Source: Meiothermus sp.
GTDB lineage: Bacteria > Deinococcota > Deinococci > Deinococcales > Thermaceae
DNA: 64,000 nucleotides
Direction of reading: 5' to 3'
Assembly (NCBI GenBank): GCA_026004095.1
Contig: BPIL01000015.1
Coordinates: 1 to 64,000 of the forward strand
The notes under the pieces were generated by a model. It made no database searches. It was not told where the DNA came from and was given only the letters and a program-made list of their open reading frames with translations. The translations under genes and the position numbers were made by a program. Shown here in pieces: positions 1 to 64,000 of this stretch. The number at the start of each line of letters is the position of its first letter. The stretch's first letter is position 1.

Positions 1-2
1 CT

Positions 3-160
3 GCACCGCTTCGGGCCGAGCACAGCGCGGCGCGGGTGCGTTTTTCGCTGCAGGGCGAGATAAGGCAGGGGGGGCGCGACGCCCGCGTGCCGGCCAGCCC
101 TCTGCGTTTCGAAGCGGCCCCCCGCAACCTGCCCCAGCGGCTCAGCGAGATTAGCCTGAA

Positions 161-164
<4 letters not shown>
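3..164 (+). CDS. C-terminal end of an unidentified protein (partial)
   Basis: The frame is open from the window edge to a TAG at 162-164 and encodes about 53 residues ending in [12 protein letters not shown] do not recognise the family; the start lies outside the window. It converges on lepA, and the two stop codons overlap within the palindrome CTAG at 161-164. No transcription terminator separates the two genes. The reading frame is short, so its coding status rests only on the absence of stops in GC-rich DNA and on the tight convergent arrangement. Confidence 0.35.
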
Positions 165-1961
<1,797 letters not shown>

Positions 1962-2014
1962 AGCCTATTCATTGTAGCCGATGCGGTGGGAAAGTCTGTA
2001 ATCACACCGGGTGC

Positions 2015-2476
2015 TTAGCGGAATGGGCAAGAAAAAGGCGGCGGGTCGGGGCTTGTGGGGCCCACCTCCAGCCTGTAGGTGCCGGGCTCCCCTGCCGGTT
2101 GCAGGAAAAGGCCGGCTCCCTCCGTCCCGCGAACCACCCGCAGGGTGTAGTGAGGCCCACCGAAGATGGGCAGGGAATTCGAGGCCTCGCATTGCAAGCG
2201 CCACTGTCGAATCTCGAGCTGGGTTCGAAGGTGGCGACCCAGATCTGCTGTGTCTGCCAGCGGGAGTGGGTAGTTGGGTTGTAAGCGAAAAACCACCCGT
2301 TCCCACCCGCCTTCCTCCGCTCTTTCCAAAATGGTGGCGTTCAGTGCAATCAGGCCATAGCGCGAGGACAGAACGGCCTCGGTGATGGGGTGCGGTGCGA
2401 CGGTTGATCCTGTGTAAACGAAGCTACAGCCTCCAAGGAACAGCGAACAGAGGAAAAGCACAGGGTTCAGTCTCAT
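2015..2476 (-). CDS. Putative lipoprotein of unknown function
   Basis: The 153-residue product begins MRLNPVLFLCSLFLGGCSF, a short basic start, a hydrophobic stretch and an LGGC lipobox, so it is probably a lipid-anchored envelope protein. The ORF track extends 66 codons further upstream, but the extension is not signal-like and lies in intergenic DNA; I therefore start at 2476. The mature part contains phrases such as GLIALNATILERAEEGGWERVVFRLQPNYPL that resemble a short beta-rich periplasmic domain, but I do not recognise a family. It stands alone between lepA and a divergently transcribed binding protein. A 264-nt gap upstream contains no other gene. Confidence 0.6.
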   Translation of the reverse strand: MRLNPVLFLCSLFLGGCSFVYTGSTVAPHPITEAVLSSRYGLIALNATILERAEEGGWERVVFRLQPNYPLPLADTADLGRHLRTQLEIRQWRLQCEASNSLPIFGGPHYTLRVVRGTEGAGLFLQPAGEPGTYRLEVGPTSPDPPPFSCPFR

Positions 2477-2740
2477 GGTTTTTTCTGCGCTCGAGTCCAT
2501 CAACCTGACGCTTGGGGTTGGCCTGAACTCTAGGGTTAATAGTACGACGGCTTGGGCTTTGGGTGCCAAGCAGATCACTTTTGGCAGGGACGACCTCGAG
2601 GGTGCTTGAGCTTGGGGCTGCTCGAGGTGATGTCTCTGGTAGACGACGGCCTGCGGTTCATACTTGCCCTGCATTGACGCCCTCTACTGGGTTCTGTAAA
2701 GTTGAGCAGAGCGCATAGATGGGTGCCTAAGGAGGTTTCC

Positions 2741-3580
2741 ATGAAAAAAATCGGGATTCTAGGACTGGTGGTTTTGGCCTCGCTGGGGATGGCCCAGACC
2801 AAAATTGGCAACTGCGAAGTAACCGGCCCCAAGGGCCAGTTTCCCATCCGCCCGGCGGTGGCCGGCCAGCTAACGGTGCAGACCAACCTGCCGGGGCCAG
2901 GCTTCTGGAACGGCGACAGCCCCGCTACCATCAAGGACGGCTTCGAGTACTGCCTGGCCGCCAACATTGCCCACCGCGCGGGGCTGGACAAGGTGGTGGT
3001 GCAGAACGTGGCCTGGGATGCCCTGATTGCCGGCCAGACCCGCAACTTCGACTTTGCCCTCTCGCAGATCACCATCACCGAGGCCCGCAAGCGGGTGGTG
3101 GACTTCTCGAGGCCCTACTTCTCCTCGGATATCGGCGTGCTGGTGCGGGCAGCCGACAAAGCCAAGTTCAACGCACCGGCCAGCCTCAAGACCGCCCGCC
3201 TGGGGGTGCAGCAGGCCACCACGGCGGCCAAGTTTCTGAGCGAGACCCTCAAGCACCCCCAGAACCTGACCCGGGTCTTCCCGGATGTGGCTGCGGGCTT
3301 CACGGCGCTGCGGGCCGGTCAGATTGATGCCTTCATCATCGACACCTCCATCGTGCTCTCGGAGGCGGCCAAGTCGGGGGGAGCCCTGGCGGTGGTGGGC
3401 CAGTTCAAGACCGGCGAGAACTACGGAGCGCTGTTTACCAAAGGCAACCCCAACCGGGCCCAGGTCGACAAAATTCTGGAAGCTCTGGAAAAAGACGGTA
3501 CCCTTAAGAAGCTTTCGCAGACCTACCTGGCCAAGGAATGGGGTATCGATCCCACCACGGTGCCGATCTGGCGCCCCTGA
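2741..3580 (+). CDS. Periplasmic amino-acid ABC transporter substrate-binding protein
   Basis: The 279-residue protein starts at an ATG preceded by a strong ribosome-binding site (TAAGGAGGTTTCC) and has a signal peptide, MKKIGILGLVVLASLGMAQ. The fold is that of the SBP family 3: VAWDALIAGQTRNFDFALSQ and ITEARKRVVDFSRPY match the ligand-binding region of amino-acid receptors, and FTKGNPNRAQVDKILEALEKDGTLKKLSQTYL is the typical C-terminal helix pair. It should bind an amino acid or related small molecule outside the membrane. No permease or ATPase gene lies next to it, so its transporter partners must be encoded elsewhere. A hairpin terminator follows. The ligand cannot be deduced. Confidence 0.85.
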   Translation: MKKIGILGLVVLASLGMAQTKIGNCEVTGPKGQFPIRPAVAGQLTVQTNLPGPGFWNGDSPATIKDGFEYCLAANIAHRAGLDKVVVQNVAWDALIAGQTRNFDFALSQITITEARKRVVDFSRPYFSSDIGVLVRAADKAKFNAPASLKTARLGVQQATTAAKFLSETLKHPQNLTRVFPDVAAGFTALRAGQIDAFIIDTSIVLSEAAKSGGALAVVGQFKTGENYGALFTKGNPNRAQVDKILEALEKDGTLKKLSQTYLAKEWGIDPTTVPIWRP

Positions 3581-3601
3581 TGGCCGAGACAGACCAATTG
3601 A

Positions 3602-3634
3602 AAAACGCTCGCTGGTGACGGCGGGCGTTTTGCT
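3602..3634 (+). terminator. Rho-independent terminator after the binding protein gene
   Basis: AAACGCTCGC and GGCGGGCGTTTT can pair with wobbles around a short TGGTGAC loop, and a short T run follows. It lies 20 nt after the stop codon of the substrate-binding protein gene. Confidence 0.6.
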
Positions 3635-3829
3635 TGATGGGTAGACATGGTTTGCTGTGTAGTGCTATCTTGAGGCGTCTGGGAGTTTTCTGAGGTGGCC
3701 CATGTTGTTTTGTCCACAGCCTGGCTAAGGGGGTTGCCCATGGCTAGCGGTGGTCGGATGATGTTTGGGTAGTTCAGCGCCTTGGTCCCGGGCCGGGTTA
3801 CGTTCCAGTTGCCCGTGATAAGGAGCAGT

Positions 3830-4057
3830 ATGCAAAAAGGTAAGGTCAAGTGGTTCAATGCAGAGAAGGGCTATGGCTTTATCCAGCGCGAAGAGGGGGA
3901 GCCGGACGTATTTGTGCACTATAGCGCCATTCAGTCTCGTGGCTTTCGTACCCTGAACGAAGGCGACGTAGTAACCTTCGACATTGAGCCCGGAAAGAAC
4001 GGTAAAGGCCCTCAGGCCGCCAACGTGAGTGTGGTCGAGCCGGCCAAGCGTTTTTGA
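3830..4057 (+). CDS. Cold-shock protein (CspA family)
   Basis: The 75-residue single OB-fold protein contains both nucleic-acid binding motifs, KGYGFI (RNP1) and VFVHY (RNP2), and begins [16 protein letters not shown] like other CspA-type RNA chaperones. These proteins bind single-stranded RNA or DNA and melt secondary structure. The ATG at 3830 follows AAGGAG at good spacing; the longer ORF in the track is not needed. About 200 nt of gene-free DNA lies upstream, which could hold a long 5' leader as in many csp genes. A GC-rich hairpin follows the stop. It forms a single-gene unit. Confidence 0.93.
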
Positions 4058-4071
4058 GAGTAACCGTCCTA

Positions 4072-4100
4072 AAGGGAGGGGCAACCAAAGCCCCTTCCTT
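4072..4100 (+). terminator. Hairpin downstream of the cold-shock gene
   Basis: AAGGGAGGGGC and GCCCCTTCCTT form an 11-bp stem with one mismatch around the loop AACCAAA; a weak pyrimidine tract (GCTTCTT) follows. Confidence 0.55.
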
Positions 4101-4171
4101 GCTTCTTATGGGCAGGGCTGGTTCTGATTGATTGGTGCAGGTGGTTTGCAACCGCGCGGCGCGCCATGTGG

Positions 4172-4210
4172 AAAAAAAGACCCAGCACAACACCACTTGT
4201 TGTACTGGGT
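4172..4210 (-). terminator. Terminator of the fatty-acid synthesis operon
   Basis: On the minus strand ACCCAGTACAAC and GTTGTGCTGGGT form a near-perfect stem, followed at once by CTTTTTTT. It lies 17 nt after the acpP stop codon and marks the end of the fab operon. Confidence 0.85.
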
Positions 4211-4226
4211 GCCAACCGAAACCGAC

Positions 4227-4460
4227 CTAGGCTTGCTTGCTCTGGATGAAGTTGATCGCATCCTGTACGGTGCGAATCTTTTCCGCGTCTTCGTCGGAGA
4301 TTTCCAGCCCGAACTTGTCCTCCAGGCCCATGATCAGCTCTACGGTATCGAGGCTGTCGGCGCCAAGGTCTTCGATAAAGCGGGCTTCGGGCACTACCTT
4401 GTCGGCATCCACGCCGAGTTTGTCCACGATCACTTCTCTTACATCGTCTAGGATTGCCAT
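4227..4460 (-). CDS. acpP: Acyl carrier protein
   Basis: The 77-residue acidic protein carries the phosphopantetheine attachment motif DSL, with Ser36 as the modified residue ([13 protein letters not shown]). It shuttles the growing acyl chain among the fatty-acid synthase enzymes in the cytoplasm and also supplies the acyl donors for LpxA/LpxD-type acyltransferases, for which genes occur at 37-41 kb. The start has a good Shine-Dalgarno (GGAGG). It is the last gene of the operon fabH-fabD-fabG-acpP, 93 nt after fabG, and is followed by a strong terminator. Confidence 0.97.
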
Positions 4461-4553
4461 GTTTTAACCTCCATAGATTAGGGTTTATTCTACCGTGCGG
4501 GATTCTACCACATCAAAACCAGCCTCGGCTCTGAGTTACAGGGCTCGAGCATT

Positions 4554-5291
4554 CTAGTGCGGGGTCATGCCGCCATCCACACACAGGGTTTGTCCGTTGA
4601 TGTAGGCTGCATCATCCGATGCCAGAAAGGCCACGGCCTTGGCCACCTCCTCGGGCTTGCCCAGGCGACCGGCGGGGATTTGCTTGAGGTACTCGGCCAC
4701 AACCTGCTCGGGCAGTTTGGCGGTCATGTCCGACTCAATAAACCCCGGCGCCACGGCATTGACGGTGATGCCACGGGTGGCGTACTCCCTGGCCACCGAC
4801 TTGGTGAAGCCAATCAGGCCCGCTTTTGCCGCCACGTAGTTAGCCTGGCCGGGGTTGCCCAGGATGCCCACCACGCTGCTGATATTGACGACCCGGCCCC
4901 ATCTGGCGCGCATCATCAGCTTGATGGCCTCGCGGGTGGTGTGGAAGATGGCGCTCAGGTTGGTGGCGATGACCGTATCCCAGTCCTCGTCCTTCATACG
5001 AATCAAAAGGGTGTCGCGGGTGATGCCGGCGTTGTTGACCAGCACCTCGAGCCCCCCCAGGGCGGCGCTGGCCTCGGCTACGAGTTTTTGAGCCGCTTGC
5101 GCACTGCTCAGGTCGGCCCCCAGCACCACCACCTGGCTGGCCCCTAGGGCCCGGGCCTCGGCGGCGGTGGCCTCGGCGGCGGCCTGGTTGCCGGCATAGT
5201 GCACCGCCAGGGCATAGCCCCGCCGGGCCAGCTCCAGGGCAATGGCTTTTCCGATTCCACGCGACGAACCTGTTACCAGCGCTTTTCGCAT
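4554..5291 (-). CDS. fabG: 3-oxoacyl-[acyl-carrier-protein] reductase
   Basis: This 245-residue short-chain dehydrogenase reduces 3-oxoacyl-ACP with NADPH in each elongation round. It has the cofactor motif TGSSRGIG at residues 7-14, NNAG at 86-89 and the catalytic residues Ser139, Tyr152 and Lys156 (ISSVVG, NYVAAK). The QANY context and the end GQTLCVDGGM are typical of FabG. The ATG is preceded by AGGAGG. It lies 14 nt after fabD and before acpP, which supports the fatty-acid assignment over a generic SDR role. Confidence 0.96.
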   Translation of the reverse strand: MRKALVTGSSRGIGKAIALELARRGYALAVHYAGNQAAAEATAAEARALGASQVVVLGADLSSAQAAQKLVAEASAALGGLEVLVNNAGITRDTLLIRMKDEDWDTVIATNLSAIFHTTREAIKLMMRARWGRVVNISSVVGILGNPGQANYVAAKAGLIGFTKSVAREYATRGITVNAVAPGFIESDMTAKLPEQVVAEYLKQIPAGRLGKPEEVAKAVAFLASDDAAYINGQTLCVDGGMTPH

Positions 5292-5305
5292 ACTTCCTCC
5301 TGAGG

Positions 5306-6226
5306 CTAGCCTTGCCCCAACACGGCCAGGCTCTCGGCGATTTCTTGCGGATGGGTCAACGAACGGGCCTCCACCCCTTCCAGGGTACGCCCCACCAGGC
5401 CGGTGAGTACTTTACCGGAGCCGAACTCGAGGTACACCTTCACCCCTTGCGCCTTCAGGTGCTGCAGAGTCTCCACCCAGCGCACCGCATGGGTGATCTG
5501 TTCCAGCAACAGCTCCCGAATGACCGAGGGGCGGGTCTCGGGCTGGGCCCGCACGTTGGAGTACACCGGGAAGCGGGGGGTGGAGAGTTCCACCTGGGCC
5601 AGGTCGGCGGCCAGGCGCTCCCGAGCGGGCCGCATCAGCGAGGAGTGAAACGGAGCCGAGACCGGCAGCGGTACGACTCGAGCCCGGTGGCTTTTCAACA
5701 CTTCAGTGGCCTCTGCAACCCCCTTGGCTGTGCCGGAGATGACGGTTTGCTCGGGCGAGTTGTAGTTGGCGACCTCCACCCCGGCAATACCGGCGGTCAG
5801 CTCCTGGATGGTCTGGGCCGGAACCTTCAAAACGGCTGCCATGGCCCCCGCCCCCACCGGCACGGCTTCCTGCATGTACTCGCCGCGTTTGCGCACCAGG
5901 CGCAGGCCGTCCTCCAGGCTCAGGGTGCCGGCGGCCACATGGGCCGTCCACTCGCCCAGGCTGTGCCCCGCTGCGAAGCTGGGCAGCGCACCGCCCTTTT
6001 CCAGATAGGCCTGGAAGGCCGCATAGCCCACGGCCAAAAGGGCCGGCTGCTGGTTGGCGGTTAGTTTGAGTTCCTCCTCCGGGCCTTCCCACATCAGCTT
6101 GAGCAGACCGGGCAAAGCGGCCTCGGCCCGATCCAGGGCCTCGCGGGCCGCCCTCGAGCCCTCATAAAGCGCCTTGCCCATGCCAATTTCCTGCGACCCC
6201 TGTCCGGGGAATAAAGCTGCGATCAT
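5306..6226 (-). CDS. fabD: Malonyl-CoA:ACP transacylase
   Basis: The 306-residue enzyme loads malonyl groups from CoA onto ACP. It shows the N-terminal FPGQGSQ motif, the nucleophile elbow GHSLGEW with Ser89, and a downstream SAPFHSSLM segment holding the active-site histidine. The length is typical for FabD. A GAGGTGA ribosome-binding site precedes the ATG. The gene lies 25 nt after fabH and 14 nt before fabG on the same strand, so it is part of one transcript. Confidence 0.96.
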   Translation of the reverse strand: MIAALFPGQGSQEIGMGKALYEGSRAAREALDRAEAALPGLLKLMWEGPEEELKLTANQQPALLAVGYAAFQAYLEKGGALPSFAAGHSLGEWTAHVAAGTLSLEDGLRLVRKRGEYMQEAVPVGAGAMAAVLKVPAQTIQELTAGIAGVEVANYNSPEQTVISGTAKGVAEATEVLKSHRARVVPLPVSAPFHSSLMRPARERLAADLAQVELSTPRFPVYSNVRAQPETRPSVIRELLLEQITHAVRWVETLQHLKAQGVKVYLEFGSGKVLTGLVGRTLEGVEARSLTHPQEIAESLAVLGQG

Positions 6227-6251
6227 GGTTCACCTCATCAAGGCCACGGCC

Positions 6252-7229
6252 CTAGTCCGGCTGCCACCAGGTCATCACGCTGGCGGCCCAGGTGAGGCCG
6301 GCGCCAAAGGTCACAAAGAGGATGTGGTCGCCGTTGTGGATCTTACCTGCGTCCAGGGCCTCCTGCAGCGCAATGGGCATGGAGGCCGTGGAGGTGTTGC
6401 CGTAGCGGTCTACGTTGACCCAGACCTGCTCGGGGGGCAACCCCAGGCGCTCGCGGGCCGCCTCGATGATGCGGGCATTGGCCTGGTGGGGGATCAGGTA
6501 CTTGATGTCCTCGGGTTTCAGGCCGGCTTTTTCGATGGCCTCGAGGGTCGCGGTGTTCATTACCCGCACCGCAAACTTGAAGACCTCGCGCCCGTTCATA
6601 TAGGCGTACTGGCGCATGGGGCTGCCGTCGGGCAGCTTGTCGGCAATGCAACGCAGCATCAGCTCCTTGCCCCCCGAACCGTCGGCCCCCAGCACAAACG
6701 ACTTGAAGCCGTACCCGTCCGGCACCGGGCCGACGACCGCCGCCCCGGCCCCATCGCCAAACAGCACCGCCGTGGAGCGGTCGGTGTAGTCGAGGATTTT
6801 GGAGAGGGTCTCGGAGCCGATGGTGAGCACCTTGCGGGCCAGACCGCTTTTTACCATGGCATGGGCCTGGGCAATGGCATACCCCCAGCCCGGGCAGCCC
6901 GCCAGCAGGTCATAGGCGCCGGCGTTCAAACCAAAGCGATCCTGCACCAGGGCAGCCGTGGCCGGGAAAAGGGCGTCGGGGGTGTTGGTAGCCACGATGA
7001 CCAGATCCACCCCATCCAGCGCGCTACGCCCGTGGCGGCGTATGAGGTCTTCTACAGCTCGGAAAGCCAGGTGCGAAGTAAACTCCCCCTCGGCGGCCAG
7101 CCGACGCTCACGGATGCCCGTGCGGCTGACGATCCACTCGTCGGACGTATCCAGGATCTTCTCAAAATCGTGATTGGTCATCACCCGCTCGGGGGCGTAG
7201 GTGCCTAGGGCAAGGATACCAATGTTCAA
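6252..7229 (-). CDS. fabH: 3-oxoacyl-[acyl-carrier-protein] synthase III
   Basis: FabH condenses acetyl- or branched acyl-CoA with malonyl-ACP to start fatty-acid synthesis. The 325-residue protein has the catalytic triad of the family: Cys112 (LLAGCPGWGY), His in PHQANARII and Asn in YGNTSTAS. The start codon is TTG at 7229, placed just after AGGAGGCAAC. Thermaceae make mostly iso/anteiso branched fatty acids, so a branched primer preference is likely, but this is inference. It is the first fab gene of the operon, with rpmF 190 nt upstream. Confidence 0.95.
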   Translation of the reverse strand: MNIGILALGTYAPERVMTNHDFEKILDTSDEWIVSRTGIRERRLAAEGEFTSHLAFRAVEDLIRRHGRSALDGVDLVIVATNTPDALFPATAALVQDRFGLNAGAYDLLAGCPGWGYAIAQAHAMVKSGLARKVLTIGSETLSKILDYTDRSTAVLFGDGAGAAVVGPVPDGYGFKSFVLGADGSGGKELMLRCIADKLPDGSPMRQYAYMNGREVFKFAVRVMNTATLEAIEKAGLKPEDIKYLIPHQANARIIEAARERLGLPPEQVWVNVDRYGNTSTASMPIALQEALDAGKIHNGDHILFVTFGAGLTWAASVMTWWQPD

Positions 7230-7363
7230 CGTTGCCTCCTAAAGCTGCCCCAAAAGCATAGGGCACTTCAACAAAGATAACACCCCGATCCCCCCTTGTG
7301 CCGGAATGCAGTTTGAACCGAGTCTAGACGGCAGGCCCCCAGATGCGACCACGGTAGGGAATA

Positions 7364-7403
7364 AAAAAACAGCACCAGCCGGCGAATCTGTGCCAGTCTG
7401 GGG
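7364..7403 (-). terminator. Possible terminator between rpmF and fabH
   Basis: On the minus strand GGCACAG and CTGGTGC(TG) pair with one bulge and are followed by TTTTTTTAT. The stem is imperfect, so some read-through from rpmF into fabH is possible. Confidence 0.5.
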
Positions 7404-7418
7404 CCGTTTCAGCCAGAT

Positions 7419-7610
7419 TTAGGCTTTAACTTCCAGTACTTTTTTGCCGGCGTAGTAGCCGCAGCTATCGCAAACGGTGTGGGGCGGAATCAAAGCCCCG
7501 CAGTTGGCGCACTTGATGAGGGTGGGGGCCGTGAGGGTGGAGACTGCAGCCCGGCGGATATCCCGGCGGGACTTGGAGACTTTTTTCTTGGGTACTGGGT
7601 GCTTGGCCAT
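7419..7610 (-). CDS. rpmF: 50S ribosomal protein L32
   Basis: The 63-residue basic protein begins MAKHPVPKKKVSKSRRDIRR, the hallmark of L32, and keeps the zinc-ribbon cysteines in CANC and CDSC. It is a structural protein of the large ribosomal subunit. It lies upstream of fabH, which is the common bacterial rpmF-fab linkage, but plsX, often found between them, is absent here. GGAAGTGA precedes the start. Confidence 0.97.
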   Translation of the reverse strand: MAKHPVPKKKVSKSRRDIRRAAVSTLTAPTLIKCANCGALIPPHTVCDSCGYYAGKKVLEVKA

Positions 7611-7699
7611 CTTGGGTCACTTCCTTTGGCAATACCAACCCCTGGGTGGGGTTGCGCTCGGCAAACCGCTCTCCAATCTACAGGCTGAAGCTCAAAAGG

Positions 7700-8461
7700 T
7701 CAACCCAAAAGCTCCACTGGATCCCCCTGTTTTAGGCCAAGCTGCTCCTGGGCATTACCCAGATGGATGGCAACCTCTAAAAGCCCGGCGCTGCCCACGT
7801 AGGCCAGGGCGCTTCCTACCGGAACCTCGGCGTAATGGGAGGCTACCGGAATGTGGTGGTAGCGGATGCGCACCTTTTTGCCACGGATCTGGGCGGGGGT
7901 GGCCAGCAGGGTGGTGATGGCGTTGCCAAAGCGGTCGAATGTGAGTACCTGGCCGTGGCTGCCAAAGTTCAGGTGAATGGGCAGGCGCACCAGCTCCGCA
8001 ACCGGCAACTCCGGGCCAAAGCGGGCTGGCTCAACCCCCGAGGCCAGGTGGGCCGCAACCGGCCCAAACACGTCGCGCCCGTGGAAGGTGGCCGATTTGC
8101 GGGGCAGGTGGTAAGCGGGGTTCTCGAGCAGGTAGGCCCGGCGCGGGGGGTCTTGCAGGTAGGCCAGGGTGAGCAGGCCGTTGTCGGGGGCCACATAACA
8201 AAGGCGTTCGCCAATTACCAGGACGGCCCGGCGGGCGGAGCCCACCCCCGGATCGACCACCGCCAGCACTACCGATTGCCGGGGTAGATAAGGCACCGAC
8301 TCATACAGGATGTAGCTGGCCCGGTGAAGATCACCGGGTGGTAGGTTGTGGGCCAGGTCGTGAACAACCACCCCCGGCGCTGTTTGCCGCATCACCGCCT
8401 TGACCACCGCGGCGTAGGGGTCGGCCAGGCCAAAATCGGAGAGAAAGAATACTTCCTGCAT
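7700..8461 (-). CDS. SAM hydrolase / SAM-dependent halogenase-like protein (DUF62)
   Basis: The protein belongs to the family of S-adenosyl-L-methionine hydroxide adenosyltransferases, which cleave SAM to adenosine and methionine with water as nucleophile. The N-terminal LSDFGLADPYAAVVKAVM and the segment VVDPGVGS, followed by APDNGLLT, are characteristic. A start at 8461 (MQEVFFLSDFG) gives 253 residues, the usual size. The 16-residue upstream extension in the track does not fit the family. A TANNNT box (TAGACT) ends 8 nt before this ATG. It appears to be transcribed alone. Why cells destroy SAM is not settled for this family. Confidence 0.85.
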   Translation of the reverse strand: MQEVFFLSDFGLADPYAAVVKAVMRQTAPGVVVHDLAHNLPPGDLHRASYILYESVPYLPRQSVVLAVVDPGVGSARRAVLVIGERLCYVAPDNGLLTLAYLQDPPRRAYLLENPAYHLPRKSATFHGRDVFGPVAAHLASGVEPARFGPELPVAELVRLPIHLNFGSHGQVLTFDRFGNAITTLLATPAQIRGKKVRIRYHHIPVASHYAEVPVGSALAYVGSAGLLEVAIHLGNAQEQLGLKQGDPVELLG

Positions 8462-8543
8462 CCCCACGAAGTCTATACAAAAAGAATGCTCTGCGCAGCC
8501 ACTGCCCAAAGCTCGGGCAGGCGCATGGGGGTTGAGCGAGTTA

Positions 8544-10037
8544 TCAGATTAACAGCGTGCGTACCCAGGGTAGGTTGGCCACCAGGGTTAGGATTAATCC
8601 GGCCAGAACCCAGGCCGTGGCCCCAGCCAGCGCCCCCTTGGTACGCAGGTAAAGCCAGCCCAGAAAGAGGCTGGCTAGCAGGAAGAAAATGGTGGGCCCA
8701 GGGATCGCCAGGGCATACAGCGCCGGGATCATCAAGCCGCTTAGCTCCTTATAGCGCTCCTTAAAGATTGGATACCCCACCCCGCGAATCACCACCTCTA
8801 GAAAGGCCAGCCCGAAGAAGATGGGATACATGGTGCCCAGCCCGCTCAGGCCCAGGGGCCTGGCGATATAGGCGTACAAACCCAGTAGGGCCAGTAGAAC
8901 CAACCCTGCCCAGGTGCCTTCTATCCAGCTCGAGCGCGGCCCAAGGGCCTGAACCAGGCCCGGCTGCCCCACCATTCGGTAGGCGATGAGCAGCGCGAAA
9001 GCACCCATTAAGAAATAAAACACCGGGCGTACAACCTGGCCCTGGAAAGGGGTAAACAGGGCCAGTAAGTTTTGATAGAGCACCTGTCCGATGCCTATGC
9101 TGGACAGCCCGGCCAAGACGATAGCCAGCAGCAGCCATAGGTGAAGCGAGCCGGGCCCAAAGCGCCGCTCGTTGCCCATCTCCACGGTGCGCATCGGTTC
9201 GATACGGCTTTCACCGTAGAGCACCAGCGCCAGATAGACCAAAAATACGGCCAGCCACGGCCAGACCTTGCCGAGCAGGCTGCTGGGCAGGCTGACCCTC
9301 GAGGACAGTTGTCGCAAAACCAGGGCGCCTTTCTCGAACTCCCCCAGGCCGTAATAGACCATCGCCAGCAAACCCAGGGTCTGGATGTAGTCCTTTTCCA
9401 GGGGGCCCAGGCGGGGTAGGACTTCTTCAAGAGCCTCCGCTGCTGCACGGGAATTGCCAGAGAGCCACATTAAGCGGGCTTGCGCTAGCTGCTCTTTGGG
9501 GCTGTTCCCCAGCAAGCCCAGGGCTTCTTGGGGCCGTCCCAGACGCTCTGCAAGCCGAGCCGCTCCCAAGCGAGCCTCCGCCGAAGCGGTTATTCGAAGG
9601 TAAGTGGCGTAGGCTTCTTCGTAGCGGCCCAGGGCCTCGAGCACCTGCGCTCTCAGCAGCACTGCTTCGGTGCTGAGTCCCCTGGGCAGGCGCTCGAGCG
9701 CCTCGGATGGCCGCCCCTCCAACAGCAAAAAGCGCGCCTCCAGCAGGGCTACCTCGGGGTCTTGGGGGCCCAGTTGCTTCATTTGTTGAAGGAAGGGCTG
9801 GGCCGCAGCCAGGTTGTTTTCCTCGAGGTAGATGCGTCCCAGCAGTTTGATGCTGGGCATGTGATTGGGGTTGTCCACCAGCGCGAGCTGACAGGTCGCT
9901 TTGGCGCTGTCCCGCACCCCCTGGTCGTACAGGGCCTTGCACTGGGTGTAGTAGCCTTCTGCACCAAGCTGGGCCAAGGCCGTAAACGCAAATAGGGCGA
10001 TTCCCACGGCAAAAGGAACCGCTCGTAACGCTACCAT
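8544..10037 (-). CDS. Exported TPR protein with a C-terminal polytopic membrane domain
   Basis: The 497-residue product has a signal-like N terminus (AVPFAVGIALFAFTALAQ), then roughly residues 25-240 of tetratricopeptide repeats (ALYDQGVRDSAKATCQLAL, YEEAYATYLRITASAEARL, and others). About seven hydrophobic segments follow from residue 255 to the end. The segment LAFLEVVIRGVG resembles the ExxxR motif of CPBP-type intramembrane proteases, but the histidine motifs of active members are not seen, so catalysis is doubtful. The start at 10037 rather than 10076 is supported by TACACT exactly 6 nt upstream. The role is unknown; the protein could assemble envelope complexes through its repeats. Confidence 0.7.
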   Translation of the reverse strand: MVALRAVPFAVGIALFAFTALAQLGAEGYYTQCKALYDQGVRDSAKATCQLALVDNPNHMPSIKLLGRIYLEENNLAAAQPFLQQMKQLGPQDPEVALLEARFLLLEGRPSEALERLPRGLSTEAVLLRAQVLEALGRYEEAYATYLRITASAEARLGAARLAERLGRPQEALGLLGNSPKEQLAQARLMWLSGNSRAAAEALEEVLPRLGPLEKDYIQTLGLLAMVYYGLGEFEKGALVLRQLSSRVSLPSSLLGKVWPWLAVFLVYLALVLYGESRIEPMRTVEMGNERRFGPGSLHLWLLLAIVLAGLSSIGIGQVLYQNLLALFTPFQGQVVRPVFYFLMGAFALLIAYRMVGQPGLVQALGPRSSWIEGTWAGLVLLALLGLYAYIARPLGLSGLGTMYPIFFGLAFLEVVIRGVGYPIFKERYKELSGLMIPALYALAIPGPTIFFLLASLFLGWLYLRTKGALAGATAWVLAGLILTLVANLPWVRTLLI

Positions 10038-10043
10038 GGGGGT

Positions 10044-10049
10044 AGTGTA
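10044..10049 (-). promoter_or_regulatory. -10 box of a probably leaderless mRNA (TPR/membrane protein)
   Basis: TACACT on the minus strand ends 6 nt before the ATG at 10037. No clear -35 element is visible. Confidence 0.5.
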
Positions 10050-10144
10050 ACATGCACACCCAGGGTGGCCGCCCACAGATGCACATCCGGTACAATCCGT
10101 GCGACTTTGTGGTAGGTTGTGTGCCGTTGTAAAGGGAGGAAACT

Positions 10145-10834
10145 GTGAGGAGTCTGGTGCTGGTTTTGATGGTGCTCTGGTCGCTGGCTTGGGCCCAGAA
10201 TGTTGCCGCGGTTGAGAAACTGCTGGACGACGGCAAGTTCCAGGAAGCGTACGAGGCTGGTTTACGACTGGGTAATGCGGAAGGCTTTGTACTGGCGGCC
10301 AGGGCGGCCAGCTATTTTGCAGGCTACCTGGCTAAAGACAACGAGAAAGCCGACTGGTTTGGTCGGGCCGAAGCCGCCGCCCGCCGGGCCATCCAGGCCG
10401 ATGCCGATAACGCCGAGGCCTATTTTGAGCTGGCTCGAGCCCAGGGCCGCCTTTCGCAGTACCGGGGCATTCTGGAAAGCCTGGGCCTGGCTAGCAGCAT
10501 CAAGGAGAACCTGGACAAGGCCCTGCGCCTGAACCCCCGCCATGCCGGGGCCAGGGTCGCGCTGGCCCTGTGGCACCATTCGCTCATCTCCAAGAACGTG
10601 GGCTGGCTGTACGGGGCCAACGGCAACCAGATTATGCCGCTGTTCAACGAGGCCATCCAGCTCGAGCCCCAGACCATCATCCACAAGGTGGAGCTGGCCG
10701 GGGTGCTGGCGGCCCAGGGTAAGAAAGAGGAGGCCCGCAAGCAGTACGAGGCCGCTTTGGCCATTGCCCCCAAAACCGCTGCTGATCGCTTCGACCTCGA
10801 GCGCGCCCGGCGCGAGCTGGCGGCTTTGCGGTAG
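10145..10834 (+). CDS. Exported TPR-repeat protein
   Basis: The 229-residue protein starts at GTG after AAAGGGAGGAAACT and has a signal peptide (MRSLVLVLMVLWSLAWAQ). The rest is helical with TPR-like repeats: DKALRLNPRHAGARVALALWH, NEAIQLEPQTIIHKVELAGVLAAQGKKEEARKQYEAAL. Such proteins act as protein-protein scaffolds in the periplasm or at the envelope. It is divergent from another exported TPR protein 107 nt away, so the two may serve the same complex, although that is inference. A strong terminator follows. Confidence 0.75.
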   Translation: MRSLVLVLMVLWSLAWAQNVAAVEKLLDDGKFQEAYEAGLRLGNAEGFVLAARAASYFAGYLAKDNEKADWFGRAEAAARRAIQADADNAEAYFELARAQGRLSQYRGILESLGLASSIKENLDKALRLNPRHAGARVALALWHHSLISKNVGWLYGANGNQIMPLFNEAIQLEPQTIIHKVELAGVLAAQGKKEEARKQYEAALAIAPKTAADRFDLERARRELAALR

Positions 10835-10890
10835 GGCCTGGTTGAGGGCAGCCCCACACCCTGATCCCACCTAACCTTTCAAAGAAGTAG

Positions 10891-10936
10891 GCGGGGCCTG
10901 TACAACCTTGCAAGGCCGGGCCCCGCGCGTTTTTTG
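10891..10936 (+). terminator. Terminator after the TPR protein gene
   Basis: GCGGGGC and GCCCCGC pair, with a second small CCTTGCAAGG hairpin inside the loop, and the stem is followed by GCGTTTTTT. Confidence 0.8.
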
Positions 10937-11007
10937 GGGACGATTTGATACAATTTCAGGCGGGCTAACCCCCTTTTGCAGGTCTCGATTTTTCAAAAGG
11001 AGCTTTA

Positions 11008-11586
11008 ATGAACGACCCTTTTAGCCGTATCCCTGGTTGGAGTCCCCAGCAGCGCGTGGGCCTGTTCGTAGATACCCAGAACCTCTACCACTCGGCCCGC
11101 GACTACTACGGGCAGAACGTCAACTTCGAAAGCCTGATGCGCTATGCGGTGGCCAACCGCCAACTGGTGCGGGCCACCGCCTACGTGGTCGAGCGCGAGC
11201 ACGACACCTCGGCCTGGCCCTTCATCTATAAGCTCTCCACCATTGGCTTCCGGGTGCGCCGCATGAACCTGACCCTCAAGGAGACCACCGACGAGGGCAA
11301 GCCCATCTACGAAGGCAACTGGGATATGGGCATCGCCGCCGATATGGTGCGGCTGATGCACACCCTGGACGTGGTGGTGCTGGGCAGCGGCGACGGCGAC
11401 TTTGTGGAGATCGTGGAGGTGCTGATGGAACGCGGCCTCCGGGTCGAGGTGATCGCCTTCAAGGAGACCACCTCGCAAAAACTGATTGATGCCGTAGACC
11501 GCTTCATCCACCTGCCCGATATCGAGAATGCTTTCGTGCCCAGCAAGGAGCGGGAGCGCACCCCAATACCGCGCAGCGAGCCCTGA
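11008..11586 (+). CDS. NYN-domain (LabA/DUF88-like) putative ribonuclease
   Basis: The 192-residue protein has a NYN (PIN-like) nuclease domain: VGLFVDTQNLYHSARDYY holds the first Asp and Asn, GNWDMGIAADMVRL the middle acidic residue, and VVLGSGDGDFVEIVEVLMERGLRVEV the third acidic cluster. These metal-binding positions form the active site in relatives such as LabA and bacterial NYN RNases. AAAAGGAGC precedes the start. It lies 7 nt upstream of queA, suggesting co-transcription and a link to RNA metabolism. The substrate cannot be told. Confidence 0.82.
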   Translation: MNDPFSRIPGWSPQQRVGLFVDTQNLYHSARDYYGQNVNFESLMRYAVANRQLVRATAYVVEREHDTSAWPFIYKLSTIGFRVRRMNLTLKETTDEGKPIYEGNWDMGIAADMVRLMHTLDVVVLGSGDGDFVEIVEVLMERGLRVEVIAFKETTSQKLIDAVDRFIHLPDIENAFVPSKERERTPIPRSEP

Positions 11587-11593
11587 CCCTGAA

Positions 11594-12610
11594 ATGAACC
11601 TCGAGGACTTCGACTACCATCTACCCCCCGAACTCATCGCCCAGAGCGGAGCCGAGCCCCGCGATACCTCGCGGCTGATGGTGATTGACCGCCAGACCGG
11701 CCAGATTGCCCACCGCATCTTCCGCGACCTGCCCCAGTACCTTCGGGCGGGGGATGTGCTGGTGCTCAACCAGAGCAAGGTGATTCCGGCCCGCACCTTT
11801 GCCACCAACCCACACGGAACGGCGCTCGAGGTGCTGCTGGTGCGGGAAATTCCCTCCAGCGAGGGGCTGTGGGAGGCTTTGCTCAAACCCGCCAGGCGGG
11901 CTAAGGTGGGCTCGAGGCTGACCTTTCCCGATGGGCTCTTCGCTACCGTGGAGGCCATCCAAGCAGACGGAACCCGGCTGCTCAGGTTTTCCGGCAATGT
12001 CTGGGAACACCTGGAAAACATCGGAAAGATGCCGCTGCCCCCCTACATCCAGGCCTCGGTAGACCCGGCCCGCTACCAGACCGTGTATGCCAAAACCCCC
12101 GGCTCGGTGGCTGCGCCCACGGCGGGGCTGCACTTTACCCCCGAACTGCTGGACAGGATAGGGGGGCTGGGGGTGGATATTCAATACGTCACCCTGCACG
12201 TGGGCCCTGGCACCTTCAAGCCCGTCCACGACGACCCCGACCGGCACGTGATGCATTTGGAGCCCTACGAGGTTTCGCCGCAAACCGCCGAGGCAGTCAA
12301 CCGCGCCAGGGCCGAGGGGCGGCGGGTGATTGCGGTGGGCACCACGGTGGTGCGCACCCTCGAGACCGCCTACAGCCCCGAGCTGGGCATTGTGCAGGCG
12401 GGCAGCGGCGAGACCCAGCTATTCATTCGCCCGGGCTTCAAGTACAACGTAATAGACGCGCTGATTACCAACTTTCACCTACCCAAATCCACCCTGCTGA
12501 TGCTGGTCTCGGCCTTTATGGGCCACGAGCTGATGAAACAGGCCTACCAGACCGCGGTGGCCGAACGCTACCGGTTTTACAGCCTGGGCGATGCCATGCT
12601 GATTCTGTGA
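11594..12610 (+). CDS. queA: S-adenosylmethionine:tRNA ribosyltransferase-isomerase
   Basis: QueA transfers and rearranges the ribose of SAM onto 7-aminomethyl-7-deazaguanine in tRNA to make epoxyqueuosine. The 338-residue protein begins MNLEDFDYHLPPELIAQ and contains RDTSRLMVIDR, GSVAAPTAGLHFT and YNVIDALITNFHLPKSTLLMLVSAF, all diagnostic for QueA. The true ATG is at 11594, 22 codons inside the track ORF and 7 nt after the NYN gene. A queuosine-precursor transporter gene lies at 55.0 kb, consistent with a salvage-plus-modification pathway. Confidence 0.95.
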   Translation: MNLEDFDYHLPPELIAQSGAEPRDTSRLMVIDRQTGQIAHRIFRDLPQYLRAGDVLVLNQSKVIPARTFATNPHGTALEVLLVREIPSSEGLWEALLKPARRAKVGSRLTFPDGLFATVEAIQADGTRLLRFSGNVWEHLENIGKMPLPPYIQASVDPARYQTVYAKTPGSVAAPTAGLHFTPELLDRIGGLGVDIQYVTLHVGPGTFKPVHDDPDRHVMHLEPYEVSPQTAEAVNRARAEGRRVIAVGTTVVRTLETAYSPELGIVQAGSGETQLFIRPGFKYNVIDALITNFHLPKSTLLMLVSAFMGHELMKQAYQTAVAERYRFYSLGDAMLIL

Positions 12611-12613
12611 AAA

Positions 12614-13162
12614 CTAGGCTTCGACAGCCTCGAGCGCCTCTTCCCGGACGATAATCTGCGCCGGGTTCCCGATGGCGGTTGCGCCGGGGGGCACGGGTTT
12701 GGTGACCACCGCCCCGGCTCCAATCCGGGCCCCATCGCCCACCACGATGGGCCCCAGCACCACCGCATGGGCCCCCAGCAGCACCCCCTTGCCAATGGTG
12801 GGGTGGCGCTTCTCGCGGGTGAAGCCGGTGCCGCCCAGGGTCACCCCGTGGTACATCAGCACATCGTCGCCTACCTCGGCGGTCTCGCCAATCACAATGC
12901 CCATGCCGTGGTCTATCACCACCCGGCGGCCAATGCGGGCGCCGGGGTGAATCTCGACCCCTGTCAGCATGCGGGTAAAGTGGGCCAGAATGCGGGCCAG
13001 CAACTTGAAATTGGCCCGCCAGAGCCAGTGGTTGAGCCGGTGCATCCACAAGGCGTGCATACCTGGGCTGAACAAAAAAGCCTCCAGGGGCCCTCGAGCC
13101 GCTGGATCTCGCTCGAGCACAGCCTGGATATCTTCTCTGAGACGTTCGATGATCTGCAGCAT
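12614..13162 (-). CDS. cysE: Serine O-acetyltransferase
   Basis: The enzyme acetylates L-serine with acetyl-CoA, the first step of cysteine synthesis. Features are the N-terminal helix [19 protein letters not shown], the LbH hexapeptide repeats ([33 protein letters not shown]) and [22 protein letters not shown] with the catalytic His-Asp pair region. Length, 182 residues from 13162, fits the short EpsC/CysE type of Gram-positive and thermophilic bacteria. Upstream in-frame starts at 13186 (ATG) and 13198 (TTG) cannot be excluded. It converges with queA, 3 nt between stops. cysK is not in the window. Confidence 0.92.
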
Positions 13163-13264
13163 GGCCTGAACCCACAGCCGACGCATATGTGCAAACAAGG
13201 TCAGCTTCTAAGTACCCAAGATTAATTCACTGAGAACCAGACGGCTGTGAGCCGATAGCCTATT

Positions 13265-14002
13265 TCAAGCCCCAATCGAGACGTTGTCGAGGTTCAGGTT
13301 GGTGTACACGTTCTGCACATCGTCGAGCTCTTCCAGGGCTTCCACCATGCGCAGCACCTTCTCGGCCTCTTCCTGGCTCAGGTGCATGGTGTTTTGCGGC
13401 ACCATGGTGATCTCGGTGTTCTCGGGCTTGAAGCCTTTGGCCTTGAGGGCGTTGGCAACGGCGTAAACTTCCTGGGGGTCGGTGTAGATTTCCAGGCCTT
13501 CTTCGCTCTCCTGAAGATCAATCGCCCCGGCCTCGATGGCGGCTTCCTGCGCGGCCTCGGTGTTGGGCTCGAGCCAGATGTAGCCCCGGCGCTCAAACTG
13601 CCACGAGACCGACCCGGTAGCCCCCAGGCTGCCCCCGTGCTTGTTGAAGATGTGACGCACCTCCGAGGCCGTGCGGTTGCGGTTGTCGGAGAGGGCCTGC
13701 ACGATGATAGCCACCCCGCCCGGCGCGTACCCCTCGTAAACGATTTCTTCGTAGTTGCTCCCCTCGTCGTCGCCACCAGCCAGTCGCTTCAAAAGGCGCT
13801 CGATGTTGTCGTTGGGAACATCGGCGTCCCGGGCGGCTTCGATCAGGTTGCGCAGGTTGACATTGGCCGCTGGGTCGGTGCTGCCCCCGGCCCTGGCCGC
13901 GGCTGCAATCAGACGCAGGTATTTGCTGACGATCTTACCTTTTTTGAGGTCGTTGGCGGCTTTTTTGCGCTTAATTTGTGCCCATTTGCTATGACCAGCC
14001 AT
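13265..14002 (-). CDS. YebC/PmpR family protein (probable translation or transcription factor)
   Basis: The 245-residue protein begins MAGHSKWAQIKRKKAANDLKKGKI, the signature of the YebC/TACO1 family, and continues with NLRNLIEAARDADVPNDNIERLLKR and EIVYEGYAPGGVAIIVQALSDNRNRTASEVRHIF. Members have been described both as DNA-binding regulators and as factors that relieve ribosome stalling at proline stretches. Which role applies here cannot be told. It is divergent from fabF with about 100 nt between the starts; GGTGATGT precedes its ATG. No ruvABC genes flank it, unlike in many proteobacteria. Confidence 0.93.
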   Translation of the reverse strand: MAGHSKWAQIKRKKAANDLKKGKIVSKYLRLIAAAARAGGSTDPAANVNLRNLIEAARDADVPNDNIERLLKRLAGGDDEGSNYEEIVYEGYAPGGVAIIVQALSDNRNRTASEVRHIFNKHGGSLGATGSVSWQFERRGYIWLEPNTEAAQEAAIEAGAIDLQESEEGLEIYTDPQEVYAVANALKAKGFKPENTEITMVPQNTMHLSQEEAEKVLRMVEALEELDDVQNVYTNLNLDNVSIGA

Positions 14003-14083
14003 ACATCACCGCCCTTTAGTATACGTCAGCCCCCACCGGCAAAAGCAGTTTGCCCTCGAGTAGCGGTTTGGCCTGTATTGGAC

Positions 14084-14112
14084 TTAGAACAATTGCAGTA
14101 GTGGTCTATAAT
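14084..14112 (+). promoter_or_regulatory. Promoter of fabF
   Basis: TTAGAA (14084-14089), a 17-nt spacer and TATAAT (14107-14112). The expected transcription start falls at or next to the ATG at 14120, implying a leaderless mRNA and excluding the upstream ATG at 14111, which overlaps the -10 box. Confidence 0.65.
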
Positions 14113-14119
14113 GGCCCTT

Positions 14120-15349
14120 ATGCGTCGCGTCGTCGTTACCGGAATTGGCCCGGTGGCCCCCAACGGCATCGGAGCCGAAGCCTTTCACAAAGCCCAGCTC
14201 GAGGGTAGGTCGGGCATCCGCCGCATCACCCAGTTCGATGCCTCGAGCTACCCTGTGCAGATTGCGGGCGAAGTGGATGTCAACCCCGAGGCATACATAG
14301 ACAAGCGCGAGCTGCGCCGCCTGGATCGCTTCACCCAACTGGCCCTGATTGCCGGGCATCTGGCCTTGCAGGATTCGGGGCTGGAGCTCGAGAAAGAAGA
14401 CCCCACCCGCATCGGTACCCTGATTGGAACCGGTATCGGGGGCATGATCACCTGGCAGGAGCAGAGCAAGGTGCTCTTCGAAAAGGGCGGCACCCGTTTA
14501 TCGCCCTTCTTTATTCCCATGATGATCGCCAACATGGCCTCGGCCCAGCTAGCCATGAAATATGGTTTCATGGGCCCTTCCTCCACCGTGGTGACCGCCT
14601 GTGCGACCGGCTCGGATGCCATTGGCAACGCTTTCCGGGTGGTTCAGATGGGCGAGGCCGATGTGATGCTCACCGGCGGCACCGAGGCGGTGGTCACCGA
14701 GATGGCCATTGGCAGCTTTGGGGTGATGCGGGCCCTCTCGACCCGCAACCACGAGCCTGAGAAAGCCAGCCGTCCTTTCACCAAGAGCCGCGACGGCTTT
14801 GTGCTCTCGGAAGGGGCCGCGGTGCTGGTGCTGGAAGAGTACGAGCGGGCTAAAGCCCGCGGTGCGAAAATCTACGCCGAGCTGGTGGGCTTTGGGCGCA
14901 GCGCCGATGCCCACCACATCACCGAGCCCCACCCCGAGGGCGCGGGCGCGGCCCTGGCCATGCAGGCGGCCCTCAGGGATGCCAGAATCGGCCCTGAGCA
15001 GGTCGGCTACATCAACGCCCACGGCACCTCCACGCCGGTTGGGGACAGGGCCGAGACGCTGGCTATTAAAAAGGTCTTCGGCGAGCACGCCTACAGGCTT
15101 TCGGTCTCGTCCACCAAGAGCATGATTGGTCACCTGCTGGGCGCGGCGGGGGCCATTGAGGCTGTGGCTACCGTACAGGCCCTGGCCAGCGGAATTCTGC
15201 CGCCCACCATCAACCTCGAGGATCCCGATCCCGAACTCGACCTCGACTACGTGCCCAACACCCCTCGAGCCAAACAGGTGGACTACGCCCTTTCCAACTC
15301 GTTTGCCTTTGGGGGCATGAACGCCACCCTGCTCTTTAAGCGGGTCTAG
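14120..15349 (+). CDS. fabF: 3-oxoacyl-[acyl-carrier-protein] synthase II
   Basis: FabF elongates acyl-ACP by condensation with malonyl-ACP. The 409-residue protein begins MRRVVVTGIGPVAPNG and has the KAS catalytic residues: Cys161 in VVTACATGS, His in INAHGTSTP and His in MIGHLLGAAGA, with the C-terminal SNSFAFGGMNATL. The start at 14120 is preferred because a TATAAT box overlaps the upstream ATG used in the ORF track. The gene is separated from the fab operon at 4.2-7.2 kb and is transcribed alone from its own promoter. Confidence 0.96.
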   Translation: MRRVVVTGIGPVAPNGIGAEAFHKAQLEGRSGIRRITQFDASSYPVQIAGEVDVNPEAYIDKRELRRLDRFTQLALIAGHLALQDSGLELEKEDPTRIGTLIGTGIGGMITWQEQSKVLFEKGGTRLSPFFIPMMIANMASAQLAMKYGFMGPSSTVVTACATGSDAIGNAFRVVQMGEADVMLTGGTEAVVTEMAIGSFGVMRALSTRNHEPEKASRPFTKSRDGFVLSEGAAVLVLEEYERAKARGAKIYAELVGFGRSADAHHITEPHPEGAGAALAMQAALRDARIGPEQVGYINAHGTSTPVGDRAETLAIKKVFGEHAYRLSVSSTKSMIGHLLGAAGAIEAVATVQALASGILPPTINLEDPDPELDLDYVPNTPRAKQVDYALSNSFAFGGMNATLLFKRV

Positions 15350-15464
15350 CCCGGAGGGCTTTCTGCAGAACGCTTCGGTGGATTGCCGGGGCCAGCGGCT
15401 GGTTTTTACAAGCCAGGCCCAGCTACCATTCGCTTAACATTTTTTTGCGTATCATTGAGGGAAT

Positions 15465-16712
15465 ATGGCCCTACGACATGCGCTATTAAGCGGTATGGCA
15501 GCCTTTGCCCTGGTCGGCTCAGCGGTGGCTTCGCCCGCCCAGGATCTTTTCGACCAGGCCACCTTTTTAATCGGTTTTTACTACAACGGCCCAGCCAAGG
15601 TTCCCCCCTTCAGGGAACTGCGGCGGCAGTACCAGCCAGAACTCGACCGGCTCTGCGCTTCTGAAGGCAACCGCTGCGGTTTCGATAAAGCCAAACAGGT
15701 TATCGAGCGCATCGTGCGGGATATTGCCGATCCATTTACGGTCTTGGTCACTCGAGACCAGCTCATCGATGACGAGCGCTACGGGGCTGGCCTGGGGCCC
15801 GCGGCCCCCAGGATAGGGGTCTGGGTACGCGAGACCCCCAGGGGGCTGGTGGTGAGCGAGGCCTTCCCCGGTGAGCCGGCCTATGAGGCTGGGCTGCGCC
15901 GGGGCGACCTGATTACCCAGGTGGCAGACCAGCCTGCAACCCTGGCCCGGCTGAGCGCGGCTGAAGCAGCCCGCAACCCCTTTAGCCTGCGTTATAGCCG
16001 GCAGGGTGCGGCCCGCAGCGTGACCCTGACCCCACGGGTGGCCGAGGCCACCATGCAGCCCAGGCTGGAGATCAACAACAACATTGCCTATCTACGCGTC
16101 TATCACCTGTATAGCTCGGACAGCTACTCCACCGCCCAGCGCATCCACGAGGCCGCGCGCCGGGCCGAGCAGGCCGGGGCCCGTGGGATGGTGATCGATC
16201 TGCGCGATGCCCTGACCGGTTACGACTCGGAAGCCCTGCTGGCGGCGGCGGCCTTTACCGGTACAGGGGGCTTTATCTACGACCGCCGCTTCCAGGGGCT
16301 GGACGAGACCCACACCGTGGAAAACGGCAAGCTATACGTGCAGCCCGAGGGAGCCGAAAAGGAGGAGCAAAGTGCCCTCGAGCGGCCTTACCTGGCCCGC
16401 ATTCCGGTGGTGGTGCTGGTTAATCGCCACACCTACAACTCTGCCGAAATGCTGGCCTACTTCCTGCAGGCAGCGGGTCGGGCCAGGGTGGTGGGAGAGC
16501 CCACCGCCGGTGCCCTGGGGATGTCGGGCAGCGCCGAGGGCCCCCTTATCAACGGCGATTTTATTGCGGTTTCTTCGCTTAGAATGCGCAACCTGGATGG
16601 CTCGCCCTTCCCCCTCAAAGTCAGTCCCGATGTGGTGGTGGAGGACGACCTCGAGGCCCTTGTTGCTGGGCGTGATCCGGTGCTGGAACGCGCCCTGGAA
16701 ATGCTGCGATAG
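15465..16712 (+). CDS. Exported S41-family (C-terminal processing protease-like) protein, paralogue 1
   Basis: The 415-residue protein has a signal peptide ending near AVASPA, an N-terminal helical part (DLFDQATFLIGFYYNGPAK), a PDZ-like domain around residues 120-170 (GLVVSEAFPGEPAYEAGLRRGDLIT) and a C-terminal S41 peptidase fold. The nucleophile region HTYNSAEMLAYFLQAAGRA is present, but the lysine expected in the later GxxTxGK motif is not: the sequence reads VGEPTAGALG. It may use another base or be inactive. It forms a tandem pair with the next gene, 9 nt away. Substrates would be periplasmic proteins. Confidence 0.8.
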   Translation: MALRHALLSGMAAFALVGSAVASPAQDLFDQATFLIGFYYNGPAKVPPFRELRRQYQPELDRLCASEGNRCGFDKAKQVIERIVRDIADPFTVLVTRDQLIDDERYGAGLGPAAPRIGVWVRETPRGLVVSEAFPGEPAYEAGLRRGDLITQVADQPATLARLSAAEAARNPFSLRYSRQGAARSVTLTPRVAEATMQPRLEINNNIAYLRVYHLYSSDSYSTAQRIHEAARRAEQAGARGMVIDLRDALTGYDSEALLAAAAFTGTGGFIYDRRFQGLDETHTVENGKLYVQPEGAEKEEQSALERPYLARIPVVVLVNRHTYNSAEMLAYFLQAAGRARVVGEPTAGALGMSGSAEGPLINGDFIAVSSLRMRNLDGSPFPLKVSPDVVVEDDLEALVAGRDPVLERALEMLR

Positions 16713-16721
16713 GTGAATGCT

Positions 16722-18002
16722 ATGCGCCAACTGTTCGCCACCCTGGCCCTGCTGCTGGGCTCGCTTTCGCTGGCCTCACCGGCCCAGGATCTCTTTGACC
16801 AGGCCAGCTTCTATCTGGAGTTTTATTACAACGGCCCGGCTACGCTCAACCTTAAGGAGCTGACAGCGCGCTACCAGAGCGCACTGGATCGCGCCTGCGC
16901 ACCCCAGAAAGACACCTGTCCCTACGAGCAAGCCGTCCCCATTATCGAGCAGATGCTGGGGGAACTCAACGACAACCACACCTATTATCTGAGCCCCGAG
17001 GAATTGCGGGGCTCCCGTGAAAGCCGTCAGGGCAACGCCCCTTCCCGCACGCTGCGCATTGGTGTCAGCCACCTGCCCGTACCTGGTTCCCGCGATCGCC
17101 TCATTGTGGATGTGGTGGAAGGGGGGCCAGCCGACGAGGCCGGACTGGCCTATGGCGACCGCATCATCGCCATTAACGGTCGGCTTCTGAGCGAGTTCCC
17201 CGACGATAACCAGGTCGTTCAGTTCCTGACGCAGTCGGTGCAGTCGGGGCGCCCGGTGGTCTTAACCATTCTGCGCGGCCCTGAGCGCCAGCGCCTCGAG
17301 ATCACCCTGACCGGACGCGAGATTAATCTGGCCCGCTTCCCCTCCCTCAAAATTAGGCCCGATGGTGTAGGGGTGCTCAAAATTCCCAACTTCGATGCGC
17401 AGGGCCAGGTGGGCCGCCGGGTGCATGAGCTGGTGCGCGAAGCCCAGCAGAAAAACGTGCGGGCTTTGGTGCTGGAGTTGCGCGGAAACAGCGGTGGCCT
17501 GCTCAACGAGATGATACTGGCGGCAGCCGCTTTCCTGGACGATGCTTATGTGGCCCTGGTAGACCGCTACCAGACCGAGCGCGCCGAGTTTCGCATCCGC
17601 GATGGGCGGCTCACCATTACCCGCAACGGCCAGACCGAGACCGCCAACCTCCCCTTCCTGGCTCGCTGGCGCGGGCCGCTGGTGGTGTTGATTGATGGGA
17701 ACACCGCTTCGGGGGGGGAGTACCTGGCCTCGGCCATCCAGCGGGCCAGGGTGGGGCCGCTGGTTGGGGTGGCCACCCTGGGCATCGGCAATACCACCAC
17801 CCGCCCCTTCAACCTGATCAACGGGGGGGCTCTGAGCATCTCCTACAACCGGGCCTTTTTCGCCGACGGTACGCCCTACCCGCCCCGGGCCATCCCGGAC
17901 TTTGTGGTAGAGAGCTCCCTCGAGCAGCTCGCCAACACCGGGCGTGACCTGCCCTTTGAAAAGGCCCTGGAAGCCCTGGGCATAAAGCCAGCCGACCGCT
18001 GA
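16722..18002 (+). CDS. Exported S41-family protein, paralogue 2
   Basis: The 426-residue paralogue of the preceding gene has the same signal peptide end and N-terminal motif (SPAQDLFDQASFYLEFYYNGPA), a PDZ-like domain (IVDVVEGGPADEAGLAYGDRIIAING) and the S41 core ALVLELRGNSGG. The putative serine lies in DGNTASGGEYLASAIQRA. As in paralogue 1 the canonical lysine is replaced, here VGVATLGIGN. The start is the ATG at 16722; the track uses a GTG three codons upstream. The genes arose by duplication and are probably co-transcribed. Whether either is proteolytic is open. Confidence 0.8.
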   Translation: MRQLFATLALLLGSLSLASPAQDLFDQASFYLEFYYNGPATLNLKELTARYQSALDRACAPQKDTCPYEQAVPIIEQMLGELNDNHTYYLSPEELRGSRESRQGNAPSRTLRIGVSHLPVPGSRDRLIVDVVEGGPADEAGLAYGDRIIAINGRLLSEFPDDNQVVQFLTQSVQSGRPVVLTILRGPERQRLEITLTGREINLARFPSLKIRPDGVGVLKIPNFDAQGQVGRRVHELVREAQQKNVRALVLELRGNSGGLLNEMILAAAAFLDDAYVALVDRYQTERAEFRIRDGRLTITRNGQTETANLPFLARWRGPLVVLIDGNTASGGEYLASAIQRARVGPLVGVATLGIGNTTTRPFNLINGGALSISYNRAFFADGTPYPPRAIPDFVVESSLEQLANTGRDLPFEKALEALGIKPADR

Positions 18003-18072
18003 AAGCATGGCCCGGGCGGGTTGAAAATTACAGCGCATCCCGGCCTTATTGCTTACAATCTGGTTGAACAGT

Positions 18073-18546
18073 ATGAAAGTTTCTACACGCCTCGACTTCT
18101 CGCCCGTTACAAGCGATTCGGCTGCAATTGTGCATGAGCTTTACTTAAATTGCCCCACCTATATTTCACTCATTGGGGGGGACATGCCCACCCTAAACGA
18201 CATTCGGCGCGAGCTTGATACCCTTCGCCACGACACCAGGCGCCAGGCGCTGCTCTTGATGCAGGAGAACCGGCCCGTGGGTTTTCTGGACTACAAAGTG
18301 GCTTACCCTGATCTGCACTCGGCCACCATCAGTCTGCTCTTAATCGAGGAAAAGCTGCAGGGCCAGGGTCTGGGAAAGGCCGCGGTAGAGCAGCTCGAGG
18401 CCCAGTTGAGTGGCCGAATGGAACAGTTGTATGCAGTGGTGTACGGCAATAACGAGCAGGCCAAACGCTTCTGGGAGCGAGTAGGCTTTGAGCATCTGCG
18501 CGACAGTGGCCCGACCCTGAGCTGGTATATGAAATCTCTAAAGTAG
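18073..18546 (+). CDS. GNAT-family N-acetyltransferase
   Basis: The 157-residue protein has the GNAT acetyl-CoA motif in LLLIEEKLQGQGLGKAAVEQLEAQL (Q/RxxGxG/A type: QGQGLG) and the motif-B segment YAVVYGNNEQAKRFWERVGFEHL. It should transfer an acetyl group to an unknown amine. ATG at 18073 is chosen; TTG at 18064 and 18049 are in frame alternatives, and a TACAAT box lies at 18054-18059. It is followed 15 nt later by an SDR gene, with which it may form an operon. Confidence 0.8.
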   Translation: MKVSTRLDFSPVTSDSAAIVHELYLNCPTYISLIGGDMPTLNDIRRELDTLRHDTRRQALLLMQENRPVGFLDYKVAYPDLHSATISLLLIEEKLQGQGLGKAAVEQLEAQLSGRMEQLYAVVYGNNEQAKRFWERVGFEHLRDSGPTLSWYMKSLK

Positions 18547-18561
18547 TTTCGGGGGTATCTT

Positions 18562-19347
18562 GTGGATCTGGGCATTGCAGGTAAGCTGGCCCTGGTAACA
18601 GGGGCGTCGCAAGGAATTGGACGGGCTATCGCAACCACTTTGGCGGAGGAGGGGGCTAGGGTGGTGATGGCAGCACGCAATCGCGAGAAACTCCAAGAGC
18701 TGGTACGTGAAATCAGGACGAGTGGGGGAGAAGCCCATGCGGTAGCGGCGGATCTGGCTCGAGAAGAGGAGCTCGAGCGCCTAATTGTAGAAACCCAAAA
18801 ACTGGGAGCTGTGGAACTCTTCCTGGGTAATACAGCGGGGCCCAAGCCTGGGGCGGCTCGAGACTTGAAGATTCAAGATATTCGCATGGCCGCAGAGCAG
18901 CTTTGGTACCCGATGGTGACTTTAGCTAATGCCTTGCTTCCTGATATGCAGGCGAGGCAGTTCGGCAGAATTCTGTTTATCACCTCGCTGGCTGTTAAGG
19001 AGCCCATCGAGAATTTAGCCCTTTCCAACGCTCTACGAGCAGGACTGACAGGTTATGCCAAAACCCTGGCTAAAGAAGTGGCTCCCTTTGGCATTACGGT
19101 CAATACCTTGGGGCCGGGCTATACCCGCACGGAACGGGTTGAGGAGGTATTTGCCTTTCGTGCCCAGAGCCAAGGCATCAGCTTAGAAGCAGCATATGCT
19201 CAGCAGGCCGCACAGATACCAGCAGGCCGGATGGCTTCCCCCCAAGAAATTGCTAACGTGGCCGTTTTTTTGCTCTCGGCCAGGGCTAGCTACTTAACCG
19301 GTCAAGCCATTATGGTGGAGGGCGGGGTCATTCGAGGGTTGCTGTAA
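18562..19347 (+). CDS. Atypical short-chain dehydrogenase/reductase
   Basis: The 261-residue protein starts at GTG and has the Rossmann motif VTGASQGIG and the NTAG segment GNTAGP of an SDR. The active site departs from the classical Tyr-x-x-x-Lys: where YxxxK is expected the sequence reads ALSNALRAGLTGYAKTLAKE, with Ser and Arg in place of Tyr and Lys. A subgroup of SDRs resembling 3-oxoacyl-ACP reductases with this LSNxxRAG pattern is known. The reaction is therefore uncertain, and annotation as FabG would be unsafe. It lies 15 nt after the GNAT gene. Confidence 0.82.
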   Translation: MDLGIAGKLALVTGASQGIGRAIATTLAEEGARVVMAARNREKLQELVREIRTSGGEAHAVAADLAREEELERLIVETQKLGAVELFLGNTAGPKPGAARDLKIQDIRMAAEQLWYPMVTLANALLPDMQARQFGRILFITSLAVKEPIENLALSNALRAGLTGYAKTLAKEVAPFGITVNTLGPGYTRTERVEEVFAFRAQSQGISLEAAYAQQAAQIPAGRMASPQEIANVAVFLLSARASYLTGQAIMVEGGVIRGLL

Positions 19348-19476
19348 TACCGGACTCACAAGAAGGGTCGTTCAACTACATGCAAGGGGTTGCCCTCTGT
19401 AATCCTTTGGCCGCAGAGCTGATCACAGAGCCGGTCGAAGGGGTCGAAGCAAAAGATACCCTTTCATACTGTTTCC

Positions 19477-19524
19477 GCTTGAATCCTTCACCGCCATGCG
19501 CAGCCAGAGGTGAAGGATTCAAGC
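19477..19524. repeat. Perfect 16-bp inverted repeat in an intergenic region
   Basis: GCTTGAATCCTTCACC and its exact reverse complement flank a 16-nt loop. The flanks are partly complementary as well (GTCGAAG at 19443-19449 against TTTCGAC at 19548-19554). No T tract follows on either strand. The 235-nt gap between two convergent genes (stops at 19347 and 19583) holds only this element, so it could be a MITE-like repeat or a bidirectional terminator. The 68-aa ORF drawn here in the track is not credible. Confidence 0.7.
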
Positions 19525-19582
19525 TGACCGAAGGGAGTAGAAAAGCATTTCGACGGTATCGTTCTCTGTTATACGGATTGGG

Positions 19583-20188
19583 CTAGCTGGTCGCATTCAA
19601 TGACGAGTGAACCGAACCTGGTATCAGTTCAACCACCCGATCTACCAGCGAAAGCCAGCTTTTGTCGTGAGTGGCAATAATTACGCCGCCTCGCGATCGG
19701 GCGTAGCGCACCAGGTTTTCTAGCAACCCCCGCCCTTCTGCATCCAGGGCTGCCTCGGGTTCGTCTAGTAGCCAGATATCGGGGTTTTGCAGGCGCAACT
19801 TGGCCATGGCCAGGCGCTTTTTCATGCCGCTGCTATAGCTCAGTACGGGCTTGTCGTGCGGGAGCCCGACCTCTGCCAAGGTGGTAGCAATCTCTTTGCT
19901 GTCACTGACTCGCCCATCGAGCCGAAGGGCATAGTGCAGATTTTCCGCTCCAGAAAAATGCCGATGAAATGCCGGTGGATTGGCCAAAAAACCCACTCTT
20001 CCGCCCAGCTTGACCGAACCCTGGGTTGGCTGTATCAAACCAGCTAGCACCCTCAATAATGTGGTTTTCCCCACGCCATTGGGCCCTACTAGGGCTACGG
20101 CCTCGTGCGGGGCGAGCTGAAAGTCTAGGTCACGCAGCACCCAGTCCCGCCCGTAGCGCTTGGAAACCAATACGGCCTCAATCAGCAT
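19583..20188 (-). CDS. ABC transporter ATPase, CcmA-like
   Basis: The about 201-residue ATPase has Walker A GPNGVGKTT, signature SSGMKKRL, Walker B IWLLDEPE and the switch histidine ATHD. It is as short as heme-exporter ATPases (CcmA), and it follows ccdA by about 20 nt, which points to cytochrome c maturation. The permease genes ccmB/ccmC are not here, so another ABC-2 exporter remains possible. The start is ATG 20188 or an upstream in-frame codon at 20206. Confidence 0.75.
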   Translation of the reverse strand: MLIEAVLVSKRYGRDWVLRDLDFQLAPHEAVALVGPNGVGKTTLLRVLAGLIQPTQGSVKLGGRVGFLANPPAFHRHFSGAENLHYALRLDGRVSDSKEIATTLAEVGLPHDKPVLSYSSGMKKRLAMAKLRLQNPDIWLLDEPEAALDAEGRGLLENLVRYARSRGGVIIATHDKSWLSLVDRVVELIPGSVHSSLNATS

Positions 20189-20209
20189 AGGACTTATCAT
20201 ACGCATAGG

Positions 20210-20890
20210 TTACTGCCCAATTAGGCCCTTCTCGAGGTTCAGAAGCCACTCGGGCGTGATTTTCAAAAAGAAGCTGTTGAGTTGGGTAAAGGTACCGGTA
20301 AACATCAGCACGCCTACCACAACCAGAACAATCCCAGCCGTTACCTCGGCCCAGCGAGAGAAATGGGCTGCCTTGCGCAGCACAGGACGGATGCGATCGG
20401 CAAAAAGAGCCACCAGCAGGAATGGTATAGCCAGCCCCAAAATGTAGGCCAGCAGAAAGCTGGCCCCACCTCCAGTGGCCGTGAGGGTCAAAATGCCCCC
20501 CAGGATTGGCCCAATGCAGGGTGTCCAACCCAGACCCAAGATGGCACCCAGCACAAAGGCCCCCCAGGGGCGACTGGTATCCCCCTGGTAGCGCAAATTA
20601 ACCCCCCACTTTGGCTTCAAGCCCAGCATGTACAGGCCAAACAAGACCAGGATGACCCCGCCCGCCTGACCCAGTAACTGGCGGTTTTCCGCTAACAGCC
20701 CCCCCAGAATGGTGAAGGGTAGCCCTAGCAGCAAGAACACCAGCGAGAACCCACCTACGAAGAAGAACGCATTGAAAAGAGGCCGTCCGCGCTCCCCGCC
20801 CAGGTACAGAAGGTAGGTAGGTACCAGCGGCAGCACGCATGGCGAAAGAAAAGAGAGAATCCCGGCTAGAAAGGCGGCAATAAGACTCAT
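20210..20890 (-). CDS. ccdA: Cytochrome c biogenesis protein CcdA (thiol-disulfide membrane carrier)
   Basis: The 226-residue membrane protein has about six transmembrane helices and the DsbD/CcdA features AGILSFLSPCVLPLVPTYLLYLGG and GLGWTPCIGPILGGILT, each with a cysteine of the redox pair. CcdA carries electrons from cytoplasmic thioredoxin across the membrane to reduce periplasmic thiols, for example apocytochrome c or its reductant. It is followed by a ccmA-like ATPase. The gene is divergent from a histidine kinase. Confidence 0.92.
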   Translation of the reverse strand: MSLIAAFLAGILSFLSPCVLPLVPTYLLYLGGERGRPLFNAFFFVGGFSLVFLLLGLPFTILGGLLAENRQLLGQAGGVILVLFGLYMLGLKPKWGVNLRYQGDTSRPWGAFVLGAILGLGWTPCIGPILGGILTLTATGGGASFLLAYILGLAIPFLLVALFADRIRPVLRKAAHFSRWAEVTAGIVLVVVGVLMFTGTFTQLNSFFLKITPEWLLNLEKGLIGQ

Positions 20891-20949
20891 ATTAGCCAGG
20901 ATAGCCCAGAAGGGTTAGGGAATTCGTAATTCTTTCAAGGGTTGCCGGG

Positions 20950-20955
20950 TAATAT
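20950..20955 (+). promoter_or_regulatory. -10 box of a probably leaderless mRNA (histidine kinase operon)
   Basis: TAATAT ends 6 nt before the ATG at 20962. This favours that ATG over the TTG at 20956 used in the ORF track. No good -35 element is seen. Confidence 0.5.
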
Positions 20956-20961
20956 TTGAAG

Positions 20962-21987
20962 ATGCAAGACGGCACCCTGGAATATCAGCGTGACCAGCGT
21001 ATTCGCGCCATATTGGAGGCCATTCCCGACGACATGCTGCTGGTAGATCTCGAGGGTAATATCCGTGAGTACAAGGCTGGCAGGAGTGCTACTCACCTGC
21101 CCATGGATCGCTTCCTGGGTACAACCCTGAGTGAGCTATTTGCTCCAGATGTAGCACAAGCGCTTCAACGAGCCGCTTGTAAGGTGCTGGCTGGTGAACC
21201 GGCCCAGGTACTCGAGTTTAGCCTGGAATCGCGGGACTTCGAGGCCCGGATTGTTCCCATGGAAAAAGAGCTGACCCTGATGCTTTTCCGGGACGTCACG
21301 CTCGAGCGCCAGGCTGATCGTCTAAAGTCGGAGTTTATGGCGGCTGTCTCGCACGAACTAAAAACGCCGCTGGCCTCGATACTGGGTTTTAGTGAACTGC
21401 TGCTGGACGATAAATACAGCCCTTCGGAGCTTAAGGGTTTTTTAGAAAACATACAGCACAGCAGCCTGCGGCTCAAAGATATGGTCAACAACTTGCTGGA
21501 CACATCACGCCTGGAGGCTGGCCGATTTAGCATCAATAGGCAGCCTGTAGACCTACGGGCCACCTTAGCCCAGACTGCCCGCAGCTTTGCCGGGGTGGCC
21601 AAACTTAGCCAGATTCAGTTCATTTTGGAGCTCGAGCGACTGCCCATTATCGAGGCCGATCCGGAGCGCATTGGACAGGTGGTGGGCAATTTGCTTTCCA
21701 ACGCATTTAAGTTCTGTCCCCGCCAGGGCACCGTTTGGTTACGGGCCAGAGCCCATGGTGGGATTTTGATCGAGGTAGAGGACACCGGCCCGGGCATCCC
21801 ACTGGAAGAGCAGGGCCAGCTCTTTCAGCGCTATAGCCGCACCAAAAGTGCCATTGCCAGAGGCATTGTGGGTACGGGGCTGGGGCTTTACATTTCCAAG
21901 GCCATTGTCGAAGCCCACCAGGGGCGCATATGGGTAGATTCGCAGGAAGGTCGGGGGGCCAAGTTTAGTGTGTGGCTACCGCTTTAG
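20962..21987 (+). CDS. Soluble PAS-domain sensor histidine kinase
   Basis: The 341-residue kinase has no transmembrane segment. An N-terminal PAS-like domain (residues about 10-115, DMLLVDLEGNIREYKAG) is followed by a dimerisation domain with His131 (AAVSHELKTPL) and an ATPase domain with N box VVGNLLSNAFKF, G1 DTGPGIP and G2 GTGLGLYISKAIV. It should autophosphorylate and pass the phosphate to a response regulator, but none lies nearby. It is the first gene of an unusual run with an ABC ATPase (15 nt on) and thiN, so its signal could be cytoplasmic and metabolic. Confidence 0.9.
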   Translation: MQDGTLEYQRDQRIRAILEAIPDDMLLVDLEGNIREYKAGRSATHLPMDRFLGTTLSELFAPDVAQALQRAACKVLAGEPAQVLEFSLESRDFEARIVPMEKELTLMLFRDVTLERQADRLKSEFMAAVSHELKTPLASILGFSELLLDDKYSPSELKGFLENIQHSSLRLKDMVNNLLDTSRLEAGRFSINRQPVDLRATLAQTARSFAGVAKLSQIQFILELERLPIIEADPERIGQVVGNLLSNAFKFCPRQGTVWLRARAHGGILIEVEDTGPGIPLEEQGQLFQRYSRTKSAIARGIVGTGLGLYISKAIVEAHQGRIWVDSQEGRGAKFSVWLPL

Positions 21988-22002
21988 CGTTAGGCTAAGG
22001 AT

Positions 22003-22998
22003 ATGCTGCGCATAGTAGGGCTGGGCAAGAGTTATCCGGGATTCAAGTTATCGGTATCGCTGGAGGTTGGCCCAGGGCAAACCCTGGCCTTGCTGGGGCC
22101 TTCGGGGAGTGGCAAGAGTACGCTTTTGCGGCTGGTTGCGGGTCTGGAAATACCCGAAGCAGGTCAGGTTTGGCTGGATGAAGCCGAACTCACACTGCTG
22201 GCGCCCGAAGCGCGCCGTGTTGGGCTTGTGTTTCAGGACTATGCGTTGTTCCCGCACATGTCGGTATGGGAAAATATCGCTTTTGGCCTGCGCGAAGCGC
22301 GCTGGGAGGCCTATAGAATGCGGGAGCGGGTAGCCTTTTTACTGGAGTTGACCCATCTGGGGCCTCATGCCCACAAGCGCCCCGACCAGCTTTCGGGCGG
22401 GGAACGGCAACGGGTAGCGCTGGCTCGAGCCCTGGCCAACAACCCCCGCTTGTTGCTCCTGGATGAACCATTGGGCGCACTGGATTTGAAGCTACGGCAG
22501 GAACTGCTCCTGGAACTGCGAGCCATCTTGCGCCAGATTGGCGTACCGACCATTGTGGTTACCCACGACCAGTCCGAAGCATTTGCAATTGCCCAGCAGG
22601 TGGCTTTGCTAAAGGAGGGCATCGTTGTGCAACTCGGCTCACCCGAGCAGCTTTTTCGCCAGCCCAAGAACCCCTGGGTGGCCAGTTTTTTGGGCCACCG
22701 CAACCTGCTCTCTGCCGAGCAGAGCCGCCAGATGGGCCTTCCGGCCCGACCACACTTGTTGCCCCAGGAGGCCATAACCCTGGGGGTGGGTGAAGAAGCG
22801 GTTGTACGGGAGCGGGTATTTAAGGGTTTTGTGGTGGCCCTCGAGCTGGTCTGGCGGGGCCTGGGGCTGTACCTGGAAGGCCCGGAGCAGGGGCTTTACC
22901 CCGGCGATACCACCCAGATACGGGTAGATTGGTCGAGGGTGGTCGCGCTGGAAGAGGAGCAAACAGGTCGTCGCGACACCATAAATCCCCTGGCCTAA
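22003..22998 (+). CDS. ABC transporter ATPase of the thiamine/iron/polyamine importer type
   Basis: The 331-residue ATPase has Walker A GPSGSGKST, Q-loop VFQDYALFPHMSVWENI, signature LSGGERQR, Walker B LLLLDEP and VTHDQSEA. The last 90 residues resemble a TOBE-type regulatory domain. The sequence is of the FbpC/PotA/ThiQ class. The next gene, 20 nt downstream, is thiamine diphosphokinase, so thiamine uptake is the best guess. No permease or binding protein is adjacent. The ATPase presumably pairs with components encoded elsewhere. Confidence 0.85.
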   Translation: MLRIVGLGKSYPGFKLSVSLEVGPGQTLALLGPSGSGKSTLLRLVAGLEIPEAGQVWLDEAELTLLAPEARRVGLVFQDYALFPHMSVWENIAFGLREARWEAYRMRERVAFLLELTHLGPHAHKRPDQLSGGERQRVALARALANNPRLLLLDEPLGALDLKLRQELLLELRAILRQIGVPTIVVTHDQSEAFAIAQQVALLKEGIVVQLGSPEQLFRQPKNPWVASFLGHRNLLSAEQSRQMGLPARPHLLPQEAITLGVGEEAVVRERVFKGFVVALELVWRGLGLYLEGPEQGLYPGDTTQIRVDWSRVVALEEEQTGRRDTINPLA

Positions 22999-23018
22999 GC
23001 CGTAGGTTGGTCTTGTTT

Positions 23019-23651
23019 ATGCACCGCTTTACCATTCTGCTGGGAGGCCTGGTTGTGCCCACCGAGCGGCTAAGAGCCCAGGTGGCCGGAAGCCGGATTA
23101 TTGCAGCTGACGGGGGTATGCGCCATGCGCAAACCCTGGGGCTTATGCCCGAGCTGTGGGTTGGCGACTTCGACTCGGCCTCCCCAGAACTGGAGCAAGC
23201 CTATGTCCAGGTGCCTCGAGAGGAACACCCGGTGGCTAAGGACTTTACCGACGGCGAGCTGGCGGTCGCGGCAGCCCTGGCCCGGGGGGCCGAGCAGCTT
23301 GTTCTGGTAGGGGCCATGGGAGGCCAGACCGACCAGACCCTAGCCCACCTGCTGCTGGGTATCCGGCTGGCCCGGCAGGGTATTGCCACCTTGCTGACCT
23401 CGGGTAACGAAGAGGCCCATCCCCTGTTGCCGGGACAATTGCGCTTAGATCTGCCGCCGCAGAGCAAGCTCAGTCTGTTGCCCCTGGGGGGGTTTTCGGG
23501 CTTGAGTATTCGGGGCGTGCGTTGGCCACTCCAAAAAGCCAGCGTATCCTTGGGGAGTACGCAGACCCTTTCCAATCTGGCATTGGGCCCTGTGGAGATC
23601 GATCTCGAGGGTGGCTACGGGGTGGTGATCGTCTATCCCGAGTCTGCATAA
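23019..23651 (+). CDS. thiN: Thiamine diphosphokinase
   Basis: The enzyme makes thiamine diphosphate from thiamine and ATP. The 210-residue protein shows the family signatures IIAADGGMRHAQTLGLMPELWVGDFDS, KDFTDGELAVAAALARGAEQLVLVGAMGGQTDQTLAHL and a C-terminal TLSN segment. ATG 23019 (MHRFTILLGG) is chosen; the track ORF begins 30 codons upstream inside the ABC gene. Co-transcription with the ABC ATPase suggests coupling of thiamine import and activation. Confidence 0.9.
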   Translation: MHRFTILLGGLVVPTERLRAQVAGSRIIAADGGMRHAQTLGLMPELWVGDFDSASPELEQAYVQVPREEHPVAKDFTDGELAVAAALARGAEQLVLVGAMGGQTDQTLAHLLLGIRLARQGIATLLTSGNEEAHPLLPGQLRLDLPPQSKLSLLPLGGFSGLSIRGVRWPLQKASVSLGSTQTLSNLALGPVEIDLEGGYGVVIVYPESA

Positions 23652-23754
23652 AGCTCAAAAAGATATGCTTTTGTTCGACGAATAAAGAGAGCCCTTGCCA
23701 TGAGCCTGCTGGCTTCTCATGACGAGGCCTGTGGGGGTCGCGGTATATTCAAGC

Positions 23755-23985
23755 ATGGACACCCGCGGTTGGGTTCTCAAAGCCATTGAGAAGCTGCGCT
23801 TCGCCAGCGAAAAGGACATTATTCGCTGGCTGGACGAGGAGGGTGAGACCCTGTCCAGGGACGAACTGCGGCGCACCCTCGAGCTGCTGCTACAAGAAGA
23901 CCGGATCGAGCTCAAAAACGATCTCTTTCGTCTTAAGCGCAAAAGCGGTGGTCAAGCGGCTTTCGATAAGCTGTTTAGCGACTGA
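23755..23985 (+). CDS. Small winged-helix-like protein
   Basis: The 76-residue protein (MDTRGWVLKAIEKLRFASEKDIIRWLDEEGETLSRDELRRTLELLLQEDR region) looks like a helix-turn-helix plus wing, as in small DNA-binding proteins. I do not recognise a named family. The start at 23755 is supported by TATATT ending 5 nt upstream, so the mRNA is probably leaderless. It stands alone between thiN and an M28 peptidase. A regulatory role is inferred from the predicted fold only. Confidence 0.6.
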   Translation: MDTRGWVLKAIEKLRFASEKDIIRWLDEEGETLSRDELRRTLELLLQEDRIELKNDLFRLKRKSGGQAAFDKLFSD

Positions 23986-24026
23986 TGTGCCCATCTAACT
24001 CATGGGCTGGATGGCACAATTGGGGC

Positions 24027-25202
24027 ATGGGCCGACACCTGTTTTTGCGGTTGGCTTTGGGGCTGGTGGCCGCCGGACTGCTGGCGCTGGCTCAGGCTTT
24101 CTCTACCGAGCGCATGCAGGCCGACCTGCAGGCCCTGATGTCGCAGGGGCCACGGGTGGCGGGCCTGCCCGCGACCACAGCCGCCGGCGAATACCTGGCC
24201 GCCGAGCTGCGCAAGGCGGGCTACACCGTGGAATTCCAGCCCTTCACCTACAGCCGCACCCGCGACCAGGGCTCGAGCCTCCTGGTGGGCACGGCCACCT
24301 TACCGGTCAGCAGCATCGCGGGCAGCCCGGGGCGGCGGGTGGAGGGGCCGCTGGCGGTGGTGCCGGGGGCGGGGCTGGCCGCCGATTTTGCCAGCCTGAA
24401 CCTGCAAGGCGCTATTGCGGTGGTACGCCGGGGTGGGATTCCGGGCCTCGAGAAAGCCCGGCTGGCCGCCGAGCGGGGCGCTGTGGGCATTGTCCTGCTG
24501 ACCGAAGAACCCAGCGGCACCCGCTTCACCTTTGGTGGCAACAGCCCGATCCCGGGGGTGACCCTCTCGCAGAGCGATGGCGCTGGGCTGTTGAGCCAGG
24601 CGGGAACCCGCGCCGTGCTGGACGTGCGCATCCTGACCGAGGAGGTACAGGGGCGCAACGTGATTGCCAGGCGCGGCAGCCAGAATCCGCTGGTCATTGT
24701 GGGGGCCCACTACGACTCGGTTCCGGGCAGCCCCGGGGCCAACGACAACGCCTCGGGCACCGTGACGGTGCTCGAGCTGGCCCGCCAACTGGCCGACAGC
24801 CCTCTCGCAGCGCAAATCTGGTTCATGTTTTTCGATGGGGAAGAGGACGGCCTGTGGGGCTCGCGCCGGTTTGTCGAACAGAACCCCGAAATTGTGCGGG
24901 GCCTGAAGGGCATGCTCAACCTGGACATGGTGGGCGTCAACGTGAATGGCACCCTGGGCATCGGTGGGAGCGGTGAGTTGCGGGCGCTGGCCGACTGCAA
25001 CGCCCTCCAGGTGGCCTGCGGCAGCGCGCCGGGTGGGGGCAGCGACCACGTCTCCTTTGCCCAGGCCGGGGTGCCGGTGCTTTTCTTCTTCCGGGGTCTC
25101 GACCCCAACTACCACCGCCCCACCGACACCCTCGCCGACCCCGTGCTGATGGCCCAGACCGGCCAGGTGGTGCGGGGGATTCTGGAAAGGCTGCTGCGCT
25201 AG
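24027..25202 (+). CDS. Exported M28-family aminopeptidase with PA domain
   Basis: The 391-residue protein has a signal peptide (LFLRLALGLVAAGLLALAQA), a protease-associated insert around residues 95-190 (LQGAIAVVRRGGIPGLEKARLAAERGAVGIVLL) and an M28 zinc peptidase core. All five metal/catalytic sites are visible: GAHYDS, GANDNASG, DGEEDGLWGS, LNLDMVG and YHRPTDT. It should trim N-terminal residues from peptides outside the membrane. ATG 24027 is chosen for the signal peptide; CACAAT lies 6 nt upstream. Confidence 0.9.
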   Translation: MGRHLFLRLALGLVAAGLLALAQAFSTERMQADLQALMSQGPRVAGLPATTAAGEYLAAELRKAGYTVEFQPFTYSRTRDQGSSLLVGTATLPVSSIAGSPGRRVEGPLAVVPGAGLAADFASLNLQGAIAVVRRGGIPGLEKARLAAERGAVGIVLLTEEPSGTRFTFGGNSPIPGVTLSQSDGAGLLSQAGTRAVLDVRILTEEVQGRNVIARRGSQNPLVIVGAHYDSVPGSPGANDNASGTVTVLELARQLADSPLAAQIWFMFFDGEEDGLWGSRRFVEQNPEIVRGLKGMLNLDMVGVNVNGTLGIGGSGELRALADCNALQVACGSAPGGGSDHVSFAQAGVPVLFFFRGLDPNYHRPTDTLADPVLMAQTGQVVRGILERLLR

Positions 25203-25252
25203 GTGGAAGCCGAGGGATATTCGATAAGAACCTCGAGCGCTTTCCTACTTCT

Positions 25253-26920
25253 TTAGAACAGTCCGGTGACCCGACCTTCTTCGTCCAGCCCAATCTGGAG
25301 GGCCGCCGGCGCTTTGGGCAACCCCGGCATGGTCATGATCTCGCCCATGTAGGCCACCACAAAGCCAGCCCCGCACTTGGGCCGGAGGTCGGTTACGGTC
25401 ACGGTGAAGTTGTGGGGGCGGCCCCGCAGCCTGGCGTTGTCGGAGAGGGAGTTGGCGGTTTTGGCGATGACGACCGGCAGACTGCCCCAGCCCTCTTTCT
25501 CCAGCCGCTTGAGGGCTTTGCGGGCCTCCTGGGTGTATTCGACTTTAGCGGCCCCGTAAACCTGCTGGGCAATGGTTTCAATCTTGCTTTCCAGCGGCTG
25601 CTCGAGGGCGTAAAGAAACCGTAACTGACCGGGGTTTTGCAGGGCCTCCAACACCATCTGGGCCAGCTCCACCCCTCCCGCGCCCCCTTTGGCGTGCACC
25701 TCGGTAAAGGAAACCCGCAGGCCCTGCTCGGTGGCAAAGCCCCGCACCAGACCGAGCTCCTCGAGGGAATCGGTGGGGAAGCGGTTGAAAGCCAGCACCG
25801 GCTCGTAACCAAAAAGCCGGATATTCTCGATGTGCTTGGCCAGATTGGACAGTCCCCGCCGCACAGCCTCGAGGTTGGGCCGGGTGTAGTCGTCCTGCCC
25901 GCCGTGGAAGCGCAGGGCCCGCATGGTCGCCACCAGCACCACGGCCTGAGGGGCAAAACCGGCCTGGCGGCAGACCAGGTTGAAGTATTTTTCCGCGCCC
26001 AGGTCGGAGCCAAACCCGGCCTCGGTCACCACATAGTCGGCATAGCCCAGGGCCATGTGGGTTGCTACCACCGAGTTGGTGCCGTGGGCAATGTTGCCAA
26101 AAGGCCCCATGTGCACGAAGGCCGGCTGGTGCTCCATGGTCTGTACCAGGTTGGGATAAAAAGCCTGTTTGAGCAGCACCGTCATGGCCCCGTGGGCCCC
26201 CAGGTCACGGGCGAATACCGGCTGGCCGGCCTGGTTGTAGCCAATGCGGATACGCCCCAGGCGTTCTTGCAGGTCGCCCAGGTTGGAGGCCAGGCTCATG
26301 ATGGCCATCACCTCGCTGGCAACGGTAATCTCGAAACCGGCCTCGCGGGGCACGCCCTGGCCGGGGCCTCCCAGCCCCACAACCACCTGCCGCAAGGCCC
26401 GGTCGTTCATATCCAGTGCCCGCTTAATCTCGATGCGGCGCACGTCCAGCCCCAGCGCATTGCCCTGGTGCAGATGATTGTCAACCAGGGCCGAGAGCAG
26501 ATTGACTGCGCTGGTAACGGCGTGAAAGTCGCCGGTGAAATGCAGGTTGATCTCCTCCATCGGCAGCACCTGCGCATAGCCCCCGCCGGTGGCCCCGCCT
26601 TTGACGCCAAACACCGGCCCCAGCGAGGGCTCACGCAGGGCCACGGCCACCTTTTTGCCCAGCTTGCCGAGGGCCTGGGTCAGGCCAATCGCCACGGTGG
26701 TCTTGCCCTCGCCGGCGGGGGTGGGGGTCATGGCCGTTACCAGGATCAGCTGGCCCCTGGGTGAGGGTGGGGTTTGTGTTACCTTGGCCATGTAGGGGCC
26801 ATAATGAAAAAGCGCCTGGGGTGGAATCTTCAGGCTGGCAGCCACTTCCGCGATGGGTTTGAGCTGGGATTGTCGGGCGAGCTCGAGGTCGCTTGGCATG
26901 CGCAACGAGAGAGTGTCCAT
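25253..26920 (-). CDS. fhs: Formate-tetrahydrofolate ligase
   Basis: The enzyme makes 10-formyl-THF from formate, THF and ATP for purine synthesis and other one-carbon reactions. The 555-residue protein has the P-loop TPTPAGEGKTT, LREPSLGPVFGVKGGATGGGYAQV, the conserved HLHQGN segment and the C-terminal GEIMTMPGLPKAPAA. Length and motifs are typical. The start at ATG 26920 lies 6 nt after TAGGGT, a TANNNT box, so the mRNA is probably leaderless. It follows the threonine deaminase gene on the same strand by 55 nt. Confidence 0.96.
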   Translation of the reverse strand: MDTLSLRMPSDLELARQSQLKPIAEVAASLKIPPQALFHYGPYMAKVTQTPPSPRGQLILVTAMTPTPAGEGKTTVAIGLTQALGKLGKKVAVALREPSLGPVFGVKGGATGGGYAQVLPMEEINLHFTGDFHAVTSAVNLLSALVDNHLHQGNALGLDVRRIEIKRALDMNDRALRQVVVGLGGPGQGVPREAGFEITVASEVMAIMSLASNLGDLQERLGRIRIGYNQAGQPVFARDLGAHGAMTVLLKQAFYPNLVQTMEHQPAFVHMGPFGNIAHGTNSVVATHMALGYADYVVTEAGFGSDLGAEKYFNLVCRQAGFAPQAVVLVATMRALRFHGGQDDYTRPNLEAVRRGLSNLAKHIENIRLFGYEPVLAFNRFPTDSLEELGLVRGFATEQGLRVSFTEVHAKGGAGGVELAQMVLEALQNPGQLRFLYALEQPLESKIETIAQQVYGAAKVEYTQEARKALKRLEKEGWGSLPVVIAKTANSLSDNARLRGRPHNFTVTVTDLRPKCGAGFVVAYMGEIMTMPGLPKAPAALQIGLDEEGRVTGLF

Positions 26921-26926
26921 GCTTCC

Positions 26927-26932
26927 ACCCTA
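26927..26932 (-). promoter_or_regulatory. -10 box of a probably leaderless mRNA (fhs)
   Basis: TAGGGT on the minus strand ends 6 nt before the fhs ATG. The match is to TANNNT only, without a visible -35 element. Confidence 0.4.
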
Positions 26933-26975
26933 CGCCAAGTCTCGGTGATAAACGTCCTCGGGCCCCCCGGCTTTT

Positions 26976-27890
26976 TTATGGCATCCAGTTCCCACCGCAC
27001 ACAATGACCGCCACCCGCCGGGGCAGGTCGTAGTTCATCAGGGCCGGCCCCAAAGCCAGCCCGGCGGTGGGCTCCACCACCTGTTTGAGCCTTTGCATCA
27101 TCAGGCGCTGGGCTTCCAAAGTAACCTCGTCCGGCACGGTTAGGATGCGGTCTACGTGGTGCTGCATGACCGGAAAGGTCTTCTCGCCAATCACCATGGT
27201 GCGCACCCCATCGGCCACGGTTTTGGGGGCCTGCATCAGCTTCACGCGCACCCCCACCCGGAGGCTCTGCTGGGCATCGTTGGCGGTTTCGGGCTCCACC
27301 CCAATCACTTCACACTCGGGCCGCAGGCTCTTGATGACCGTTGCAATGCCCGAGATCAGCCCGCCCCCGCCCACCGCGACCAGGACGGCGTCCAGATCGG
27401 GCACCTGCTGCAAAAGTTCCAGGGCCTGGGTGCCCTGGCCCGCCATCACCCGAAAGTCGTCAAAAGGATGGATGAGCGCATAACCCATCTCCTCGGCCAG
27501 TGCGCGCACCACCTGCTCACGGTTCTCTACCGTCACCCCCTGGTCGTAGACCTCGGCGCCGTAGGCCCGGGTGGCCGCTTTTTTGGTGGGGGAGGCGTCC
27601 TCGGGCATCACCACCAGGGACGGAACCCCAATCACCTGGGCTGCATAGGCCACCCCCTGGGCGTGGTTGCCCGACGAGACCGCAATCAGGCCCCTGGGGT
27701 TTTGTAACTGGAGGGCTGCGTTCAGGGCACCCCTGGCCTTGAAGCTGCCGGTTTTTTGCAGGTGCTCGGCTTTGAAAAAAAACTGGCGGCCCAGAAGCTT
27801 ATCCAGCCCCTGGCTGGTGAATACCGGGGTGCGGTGGATGTAGGGCGCGATGCGCCGGGCGGCGTCTTGGATATCTTGCAGGGATAGCAC
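26976..27890 (-). CDS. Threonine ammonia-lyase / serine-threonine dehydratase
   Basis: The 304-residue PLP enzyme has the lysine site KTGSFKARGA (Lys51), SSGNHAQGVA, and the phosphate-binding loop VAVGGGGLISG. It should deaminate threonine (and perhaps serine) to the 2-oxo acid and ammonia. It lacks the C-terminal regulatory ACT-like domain of biosynthetic IlvA (about 500 residues), so it is a short catabolic or serine-racemase-like type. The start is a GTG with TAGCAT 6 nt upstream. It precedes fhs. Confidence 0.88.
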   Translation of the reverse strand: MLSLQDIQDAARRIAPYIHRTPVFTSQGLDKLLGRQFFFKAEHLQKTGSFKARGALNAALQLQNPRGLIAVSSGNHAQGVAYAAQVIGVPSLVVMPEDASPTKKAATRAYGAEVYDQGVTVENREQVVRALAEEMGYALIHPFDDFRVMAGQGTQALELLQQVPDLDAVLVAVGGGGLISGIATVIKSLRPECEVIGVEPETANDAQQSLRVGVRVKLMQAPKTVADGVRTMVIGEKTFPVMQHHVDRILTVPDEVTLEAQRLMMQRLKQVVEPTAGLALGPALMNYDLPRRVAVIVCGGNWMP

Positions 27891-27896
27891 GCCCCC

Positions 27897-27902
27897 ATGC
27901 TA
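27897..27902 (-). promoter_or_regulatory. -10 box of a probably leaderless mRNA (threonine dehydratase)
   Basis: TAGCAT on the minus strand ends 6 nt before the GTG start at 27890. Confidence 0.45.
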
Positions 27903-27972
27903 ACAGGAGGATGCGTAACGCCCAATGTTTGAGTAACGCTCACAAAGCGCCTTACACAAAAGCCTTTTATTC

Positions 27973-27978
27973 TACAGT
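27973..27978 (+). promoter_or_regulatory. -10 box of a probably leaderless mRNA (hypothetical protein)
   Basis: TACAGT ends 6 nt before the ATG at 27985. Confidence 0.4.
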
Positions 27979-27984
27979 GGTTGC

Positions 27985-28461
27985 ATGCGGATGCTCGCCG
28001 AGGCAATTTACGAACTCGAGCCCGGCCAGATGCTAGTTGGCCAAACCCCCACTGCGCGGGAGCTGCTCAAATTGTGGATACACCGACACCACACAGGTTT
28101 CGACTTGTATGCGGTGAGTATTGTAGAGGCCGGCGAACCCCTCCCAGAAAAGTTACGCAATGCCGTGGGGCGGGATATGGTCTCCTGTGTGGAGGTGCTC
28201 GAGGCTTTGCACTGCCTCGAGGACTGCTATTCGATAGCCCCTCATGTGCTCAAAAACCTACCCGTCATGGTGCGTGAGGCCACCCCTGAGCTTTTGGAAC
28301 TGCTCGAGGAGCAGATGTTTCGCGTGGCCCAAAGCACCGAAACAGGTGAGTTTGGCCCCGACGACCCGCCTGCCCAGATCGTCCGGCTCAAGCCGGTGTG
28401 TGTACTGGAAGAGCACGAATCTGACGAGGACTTTGCTGGCCTTGTCCTTACCGACCCTTGA
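27985..28461 (+). CDS. Conserved-looking hypothetical protein
   Basis: The 158-residue acidic cytosolic protein starts MRMLAEAIYELEPGQMLVGQ. It has a hydrophobic middle (VEVLEALHCLEDCYSIAPHVLKNLPVMVREATPELLELLEEQMF) and an acidic tail. I do not recognise a domain. A TANNNT box 6 nt upstream supports the start. The stop lies 32 nt before the MtaB ATG, so the two may be co-transcribed, but no function follows from this. Codon use is like that of its neighbours. Confidence 0.6.
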   Translation: MRMLAEAIYELEPGQMLVGQTPTARELLKLWIHRHHTGFDLYAVSIVEAGEPLPEKLRNAVGRDMVSCVEVLEALHCLEDCYSIAPHVLKNLPVMVREATPELLELLEEQMFRVAQSTETGEFGPDDPPAQIVRLKPVCVLEEHESDEDFAGLVLTDP

Positions 28462-28493
28462 CCGGAGACGGGCCGTGGCCCACAATGCCCCTG

Positions 28494-29807
28494 ATGGAAG
28501 GGGTGCGGCTGGCGGTCAAAACCCTGGGGTGCAAGGTTAACCAGGTCGAATCGGACGCCCTGGTGGGTCTCTTAAAGCCTTTGCAGCCGGTGGTGGTGCC
28601 CCTCGAGGCAGGGGCCGATCTGGTGATCATCAACACCTGCGCCGTTACGACTTCCGCCGAGGCCGATGCCCGCAAAGAGGTGCGCCGGGCCCGCCGGGCC
28701 AACCCTGTGGCGTTCATTGTGGTGACGGGCTGTTACGCCGAGCTGGCCCCCGATCAACTGGCCGAGCTGGGGGCCGACGTGGTGCTGCCCAACAGCCGCA
28801 AAGCCGAGCTGCCCGGTGTAATCTTGCAGCGCTTTGGGCTGCCAGCCGACCCCATCACCACCCCGCCCAACGAGTTCTGGGGGGCCGGCGAGCGGGGCCT
28901 GCTGAACAACTATGTGCGGGCCTTCCTCAAGGTGCAGGACGGCTGCAATGCGGGGTGCGCCTACTGCGTCATCCCCCGCCTGCGCGGGCGCGAACGCCAC
29001 CGTGGGCACCGCGATGCGCTTTCGGAAGCCGGGGCCTTGCTGGAAGCAGGTGTGCAGGAAATCGTACTGACCGGGGTGCGGCTGGGTTCCTACAAAGGCC
29101 ACCCCCGCGGGATTGCCGGCCTGGTAGAGGAACTTGCTCGGATGGGGGCCAAGGTGCGCCTGTCCTCCATCGAACCCGAGGACACCGGGGACGAGCTTCT
29201 GAAGGTAATGCAGCGCTTTGCGCCCCAGGTGCGCCCCCACCTGCACCTGAGCCTGCAAACCGGTTCTGCCCGGCTGCTGGCCCTGATGGGCCGTCGCTAC
29301 GATAAAAACTACTACCGCGCGCTGGTGCAGAAAGCCTACGACTGGATACCCGGCTTCGCCCTCACCACCGATGTGATTGCGGGCCTCCCCACCGAGACCG
29401 AAGACGAACACCAGGAAACCCTGGCCTTCCTGGAGGAGGTGCGGCCCAGCCGCGTGCACGTCTTCACCTACACCCCACGCCCCAAGACCCGCGCGGCCTC
29501 GCTGCCGCAGGTGCCCATCGAAGTCCGCAAGCGCCGCAACAAAGAACTCCAGGCCCTGGCGGCCCGGCTGGCCGAGGCGCGGGTTCGGCCCAAGCTGGGC
29601 GGTGCGGTGGAGGTGCTGGTCGAAAGTTTTCGCGGGGGCAAGGCCTACGGGCATACCCCCGACTACTACGAGGTCGAGTTCACCGGACAGGCCCGCATCG
29701 GCCAGACCGCCTGGGTGCGCGTGGAGGCCATCGAGGGCTACACCCTGCAGGGTCGGCTCGAGGCCATCAAGGAAGAACCGGCCCGCTACCTGCTGCCCGT
29801 GGTATAG
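28494..29807 (+). CDS. mtaB: tRNA N6-threonylcarbamoyladenosine(37) methylthiotransferase MtaB
   Basis: This radical-SAM enzyme adds a methylthio group to t6A37 of ANN-decoding tRNAs. The 437-residue protein has the N-terminal cluster ligands in KTLGCKVNQVE, INTCAVT and TGCYAEL, and the radical-SAM motif CNAGCAYC, then LTGVRLGSYKG and a C-terminal TRAM-like domain. KTLGCKVN and the lengths fit MtaB rather than MiaB or RimO. The start is the ATG at 28494; ATG 28485 is an alternative. The stop lies 3 nt before that of the convergent membrane protein gene. Confidence 0.9.
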   Translation: MEGVRLAVKTLGCKVNQVESDALVGLLKPLQPVVVPLEAGADLVIINTCAVTTSAEADARKEVRRARRANPVAFIVVTGCYAELAPDQLAELGADVVLPNSRKAELPGVILQRFGLPADPITTPPNEFWGAGERGLLNNYVRAFLKVQDGCNAGCAYCVIPRLRGRERHRGHRDALSEAGALLEAGVQEIVLTGVRLGSYKGHPRGIAGLVEELARMGAKVRLSSIEPEDTGDELLKVMQRFAPQVRPHLHLSLQTGSARLLALMGRRYDKNYYRALVQKAYDWIPGFALTTDVIAGLPTETEDEHQETLAFLEEVRPSRVHVFTYTPRPKTRAASLPQVPIEVRKRRNKELQALAARLAEARVRPKLGGAVEVLVESFRGGKAYGHTPDYYEVEFTGQARIGQTAWVRVEAIEGYTLQGRLEAIKEEPARYLLPVV

Positions 29808-29810
29808 GGC

Positions 29811-30176
29811 TTACGCCTTGCGACGCCGCTCCACCAGCCAGCGGATGCTGAAGCCCAGGCAGATGAATACCGTGGCAAACTGGGCCATGGTCGCCACCGG
29901 GCGCTCCACCGTGCCGCCCCCCAGGATGGTGATGAAGTCGGGGATGCCGCGCAGCGAACCCAGCAGGCCCAGCAGCGAGAGCCCCAGGGCGATGTTCATG
30001 GCGAGCGGCTGTTGGCTGGGGGTTCTGTTGGCCCAGATGCCCATCAGGGCAATCAAGAGGCCGAGAATTCCCGGAATCAGCGCGGTGGGGGTGAGCTTGG
30101 AGCCCATGACCGCCAGGGTAGAGACCAGTATTAGAAAAACACCCGTCCAGAGGGCCCTTGCTGGTAGTGATCCCAT
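29811..30176 (-). CDS. Small four-helix membrane protein of unknown function
   Basis: The 121-residue protein has four hydrophobic helices (WTGVFLILVSTLAVMG, ALIPGILGLLIALMGIW, LAMNIALGLSLLGLLGSL, ATMAQFATVFICLGFSIRWLV) and ends in the basic VERRRKA. GGGAGGTAAG precedes the ATG. I do not recognise a family. It is transcribed alone, divergent from the HIT gene. Confidence 0.7.
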   Translation of the reverse strand: MGSLPARALWTGVFLILVSTLAVMGSKLTPTALIPGILGLLIALMGIWANRTPSQQPLAMNIALGLSLLGLLGSLRGIPDFITILGGGTVERPVATMAQFATVFICLGFSIRWLVERRRKA

Positions 30177-30236
30177 AGACTTACCTCCCTACTATTGTGC
30201 CAGCCCCCGATTCGGAAGCGTTATAGTCTAGGCGAT

Positions 30237-30563
30237 ATGGAGAACCCCACGGTTTTTGGTAAAATCATCCGCCGTGAGCTGCCGGCGGACATCGTGTACG
30301 AAGATGGCGAATTTATCGCCTTCAAGGACATTCGCCCGCGCTCGAAGGTGCATATTTTAGTCTGCCCCAAAGAATACATCCCCACCCTGGCCGACTACCC
30401 CGACACCCCGGAGGGCGCGCTCAAGCTGGGCAAGCTGATGCTGACGGCCAACCGCATTGCCAAGCAGATGGGCCTCGAGGGCTACTTCATCCGCATCCAT
30501 GTGGGCGAGAAAGGCGGGCAGGAGGTATTTCACGTCCACGTGCACCTGCGCTCGGACGCCTAG
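30237..30563 (+). CDS. HIT-family nucleotide-binding protein (Hint-like)
   Basis: The 108-residue protein is of the histidine-triad (Hint/PKCI) type: FGKIIRRELPADIVYED, AFKDIRPRSKVHILVCPK and the triad HVHVHL near the C terminus. Hint proteins hydrolyse nucleoside phosphoramidates and acyl adenylates. The true start is ATG 30237, 14 codons inside the track ORF, with TATAGT ending 9 nt upstream. It is a single-gene unit. Confidence 0.93.
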   Translation: MENPTVFGKIIRRELPADIVYEDGEFIAFKDIRPRSKVHILVCPKEYIPTLADYPDTPEGALKLGKLMLTANRIAKQMGLEGYFIRIHVGEKGGQEVFHVHVHLRSDA

Positions 30564-30577
30564 CGCAGGCGGCCTTG

Positions 30578-31345
30578 CTATTTTTTTAGCTCCACGCGGT
30601 CAATTATCTCGTTCTTCTCGTTGTAGGCCGTAATCAGCAGCCGCTCGGCGCTGGCTTCCAGGGTCAAGTAATTGGGGCTTTGGCGCCGCACTTTGCTTTG
30701 AGGGCGCACGCTCAAGAAACCCCGCAGCCAGGCCCCACCGCCGCCGGAAACGATGTGAACGATGCCCCTGGCCTCGAGCCGCTCGTAGCTGTGCTCGTGC
30801 CCGGCCAGCACCAGCGGCACGCGGTACTGGATGAGGAGGGGCTCAATGGACTGCCGCAGGCTGCGGGCGCCCCCATGCAGGCCCGAGGAGTAGAGGGGGC
30901 GGTGCAGGGCCACAATTTTCCAGGGGGCCTTAGAGGCTTTGAGGGCGGCTTCCAGCCAACGGCGCTGGGCCTGGCTAAAATGTTCCGAGTAGACCACGAA
31001 GACCTCGAGGTTTTCCAGCCGGAAAGTGTAGTAGGGCCCTTCGACCCTGAACAGCTCGAGCTGCTTGGCCAGGGCGGGTGCATCGTGGTTGCCAAATGCG
31101 GGATAAATGCGTACTGGGGGCAGCTCGTCCAGATAGCGGCGCACGGGCTCGCCTCGAGGGTAGAAGTTGTCCCCCACTGTCAGCAGGGCCTCGAAAGGCT
31201 TTTGCCGATGTTGCTCGTATATGGCTCCTGCAACCAGGGGGCGGTGTGGGGTCTCGGCCCCCCAGTCGCCCAGCACGGCCAGCCGCTGGGCCAGCCCCGG
31301 CAGGCCCAGGGCCAGCCCAAAGAAAAGAACCAGCAGGCGCCTCAT
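30578..31345 (-). CDS. Exported metallophosphoesterase
   Basis: The 255-residue protein has a signal peptide (MRRLLVLFFGLALGLPGLAQ) and the metal-binding motifs LGDWG, VGDNFYP, GNHD, LHRPLYS and GHEHSYER of calcineurin-like, purple-acid-phosphatase-type enzymes. It probably hydrolyses phosphate esters outside the cytoplasm. Its start overlaps the stop of the bifunctional-nuclease gene by 4 nt, so translation is likely coupled. The substrate is unknown. Confidence 0.85.
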   Translation of the reverse strand: MRRLLVLFFGLALGLPGLAQRLAVLGDWGAETPHRPLVAGAIYEQHRQKPFEALLTVGDNFYPRGEPVRRYLDELPPVRIYPAFGNHDAPALAKQLELFRVEGPYYTFRLENLEVFVVYSEHFSQAQRRWLEAALKASKAPWKIVALHRPLYSSGLHGGARSLRQSIEPLLIQYRVPLVLAGHEHSYERLEARGIVHIVSGGGGAWLRGFLSVRPQSKVRRQSPNYLTLEASAERLLITAYNEKNEIIDRVELKK

Positions 31346-31773
31346 GCCTTGGGCGGCTCTCCCTGGCGGGTGAGCTGCGATTCTTTAATACCGGCCTGCT
31401 CGAGCACCTGCTCGGCAATCAGGATGGGGGCCCCGGCGCGGATGGCCAGGGCCATGCCGTCGGAAGGGCGGCAGTCGATCTCGTACTCCAGGCCGCGCTG
31501 CTCCAGCACCAGCCTTCCGTAGAAGGTGCCGTTCTTGAGCTCGACGATCTCGAGGCGCAACACCTTTACCCCGAGCAGCTCGAGGGTGTTATGGAACAGA
31601 TCGGGGCCCAGCGGGCGGGGGGGTTTCTCGCCCGAGAGGTGCACCATGATGTTCTGGGTTTCCAAGGCCCCGATCACCACCGGCAAGAGCAGATCGTTCT
31701 CGGCCCTGAGCATCACGATCAGGTTGCCATTTCCCGGATCTACCCCCATTCCTTCGATGCGTGCGGGTACCAT
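31342..31773 (-). CDS. Bifunctional nuclease (BFN/DUF151) family protein
   Basis: The 143-residue protein has the family signature LLLPVVIGALETQNIMVHLSGEKPPRPLGPDLF, followed by ELLGVKVLRLEIVELKNGTFYGRLVL and IDCRPSDGMALAIR. Plant BFN homologues cut RNA and DNA; the bacterial role is unclear. TATACT ends 6 nt before the ATG, so the mRNA is probably leaderless. It is the first gene of a two-gene operon with a metallophosphoesterase. Confidence 0.9.
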   Translation of the reverse strand: MVPARIEGMGVDPGNGNLIVMLRAENDLLLPVVIGALETQNIMVHLSGEKPPRPLGPDLFHNTLELLGVKVLRLEIVELKNGTFYGRLVLEQRGLEYEIDCRPSDGMALAIRAGAPILIAEQVLEQAGIKESQLTRQGEPPKA

Positions 31774-31779
31774 GCTTTG

Positions 31780-31785
31780 AGTATA
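31780..31785 (-). promoter_or_regulatory. -10 box of a probably leaderless mRNA (bifunctional nuclease family gene)
   Basis: TATACT on the minus strand ends 6 nt before the ATG at 31773. Confidence 0.55.
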
Positions 31786-31830
31786 CGCAACTGGCTCGAG
31801 GCGATGTGTGCTGCAGGTTATGCACGGTGC

Positions 31831-31858
31831 TTGTCAATCTTCCAGAACCCTATAAACT
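31831..31858 (+). promoter_or_regulatory. Promoter of the first phosphoribosyltransferase gene
   Basis: TTGTCA (31831-31836), a 16-nt spacer and TAAACT (31853-31858). A transcript starting about 6-7 nt further would begin at the GTG at 31865, excluding the ATG at 31859. Confidence 0.5.
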
Positions 31859-31864
31859 ATGACC

Positions 31865-32401
31865 GTGAAAACCTATGCGGTGGAAGTAGCCGGGGTTCGT
31901 CGTGAGCTACCGGTGGTGCAGGTGGGCCCCGATGTGGCGGTGGCCCTGTTCAACATGCTGGGCGATACCGAGGTGGTGGAGGAGGCAGCCGCGGCCCTGG
32001 CCAAGCGGATGCCAGCCGAGATCGAAACCCTGGTGACGCCGGAGGTTAAGGCCGTGCCCCTGGCCCATGCCCTCTCGCGCCTGACCGGGAAGCCCTATGT
32101 GGTGGCCCGCAAAACCGAGAAACCCTACATGATTAACCCCGTGTCGCGCACGGTGATCTCCATCACCACTGGCAAGCCCCAGCTTCTGGTGCTGGATGGA
32201 ACCGACGTGCCCCTCATCAAGGGCAAAAAGGTGGCCATCGTGGACGATGTGGTCTCGACGGGGAGCACGCTCAAGGGCCTTTCCGACCTCATTACCGATG
32301 TGGGCGGGCAGGTGGCCGCTGTGCTGGCCGTGTTTACCGAGGGTTCCCCCCGCGAAGACGTGATCGCCCTGGGGCATCTGCCGCTCTTCAAACCGGATTG
32401 A
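31865..32401 (+). CDS. Adenine phosphoribosyltransferase-like protein
   Basis: The 178-residue type I phosphoribosyltransferase has the PRPP motif [14 protein letters not shown] at about residues 120-133 and the base-side segment [14 protein letters not shown]. It should make a nucleotide from PRPP and a purine; adenine is the best guess. The GTG at 31865 is preferred over ATG 31859: [18 protein letters not shown] then aligns end to end with the next gene (METYPITIGKITRHVPVV) and both are 178 residues. Regulatory homologues such as PurR-type proteins share this fold, so enzymatic function is not certain. Confidence 0.82.
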
Positions 32402-32546
32402 ACGAAGGCCCGAACCGCGGGGTAAAAGGGTCGCTCTCCCAACCCCGTAATTCCTGGAGCCAGACGACCTTCGTATACGGCTATTCACACGTATACTCAT
32501 GGTGTTCGAATAGGCTAAGTCCTTGGTGCAACAAGGGAGTGTAACT

Positions 32547-33083
32547 ATGGAAACCTATCCCATCACAATAGGCAAAATCACCCGTCATGTACCGGTGGTT
32601 GAAACCCTGCCGGGCGTTCACATCCCTCTAGTTGAGATTATGGGCGATGTGGAGCTGGTGCAGGCCGCCGCCGAAGGGCTGGTCAAGCACCTGCCCCCCG
32701 AGACCGATGCCCTGCTGACCCTCGAGACCTCCCCCATCGTGCTGGCCCATACCATGAGCGCCCTCTGCGGCAAGCCCTATGTGGTGGTGCGCCGCAAGCG
32801 CCGCCCCTACATGCAAGACCCCATTATCCAGGAGGTGGAGTCGCTGACCCTGGGCGTAACCGAGACCCTCTGGTTGGACAGCCGCATGGCTGAAAAGCTG
32901 ATGGGCCAGAATGTGGCCCTGGTCTTCGACGTGGTCTCCTCGGGGGGCACCATGAACGCGCTCGAGAAAGTAGCCAAAAAGGCCGGGGCCACCGTGGTAG
33001 CCCGCCTGGCTGCTTTCCACCAGGGCAACAGCAAGCTGCCCATCACCTTCCTCTCGGAGATTCCCATCCTGCAAACGGCTTAG
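32547..33083 (+). CDS. Phosphoribosyltransferase-like paralogue with degenerate PRPP loop
   Basis: The 178-residue protein is a tandem paralogue of the preceding gene (146 nt apart) and shares GKPYVVVRRKRRPYM. In the PRPP loop the sequence reads VALVFDVVSSGGTM, where the paralogue has [14 protein letters not shown]: one of the two acidic residues is Phe and the Thr/Ser pair is changed. It may have lost catalysis and serve as a regulator, subunit or ligand sensor. AAGGGAG precedes the ATG at 32547. The two genes may be separately transcribed. Confidence 0.75.
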   Translation: METYPITIGKITRHVPVVETLPGVHIPLVEIMGDVELVQAAAEGLVKHLPPETDALLTLETSPIVLAHTMSALCGKPYVVVRRKRRPYMQDPIIQEVESLTLGVTETLWLDSRMAEKLMGQNVALVFDVVSSGGTMNALEKVAKKAGATVVARLAAFHQGNSKLPITFLSEIPILQTA

Positions 33084-33132
33084 CGTAAACCACCTGCCCC
33101 AGGCCGGCGGCTGTTGGTGGAGTAGCTGTTCT

Positions 33133-33789
33133 TTACCCGCCGCCGCGCTTCTGCTGGGCAAACAGCCACTGGATGAACTCGAGCTCCCGGTACACCCGGT
33201 TCCAGACATCGTGCTTTTCGGTGGGGTACTCGGTGAAGCGGGCCCGGGTGTTGCCGGCCTTGGCTAGAGCATCGGCCAGCGCCCTGGAGAAGCTCACCGG
33301 CACCACTTCGTCCGCGGCGCCGTGAAAGTTCCAGATGGGCACCTTGCCCAGCCGTTGCCAGACCATAAAGGGGTCGGCGGCCCCGCAGATGGGGGCGATG
33401 GCGGCAAAGCGCCGGGGGTACAGGCAGCCCAGATTCCAACTGCCATAACCCCCCATCGAGAGGCCGGTCAGGTAGACCCGCCGGGGGTTGGTTTTGTGCT
33501 GTTGCTCCACCTGGCTCAGCAATTCGTAGGCCTGCGCCAGGGGCTCCCCGGCCCACTGCTGCCCTTTGGGGCACTGGGGCATCAGCACCACGGCGGGCCA
33601 GCGCTGGGGGTTCTCTTGAATGGCCGGGCCGATGCCCACCGTGCTTTGCTTCTGGCCGTCGCTACCCCGCTCACCGGAGCCGTGCAGGAACAGAATCAGG
33701 GGCCAGCCAGCTTTGGGGGGCTTTCCTTCGGGTAGGTAGAGGGCGTAGGGGAGCTGTGAACGGGGCTTGTGGTAGCTAAATGGATTCAT
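33133..33789 (-). CDS. Alpha/beta hydrolase (esterase/dienelactone-hydrolase type)
   Basis: The 218-residue enzyme has the oxyanion segment LILFLHGSGERG, the nucleophile elbow TGLSMGGYGSW, and likely acid and base in HGAADEVVP and TEKHDVWNRVY. It resembles predicted peptidases/esterases with no signal peptide, so it is cytoplasmic. TAGACT ends 6 nt before the ATG, indicating a leaderless mRNA. The substrate is unknown. Confidence 0.82.
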   Translation of the reverse strand: MNPFSYHKPRSQLPYALYLPEGKPPKAGWPLILFLHGSGERGSDGQKQSTVGIGPAIQENPQRWPAVVLMPQCPKGQQWAGEPLAQAYELLSQVEQQHKTNPRRVYLTGLSMGGYGSWNLGCLYPRRFAAIAPICGAADPFMVWQRLGKVPIWNFHGAADEVVPVSFSRALADALAKAGNTRARFTEYPTEKHDVWNRVYRELEFIQWLFAQQKRGGG

Positions 33790-33795
33790 GATCTG

Positions 33796-33801
33796 AGTCT
33801 A
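33796..33801 (-). promoter_or_regulatory. -10 box of a probably leaderless mRNA (esterase)
   Basis: TAGACT on the minus strand ends 6 nt before the ATG at 33789. Confidence 0.45.
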
Positions 33802-33823
33802 ATACCAAGGTTGGCAGCGGGTT

Positions 33824-34228
33824 TTACCTGTCCAGTACCACCAAGGTTACTGTCGCTTTAGAAAAGAGCTTCTCGGCAAACACCACAGACTCCACCACGC
33901 ACAAGGAGCGGCCCGGTTTAAGCACCTCGGCCCGGCAGCGTAGGAGCCCGCCCTGGGCAGGTCGCAGCAGGTTGATCTTGAACTCCACGGTGAGCACATA
34001 CTGACCGGGCTTAATCAGGGTTGCGGCGGCGGTTCCGGCGCTGTGGTCGGCCATGGTGGCCTGTACGCCGGCGTGGATAAAGCCATCTTGCTGCTGGTGG
34101 TGTGCCTGGATGTCCACCGCCGTTTCGCACCAGCCCTCACCCACGTCAAGCAGCCTCAGGCCGATGTGCTGAACAAAGTGGGCCTGGGTGTAGAGGCGCT
34201 GGATCTCCTCGAGGTTGCTCGGATGCAT
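33824..34228 (-). CDS. PaaI-type hotdog thioesterase
   Basis: The 134-residue protein shows the hotdog-fold thioesterase pattern: DIQAHHQQQDGFIHAGVQATMADHSAGTAAATLI is the HGGxxxxxxD-like region and TVEFKINLLRPAQGG the central strands. It should hydrolyse an acyl-CoA or aryl-CoA. It starts 5 nt after the stop of the acyl-CoA mutase gene on the same strand, so it probably acts in the same pathway, perhaps removing dead-end acyl-CoAs. Confidence 0.85.
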   Translation of the reverse strand: MHPSNLEEIQRLYTQAHFVQHIGLRLLDVGEGWCETAVDIQAHHQQQDGFIHAGVQATMADHSAGTAAATLIKPGQYVLTVEFKINLLRPAQGGLLRCRAEVLKPGRSLCVVESVVFAEKLFSKATVTLVVLDR

Positions 34229-34233
34229 GGGCG

Positions 34234-35889
34234 CTATACCAGCACCGGCTCCTCGTACACCCCGTACACAGCCCGGAGTTCGTCCATCATCTCACCCAGG
34301 GTGCAGTAGGCCAGGGCGCAGTCCACGAAGTAGGGCATGGTGTTGCGCCCTTCTTTGGCGGCCTGCCGCAGCGCTGCCAGGGCCTGCTGCACGGCCTGGG
34401 GGTCGCGCTCGCGCCGTACCCGGGCCAGCCGCTCGGCCTGCACGCGCTCCACCTCGGGGTCAATGAGCTGGATGGGCACCTGGAGGCCTTCGTCCTGGAA
34501 GGCATTCACCCCCACGATAATCCGCTCGCCCCGCTCCACTTCCTGCTGGAAGCGGTAGCTGGCGTCGGCGATCTCACGCAGGAAGTAGCCCTCCTCGATG
34601 GCCCGCACCACCCCGCCCATGCGCCGGATCTCCTCGATGATCTGCATGGCCTGGGTCTCCATCTGGTCGGTGAGCCACTCCACGTAGTAGCTGCCCCCCA
34701 GCGGGTCGGCGGTATGGGTTACGCCCGACTCGTAGGCGATAATCTGCTGGGTGCGCAGGGCGATCTTGGCCGATTCCTCGGTGGGGAGGGCCAGGGCCTC
34801 ATCGTAGGCGTCGGTGTGCAGGCTGTTGGTGCCGCCCAGCACGGCGGCCAGGGCCTGAATGGCTACCCGCGCGATGTTGATGAGGGGCTGCTGGGCGGTA
34901 AGCGAGACCCCGGCGGTCTGGGCGTGGGTGCGCAGCATCCAGCTCTGGGGGTTTTTGGCCCCATAGCGGTGCCGCATTTCTTTAGCCCAGATGCGCCGGG
35001 CAGCCCGGAACTTGCAAATTTCCTCGAAGAAGTCGTTGTGGGCGTTGAAGAAAAATGAGATGCGGGGGGCGAACTCGTCTATTTCCAGCCCGCGTTTGAG
35101 AGCCCACTCCACGTACTCGAAGCCATCGGCCAGGGTGTAGGCCAGCTCCTGCACGGCGGTGGAGCCGGCCTCGCGGATGTGGTAGCCCGAGACCGAGATA
35201 AAATTCCACTTGGGCACGTTGCGGGGCCCCCACTCGAAGGTATCAATGACCAGCTTGGTGGAGGGTTCGGGCGGGAAGATAAACTCTTTCTGGGCGATAA
35301 ATTCCTTCAGGATGTCGTTCTGGATGGTGCCGCCCAGCTTGTTCCAGTCGTAGCCTTTTTTCTTGGCGGCGGCCAGGTACATGGCCCAGATGGCGTTGGC
35401 CGGCGAGTTGATGGTCATGGAGGTGGTGACCTCTTCCAGGTTGATCCCCTCGAAGAGAATCTCCATATCGGCCAGGCTGCTTACCGCCACCCCGCACTTG
35501 CCCACCTCGCCCTTGGAAAGCGGATGGTCGGAGTCGTAGCCCATCAGGGTGGGCAGGTCGAAGGCGGTGGAAAGCCCGTTCTGCCCGGCGGCCAGCAGCT
35601 TCTTGAAGCGCTCGTTGGTCTGCTCGGCGGTGCCAAACCCAGCAAACATCCGCATGGTCCAGAGGCGGCTCCTGTACATCGAGCCATAAACCCCCCGGGT
35701 GTAGGGGTACTCGCCGGGGTAGCCCAGCTTTTCGGCGTAGTCGAAGTCCGGCAGGTCTTCCGGGGTATAGAGCGGCTCGGGGGCGATGTCCGAGAGGGTT
35801 TTGTGGGCCACCTTGCGCTCGGGCATCTTAGCCAGGGATTTCTGGTAGGTCTCCCGCATCCAGGCGTGCTTGGGTCTGGGCTGTGCCAT
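34234..35889 (-). CDS. Acyl-CoA mutase large subunit (methylmalonyl-CoA mutase type)
   Basis: The 551-residue protein is the catalytic TIM-barrel half of a B12-dependent acyl-CoA mutase: [56 protein letters not shown] and [19 protein letters not shown]. The B12-binding domain is missing and must be supplied by a separate small subunit, as in archaeal and Thermus-type enzymes. Phe in TMRMFAGF instead of Tyr resembles isobutyryl-CoA mutases, so the substrate is ambiguous. The true start is ATG 35889, 6 nt after TATAAT; the 967-aa track ORF is an overextension through mreB antisense. A thioesterase follows. Confidence 0.9.
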
Positions 35890-35895
35890 GCACCG

Positions 35896-35901
35896 ATTAT
35901 A
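35896..35901 (-). promoter_or_regulatory. -10 box of a probably leaderless mRNA (acyl-CoA mutase)
   Basis: TATAAT on the minus strand ends 6 nt before the ATG at 35889. The rest of the 249-nt divergent gap to mreB holds no other recognisable element beyond the mreB promoter. Confidence 0.6.
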
Positions 35902-36101
35902 TAACGGATTTGAGGCAGCAGGAGGATAATCCGTCAGACAATTGAGGCTTCTATCAGGTGCAGCATGGAAGCGAATAAAACTATACCCAGCCCCATTCCT
36001 TACCTGCCCTGCGGGCCCACAACCGCACCGGAAATGGGTTTCGTCGTAAAGCGGCCCTTTGGCTGGTCGGATGGGTGTATATGATAAAGGCCAGGTGGCG
36101 C

Positions 36102-36130
36102 TTTGTGCTTCACGAGCAAACCTGTAGAAT
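36102..36130 (+). promoter_or_regulatory. Promoter of mreB
   Basis: TTTGTG (36102-36107), a 17-nt spacer and TAGAAT (36125-36130), ending 8 nt before the mreB ATG. It implies a leaderless or near-leaderless mRNA. Confidence 0.5.
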
Positions 36131-36138
36131 AAATCGCT

Positions 36139-37185
36139 ATGGCTGGCTTGCTTTCGTTTCGCGGCGAGGATGTGGGTATTGACCTGGGCACCGCCTCGGT
36201 GCTGATTTATATGCGTGGCAAAGGCATTGTGCTGCGAGAGCCCTCGGTTATTGCCATGGTCAGCGATACCAAAGAAGTCAAAGCGGTGGGGGCTGAAGCC
36301 TACCGGATGCTGGGGCGTACGCCGGGCAATATTGTGGCGGCCCGTCCCCTCAAAGATGGGGTGATTGCCGACTATACCCTGACCGAGCGGATGCTCACCC
36401 TGTTTATCAGGAAGGTTTTGCCCCCGCTGCGCTTTTTCCGCCCGCAGGTGATGGTGGGGGTGCCTTCTGGGGTGACCGAGGTGGAACGCCGCGCGGTGGT
36501 GCAGGCCATTGTGGAAGCCGGTGCCAAACGGGCCTATCTGATTGATGAACCCCTGGCAGCGGCCATTGGGGCGGGCATTAAGATTGCCGAACCCACCGGC
36601 AGCATGGTAGTGGACATTGGGGGCGGCTCCAGCGATATTGCGGTGATCTCGTTGGGCGGGATCGTGCGCTCGACCAGCCTGCGCATTGCCGGTAACGAGT
36701 TCGATGATTCCATCATTCGATTCGTCCGTAACAAGTACAGCCTCCTGATCGGGGAGCGCACCGCCGAGGAGCTTAAGATCAAAATTGGAGCGGCCAAGCT
36801 GGCACCGGGGGAGCAGGGCATGGTAGCCGAGGTGCGGGGTCGCGACCTGATTTCGGGACTGCCCAAAAGCATCGAGGTAACCACCGACGATGTGATCGAA
36901 GCCCTCAAGGAGCCCCTGGAGAAGATTGTTCAGGGGGTGAAGAGCGTGCTCGAGACCACCCCGCCCGAACTGGTGGCCGATATCATCGACCGGGGCATTT
37001 TGCTGACCGGTGGGGGGGCCTTGCTGCGCAATCTGGACTTGCTGTTGCAGGAGGCCACCGGTGTACCGGTGGTGGTGGCCGAAAACGCTGTGGAGGCAGT
37101 GGCGCTGGGCACCGGCAAGGCCCTCGACATGCTGCATGTGTTGCGGGATGCCCTGGTTACCTCTGATAACGTGCTAAGGCGGTAA
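36139..37185 (+). CDS. mreB: Rod-shape-determining protein MreB
   Basis: The 348-residue actin homologue guides lateral wall synthesis in rod-shaped cells. It has the phosphate-binding [13 protein letters not shown], the connect motif [28 protein letters not shown] and the adenosine motif [13 protein letters not shown]. Length is normal. mreC and mreD do not follow; instead a lipid-A-like cluster begins 75 nt downstream on the same strand, so envelope synthesis genes are grouped. It has its own promoter. Confidence 0.95.
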
Positions 37186-37260
37186 CTGGCGAGGCCCGGA
37201 CGGGCTGTGTGGACTCATCCGCAGCGTCGCTTTGTCATGTAGTGCGGGATTGGAACGTTT

Positions 37261-38253
37261 ATGCTGCTCTCCGAAATTGCCCAGCGCCTAGGGGGTCGCC
37301 TCGAGGGCCCCGATATCGAGATTACCGCTTTAGCCCCGCCCGACCGGGCCAGGCCAGGAGAGCTGGTGGTGGTGCGGGAGGCCCGGTTCCTGCCGGCTGC
37401 GCTGCAGGGGGGGGCGGCTTTGCTGCTGGATGAAACAGCCCCGTGCCCCCCGTCTGTTAGCCGGGTTCGGGTGCCCTCGGTACAAAAGGCCTGGCCTTTG
37501 GTGCTGGCCCTTTTCAACCGACCCGAAACCTGGGCGGAGGTGGGTGTGCACCCCACCGCCACCCTCGAGGCGGGGGTGGAGGTGGATCCCACTGCTTCGA
37601 TAGGGGCTTATGTGCTGGTGTGCCGGGGGGCCAAGGTGGGGGCGGGCGCGGTGATAGCGCCCTACTGCTATATCGGTGAGCAGGCCGAGATAGGCCCCCG
37701 AACGGTGCTCGAGCCCCGGGTGACGCTCTACCCACGCACCCGTGTGGGGGCGGACTGCCACATTGGTGCAGGCACGGTGCTGGGCGCTATTGGATTTGGC
37801 TTTCAAGATCAGCAGCGCCTGCCCCATACCGGCCGGGTGGTGCTGGAGGATGGGGTGGAGCTGGGGGCCAATTGCGTGGTACAGCGCAGCGTGGTGGGGG
37901 AGACCCGCATTGGTGCGCACAGCAAAATTGGCGACCTCACCGATATCGGCCACAACGTTCAGATAGGAAAAAACGTGGTCATGGTGGGTAGCAGTGCCAT
38001 CGGTGGCAGTGCGGTGCTGGAGGATGGGGTGCTGATGGGAGGCTGGGTGGTGATCGCCGACCACGTGCGGGTGGGCCAGGGGGCCCGGCTGGCTGGCAGC
38101 AGCGCCATCTCCAAGAACGTTCCGGCGGGTGAGACCTGGGCCGGGGGGATTCCGGCGCAGCCGGCCCGCCGGCATTGGCGGCGGTTGGCCCTGCTGGATT
38201 GGCTGGCTGGTATGGAACGTACCTTGCGGCAGTTTTTGCAACCGTCGCGCTGA
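37261..38253 (+). CDS. lpxD: UDP-3-O-acylglucosamine N-acyltransferase (LpxD)
   Basis: LpxD transfers a 3-hydroxyacyl chain from ACP to the 2-amino group of UDP-3-O-acyl-glucosamine, the third lipid A step. The 330-residue protein has an N-terminal LpxD domain (SEIAQRLGGRLEG) and a left-handed beta-helix of hexapeptide repeats from about residue 100 on (VGVHPTATLEAGVEVDPTASIGAYVL). The catalytic-histidine region IGHNVQIGKNVVMVGSSAIGGSA is intact. It heads the cluster and lies 12 nt before lpxC. Confidence 0.92.
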   Translation: MLLSEIAQRLGGRLEGPDIEITALAPPDRARPGELVVVREARFLPAALQGGAALLLDETAPCPPSVSRVRVPSVQKAWPLVLALFNRPETWAEVGVHPTATLEAGVEVDPTASIGAYVLVCRGAKVGAGAVIAPYCYIGEQAEIGPRTVLEPRVTLYPRTRVGADCHIGAGTVLGAIGFGFQDQQRLPHTGRVVLEDGVELGANCVVQRSVVGETRIGAHSKIGDLTDIGHNVQIGKNVVMVGSSAIGGSAVLEDGVLMGGWVVIADHVRVGQGARLAGSSAISKNVPAGETWAGGIPAQPARRHWRRLALLDWLAGMERTLRQFLQPSR

Positions 38254-38265
38254 GCTGGAAGCCTT

Positions 38266-39030
38266 ATGACCCTGCGTGGAATTGGCCTTCACAGCGGCGA
38301 ACCTGCCACGGTACGGTTTCATCCGGCCGAGGGGCCGGTGCGGTTCTGGGTGGGGGGGCTCGAGCTGCGCCCGCTGGCCTCGAGCGTGGTGGACACCGCC
38401 CGCTGCACGGTGTTGGGTGGGGATAACCTGCGCTTGATGACCGTGGAACACCTGCTGGCCGCCCTCTTTATTCGGGGCATCTGGGAGGGCCTGGTCATCG
38501 AAGTAACCGGCCCGGAGATTCCCATTCTGGATGGCAGCGCCCAGGAATGGTGGGCCGCCCTGGAGGGCTTTCCAGCGCTGAGCCCCCAGGCGCGGCCGGT
38601 GGGCGGTGCTATCCGGGTGGAGGAGGGGCGTAGCAGTGTGCTGGCCCAGCCAGCGGAGCAGTTTACCCTTACTGTCACCATCCTTTTCCCCCACCCCAGG
38701 ATCGGCTACCAGCAGGTGCAGTGCCCCCCCACGCCGCTTACGGCGCTGGCCCCGGCCCGTACCTTTGGCTTTCTGCACGAGGTGGAGGCGCTGCGGGCCC
38801 GCGGCCTCATCCAGGGCGCTTCTCTGGAGAATGCCCTGGTCTTCAGCGAGCACGGCCCGGTCAACACACCCCGAATGCTGCACGAGCCCGTGTACCACAA
38901 GGCCCTGGATTTTCTGGGCGACCTGTACCTGGCCGGCAGGCCCTACCGGGGGCGGTTTGTGGCCCACCGGGCCTCGCACCGCTTGCATGTGGGGCTAGCC
39001 AGGCTGTTACAGGACGAAGGGCCGCGTTGA
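38266..39030 (+). CDS. lpxC: UDP-3-O-acyl-N-acetylglucosamine deacetylase (LpxC)
   Basis: LpxC is the zinc deacetylase that commits UDP-acyl-GlcNAc to lipid A synthesis. The protein begins MTLRGIGLHSGEPATVRFHP and keeps the ligand motifs TVEHLLAAL, HKALDFLGDLYLAG and the late His in RASHRLH. At 254 residues it is about 50 shorter than the usual 300, mainly because of shorter N- and C-terminal parts; catalytic positions are retained. The ATG lies 12 nt after lpxD. It is the most informative marker that this cluster makes an N-acylated, glucosamine-based lipid. Confidence 0.9.
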   Translation: MTLRGIGLHSGEPATVRFHPAEGPVRFWVGGLELRPLASSVVDTARCTVLGGDNLRLMTVEHLLAALFIRGIWEGLVIEVTGPEIPILDGSAQEWWAALEGFPALSPQARPVGGAIRVEEGRSSVLAQPAEQFTLTVTILFPHPRIGYQQVQCPPTPLTALAPARTFGFLHEVEALRARGLIQGASLENALVFSEHGPVNTPRMLHEPVYHKALDFLGDLYLAGRPYRGRFVAHRASHRLHVGLARLLQDEGPR

Positions 39031-39162
39031 GCCAACCCCTGCACCTGTGATTTTTCTGAGCGTTTTCTAAAGCCTGGTCGGATGAAAAAGTGGTTGTAAA
39101 TGGGGCTTAAGTGTATCATCCTGCTGGGGACACAGGGTTTGTGCACATATTCCGAGGATTCT

Positions 39163-40125
39163 ATGGAGCTAAAAGTAGGCGTTGTGGGTGTTGGTGTGAT
39201 GGGGACGTACCACGCTCAGGTATACGCGGGACTGCCAGGGGTTCGTCTGGTAGGGGTGGTCGATCCCGATCCTTTCCGTCAGGCGGCCATCGAACAAGAC
39301 CTGGAAGTGCCGGCTTTTTCCAGCCCGGAAGATCTGCTGGGCCAGGTGCAGGCAGTCTCCATTGCCTCGCCCACCTCTTTTCACTACGAGCAGGCCCGCA
39401 TGTTTTTGGAGGCCGGCGTGCATGTGCTACTGGAGAAGCCCATGACCCGCACCATGCACGAGGCGCGGGAGCTGGTGCGGCTGGCTGAACAGCGGGGGGT
39501 GGTTTTGCAGGTGGGGCACATCCTGCGCTTTTACCGGGCGGTGGGTGACCTCATGCACATGGTCAGGAACCCCTGGGTGCTCGAGGCCCGCCGTATAGGC
39601 AACAACCGCCGGATCCGCGACATTGGGGTGGTGCTCGACCTGATGATCCACGATCTGGATCTGGTGCTTTTGCTCCTGCGGGAAAAGCCCCTGCGCTACA
39701 GCGTGGTGGGCCGGCAGGTGGATGGGCTGGATGAGTACGCCCAGGCCGTGGTGGACTTCCCCTCGGGGGCCCGGGCGCTGTTTACCGCCAGCCGCATTTC
39801 GCCCCAGGCCGAGCGCTCGCTGACCATTACCCAGCCCGGCGAGGTGCTGCGGCTGGATTTCAACAGCGAATACACCGAACTCTCGCTGCACCGCTCGCCG
39901 CCCGTGCATCCAGACCCCGACCGCGTTGAACCCAACGGGCGCACCCAGGTACAGACCGAGCGCATCGCCATTCACAACGACAACCCCCTGCGGCGCCAGC
40001 TTAAGCATTTTGTGGACCGGATTCAGAAAGGGGAACCCTCGCTGGTGACCCTCGAGGACGACCTGCAGGCCCTCGAGCTGGCCCTCGAGCTTTCCAACGC
40101 CCTCCAGCCGGTGATGAGCCGCTGA
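39163..40125 (+). CDS. Gfo/Idh/MocA-family sugar oxidoreductase
   Basis: The 320-residue NAD(P)-dependent oxidoreductase has the Rossmann motif GVVGVGVMG, the EKP motif VLLEKPMTRT, and the conserved MIHDLDLVLLLL. Members oxidise sugar hydroxyls or sugar nucleotides. Its place between lpxC and fabZ recalls GnnA, which oxidises the 3-OH of UDP-GlcNAc so that a transaminase (GnnB) can install an amine; no GnnB gene is seen here, so this is a hypothesis. The start is ATG 39163, 21 codons inside the track ORF, after CCGAGGATTCT. Confidence 0.88.
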   Translation: MELKVGVVGVGVMGTYHAQVYAGLPGVRLVGVVDPDPFRQAAIEQDLEVPAFSSPEDLLGQVQAVSIASPTSFHYEQARMFLEAGVHVLLEKPMTRTMHEARELVRLAEQRGVVLQVGHILRFYRAVGDLMHMVRNPWVLEARRIGNNRRIRDIGVVLDLMIHDLDLVLLLLREKPLRYSVVGRQVDGLDEYAQAVVDFPSGARALFTASRISPQAERSLTITQPGEVLRLDFNSEYTELSLHRSPPVHPDPDRVEPNGRTQVQTERIAIHNDNPLRRQLKHFVDRIQKGEPSLVTLEDDLQALELALELSNALQPVMSR

Positions 40126-40149
40126 GACCCCGTGGCGGCCCCGGCCCTT

Positions 40150-40155
40150 TAGTAT
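40150..40155 (+). promoter_or_regulatory. -10 box upstream of fabZ
   Basis: TAGTAT ends 6 nt before the fabZ GTG at 40162, so an internal leaderless start of transcription within the cluster is likely. Confidence 0.45.
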
Positions 40156-40161
40156 TAAGCC

Positions 40162-40605
40162 GTGGACATTTACGAGATTCTCAAGCTCCTACCACACCGC
40201 TACCCGTTCTTGCTGATTGACCGGGTGCTGGAAGCCGACGAAAAGCGTTTTCGGGCCTTGAAGAACGTTTCGTTTAACGAGCCGCATTTTCAAGGCCATT
40301 TTCCTGGCTATCCCATCATGCCCGGGGTGTTGTTGATCGAGGCCATGGCCCAGGGCTCGGTAGCGGTGGTGACCAAACAGCCGGAATTCAAGCCGGGGGG
40401 GCTGGTGTTTCTGGTGGGGGTGGAGGAGGCCCGCTTCAAGAAGCCGGTGGTTCCGGGCGACACCCTGATACTGGAAGGGGAACTGCTGGCCTACCGGCGG
40501 GGTTTGGGCAAGGTAAAGGTTGAGGCCAGGGTCGAGGGCGAGTTGCGGGCCGAGGCCACCCTGAGCTTTGTGCTGCGCTCGGATACAGGAGGCGCTGTTT
40601 CGTGA
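40162..40605 (+). CDS. fabZ: 3-hydroxyacyl-[acyl-carrier-protein] dehydratase FabZ
   Basis: FabZ dehydrates 3-hydroxyacyl-ACP in fatty-acid elongation and competes with LpxA/LpxD for the same substrate, which explains its frequent place in lpx clusters. The 147-residue hotdog protein begins MDIYEILKLLPHRYPFLLIDRVL and has the active-site helix HFQGHFPGYPIMPGVLLIEAMAQ with the catalytic His and Glu. The start is GTG 40162. Its stop overlaps the lpxA start by 4 nt. Confidence 0.95.
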   Translation: MDIYEILKLLPHRYPFLLIDRVLEADEKRFRALKNVSFNEPHFQGHFPGYPIMPGVLLIEAMAQGSVAVVTKQPEFKPGGLVFLVGVEEARFKKPVVPGDTLILEGELLAYRRGLGKVKVEARVEGELRAEATLSFVLRSDTGGAVS

Positions 40606-41387
40606 GTCAGGTCACGATACACCCCACTGCGGTGGTGTCCCCCAAAGCCCACCTGGCCCCGGATGTGAAGATTGGCCCGTATGCGGTGGTGGAGGGCCCT
40701 TGTGAGATCGGCCCTGGGGTGGAGGTGGGGCCCCACGCGGTCATCCACCCGTATGTGCGGCTGGCCGCCGGGGTTCGGGTGGGGCCCCACGCGGTGCTGG
40801 GGGGCCTCCCCCAGGATTTGAGTTTCAAAGGGCAGGAGACCTGGCTCGAGGTCGGGGAAAACACCGTCTTGCGCGAGGGGGTGATCCTGCACCGCTCCAC
40901 CAGGGAAGAAGCGCCCACCCGGATCGGCGCGGGCTGCTACCTGATGGGCCATGTGCACGTGGGCCACGATGCCCAGGTGGGCAACGGTGTGATTCTGACC
41001 CAGAGCGTGGCGCTGGCCGGGCACGTGGAGATTGGCGATTATGCCGTGGTGGGGGGGCTGGCCGGTATTCACCAGTTTGTGCGGGTGGGCAGCCGGGCTA
41101 TGGTGGGTGGGCTTGCCAAGGTGACCCGGGATGTTCTGCCTTTTAGCCTGGCCGACGGCAGCCCGGCCCTGCACTACCGGCTCAACACGGTGGGGCTGCG
41201 CCGGGCCGGTATCCACGGCGAGCGCTACCGGGCCCTCGAGCAGGCCTTCCGGGCGGTGCGCGAGGGCCGCCCCCTCGAGGGCCTGCCCGATACCGAGGAG
41301 GTACAGACGCTTAAAGCCTTCCTGGCGGGGCCTTCCAGGCGCCGCCTCTCGGGCTTTGTGCGGGGCGAGCCGGATTTTGAGGGCTGA
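40602..41387 (+). CDS. lpxA: UDP-N-acetylglucosamine acyltransferase (LpxA)
   Basis: LpxA adds a 3-hydroxyacyl group from ACP to UDP-GlcNAc (or its diamino analogue), the first lipid A step. The 261-residue protein is a hexapeptide-repeat left-handed beta-helix (VTIHPTAVVSPKAHLAPDVKIGPYAVVE) with the catalytic-His region LMGHVHVGHDAQVGNGVIL and AGIHQFVRVGSRAMVGGLAKV. The C-terminal helices include the NTVGLRRAGI segment typical of LpxA. It starts at GTG 40602, overlapping fabZ. Confidence 0.94.
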   Translation: MSQVTIHPTAVVSPKAHLAPDVKIGPYAVVEGPCEIGPGVEVGPHAVIHPYVRLAAGVRVGPHAVLGGLPQDLSFKGQETWLEVGENTVLREGVILHRSTREEAPTRIGAGCYLMGHVHVGHDAQVGNGVILTQSVALAGHVEIGDYAVVGGLAGIHQFVRVGSRAMVGGLAKVTRDVLPFSLADGSPALHYRLNTVGLRRAGIHGERYRALEQAFRAVREGRPLEGLPDTEEVQTLKAFLAGPSRRRLSGFVRGEPDFEG

Positions 41388-41400
41388 AGTCGAACCCAAG

Positions 41401-42570
41401 ATGCTGGACGAAATTCTGCTACTGACCAACGGCCCCGGCGAGCTTTCGACTTGGGTGCCGCCGGTGCTGGCGCGCCTGCGGCAGCGGGTGCCCGGGGCCC
41501 GCATCGAGCTCTTCCTGATCCGCGACCAGTTCGCTGCCGGAACCGAGCAGGCCAAGGCCGAGGCGTTGCAACTGGACGCCCTCTCGGGCCGCTCGGCGCT
41601 TTTCCGCAGGCTCTTGGAGCGCAAGACGGGCCGCCGCGGGCTGGTGCTGTTGCTGGGGGGGGCACCCCGCGACGCGGTGCTGCTGGGCCGGGCCACGGGC
41701 TACCCGGCTTTTTCCTATACCTTCGATGCCAAGGCCCATCACCCCGGCTTGCGGGCGGTGCTGGTAGACTCCGAGCGCACCCGGGCGGCTATGCAGGCTC
41801 GAGGGGTCAATCCGGCTCGCATCGAGGTGGTGGGCAATCTGGTGGTGGACGCCCTCCACGAAGCGCCGGCGGTGCCTGCCCCCGCTGCCGATGTGCTGCT
41901 GCTGGCCGGTAGCCGCCCTTTTGCGGCCCGCTACCTGCTGGGGTTTTTGCTGGCGGCGGCCGAGCAGATGGCTAAAGCCCGGCCCGACCTGCGCTTTGCC
42001 TGGGTCAAGAGCCGCTTGCTGCCGGAGGCGGTGGTGGCCGAGGCGCTGGAGGGCGGGCTGGTGAGGGAGCTGGGCGGGGTGGGGGCCCGCTGGGTGGGGG
42101 ATCGCCTGCAGACCGCCGGGGGCCTCGAGGTTCTGGTGCTGGATGAACCCCAGCGCTATGCGGCCATGCGCCGCGCGCAGTTGGCGATTACCATTCCTGG
42201 AACCAACACCCTCGAGCTGGCCCTGGCCGGCCTGCCCTCGCTGGTGCTCTTGCCCCTGCACAAGCCGGAGATGCTGCCGCTGGAGGGTCTCTGGCACTGG
42301 CTTTTGAGCGGGCCGGGCCTCCGCGGCCTCAAACAGCGCTTCGTCTGGCGGCTGGCGGCGCGCCTGCCCCACCTGGCCCTGCCCAACCTGTGGCTGAACG
42401 AGCGGGTTTTCCCCGAGCTGCGCGGGGTTTTTAGCCCGGCTGAGGTGGCCTCTGCGGGCCTCGAGCTGCTCGAGCCCCGGCGGGCCCAGGAAGTCCGGGC
42501 CCGGCTGAAGCGCCTGGACGCCCGACCCGGAGCCGATAAGCTGGTGGAGTATGTGCTGGCTCGTTGCTGA
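41401..42570 (+). CDS. LpxB-like lipid-A-disaccharide synthase-related glycosyltransferase
   Basis: The 389-residue protein takes the place of lpxB and shares its GT-B layout: an N-terminal glycine motif, VVGNLVVDAL, LLLAGSRP, a Gly-Thr-Asn nucleotide-binding element (TIPGTNTLELALAGLPSLVL) and the late LALPNLWLNERVFPEL. It departs from classical LpxB in the first motif, TNGPGELSTWVPPV instead of the AGExSGD type, so substrate or linkage may differ. The real start is ATG 41401; the 479-aa track ORF overlaps lpxA. It lies 13 nt after lpxA. Confidence 0.8.
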   Translation: MLDEILLLTNGPGELSTWVPPVLARLRQRVPGARIELFLIRDQFAAGTEQAKAEALQLDALSGRSALFRRLLERKTGRRGLVLLLGGAPRDAVLLGRATGYPAFSYTFDAKAHHPGLRAVLVDSERTRAAMQARGVNPARIEVVGNLVVDALHEAPAVPAPAADVLLLAGSRPFAARYLLGFLLAAAEQMAKARPDLRFAWVKSRLLPEAVVAEALEGGLVRELGGVGARWVGDRLQTAGGLEVLVLDEPQRYAAMRRAQLAITIPGTNTLELALAGLPSLVLLPLHKPEMLPLEGLWHWLLSGPGLRGLKQRFVWRLAARLPHLALPNLWLNERVFPELRGVFSPAEVASAGLELLEPRRAQEVRARLKRLDARPGADKLVEYVLARC

Positions 42571-42625
42571 GGCCCGGAGATAGCTGGGAAATCCCCATAG
42601 CAGTGATACTTTTTGCCTGGGCTCT

Positions 42626-44299
42626 ATGAACCTTCTTAAGCTGTTACGTCCCTTCTGGTTGCACATTCTGCTGGCAGCCGGGCTGGCTTTGCTGCCGGCG
42701 GCGGCCCAGGCCTGGCTGCCCACCCTGGTGGTCAAGCCGCTGTTCGATCAGGTGCTGGTGGGGCAGTGGGAGCGGCTCGGAGAGGTGCTCCTGGTGGGGG
42801 CGGGTTTGCTGGCGGTGCTGGTGGTGAGTGGGTATGTGCTCGAGGCCTTCATAGGCTACCTTTCCCTCAAAATTCCGGCGGTCTGGCGGGAGCGGGTGTT
42901 CGAGCGGCTGCTGCAAGCCGACCTGATGGCCCTGCCGGCCTCCTCGGGCGGGCTGACCGGGCGGCTGGTGGCCGATCTGAAGGAGCTGGAGGGCTTTTTG
43001 TTCTACAGCCTGGGCGGACTGCTGCTACAGGGGGTTCTGCTGCTGGCTCTGCTGGCCCAGCTCTTGCTGCACTACGCCCAGCTTACCCTGTACCTGCTGC
43101 TGGTGCTGCCCTTCATGGCCTTGCTGCTGGGCTGGCTTGGGGCCTGGGTGACCCATTACAGCCACCGAACCCAGGCCGCTATGGAGCGCCTGGCCGCCCG
43201 CATGGCCGAGGGGTTCGGGCGCCTGGAGCTGATCCGGGCCCTGGACTTGCAGGCCTTTGCCAGGGCGCGCTTCCGGCATAGCAACCAGCAGCAGTACCGC
43301 CTGGGGCGCACCCGTGCCCTGATCGCGGCCCTCAACCTGCCCCTGGGGCAGCTCGCTACCACGCTGCTGCTGGGCCTGTTGCTGGCCCTGGGGGTGGGGG
43401 CGGTGCAGCGGGGGCAGATGACCCCCGGCGATCTGACCGCGTTCCTCACCCTGCTGGGGCTGGCGGTGACCCCTTTGCAGGTTCTGAGCCGCATCGGCAC
43501 CGGGTTTGCCCAGGCCGAGGGGGCCGCGGCCCGCCTGGTGGAGCTGCTCGAGCTGCCCCCGGCCCCGGCCATGGGGCAGCTCCGACCCCAGACCCTGGCG
43601 GGGGGCCTCGAGCTGCGAAACCTGAGCTTTGCCTACCCCGGCAGCCCGGCCACCCTGCAAAACCTCAACCTGCGCATCGCGCCGGGCTCCTTCACGGCCA
43701 TTGTGGGCCCCTCGGGGGCGGGCAAGAGCACCCTGCTGCGCTTGCTGCTGGGCCTGTACCGCCCCAGTGCGGGGCAGGTCTTGCTGGATGGCCTCGAGCT
43801 ACACAGCTACGAGGCGGGGTGGTTGCGGGCCCGCATGGCCTGGGTTCCGCAGGAGCCCCTGCTGTTCGCCGGAACCGTACAGGAGAACCTGGCCGCGCTG
43901 GCCCCCGGCGCCCGCCCGGAAGCCATGCAGCAAGCCCTGGATACCGTGGGCCTGGGCCGGGAAATTGGCCTGCAAACCCCGCTCGAGGACGACGGGGGCG
44001 GGCTTTCGGTGGGGCAGCGGCAGCGCCTGGCCATTGCGGCGGCCCTGCTGCGGGAGGCCAAAATTCTTTTGCTCGACGAGATTACCAGCGCCCTCGACCG
44101 CGCCAGCGAGGGGCAGGTGATGGCCGCCCTCGAGGCCGCCCGCCCGGGCCGCACGGTGATCGTGGTGGCGCACCGCCTAGCCACCGTGCAGCACGCCGAT
44201 CAGATCGTGGTGATGGAAAAGGGCCGGATCGTGCAGGTGGGCAGCCACGCCGAGCTGATGGGTTCGCCCGGCCTCTACGCGGATTTTTGGAGAAGTTGA
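42626..44299 (+). CDS. MsbA-like ABC exporter (fused membrane and ATPase domains)
   Basis: The 557-residue half-transporter has about six transmembrane helices (residues 10-290), then an ATPase with Walker A GPSGAGKST, signature LSVGQRQRL, Walker B ILLLDEITSALD and VAHRLATVQ. Fusion of one membrane domain to one ATPase and position at the end of the lpx cluster suggest a lipid flippase acting as a homodimer, like MsbA. Generic multidrug or lipid export is equally compatible with sequence alone. It follows the lpxB-like gene by 55 nt. Confidence 0.85.
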   Translation: MNLLKLLRPFWLHILLAAGLALLPAAAQAWLPTLVVKPLFDQVLVGQWERLGEVLLVGAGLLAVLVVSGYVLEAFIGYLSLKIPAVWRERVFERLLQADLMALPASSGGLTGRLVADLKELEGFLFYSLGGLLLQGVLLLALLAQLLLHYAQLTLYLLLVLPFMALLLGWLGAWVTHYSHRTQAAMERLAARMAEGFGRLELIRALDLQAFARARFRHSNQQQYRLGRTRALIAALNLPLGQLATTLLLGLLLALGVGAVQRGQMTPGDLTAFLTLLGLAVTPLQVLSRIGTGFAQAEGAAARLVELLELPPAPAMGQLRPQTLAGGLELRNLSFAYPGSPATLQNLNLRIAPGSFTAIVGPSGAGKSTLLRLLLGLYRPSAGQVLLDGLELHSYEAGWLRARMAWVPQEPLLFAGTVQENLAALAPGARPEAMQQALDTVGLGREIGLQTPLEDDGGGLSVGQRQRLAIAAALLREAKILLLDEITSALDRASEGQVMAALEAARPGRTVIVVAHRLATVQHADQIVVMEKGRIVQVGSHAELMGSPGLYADFWRS

Positions 44300-44319
44300 C
44301 GATCGAAAGGATGGACGCC

Positions 44320-44982
44320 ATGCAGGAATACCTGAAAAAAGCTCGAGGGGGCCGGGTGGTACAGACCCCCTTTTTGGAGGCCGAGGCACTGGAGGAACTC
44401 CGCCGGCAGGCCCAGCAGGAGGGGCTGCGCCTCGAGACCTTCGGGGGGCTGCCCATGGCCTCGAGGCAGGTGGCGGTGCTCTTCCCCGAACACATCCCTG
44501 CGGTATCCGACCCCACCACGGTGGTCTTCCTGACCTTTGAGGGCGACCTCGAGGCCCTGGAAGACAGGCTGCGCGCGCTGCTGGAACCGGGGCTGCTGGG
44601 GGATCTCGAGGAGACCCAGGAAGGCTTCCTGCTGGCCACCCTTCCCAAAGGCCTCAAAACCCTGCAAGAAGCCGGCCTCCAGGCCAGAGAAGCCGCGCCC
44701 GAGCAGTTGCCGAAAACGCGCGAGCGCACCCGCAGCGTGGTGGTGCCCAGCCTGCGGGTGGACGTGGTGGGGGCCAAGGGCTTTGGGGTCTCGCGCACCT
44801 ACTTTGCCCAGGGGGTCAAGGCCGGCAAGGTCAAACTCCGGGGCAAGACCGCCTCGGCCAAGGATGAGATAACCGAGGGCGACCACCTGCTGGCCGAAGG
44901 GCTGGGCAGCCTGGTGGTCAAAAAGGTGCTGGGCCAGACCAAGCGGGGCAATGTGAAGCTGGAGCTCGAGGTGCACCGATAG
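44320..44982 (+). CDS. S4-domain RNA-binding protein (YlmH-like)
   Basis: The 220-residue protein has a central region with LEALEDRLRALLEPGLLGDLEE and a C-terminal S4 RNA-binding domain (SLRVDVVGAKGFGVSRTYFAQGVKAGKVKLRGK), as in YlmH, a factor linked to cell division and ribosome rescue in Firmicutes. ATG 44320 with GAAAGG 9 nt upstream is the best start; the 387-aa track ORF is an extension over the ABC gene. It abuts the convergent hydrolase gene without any spacer. Confidence 0.82.
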   Translation: MQEYLKKARGGRVVQTPFLEAEALEELRRQAQQEGLRLETFGGLPMASRQVAVLFPEHIPAVSDPTTVVFLTFEGDLEALEDRLRALLEPGLLGDLEETQEGFLLATLPKGLKTLQEAGLQAREAAPEQLPKTRERTRSVVVPSLRVDVVGAKGFGVSRTYFAQGVKAGKVKLRGKTASAKDEITEGDHLLAEGLGSLVVKKVLGQTKRGNVKLELEVHR

Positions 44983-45672
44983 CTACACCAGCTTTTCTTT
45001 CAGCCAGGCCGCGATATCGTCGGAGATCTGCTGGGCCAGCGGATCCAATAGCATATCGTGCTGGCTCTGGTAGACCCGGTATTCCTTGTGGGGGCCCCCA
45101 ATCAGGGCGAAATAGCGGCGCACCGCGGCTTCCGGCACGGTGTCGTCGTGGGCGGCCTCGAGCACCAGCGCCGGGGCCCAGACCCTGGGCAAAAGCTCAG
45201 GCACCCGCTGCTGGAGCGCGATTAACTGGGTCAGGGCCACGGTAGGAAAATTGGGGTAATTGGGGCTCCGCGCCCGCCGCCGGGCCTCTTCGGCGGGGTC
45301 GGTGCTGTGGGCCCAGGGTTTGACGTAGTGCAGCAGCGGGGCCAGGTAGGCCAGGCGGTTCTTGAAGCCCAGCGCCGGGGCCAGGGCCACCAGGGCGGCG
45401 GTCTTGTGCTCGGCGGCCAGCCAGCCGGCCAGCAGCCCCCCCATCGAGAGGCCCACCACCGCCCTGGGCTCGGGGAGCGCCCGGTAGGCCTCGCGGGCGG
45501 TCTGGAGCCAGTCCAGCCAGCGCACACCGCGCAGATCCTCGGGCCGGGTGCCGTGGCCGGGCAGGGTGGGCTGGGCCACGGTAAACCCAGCCTTGCGCAG
45601 GGTTTCGGGGAGCGGCCCCATGGTCAGGGTGGGGTGGGAGGTAAAACCGTGCAAAACCAGAACGTTCGACAT
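44983..45672 (-). CDS. Alpha/beta hydrolase (carboxylesterase type)
   Basis: The 229-residue enzyme has LVLHGFTSHP, the nucleophile elbow VGLSMGGLLAGW, an acidic site in LEAAHDDTVP and a late His in QSQHDMLL, matching monoglyceride-lipase or Est30-type carboxylesterases. It is cytoplasmic. It follows glycerate 2-kinase by 29 nt as the last gene of the glycolate operon, but a role in that pathway is not evident from the sequence. Its stop touches that of the S4-domain gene. Confidence 0.85.
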   Translation of the reverse strand: MSNVLVLHGFTSHPTLTMGPLPETLRKAGFTVAQPTLPGHGTRPEDLRGVRWLDWLQTAREAYRALPEPRAVVGLSMGGLLAGWLAAEHKTAALVALAPALGFKNRLAYLAPLLHYVKPWAHSTDPAEEARRRARSPNYPNFPTVALTQLIALQQRVPELLPRVWAPALVLEAAHDDTVPEAAVRRYFALIGGPHKEYRVYQSQHDMLLDPLAQQISDDIAAWLKEKLV

Positions 45673-45701
45673 GGGCCGGCTCCAGCTTACCGCAGTGCGG
45701 C

Positions 45702-46952
45702 TTACTCCACCACCAGCACGCGAAAATCGTTGAGGTTGTGGGCGGTCTCGCCGGTGATGAGCAACCCCCCCAGGGCCTGGAAAAACCCGTGCGCGTTGTT
45801 GTCGCGCAGCAGGGCCTTAAGGTCGAGGCCCAGCCGCTGGGCCTGGCGCCAGGTGTCGGGCTCCAGGACGGCGCCCGCTGCGGGGGTGTTGCCGTCGATG
45901 CCGTCGGAGTCGGCAGCCAGGGCCCAGACCCCATCCTGGCCCAGGTAAAAGCCCAGCCAGCCCAGAAACTCCTGGTTGCGCCCCCCCTGGCCCGACCCGC
46001 GCACCGTGACGCTGGCCTCGCCGCCGGAGAGCAGCACCACCGGGGGGCGGAAGGGTTGCCCGTGGGCGCGGATGCTCTGCACCAGGTTGGCATGAAAGCG
46101 GGCCAGCTCGCGGGCCTCGCCCTGGAAGCGGTCGGAGAGGATGACGGCCGGGTAGCCCTGGGCCTGCCAGAAGCGCTGGGCGGCCTCGAGCAGAACCTGG
46201 TTGCTGCCAATCAGCCGGTTTTCCACCCGCTGGAAGAGGGCCTGGCCCGGCTTGGGCGACTCGGGCAGGGCGCCCTTTGCGCCTCGCTCCAGGTGGGAGC
46301 GCACCTCGGGGAAGTCCAGGCCGTACTTGTCGAGCACCGCCAGGGCCTGGGCGAAGGTGGTCTCGTCGGGTACGGTGGGCCCCGAGGCAATCACCGAGAG
46401 GTCGTCGCCGGGCACGTCCGATAGATACAGGGCCTGGACGCGGGCGGGGGTGGCCGCGGCCAGGCGCCCCCCCTTGATGGCGGAGAGGTGTTTTCGCACC
46501 GCGTTAATCTCCTGAATATCGGCCCCCGAGCGCAAAAGGGCCTGGGTCAGGGCCTGTTTGGTGGGGAGGTCAATACCCCAGGGCGCGCACATTAGCGCGC
46601 TGCCGCCCCCAGAGATCAGAACCAGCAGAAGATCGCTGGCTTGCAGACGCGAGACGGCCTGGAGGATGATTTGTGCAGCCCGCACGCTCTGTTCGTCGGG
46701 CACGGGGTGGCGGGCCGGTATGATCTGACCGCGTTCCGTTTGCGGCCAGACCCGGCCCGGCTCGGCCTTGGGCACCGCTATAAAGGGCACCTCTGGAAAC
46801 CGCTCCTGGGCGGCGGCCAGCATGCTCATGGCTGCTTTCCCCACCGAAACGATCAGCGCCGGGGTCTCCTGGGGGAGGTGCTGGGCGGTGAGGTGGGCAG
46901 GGTGGGTTTGCTCCAGGGCCTGCCGAAAGCTGGCGATAAGCAGCGCGCGCAT
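45702..46952 (-). CDS. Glycerate 2-kinase (MOFRL family)
   Basis: The 416-residue protein belongs to the MOFRL-type glycerate kinases, which make 2-phosphoglycerate from D-glycerate and ATP. Motifs are SVGKAAMSML, LLVLISGGGSALMCAP, NAVRKHLSAIKGGRLA and the C-terminal MOFRL segment GEASVTVRGSGQGGRNQEFLGWLG. It lies 22 nt after glcF, so glycolate carbon oxidised to glyoxylate can be fed into glycolysis. No glyoxylate carboligase or tartronate semialdehyde reductase gene is seen here. Confidence 0.92.
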   Translation of the reverse strand: MRALLIASFRQALEQTHPAHLTAQHLPQETPALIVSVGKAAMSMLAAAQERFPEVPFIAVPKAEPGRVWPQTERGQIIPARHPVPDEQSVRAAQIILQAVSRLQASDLLLVLISGGGSALMCAPWGIDLPTKQALTQALLRSGADIQEINAVRKHLSAIKGGRLAAATPARVQALYLSDVPGDDLSVIASGPTVPDETTFAQALAVLDKYGLDFPEVRSHLERGAKGALPESPKPGQALFQRVENRLIGSNQVLLEAAQRFWQAQGYPAVILSDRFQGEARELARFHANLVQSIRAHGQPFRPPVVLLSGGEASVTVRGSGQGGRNQEFLGWLGFYLGQDGVWALAADSDGIDGNTPAAGAVLEPDTWRQAQRLGLDLKALLRDNNAHGFFQALGGLLITGETAHNLNDFRVLVVE

Positions 46953-46974
46953 AGGCCTCTACCCGGGCTGGGCT

Positions 46975-48252
46975 TTAGCGGTTTGGGAGGATGGGGCTCT
47001 GGGCGTAGGCCCGATCCAGCAGCTCGAGGGTGTGCAGCACCGGAATCTCCCGGCCCAGCCTGCGCAGATGGCTTTGGATCTGGGTGAAGCAGCCGATGTT
47101 GCCGGTGACCACCAGCTCGGCCCCGGTGGCCAGGATGTTGCGGGCTTTGCGCTCGCCCAAGGCGGTGGCGATTTCGGGCTGCTCGAGGTTGTAGGTACCC
47201 GCCGAGCCACAGCAAAGCTCGCCTTCGGGAATTTCCACAAGCTCGAGGCCCGGAATGCTTCTTAGCAGCCGGCGCGGCTCGGCCCGTACCTGCTGGGCGT
47301 GGGCCAGGTGGCAGGCGTCGTGGTAGGCCACCTTGAGGGGCCGCTCCAGCGGGGGTACGGCTTTCAGCCCCAGCTCGACCAGGAAAACCGAGACGTCCTT
47401 GACCTTGGCGGCCAGTTGGTGGGCCTGGGCCTGCTCGGGTTCCCCGTGGAAGAGCAGGGGGTACTCTTTGAGGCCCGAGCCACAGCCGGCGGCGTTGGTG
47501 AGGATGGCGTCGTACTCACCGGCAAAGGCGCTGAGGTTGGTGCGGGCGAAGTGCAGGGCCCGCGCACGCTCGCCGGTGTGCATCGCCAGCGCGCCGCAGC
47601 AGCCCTGGCCTTTGGGGATCACCACCTCCACCCCGTTGCGGGCCAGCACCCGCAGGGTGGCGTGGTTGAAGTTGGGCTGCAACACCTGCTGGGCGCAGCC
47701 GGCCAGAAAGGCCACTCGAGCCCGCCGTTCGCCCTCGGCCGGAACCAGCTCGGGCAGGGGCTGGTGCTTGGGCAGTTGGTCGGGGAGCAGCTCGAGCGGG
47801 GCTTGCAGCAGGGGCGGCAGCAGCGGCTTGATCGGCTTGCCCAGCCGGCCCAGGGCGGCTGCGGCGCGGAAGCGCGAGGGGTAGGGGAGGGTCTCCTGAA
47901 GGCCCATGCGGAAGAGCTTCTGGAAAGGGGAGCGGTGGCGCTGGGGCTCGCTCCAGCCCCGGTAGGTGGTGATAAGCTCGCCGTAGGGCACGCCGCTGGG
48001 GCAGGCCGTCACGCAGCCCTGGCAGCCCAGGCACTTATCCAGGTAGGGCTGGGCTTCCTCCATGCTCAGGTTGCCCTCCAGCACCTCTTTCATCAGAAAA
48101 ATCCGCCCCCTGGGGGAGTCCATCTCCTCGCCCAGCACCTGGTAGGTGGGGCAGGCCGGCAGACAGAAGCCGCAGTGCACACAGGCCTCGATGGCGTGGG
48201 CCATGATTTCGCCCTGGGGGCCGAGCTTTTCGACGTCAATCTTGTGCTGCAT
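46975..48252 (-). CDS. glcF: Glycolate oxidase iron-sulfur subunit
   Basis: GlcF carries electrons from the flavin subunits of glycolate dehydrogenase to the respiratory chain. The 425-residue protein has two ferredoxin-type motifs, [15 protein letters not shown] and [14 protein letters not shown], and two later CCG-type cysteine domains ([22 protein letters not shown]). It lies downstream of glcE by 14 nt in the order glcD-glcE-glcF-glycerate kinase. LutA/GlpC-like functions are excluded mainly by context. Confidence 0.93.
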
Positions 48253-48266
48253 AGGTTTTCCTGGGG

Positions 48267-49340
48267 TTACTGGGGTAGAGCAAGGCTGAACCGGCCTTGA
48301 GGATCGAGGGCGGCGGTTACCCGCTGACCAAAGACCTGTTCCAAGTCTATTCCAATCTGGGGGCGAGCGGTGTGGCCCCTCAGAACCAGACCAGATAAGT
48401 TCTGAGACCGTAGCAGGGTATCCAACTGGGCCAGCTCGTGGTTCCAGGCCAGGTACAGCAGATGCCCCGCGCTCATGTACCGGCGGGGGGTGCTGCCCAG
48501 GGCCTGTTCCAGGGTGGGGATGCGCCGGGCGGTGAGGGCCACTTTAACCAGATAACCCGCGCCCAGCTCGAGCCGGTTCAGGTCGCGCCAGTATTGGGTC
48601 TCGGCCTCGCCCTGCAGGAGGTCGCCAGCCCTGCCCACAAAGGCTGTGAGCCGCTCCAGCCGGGCCGGGAGGGCTTCGGGTAGGCCCCCCAGGCGCAGGG
48701 TCAGGGTGGCGGGGGGCTCGAGGTCGAGGGCATAAAGTTCGATGGGCGAGCCCGCCAGCCGGTAGAGGGCCTCGAGCGCCGCTTCCAGCTTGGGGAAGGC
48801 CACCCGCAGGGTGGCGGTGGCTTTGGGGTAGGGGAACACCTTGAAGGCCAGCTCGGTGAGGAGGCCCAGCCGCCCCAGGCTGCCCACCATCAGCTTGGGC
48901 AGGTCGAAGCCGGCGGCGTTCTTGACCACCTTGCCACCTGCCCGCACCAGTTGGCCCGTGCCGTCCACAAACTGCACCCCCAGGATGAAGTCGCGCACCC
49001 CCCCATAGCGCTGCCGCATGGGGCCGGAAAGCCCGGCGGCCACCGTGCCCCCCAGGGTGGCCCCCTGTTCCACCAGGGGCGGGTCGAAGGGCAGGTACTG
49101 CCCGTGCTGGGCCAGAAGCTGCTCCACCTCGGCCAGGGGGGTTCCGGCCCGGGCTACCAGCACGTACTCGCCGGGGTCGTACTCGAGCACCCCCGAGAGG
49201 CCGCGCATCTCCAGAACGGTCTGGTCTTCTGTTGGTGTGGAAAGGGCCGGTTTGCTGCCGCCGCCCCTGGCCCGCACCCGGCTGTGGGCCCGGACGGCCT
49301 CCTGCACCTCGGCGGGGCTGGTGGGGTGGAGCACGGTCAT
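48267..49340 (-). CDS. glcE: Glycolate oxidase FAD-binding subunit
   Basis: The 357-residue protein is a shorter FAD-binding type 4 (PCMH-fold) subunit with [13 protein letters not shown] and [47 protein letters not shown], typical for GlcE. It pairs with GlcD and GlcF at the membrane to oxidise glycolate to glyoxylate. It lies 6 nt after glcD. Confidence 0.93.
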
Positions 49341-49346
49341 GGCGGC

Positions 49347-50786
49347 CTACTCCCTGGAAATAACCCCGGCCCGCTCCAGGGGATGGGGCCCGGCCTGGTG
49401 CAGCGCAGGGGCTTCGCCGCCGGGGAACATCTTGCCGCGGTTGGAAAGCTCGAGGGGATCGAGGGCCAATCGGATGCGCCGCATGGCGGCCAGATCGGCC
49501 TCGGAGAACATCTCGGGCATGTAGGCTTTCTTCTCCATGCCCACCCCGTGCTCGCCGGTGATGGAGCCGCCCAGCGCCACGCACAGGCGCAGGATCTCCC
49601 CCGCCAGCTCCTCGGCCCGCTCGAACTCCCCGGCCACCCGCCCGTTGTAGAGAATCAGGGGGTGCAGGTTGCCATCCCCGGCGTGGAAGACGTTGGCCAC
49701 CCGCAGGCCATACCGCGCGGAGAGCCGCTCGATCTCGGCCAGGGCCTGGCCCAGCCGGGAGCGGGGCACCACCCCGTCCTGCACGATGTAGTCGGGCGAG
49801 AGCCGCCCCACCGCCGAGAAGGCGGCCTTGCGCCCTTTCCAGATTTTCAGGCGCTCCTCGGCGCTCTGGGCCACCCGCACCTCGTAGGCCCCCGAGCGCC
49901 GGATGACTTCGTCCAGGTAGCGGGCCTCGGCCTCCACCTGGGGGGTTTCGCCCTCGAGCTCCACGATCAACAGGGCCCGGGCCTCCCTTGGATAACCGGC
50001 CTTGACCGCGGCCTCGGCGGCTTCAATCGCCAGCGAGTCCATAATCTCCATCGCACCCGGCAAAAGCCCGGAGGCCACCACCGCGGCCACCGCGTCGCCG
50101 GCTTTCTCCAGCGAGTCGTAGGCGGCCAGCACGGTGTGATAGGTCTCGGGTTTGGGCAAAAGGCGCAGGGTGATCTCGGTGGCAATGCCCAGCAGCCCCT
50201 CGCTGCCCACGAACAGGCCCAGCCAGTCGGGGCCGGTGTTTTCCAGGCTCTCGCCGCCCAGCACCACGGTCTCGCCGTCGGGCAGCACCACCCTGGCCGC
50301 CAGCACGTGGTTGGAGGTCATGCCGTACTTGAGGCAGTGGGCCCCGCCCGAGTTAAAAGCCAGGTTCCCCCCAATGGTCGAGACCGGCTGGGAGGAGGGG
50401 TCGGGGGCGTAGTAAAGGCCATGGGGGGCAGCAGCGTTCGAGACCTGGAGGTTGATAAAGCCCGGCTCTACCACCGCGATGCGTTCCTGCGGATCCAGCC
50501 GCAGCAGTTTGTTCATCCTGTTGAGGCCAATCAAAAGCCCCCCATCAATCGGCAGCGAGCCCCCCGAAAGGCTGGTGCCGGAGCCCCGGGCCACATAGGG
50601 TATCCGGTGCCTGGCACACCAGCGCACCGCGGCCACCACCTCCTCGTGGCTCTCGGGCAGCACCACCGCCAGGGGCCGGGCCCGGAAGGCTGTAAGGGCA
50701 TCGGATTCATAAGGTGCTAGCTCGCCGGGCCTGTGTAGCAAGCGTCCCGGCGGAAAGAACTGGCCCAACTCGTCTAGAAGCATCAT
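49347..50786 (-). CDS. glcD: Glycolate oxidase subunit GlcD (FAD-linked oxidase)
   Basis: The 479-residue catalytic subunit has the PCMH flavin-binding domain ([41 protein letters not shown]) and the FAD-oxidase C-terminal domain with [16 protein letters not shown] and [17 protein letters not shown]. It oxidises glycolate (or D-lactate in relatives); GlcE and GlcF next to it point to glycolate. It is the first gene of the operon, and the CRISPR array ends 73 nt upstream of its start codon. Confidence 0.95.
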
Positions 50787-50859
50787 GAAGGTGATCTGGC
50801 TTGTCAGAAGCTGCTTTGCGCTAGAGTCTATGTATTCAATCTACAAATTTTCGCACATA

Positions 50860-53800
50860 GCTTCAATCCTCACTCGAGCTTTCGCCCGAGTGCAACGTCG
50901 GACTCGACGATGAACCTCGAGTCCGACTTAAGGTTTCAATCCTCACTCGAGCTTTCGCCCGAGTGCAACCTGCGGGCCTTGCGGGCCCCCAGCGAGGTGG
51001 TCAAGTTTCAATCCTCACTCGAGCTTTCGCCCGAGTGCAACCCTGCTGTACGCCGAGAAGGCCGCCGTGAACATGGTTTCAATCCTCACTCGAGCTTTCG
51101 CCCGAGTGCAACTAGAAGTGGTCAACGGGCAAATAGGCGACGAGGTTTCAATCCTCACTCGAGCTTTCGCCCGAGTGCAACAGTCGGCACTTTTTGCGTT
51201 TATTCTTGCGTTTATATTGTTTCAATCCTCACTCGAGCTTTCGCCCGAGTGCAACGCGGCGGCGCTACTCGCTGGTTGACCGGCTCCATGATCGTTTCAA
51301 TCCTCACTCGAGCTTTCGCCCGAGTGCAACAAGCCGCTGGGCTGCCAAGCCTAAGCCAAGCTGCCGTTTCAATCCTCACTCGAGCTTTCGCCCGAGTGCA
51401 ACGCAGCCTCCTTAGCGGCCACCAATGGCGCAACCGGGTTTCAATCCTCACTCGAGCTTTCGCCCGAGTGCAACCGCTGTCCAGGCCTACGGTAGCGCTC
51501 GACCGGCTCTATGTGGTTTCAATCCTCACTCGAGCTTTCGCCCGAGTGCAACGCCGAAATCACTGTAGAGGGTGAGGGTGAGGCGGTAAGTTTCAATCCT
51601 CACTCGAGCTTTCGCCCGAGTGCAACTATCCAACATAGCGCTACAAAAAACATAGTGTGCAGTTTCAATCCTCACTCGAGCTTTCGCCCGAGTGCAACGC
51701 CGAAATCACTGTAGAGGGTGAGGGTGAGGCGGTAAGTTTCAATCCTCACTCGAGCTTTCGCCCGAGTGCAACTATCCAACATAGCGCTACAAAAAACATA
51801 GTGTGCAGTTTCAATCCTCACTCGAGCTTTCGCCCGAGTGCAACGCCGAAATCACTGTAGAGGGTGAGGGTGAGGCGGTAAGTTTCAATCCTCACTCGAG
51901 CTTTCGCCCGAGTGCAACAATCCGGGGGCAAAACAGGAGGGAAGCATGTACGAGATTGTTTCAATCCTCACTCGAGCTTTCGCCCGAGTGCAACAATCCG
52001 GGGGCAAAACAGGAGGGAAGCATGTACGAGATTGTTTCAATCCTCACTCGAGCTTTCGCCCGAGTGCAACCGTGCCTGTCGCAGGGTGAGATGCGTGGAC
52101 ACCCTGTTCTCTGTTTCAATCCTCACTCGAGCTTTCGCCCGAGTGCAACCTCCAGGACGGCCCGACCGGTGTTGATATCGGCGTTTCAATCCTCACTCGA
52201 GCTTTCGCCCGAGTGCAACGCGGGGTGGGCCGACCTCGTTCTCGCGCAGGACGAGGTTTCAATCCTCACTCGAGCTTTCGCCCGAGTGCAACTGGATTTC
52301 GCCGAGTTTTTGGAAGCACTTGGTTTTGTTTCAATCCTCACTCGAGCTTTCGCCCGAGTGCAACGCCTGGCGCTGCCCTCTCTGGCGGCCCTGGTGGCCT
52401 ACGTTTCAATCCTCACTCGAGCTTTCGCCCGAGTGCAACACAAAACTGCCTTAGAATAATAAAAATCCTAGCTGGTTTCAATCCTCACTCGAGCTTTCGC
52501 CCGAGTGCAACTAGCTTTTTTCAAATCTGGATGAATATCGTAACGTAAGTTTCAATCCTCACTCGAGCTTTCGCCCGAGTGCAACGCCTGGTACAGGGCC
52601 TGGTGCGGGGCCTGGTACAGGTTTCAATCCTCACTCGAGCTTTCGCCCGAGTGCAACTCCCCTCCTGGCCGGGAAGTTCACATGGGCGGCGGTTTCAATC
52701 CTCACTCGAGCTTTCGCCCGAGTGCAACAAAAGCCCCGCTTGTGCGTCTGCACGTCTCGGGGGTTTCAATCCTCACTCGAGCTTTCGCCCGAGTGCAACC
52801 GTTATCGTTAGCTCAGAAACACTAGCGAAATTTCAGGTTTCAATCCTCACTCGAGCTTTCGCCCGAGTGCAACCCTTGGAGGAGTCCCAGGCCAGGCCCA
52901 TGCGGTCAAAGTTTCAATCCTCACTCGAGCTTTCGCCCGAGTGCAACCTCTATGATGCAAATCAAAACATCTGGTACGTTCAGTTTCAATCCTCACTCGA
53001 GCTTTCGCCCGAGTGCAACATGAGTCAAGGGCCGCCGCCCCATCCCCATGGTGGTTTCAATCCTCACTCGAGCTTTCGCCCGAGTGCAACCTATTGGCTA
53101 GTAGTATCTAGCCAGCAAGCCCTTGTTTCAATCCTCACTCGAGCTTTCGCCCGAGTGCAACGCGCCGTGGTGTGCGCGGCGCTGGCCGTAGGAGCAGTTT
53201 CAATCCTCACTCGAGCTTTCGCCCGAGTGCAACGGCCGGGATCGCGAGGTGAACGTGATCACCGGAGTTTCAATCCTCACTCGAGCTTTCGCCCGAGTGC
53301 AACGCGCCCGTCCGCGCATTGATACGCCCTGGGAAAGTTTCAATCCTCACTCGAGCTTTCGCCCGAGTGCAACACCGCACCGACCGCTTCGTCTTCCCGG
53401 CCATCAGGTTTCAATCCTCACTCGAGCTTTCGCCCGAGTGCAACAATCCTGCCAAAAGCACCTGCCGCACAGAACGAAAAGTTTCAATCCTCACTCGAGC
53501 TTTCGCCCGAGTGCAACCCGCCCGCAGGGGATGTCATCCCCCCATCTCCCAAGTTTCAATCCTCACTCGAGCTTTCGCCCGAGTGCAACTGATTTCTGCG
53601 GTGAGCTCGGCATCCGCGTAGCCGAGGTTTCAATCCTCACTCGAGCTTTCGCCCGAGTGCAACCAGCGTTTTCCCAAGAAACGCCAGCCCCACGCCCAGG
53701 TTTCAATCCTCACTCGAGCTTTCGCCCGAGTGCAACAGAAAAGTGCGAACGCCGCCAACGTCAGGACTATGTTTCAATCCTCACTCGAGCTTTCGCCCGA

Positions 53801-54831
53801 GTGCAACGACCAGCACGGCCCAAAAAGTCTTCGATTGCCAGGTTTCAATCCTCACTCGAGCTTTCGCCCGAGTGCAACGAGAGATGCCCCACGCCTGGCT
53901 ACAGAAGAGGAGGAAGTTTCAATCCTCACTCGAGCTTTCGCCCGAGTGCAACGGGGGGGATACTGATGGCGGGGTTTGAGTTGTTCAAGTTTCAATCCTC
54001 ACTCGAGCTTTCGCCCGAGTGCAACCCCCCCGCCCACAGCCCGATTTGCGTCAGGCCCGGCGTTTCAATCCTCACTCGAGCTTTCGCCCGAGTGCAACGG
54101 AATGCTCGAGGCGCGTTGACGATTATCCCGCCAAACGTTTCAATCCTCACTCGAGCTTTCGCCCGAGTGCAACCCGGAGCACCCGCCCCGGCCCCACCAC
54201 TTCCGCCATGTTTCAATCCTCACTCGAGCTTTCGCCCGAGTGCAACGTCACGCTGTTCGAGCTGCGCTCGGCCTCGACGCAGGTTTCAATCCTCACTCGA
54301 GCTTTCGCCCGAGTGCAACGTGAGTTACGCCGAGGAGGGGCGCCCGACGGTTACCGTTTCAATCCTCACTCGAGCTTTCGCCCGAGTGCAACTTTTCGCC
54401 ATCGAGCAATCAGCCTGGACAGCCAAAGTTTCAATCCTCACTCGAGCTTTCGCCCGAGTGCAACCCTGCGGCGAGGTTGGTGCCGTCGCGGGTGATTTTG
54501 TTTCAATCCTCACTCGAGCTTTCGCCCGAGTGCAACCCCCCCGCCCACAGCCCGATTTGCGTCAGGCCCGGCGTTTCAATCCTCACTCGAGCTTTCGCCC
54601 GAGTGCAACGGAATGCTCGAGGCGCGTTGACGATTATCCCGCCAAACGTTTCAATCCTCACTCGAGCTTTCGCCCGAGTGCAACACGCTGCATGGTGGGG
54701 CCAGCGCAAGCGGGGCCAGAGTGTTTCAATCCTCACTCGAGCTTTCGCCCGAGTGCAACTGGCTCCGCTGGGCTACCAGTGGCAGGCTGAGGGGGTTTCA
54801 ATCCTCACTCGAGCTTTCGCCCGAGTGCAAC
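50860..54831 (-). CRISPR. CRISPR array: 55 repeats of 37 nt, 54 spacers
   Basis: The repeat (plus strand) begins GTTTCAATCC and ends GAGTGCAAC, with an internal stem CACTCG/CGAGTG around an XhoI-type CTCGAG. Spacers are about 32-39 nt. Read on the minus strand the repeat ends in ATTGAAAC, the 5' handle of type I-B/III crRNAs, so the array is transcribed right to left. The left-most repeat (50860-50896) has one change (GCTTC for GTTTC), as expected of the old, leader-distal end. Spacer sequences at 51553-52033 and 54026-54647 are duplicated. Long ORFs across the array in the track are artefacts. No cas gene lies in the window. Confidence 0.98.
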
Positions 54832-55040
54832 GGCCTCATTCTAGCGTGCGTGCAGGACGGGGTTCAACAGGCCGTTTGCGCGAACCCCCCCAAAAAGGCT
54901 TCCGACGCGGGGTGGGGGAAGGTGAAGGGAAAGCAGGTTTTCAATGTCCCCTGGCCGATTTCTCGGCTTGCGCGAACCCCCCTGGGTTTTGGCACCTGCT
55001 TGGGGTTCGCGCATTCTACCAGATATGCGGGGCCAGTTGC
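54832..55040 (-). promoter_or_regulatory. CRISPR leader
   Basis: This 209-nt gene-free stretch lies at the leader side of the array. The sequence TTGCGCGAACCCCC occurs at 54876-54889 and again at 54968-54981, and its core is found inverted at 55002-55013 (GGGGTTCGCGCA). Another TAGAAT box lies at 55013-55018 (minus strand). Such repeated motifs are candidates for binding sites of adaptation or regulatory proteins. Confidence 0.7.
54838..54867 (-). promoter_or_regulatory. Probable CRISPR array promoter
   Basis: On the minus strand TTGAAC (54862-54867), an 18-nt spacer and TAGAAT (54838-54843) lie directly before the first repeat. Transcription would start at the leader-proximal repeat. Confidence 0.6.
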
Positions 55041-55727
55041 TTAGCGGAACGCAAAGGGGTTGAAGCGGGTGTCGCGGTCGTAATAGTCCTCGTTCTCGGC
55101 GCGCTTCAGGAAGCCCACCACCGCATAGGTAAGGGGTGTAAACAGTACCTCTATGCCAACCTTAAAGATGTAGTTCGAAACAAACACTGTCCAGAGCAGG
55201 CTGTTGTCCCAGACTCCATAAAAGGCCACCAGCAGGAAAATGGCGGTGTCCAGGCCCTGTCCTACCAGGGTAGAACCGATGGTGCGCAGGGCCAAAAAGC
55301 GCCCTTGGGTAGCCACTTTGAGCCGGGCCAGAATATAGCTATTGGCAAACTCGCCCACCCAGTAGGCCACCAGGCTGGCCAGCACGATGCGCGGCACCAG
55401 ACCCAGGATGGTAGAGAAGGCCTCGGCCGATTTTTGACTGAACTCGTCGGTGGGCGTGGGCAGCGCGCTCACCAGGCCAAAGGTGAGGGCGGAAAGCAGT
55501 AGTAGGAAGAAACCAGTCCAGATCACCCGGCGGCTTCTTTTGTAGCCGTAAACCTCGGTGAGCACATCGCCAAAGATGTAGGCCAGGGGGAATAACAGGG
55601 TGCCCCCGTCAAAGGTAAAAGGGCCAAAAAGCACCACCTTGGTGGAGGCGATGTTGGAGACCACCAACACCACTACGAAAAGGGCTGTGATGAGGTCGAG
55701 ATAACGGTAGCTTTTCATACGGCTCAT
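55041..55727 (-). CDS. Queuosine precursor transporter (YhhQ/VUT family)
   Basis: The 228-residue membrane protein has about six helices and the family features VSNIASTKVVLFGPFTFDGGTLLFPLAYIFGDVLTEVYGYKRSR and IGSTLVGQGLDTAIFLLVAF. It imports queuosine precursors such as preQ1 or preQ0. queA at 11.6 kb uses the imported base after it is inserted into tRNA. The start is ATG 55727, one base after the hpt stop codon; the longer track ORF overlaps hpt. It is coupled to hpt. Confidence 0.9.
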   Translation of the reverse strand: MSRMKSYRYLDLITALFVVVLVVSNIASTKVVLFGPFTFDGGTLLFPLAYIFGDVLTEVYGYKRSRRVIWTGFFLLLLSALTFGLVSALPTPTDEFSQKSAEAFSTILGLVPRIVLASLVAYWVGEFANSYILARLKVATQGRFLALRTIGSTLVGQGLDTAIFLLVAFYGVWDNSLLWTVFVSNYIFKVGIEVLFTPLTYAVVGFLKRAENEDYYDRDTRFNPFAFR

Positions 55728-55728
55728 G

Positions 55729-56259
55729 CTATGCCTGTGAGGTGATGAAGGGTAGGTTGCGGTCAAACTGGCTACGGTCGAGACCATAGCCATACACGAA
55801 AGCATCTTCGATTTCAAAGCCCAGGTAATGGATGGGCACTTCAATCTGACGGCGGGAAGGTTTGGAGAGCAAAGCGGCAATTTTGAGCGAGGCGGGCTGG
55901 CGGGCTTCCAGCATTCGCAGCAGGTAGTTGATGGTGATGCCGGTGTCCACGATGTCCTCAACCACAATTACATGCCGGCCCGCAATCGGAAGGCGCAGGT
56001 CTTTAATAAGCTCCACCTCGCCGCTGGTTTTCTGGCTGTTGCCGTACGACGAAACCGCCAGGAAGTCCAGGGTGAGGGGCATGTCAATAGCCCGCACCAG
56101 ATCGGCCATAAAGATAAAAGCGCCGTTTAGAACGCAAATTAGGTGGGGTTCCTGGCCCTGGTAGTCATGCCTTATTTGTTCGCCCAGCTCGCGTATGCGC
56201 CTGGCGATCTGCGACTCGCTTATCTGTACCTTGCCGTTGCCGGGTCGAAAGACGTCCAC
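55729..56259 (-). CDS. hpt: Hypoxanthine phosphoribosyltransferase
   Basis: The 176-residue enzyme salvages hypoxanthine (and guanine) to IMP/GMP. It has the PRPP motif VIVVEDIVDTGITINYLL, the active-site loop in SSYGNSQKTSGEV and the base-recognition end VYGYGLDRSQFDRNLPFI. The start is a GTG at 56259, with TAGAAT 6 nt upstream, i.e. a leaderless mRNA whose promoter lies inside the 3' end of the pseudouridine synthase gene. A downstream Met start would remove part of the first helix. Confidence 0.94.
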   Translation of the reverse strand: MDVFRPGNGKVQISESQIARRIRELGEQIRHDYQGQEPHLICVLNGAFIFMADLVRAIDMPLTLDFLAVSSYGNSQKTSGEVELIKDLRLPIAGRHVIVVEDIVDTGITINYLLRMLEARQPASLKIAALLSKPSRRQIEVPIHYLGFEIEDAFVYGYGLDRSQFDRNLPFITSQA

Positions 56260-57031
56260 TGTTAGATTCTACGGTACTCTTCTGAGGTCGTGTACCGGCT
56301 TTGGGTGTGATCTTTTGTGCTGGGGATTGGGGCCTGGGTAGCTGGGCGCTGGTGTATAGCAGCTTGATTTCATCTGGGGTAAGGTAGCGCCACTCGCCAG
56401 CCTCGAGTTCACCCAGCTCTATGGGGCCCACGGCCAGCCGCACCAGGCGCTCCACCGGATAACCCACCTTGCCCAGCATTCGGCGCACCTCACGCTTGCG
56501 ACCTTCGGTTAGCACCAGCTTGACCCCGTCTTTGACCGGGTAGGCCTCGAGGGCCTGGGCCAGCCCATCCCCCAACATGACCCCTTGCACCAGCTGCTGG
56601 CAGGCCTTTTTACTAACCTTGCCGTTTTTGCACCAGGCCCGATAGAGCTTGGGCACCTGGTTGCGGGGATGGGTGAGGTACTGGGTCAGATGGCCGTCGG
56701 TGGTCAGGAGCAGCAGCCCCTCAGTGTCCTTGTCCAGCCGCCCGACCGTATGCAGGCCAGGGTGCTTGGGAACCAGCTCGTAAACAATTTTTTCGGCGTG
56801 CTCATCCTCGTGGGTGGTGGTGTAACCCTTGGGTTTGTGTAGCGCGATGACCACATTTTTTTGCGGCATACGCACCCGTTCACCGTCCAGCCGCACGATG
56901 TCGCCGGGCTGCACGACCGCACCGATGGTGGCGACCTGCTGATTGATGGTCACCCTTCCCGCGCGGATTAAGTCCTCGGCTTTGCGGCGGCTGGTGACCC
57001 CCGCACGGGCTAAAAATTGCTGTAAACGCAT
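56165..57031 (-). CDS. RsuA/RluB-type rRNA pseudouridine synthase
   Basis: The 288-residue enzyme has an N-terminal S4 domain ([27 protein letters not shown]) and a catalytic domain with the Asp motif [15 protein letters not shown], followed by a basic, low-complexity tail. It isomerises a uridine in rRNA; RluB-like specificity for 23S rRNA is likely but not certain. The start at 57031 is supported by TACTAT 7 nt upstream. The last 95 nt overlap hpt in the same direction. Confidence 0.9.
56266..56271 (-). promoter_or_regulatory. -10 box of hpt inside the pseudouridine synthase gene
   Basis: TAGAAT on the minus strand ends 6 nt before the hpt GTG start. Confidence 0.5.
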
Positions 57032-57038
57032 ACCCACC

Positions 57039-57044
57039 ATAGTA
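57039..57044 (-). promoter_or_regulatory. -10 box of the pseudouridine synthase gene
   Basis: TACTAT on the minus strand ends 7 nt before the ATG at 57031, favouring this start over the ATG at 57040. Confidence 0.45.
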
Positions 57045-57079
57045 TTACTTGCCGGGTCAAAGCGTATCAGGGTGTGTTG

Positions 57080-57886
57080 CTACAGAGGGGACTTCTTCTG
57101 GAAGCGGGGTGGGCGCTTTTCGCGCAGCGAGCGCAGACCTTCCTGGGCATCGGGGCCCAGGAAGCCCATAAACTCGAGGGCCAGCGAGGTATCGAAATTG
57201 GGCCCCATCATACGCAGCCAGTTGTTGAGGGCATACTTGGTAAAGCGAATGGCCGAAGGCGCGCCCTGGGTAAGCCGGGTTGCAATTTTGAGGGCCTCGC
57301 TATAGACCTCGCTGTCCTCCACACAGCGCGAGACCAGCCCAATGCGCTCGGCTTCCTCCCCGGTGAGCGGTTCGTTCAACAAAAGGTAGTACTTGGCCTT
57401 GCTCAAACCGCAGAGCAAGGGCCAGATCATCACCGAGTGGTCGCCGGCCGCGACCCCCAGCCGCACGTGCCCATCCACGATGCGGGCGTTTTTCCCAGCC
57501 ACACTGATATCGGCCAGTAGCGCTACGGCCAGCCCAGCCCCTACCGCCGGCCCCTCGATGGCCGCCACGATGGGCTTGGCGCAGTTCACCACCCCGTACA
57601 CCAGGTCGCGGGCCTCCTTCCAGACCCGCAGCAAGGTTTCGTAATCCCGGATCATCGCCTCGATCATCTCGAAGTCGCCGCCGCTGCTAAAGGCCCCGCC
57701 CTCGCCCCGCACCAGCACCGCCCCGATGCTTTCATCGGCATCGATATCCCGCCAGACATAGGCCAGCTCGCGGTGCATCTGGCTATCGGCGGCGTTGAGG
57801 CGGCCTGGGTTGGAGAGGATGACCTCGAGCATGCCCTCGCCGGGTTCGGCAAACTTCAGACGCTGGTAGCGTTGTCGCCAGTTCAT
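57080..57886 (-). CDS. Enoyl-CoA hydratase/isomerase family protein
   Basis: The 268-residue crotonase-fold protein has the oxyanion hole segments [12 protein letters not shown] and [23 protein letters not shown] hydratase Glu at the usual second position is not obvious ([10 protein letters not shown]), so isomerase or hydrolase activity is possible. TAAACT ends 6 nt before the ATG, so its mRNA is probably leaderless. It is followed at a distance of 48 nt by the pseudouridine synthase gene. Confidence 0.85.
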
Positions 57887-57892
57887 GCTAAA

Positions 57893-57898
57893 AGTTTA
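57893..57898 (-). promoter_or_regulatory. -10 box of a probably leaderless mRNA (enoyl-CoA hydratase family gene)
   Basis: TAAACT on the minus strand ends 6 nt before the ATG at 57886. Confidence 0.45.
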
Positions 57899-57936
57899 CG
57901 CAATGCGCTGACTAGCCGTGCTGGCTTATTTATGGG

Positions 57937-57942
57937 TACAAT
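57937..57942 (+). promoter_or_regulatory. -10 box of truB
   Basis: TACAAT ends 8 nt before the ATG at 57951, supporting that start over the one at 57918. Confidence 0.45.
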
Positions 57943-57950
57943 CCGCTGGC

Positions 57951-58880
57951 ATGGCCCTATTTGCCGTGAACAAACCGCTGGGGCGCACCTCGCACGACGT
58001 GGTGGACATGGCCCGTAAACTGCTGGGCACACGCCGGGTAGGTCATACCGGAACCCTCGACCCTCTGGCTACGGGCGTTCTGATCCTTGCCACGGAGGCC
58101 TCCACCAAGCTGGTGCCTTTTTTGTCCGCAGAAGAAAAAGAATATATCGCCTGGGTTTCTTTTGGCGTCACCACCCTGACCCTGGATGCCGAGGGGCCTA
58201 TTGTGGGGCCTGTGACCAGCTATCCAAGCCAGCGCGAGATTGAAGCCGCCCTGCCCTGGTTTTTGCAACTGACCGAACAGACCCCACCGGCTTACTCGGC
58301 GGTAAAGGTAGGGGGGGTCAAGGCCTACGAGGCCGCCCGCAAGGGGCAGGCCCTCGAGCTGACTCCCCGCCCGGTCAAATACTACGAGGCCAGGCTGCTG
58401 GCCTATGACCCCGCGCCCATACCCCACCGCATTGCCCCCTCGGCCACCGGCTGGCAACTGGCCCCACGGGGCCGCCCGGTCGAACTGCCCAGGCCGCTGG
58501 GTGATTTCCCGACCGCGGTGATTCGTTTAGTGGTGGGGCCCGGTACTTATGTGCGCTCATTCGCCCGCGATCTGGGCCAACGGCTGGGCACCCAGGCTTT
58601 CCTCTCGGGGTTGGTGCGCACCCGGGTGGGGAAGATTGGCCTCGAGCAGGCCCAGGAGATCGAACACCTGGATGTGAGCAGAACCCTGGACGAGCTCGAG
58701 GTCCTTTCCTGCCCCAGCGTGGAACTCTCGCACGCCGAGGCCAAGCGGGTGATGGAGGGGGTTCCCCTGGCGATTCCGGCCAAAGGCCTGGTGGCCCTGG
58801 TGGGCCCCAAGCGCCGCCTGGTGGCCATTGCCGAGGGCGATGGCTTCAAGCTGCGCATCAAGCGGGTCTTCAAGGCGTAG
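57951..58880 (+). CDS. truB: tRNA pseudouridine(55) synthase
   Basis: TruB makes pseudouridine 55 in the T-loop of tRNAs. The 309-residue protein has the catalytic Asp37 in GHTGTLDPLATGVL, the following LSAEEKEYIAWVSFGVTT, and a C-terminal PUA-type region. The longer ORF in the track starts 11 codons upstream and is not supported. It converges with an Lrp-type regulator, 3 nt between the two stops. Confidence 0.95.
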   Translation: MALFAVNKPLGRTSHDVVDMARKLLGTRRVGHTGTLDPLATGVLILATEASTKLVPFLSAEEKEYIAWVSFGVTTLTLDAEGPIVGPVTSYPSQREIEAALPWFLQLTEQTPPAYSAVKVGGVKAYEAARKGQALELTPRPVKYYEARLLAYDPAPIPHRIAPSATGWQLAPRGRPVELPRPLGDFPTAVIRLVVGPGTYVRSFARDLGQRLGTQAFLSGLVRTRVGKIGLEQAQEIEHLDVSRTLDELEVLSCPSVELSHAEAKRVMEGVPLAIPAKGLVALVGPKRRLVAIAEGDGFKLRIKRVFKA

Positions 58881-58883
58881 CGA

Positions 58884-59333
58884 TTAACCCACCTCGAAGA
58901 TTTCTTTGAAGACCGGCTGCGACAGCACCACCGAGGTGCGGGTGCTGCCATAAAAGCCGAGCTGCTGGATGAGCTCCTGTAGCTGCTCCACCGAGGCGGT
59001 CATCACCTTGGCTACAAACGACGACTCGCCGGTGACAAAGTAGCACTCCCGTACTGCCGGGGTGGCCTGGGCAAACTCGAGCATCTGCTGGTAGCGGTGC
59101 GGCGGGGTGGCTACCTCAATCAGGGCGGTGATGGTGTAGCCGAGGGCCCCTGGGTTAATCCGGGCCCCGTAGCCCGCGATAACGCCGGCATCCTCGAGGC
59201 GGCGCACCCGCTCGGTGACCGCCGGGGTCGAAAGCCCCACCCGGCGGCCCAGCTCGCTGTAGGAGAGCCGCCCGTCGCGCTGTAGCTCGTTCAGAATGGC
59301 GATGTTGAATTTGTCTAAAAGTTTGGAAAGCAT
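58884..59333 (-). CDS. Lrp/AsnC-family transcriptional regulator
   Basis: The 149-residue protein has an N-terminal helix-turn-helix (ILNELQRDGRLSYSELGRRVGLSTPAVTERVRRLEDAGVI) and a C-terminal RAM ligand-binding domain (VRECYFVTGESSFVAKVMTASVEQLQELIQQL). It is divergent from alanine dehydrogenase with 109 nt between the starts, so ald is the likely target and an amino acid such as alanine the likely effector. CATAAT ends 7 nt before its start. Confidence 0.93.
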   Translation of the reverse strand: MLSKLLDKFNIAILNELQRDGRLSYSELGRRVGLSTPAVTERVRRLEDAGVIAGYGARINPGALGYTITALIEVATPPHRYQQMLEFAQATPAVRECYFVTGESSFVAKVMTASVEQLQELIQQLGFYGSTRTSVVLSQPVFKEIFEVG

Positions 59334-59442
59334 AAAGCCTATTATGCCTTAAGAACTTCAAGCGAATCTGGTATTTATCCTTAACTTCTGGCTTTCTTTT
59401 GGGCGTTGGGCGCTCTAGGCTTGGGGAAAACGGGAGGTTGTT

Positions 59443-60576
59443 ATGGTGATTGGTGTTCCCAAGGAGATCAAGACGCTCGAGAACCGTGTGGCCCTCACAC
59501 CGGGCGGGGTGACCAGCCTGGTGCGGCGGGGGCATAGGGTGCTGGTGCAGCAGGGGGCCGGGGTGGGTTCGGGCCTTTCCGACGCCGAATACCAGAAGGC
59601 GGGGGCCGAGATCGTGAGCGCCCAGGAGGCCTGGGCCGCCGATCTGGTGGTCAAGGTCAAGGAGCCCATTGCCGAGGAGTACAAGTACCTGCGCCGGGGC
59701 CTGATCCTGTTCACCTACCTGCACCTGGCCGCCGATGAGCCGCTTACCAAAGCTTTGCTGGCCGGGGGTACGACCGCCATCGCCTACGAAACGGTGCAGC
59801 TCGAGGACGGCTCCCTGCCCCTGCTCACCCCCATGAGCGAGGTGGCCGGGCGGATGGCCCCGCAGGTGGGGGCGGCGGCCCTGGAGAAGCCTCACGGCGG
59901 GCGCGGGGTGCTGCTGGGGGGCGTGCCGGGGGTGGCCCCGGCCAGTGTGGTGATCATCGGCGGCGGCATTGTGGGCACCAACGCGGCCAAAATCGCCCTG
60001 GGTATGGGCGCGCAGGTGACCATCCTGGAGGTTAGCAAGGCCCGCATGCAGTACCTCGACGATGTGTTCGGCGGTCGGGTGATCACCCTGGCCTCTACCG
60101 AGGCCAACGTGGCGGCCTCCATCCGCCACGCCGACTTGTTGATTGGGGCGGTGCTGATTCCGGGGGCCAAAGCCCCCAAGCTGGTTACCCGCGAGATGCT
60201 CTCCACCATGAAGGAAGGGGCGGTGATTGTGGACGTGGCGGTGGATCAGGGGGGGTGTGTGGAAACCATCCGCCCTACCACTCACGCCGAGCCCACCTAT
60301 GTGGTGGACGGGGTGGTGCACTACGGGGTGGCTAATATGCCGGGGGCGGTGCCACGCACCTCCACCTTTGCCCTTACCAACCAGACCCTGCCCTACCTGC
60401 TCAAGCTGGCCGAGAAGGGCCTGGACGCCTTGCAAGAGGATGCAGCCTTGCTGCAGGGCCTCAACACCCACCAGGGTCAACTAACCTGCCGGGGGGTGGC
60501 CGAGGCCTTTGGCCTGCCCTACGTTGAACCTAAAGCGGCTTTGAGGGAAAGCAGCAGCTCGAGGAATTCCTCATAG
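59443..60576 (+). CDS. ald: Alanine dehydrogenase
   Basis: The 377-residue NAD-dependent enzyme converts L-alanine to pyruvate and ammonia. It begins [22 protein letters not shown], with the substrate-binding region ITRs of the family, the Rossmann motif [24 protein letters not shown] and [12 protein letters not shown] with the catalytic Asp near the C-terminal third. A GGGAGG site precedes the ATG. Its last 58 nt overlap the 3' end of aroB on the other strand. An Lrp-type regulator is divergent. Confidence 0.95.
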
Positions 60577-61568
60577 CAGCGCACCAGCACCTCTTCTGAT
60601 ACGGGCCGAATCTCGAGCCGGCCCAGATCCAGGGGGATGACCCAGTTAAGGGCCTGGCTCACCTTCTTTTTATCGCGGCTGAGGAAAGGGGTGAGGTCGG
60701 CCCAGCCCAGGCGGGGGGGCGGCGGAGGGGAGAGCCACTGCAGGAGTTTTAGCACCTGGGGCACCAGATCCACCCCGCCATGGGCCCGGCCCAGCAGGGC
60801 GGCGTAGAGCAGCCCGTAGGCCACTGCCACCCCGTGGGGTAGGGCCCCATGGGTGGCGCCCTCGAGGGCATGGCCCAGGGTGTGCCCCAGGTTGAGCTTG
60901 CGGCGCTCGTTTTGCTCGGTGGGGTCGGCCTCCACCACCCTTACCTTGACCATTACGGCGCGGGCCAGGTAGGGCTCGAGGCCTTCCCAGTCGGGCGAGA
61001 TCGGCGCTACATCAACCAGCAGCTCATCACCGGCAATGAGGCCGTGTTTGAAGGCTTCTACCAGCCCCTCCTTGAAGGTTTGGAGCGGAAGGGTGCGGAG
61101 GGTGTGTAGCTCGGCATACACCCCCGCTGGGGCGTGGAAGGCCCCCACCAGGTTTTTGCCCTCGGGGAGGTTGAGGCCGGTTTTGTTGCCCACCGAGGCA
61201 TCCACCATGGCCAGGGTGGTGGTGGGCAGGCTGATGTACCGTATCCCGCGCAGGTAGGTGGCAGCCACAAACCCACCCAGGTCGGTAAGACAGCCTCCGC
61301 CCACCACGTACAGCGTGGTGTTGCGGGGAAGGGCCTGCTGGGCCAGCCAGGACAGCACCCGGCCGTAGCTATGGAGGCTTTTGGCCTCCTCACCGCCGGG
61401 CAGCCCCAGACTGAATGGAATCTCCAGGCGGGCGGCCACCTGCAGGGCGTAGTCCTGTACAGCTAAATCGTAAAGGAGGGCCCGGGGGCCCGGGGCCTGG
61501 GGGAGCTCGAGCGCAAACCCCAGGTGAATCGGGTAGGGAACGGGGTGCTTAATCTCTAGTTTTTGCAT
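60519..61568 (-). CDS. aroB: 3-dehydroquinate synthase
   Basis: AroB makes 3-dehydroquinate from DAHP with NAD as a catalytic cofactor in the shikimate pathway. The 349-residue protein has [56 protein letters not shown] and the metal-binding EAFKHGLI with [12 protein letters not shown]. The start is ATG 61568, overlapping the aroK end by 20 nt; the 454-aa track ORF runs into aroK. It is the last gene of aroC-aroK-aroB. Confidence 0.95.
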
Positions 61569-62094
61569 AGTCCCATAGCTGCTTGATAATCTCATCGACC
61601 ACGTCGGGAATGCGGCGGTTATCTGTGGAGACGTGGATGGTGGCCTGGCGATAAACCGCTTCGCGCTCGGCCAAAAGCTGCTGGATGCGTTTGAAGGGAT
61701 CGGGGTTGTCCAGCATGGGGCGCTGGCCGGGTCGGCGGCTAATGCGCTCCAGGATGGTGGTAGGGCTGGCCCAGAGTGCCACCACCGGCCCCCGCTGCAA
61801 CAGTTTTTGCCGATTTTCGGGGTTGACAAAAGTACCGCCCCCCAGTGAGAGCACCAGGTAGTCTTTTTGGGTGAGTTCACCAACGGCCTCGGCCTCGAGC
61901 TGCCGAAAGGTGGTTTCCCCTAGGTGGCGGAAGATATCGGCCACCGAGAGCCCCATCTGCCGTTCGATGTAGCGGTCGAGGTCAATAAAGTGCAGCATCA
62001 AATCGCGGGCCAGCTCCCGCCCGATGCGGCTTTTGCCCACACCCATAAAGCCGGTTAGGGCTACCCAGGTAACGGGGCGTTCAATCTCAATCAT
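61549..62094 (-). CDS. aroK: Shikimate kinase
   Basis: The 181-residue kinase phosphorylates shikimate at O3. It has the P-loop GFMGVGKSRIG, the shikimate-binding IDLDRYIERQMG and the segment LSLGGGTFVNPENR. It is between aroC (71 nt upstream) and aroB (20-nt overlap), so the three are probably one transcript. Confidence 0.95.
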   Translation of the reverse strand: MIEIERPVTWVALTGFMGVGKSRIGRELARDLMLHFIDLDRYIERQMGLSVADIFRHLGETTFRQLEAEAVGELTQKDYLVLSLGGGTFVNPENRQKLLQRGPVVALWASPTTILERISRRPGQRPMLDNPDPFKRIQQLLAEREAVYRQATIHVSTDNRRIPDVVDEIIKQLWDYAKTRD

Positions 62095-62165
62095 AAGAGG
62101 GGGTTGGGAAATGGGCCTTGGGGTGTGGTGTAGAGGTATCCCTCACCTGTTGGGGTTTGGGTCGG

Positions 62166-63317
62166 CTAATAGGCCAGCACCCGTTGCTTGTACCGCTCAA
62201 CCCGCTCGACCAGCTCCTCCAGGGTGTCGCCGCCGAATTTCTCCAGGTAGGCCTGGGCCAATACGATGCCCACCAGGGCTTCCAGAATTACGCTGGCTGC
62301 CGGTACCGCGGTTACGTCGGAGCGCTCCCGGGCGGCATCGGCGGGTTGATGTGTCACCACATCAACCGTGGGGAGGGGCTTCATCAGGGTGGCGATGGGC
62401 TTAAGGGCGGCCCGCACCACCAGCTCTTCTCCGGTGGTCATACCGGCCTCGGTGCCGCCGGAGCGGTTGCTCTGGCGGTAATAGCCCCGGCCGGCCTCCC
62501 AGTAGATGGGGTCGTGAACCTGCGAGCCCGGCTTCATGGCGTTGCTGAAGCCAGGGCCAATCTCCACCCCCTTAATGGCCGGAATGCTCATCACCATCTG
62601 GGCGATACGCCCGTCGAGCTTGCGCTCCCAGTGCATCTGGGAGCCGAGCCCCATCACCAGCCCTTTGAAGCGGGCTTCAATGATGCCGCCCAGGGTGTCG
62701 CCGGCGGCCCTGGCCTCGTCTATGCGGCGGATCACCTCGGCCTCGGCCTGGGGGTCGGTCATCCGCACAGGGCTGGCCTCGATGCGCTCCTTAAGGCTCC
62801 AGTCGAAGGGAACCTTGCTCCAGACCCCGGCCATCCCATCCACGAACGAGGCGCTTTCAACCCCAAAAAACGAAAGCAGTTTATGGGCGATGGCCCCGAT
62901 GGCAACCCGCATGGCGGTTTCGCGCGCTGAGGCCCGCTCGAGCACATCGCGCAGGTCTTTGTGGCCGTACTTAACCCCTCCGGCCAGGTCGGCGTGGCCG
63001 GGCCGGGCTGCCGTAAGGGCCTTTTTGCGTGGTTCGTTGCCAGGGGCCGGATCCATGATCTCGACCCAGTTGCGGTAGTCGGTGTTTTTGATAACCAGGG
63101 TCACCGGTGCGCCGGTGGTACGACCAGCCCGCACACCGCTCATAAACTCTACTGTGTCGGTCTCGATGACCATCCGCCGCCCACGCCCATACCCGCCCTG
63201 GCGCTTCTTGAGCCAGGGGTTGATGTCCTCCACCGTGAGGGGGAGCTGGCTGGGCAGGCCTTCCACAATGCCTGTGAGCTGCGGCCCGTGGGATTCTCCA
63301 GCAGTCAGAAAACGCAT
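62166..63317 (-). CDS. aroC: Chorismate synthase
   Basis: AroC makes chorismate from EPSP using reduced FMN. The 383-residue protein begins MRFLTAGESHGPQLTGIVEGLPS and contains GYGRGRRMVIETDTVEFMSGVRAGRTTGAPV, RPGHADLAGGVKYGHKDLRDVLERASARETAMRVA and the C-terminal STVDVVTHQP-like segment (LPTVDVVTHQPADAARERSDV). A promoter with TTGGAC and TAGATT lies directly upstream, after the pilQ terminator. Confidence 0.96.
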   Translation of the reverse strand: MRFLTAGESHGPQLTGIVEGLPSQLPLTVEDINPWLKKRQGGYGRGRRMVIETDTVEFMSGVRAGRTTGAPVTLVIKNTDYRNWVEIMDPAPGNEPRKKALTAARPGHADLAGGVKYGHKDLRDVLERASARETAMRVAIGAIAHKLLSFFGVESASFVDGMAGVWSKVPFDWSLKERIEASPVRMTDPQAEAEVIRRIDEARAAGDTLGGIIEARFKGLVMGLGSQMHWERKLDGRIAQMVMSIPAIKGVEIGPGFSNAMKPGSQVHDPIYWEAGRGYYRQSNRSGGTEAGMTTGEELVVRAALKPIATLMKPLPTVDVVTHQPADAARERSDVTAVPAASVILEALVGIVLAQAYLEKFGGDTLEELVERVERYKQRVLAY

Positions 63318-63323
63318 GAACAG

Positions 63324-63351
63324 AATCTAGCATAACCGCGGCCAAGTCCAA
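63324..63351 (-). promoter_or_regulatory. Promoter of the aroC-aroK-aroB operon
   Basis: On the minus strand TTGGAC (63346-63351), a 16-nt spacer and TAGATT (63324-63329), ending 6 nt before the aroC ATG. Both elements are present, and the mRNA should be leaderless. Confidence 0.7.
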
Positions 63352-63357
63352 AACCGC

Positions 63358-63383
63358 ACAAAAAAGCCGGGCAGGGCCCGGCT
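63358..63383 (-). terminator. Terminator of pilQ
   Basis: AGCCGGGC and GCCCGGCT form a perfect 8-bp stem around CCT on the minus strand, followed by TTTTTTG. It separates pilQ from the aroC promoter. Confidence 0.9.
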
Positions 63384-63400
63384 CTTAGGGATATCGGCGC

Positions 63401-64000
63401 TCAGCGCTGCTCAGAGTCCTTGACGATGTTGCCGGTGATGATCACGATCAGCTCATCGTCCTTGATCGAGGAGGTGCGTTGCTTGAAAAGCTCGCCCAGC
63501 AAGGGAATATCGCCGAGGAGGGGAATTTTGGTCTCGGAGGTGTCGGTCACCTTCTGAATCAGGCCCCCCAGCACCACGGTCTGGCCGTCGCGGATGCGCA
63601 GTTTGGATAGGGTGGATTGTTGCGGAATGCGGATGCTGCCGGCTGGGCCGTCGGCCGGGTCGCCGCCGGTCTGGGTGAAGACCTCGAGCAGGATGTTGCC
63701 GTCGGTTGAGATTTGCGGGCGTACCCGCACCAGCAGGCCATAGTCGAACTCACGCACTGTGATCTGATCGCCGATGGTAATGGGGATGAGCAGGCGACCT
63801 CCCACCTTGATCTCCGCGCCCTTGGCCCCGGTGGCCCGCAGGTCGGAGGTGTCGGCGCCGTAGTTGTCCTCCACCAGCACATTGGCGTCGCTCAGGCGGC
63901 GCGAGAGCTGCTGCTTTTCCAGGGCGTCCAGCACCGCCCGGATGTTAAGGGAGGCCAGGCTGCGGGTGGCGTCGAAAATCAGGTTGAGCCCGGTGGACAG
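63401..64000 (-). CDS. pilQ: Secretin PilQ, C-terminal part (partial)
   Basis: The last 199 residues of a type II/IV secretin are present; the frame stays open to the window edge. It has the conserved secretin region IRAVLDALEKQQLSRRLSDANV, VRPQISTDGNILLEVFTQ, STLSKLRIRDGQTVVLGGLIQ and IPLLGDIPLLGELFKQR. PilQ forms the outer-membrane channel for type IV pili and is needed for DNA uptake in Thermaceae. Position before the aro genes matches a pil operon arrangement seen in this family; the exact family (PilQ versus GspD) is inferred from that. Confidence 0.88.
   Translation of the reverse strand: MSTGLNLIFDATRSLASLNIRAVLDALEKQQLSRRLSDANVLVEDNYGADTSDLRATGAKGAEIKVGGRLLIPITIGDQITVREFDYGLLVRVRPQISTDGNILLEVFTQTGGDPADGPAGSIRIPQQSTLSKLRIRDGQTVVLGGLIQKVTDTSETKIPLLGDIPLLGELFKQRTSSIKDDELIVIITGNIVKDSEQR

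Follow-up and report, generated by a model that had tools for sequence, protein, structure and literature searches.

A CRISPR leader of Meiothermus sp., located in the 64,000-nt stretch of DNA analysed in the current work (the window), was found to contain one 8-9-letter word, GGTTCGCG(C), in three uses, i.e. an inverted copy (R) and two direct copies (F1 and F2), whose positions relative to each other and to the first repeat are kept in leaders of relatives and of other phyla. Judged from its sequence, this leader is of the type I-C class, and its three motif sites are probably docking sites for the Cas4-Cas1-Cas2 integrase, combined with a promoter that would fire at the leader-repeat junction.

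The leader, its three sites and its array

The array is read on the minus strand, because of the location of its degenerate terminal repeat and because its repeats match the Rfam family CRISPR-DR9 on that strand; this match, which is below the gathering score, and one further match at chance level were all that the Rfam scan returned. The leader (Table 1) is positioned at the array end opposite to the degenerate repeat, and is kept among same-repeat arrays at unrelated loci while the flanks differ, both being general characteristics of CRISPR leaders. Its G+C content is 62.6%, compared to 62.9% for the window, and the leader thus lacks the A/T-richness that is usual, though not universal, for such sequences; this was not taken as an exclusion, because position and conservation identify the leader. 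In the window the leader follows a Vut_1 gene, not cas2, and in two relatives this gene likewise adjoins the orthologous array.

Table 1 Features of the CRISPR locus (positions in the window; distances in the remarks are relative to the leader-repeat junction unless stated otherwise)
Feature	Sequence	Position	Strand	Remarks
CRISPR array	GTTGCACTCGGGCGAAAGCTCGAGTGAGGATTGAAAC (repeat)	50860..54831	-	55 repeats; degenerate terminal repeat at 50860 represents the leader-distal end
CRISPR leader		54832..55013	-	182 bp; homology between arrays at differing sites starts at R; conservation of upstream flank 0.41
-10-like element	TAGAAT	54838..54843	-	-12 to -7; transcription predicted to start at the junction
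-35-like element	TTGAAC	54862..54867	-	-36 to -31; poorly conserved over the divergent set
F2 site, direct copy of F1	GGGGTTCGCGCA	54877..54888	-	-57 to -46; core conserved 0.95
E element	TTGAAAAC	54937..54944	-	-113 to -106; conservation 0.93
F1 site	GGGGTTCGCGCA	54969..54980	-	-149 to -138; 33 bp from R; core conserved 0.98
R site, inverted copy	TGCGCGAACCCC	55002..55013	-	-182 to -171; core conservation 0.98 (18 divergent leaders)
Vut_1 (putative vitamin uptake transporter) gene		55041..55967	-	stop 28 bp upstream of R

The sequence-only reading had described a motif present twice in direct orientation, 92 nt apart, with its core once inverted, all within 140 nt. This description was confirmed: TTGCGCGAACCCCC is present on the plus strand at 54876-54889 and, 92 nt further, at 54968-54981, while its 12-nt core is inverted at 55002-55013, the three sites spanning 138 nt (read in the direction of the array, the motif is GGGGTTCGCGCA(A)). 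Exact copies of TGCGCGAACCCC number three in the 2.77-Mb assembly, all of them located at R, F1 and F2. When two mismatches are allowed, 3 sites are found in the window alone against 1.33 expected, which is not significant, and the significance of the motif therefore rests on exactness, clustering and conservation. A further element, E, is situated 35-42 bp after F1 in relatives, a few leaders having a degenerate copy or none that could be found; its sequence is similar to the 3' end of the repeat (ATTGAAAC).

The promoter that had been proposed alongside the motif, TTGAAC-18-TAGAAT, is likewise an exact match, placed on the minus strand (54867..54838) and directed into the array; by consensus scan it is the sole promoter-like site between 54700 and 55200, with 0.1 expected in shuffles. 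A sigma-type promoter at this location would start the pre-crRNA at about the first repeat.

In the window the R and F1 arms, separated by 21 nt, match each other as an inverted repeat over all 12 bp, and a hairpin formed by them, either in the leader RNA or in extruded DNA, would represent an attenuator, terminator or insulator. This explanation is disfavoured to the point of being very improbable, since covariation between the arms is not above that of shuffles, changes in one arm being mostly unmatched in the other, the folding energy is ordinary (z = -0.96) and a terminator scan found none; in addition, the predicted start is downstream of both arms, and the third copy, F2, would be left unexplained.

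Within the window array five spacers are duplicated (one of them three times), at 51553-52070 in the distal part and at 54026-54647 near the leader, indicating internal repeat-spacer duplications. The own assembly, which is 84% complete, contains no Cas8c and only a sub-cut-off match to Cas1c; these genes may be lost from the draft, or the window array may be an orphan. A separate cas locus of the same genome (contig C11, L077, about 97-109 kb) encodes Cas6, a Cas3-type helicase, Cas4, Cas1, Cas2 and a free-standing WYL protein, with Cas1 scoring best to type I-D.

Conservation within the order and in other phyla

A BLAST search with leader and repeat yielded matches in 24 of 50 Thermaceae genomes, a few of these being weak or to the repeat only, and an order-level search recovered the R/F1 pair also in other families, where the examined cases are leaders followed by arrays. 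Across the Thermaceae and the other families of the order the spacing between R and F1 is 33 bp (32-34 in a few leaders, by a 1-bp indel), that between F1 and F2 is 88-93, and that between F2 and the end of the first repeat is 93-96, F2 being located about 57 bp from the junction in relatives' leaders. The best-conserved 9-mers in a set of 18 divergent leaders are the cores of R, F1 and F2; next to the values given in Table 1 for these cores, for E and for the upstream flank, the repeat reached 0.80 and the -35/-10 hexamers 0.55, these values being uncorrected for phylogeny. The promoter hexamers are at background conservation, whereas the motif is near-invariant.

The sequence-only reading had pointed to other leaders with the same repeat, in this genome and in relatives, as the place where the motif should recur. 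In the 2.77-Mb assembly searched there is no second array with the GTTGCACTCGGGCGAAAGCTCGAGTGAGGATTGAAAC repeat. Leaders of relatives do carry the motif, in register across the Thermaceae, and so do leaders of other families and phyla; the lack of conservation that was named as a refutation was thus not observed. Exact GGGGTTCGCGCAA sites in the 50 genomes are mostly in leaders, and the remaining ones inspected are few and look mostly intragenic; a general regulon for the motif was rejected on this basis.

Seven dyad matches were obtained among viral contigs. One of these, on an IMG/VR contig (L160), is a real leader that precedes a different repeat and displays identical geometry; the other six are associated with neither an F2 nor an array, and the phage collection gave no match. 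On the same IMG/VR contig (L160:216-2199, L165) a TnpB/Cas12f-like ORF adjoins this leader type and the different-repeat array. A search with the IMG/VR leader led to the I-C locus of Nitratidesulfovibrio vulgaris, at its cas2 end, and the sequence after cas2 was read in 15 plasmid-borne cas1-cas2 loci (14 of type I-C and one of type I-D), among which the Tistrella leader is outside the stretch read and the Leptolinea leader is incomplete because the record ends within it.

The R/F1 pair at 32-33 bp together with F2 at -55 to -58 is present in Nitratidesulfovibrio, Acidisoma (with one mismatch in F2), Geminicoccaceae and both Deinococcus loci, in all cases after cas2 and in type I-C. Rhizobium, Zymomonas and Paenibacillus keep the R/F1 pair without a clear F2; F2 is kept in Treponema. 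In Parabacteroides (Bacteroidota) a word-free search retrieved ATGCGAAT / TTTCGCAC / ATTCGCAT in the same layout, with F2 at -55, and 0 of 200 mononucleotide shuffles were as good, shuffle p-values being limited to 200-300 such shuffles. A similar dyad in the Picosynechococcus I-D leader is statistically weak, and in two Streptomyces I-C leaders the pattern was not found, including by word-free search.

Association with the type I-C module and with array length

The leader adjoins cas2 of a cas4-cas1c-cas2 module in genomes G009 and G028 and in T. thermophilus SG0.5, and is present in 21 of the 22 genomes with Cas1c above the cut-off as opposed to 3 of the 28 others (uncorrected for phylogeny). 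In G009 (L078:1-19501) a combined type I-C and type III-B cas operon is situated between two divergent leader copies, its type I-C part encoding a 1078-aa Cas3 (L078:13313-16549) in which an N-terminal WYL/WCX regulator-like region is fused to HD and helicase domains. Two divergent leader copies about 18-19 kb apart are also present in G005, G013, G016 and G017, the intervening cas content of which was only partly read. In G001 (C2, L108) all four elements (R, F1, E and F2) are present in a leader downstream of which no repeat was found.

Truncated or degraded leaders are followed by arrays of 4, 2, 1, 1 and 1 repeats, compared to 1-80 repeats (median 27) for 29 arrays with full leaders (p = 4e-4, with two masked arrays omitted and the grouping made by hand after the counts had been seen). 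At the orthologous Vut_1 site, intact leaders are associated with 55 repeats in the window and 35 in G009, while in G021, whose leader has lost F2 and the promoter, the array consists of 4 repeats. The short arrays may reflect a need for the leader, or merely joint decay. In G005 (C53, L117) the leader has lost exactly 92 bp and the array consists of two repeats; judged from the sequence, this loss is what recombination between F1 and F2, as direct copies, would produce.

Spacer integration versus transcription control

In the docking explanation, a spacer-integration complex (Cas1-Cas2, probably with Cas4) would engage the first repeat, and F2, about five helical turns upstream, would contact a Cas1 or Cas2 lobe, as is presumed for the anchoring site of type I-E leaders. 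The R-33-F1 pair, 140-180 bp upstream, would fold back onto this complex, aided by HU rather than IHF, and the folded complex would steer integration to the leader-repeat junction.

In the E. coli I-E leader the integrase anchoring site, which is a short motif, precedes the junction by about 50-60 bp, with an IHF site between this motif and the repeat, while to our knowledge such a leader has no R/F1-like pair. F2 is found at a matching position, which fits an integrase-anchoring-like site, although its word differs. A 2021 study by Santiago-Frangos in Curr Biol reportedly described upstream motifs, the phase of which is important, in a subset of I-C, I-E, I-F and II-C leaders, the I-C cases being said to be tied to IHF; compared with these motifs by description rather than by sequence, the leaders in the current work differ in being without an IHF consensus.

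Binding sites for protein, for either transcription control or spacer integration, had been suggested in the sequence-only reading. This proposal is supported by the in-register conservation across phyla, and the evidence favours integration, because conservation of the motif far exceeds that of the promoter hexamers, because its positions are fixed relative to the junction and it co-occurs with Cas1c, and because phyla that share the motif also share the cas module but are unlikely to have a host regulator in common. As the sites are found in several phyla, their binder would be expected to move together with the I-C module, the simplest candidate from these sequence comparisons being Cas1-Cas2, with Cas4. 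Against docking stand the two Streptomyces I-C leaders and the lack of a detectable F2 in Rhizobium and Paenibacillus, the intact leader in an own assembly that is without Cas1c and Cas8c, and the constant position of F2 with respect to both the promoter and the junction. Furthermore, Bacillus halodurans I-C proteins were assayed in vitro on a target in which the leader was limited to 10 bp (PMC6519985), and the distal sites would therefore be dispensable for some activities.

The location of F2, at about -50 from the predicted start and immediately upstream of the -35 element, is also what would be anticipated under the main rival explanation, which we consider unlikely: that the three copies are operators of a transcription factor for pre-crRNA synthesis, with F2 acting by the -35 element and R/F1 as a distal looping pair. 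A candidate binder would then be a host regulator or the WYL-type domain that forms part of Cas3 in the I-C locus of G009, where this Cas3 adjoins the leader, and a -10-like TAnnnT at about the same position in leaders of several families is in agreement with such a role. In Thermus I-C loci, however, the motif is kept although Cas3 lacks the fused domain, as seen from a scan of the G028 Cas3 and, by annotation alone, from the similarly short Cas3 of HB27 (727 aa). The WYL-Cas3 protein was rejected as a general binder, the region being absent from the scanned Thermus I-C Cas3. The poor conservation of the promoter hexamers, compared to a near-invariant motif, also argues against operators, as does the fact that among the exact sites inspected in the 50 genomes the motif was not seen at other promoters; moreover, a host factor common to Deinococcota, Desulfovibrionia and Alphaproteobacteria is unlikely.

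Even less likely is a role of the three copies in binding an architectural protein of the host (HU-like or a different nucleoid protein), by which the leader would be bent for integration without specific Cas contacts. HU has little sequence preference, and this counts against such a protein, as does a word that is nearly invariant in Deinococcota and changed, with the geometry kept, in Bacteroidota. The IHF consensus has 0 exact matches in 53 leaders, and the HU/IHF family (PF00216) is represented by one gene in each of the four near-complete relatives or order members checked, and by two in the own draft. The presence of this one HU-family gene speaks for an architectural role, as does the bending of I-E and I-F leaders by IHF (PMC9456107).

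Docking of the integrase can be compared with several known systems. For the type I-D leaders of cyanobacteria, which are 202-220 bp in length, the part of the literature consulted describes conserved motifs (I-III) that raise spacer uptake (Kieper 2019, via PMC10212523), one being likened to an integrase anchoring site in a host without IHF, and an as yet unidentified bending factor is proposed there for Synechocystis (PMC10212523). The leader described here is alike in its length (~200 bp versus 182 bp), its several conserved motifs and its lack of an IHF consensus, and differs in repeat, in Cas1 subtype and in using one word three times, this comparison being based on the description of the I-D motifs. 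Type I-F leaders also contain inverted-repeat motifs, which Cas2 contacts during integration with the use of IHF (PMC12259127), whereas here no IHF consensus is present and each near-complete genome checked contains one HU-family gene only. In the I-A leader of Sulfolobus, which is without IHF, a distal Csa3a site (-143 to -94) supports acquisition alongside a proximal Cas1 site (PMC9456107). A distal leader motif is common to both systems; the distal factor in Sulfolobus is a CARF regulator (PMC9456107), whereas the minimal I-C loci examined here contain no CARF regulator gene.

It is not settled how Cas1-Cas2 locates the leader-repeat junction in bacteria that have no IHF, and the motif represents a compact, near-invariant candidate signal with fixed spacing, testable in tractable thermophiles such as Thermus thermophilus. 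We tentatively propose that type I-C modules may possess an IHF-independent address code of their own, consisting of one 8-bp word used three times (an inverted pair 33 bp apart and a third copy located about 56 bp upstream of the junction) that would be read by Cas4-Cas1-Cas2 itself; a geometry that is kept while the word diverges between phyla would then mean that leader and integrase co-evolve and move together. The motif could also act as a sequence signature by which type I-C arrays, orphans included, may be found and oriented.
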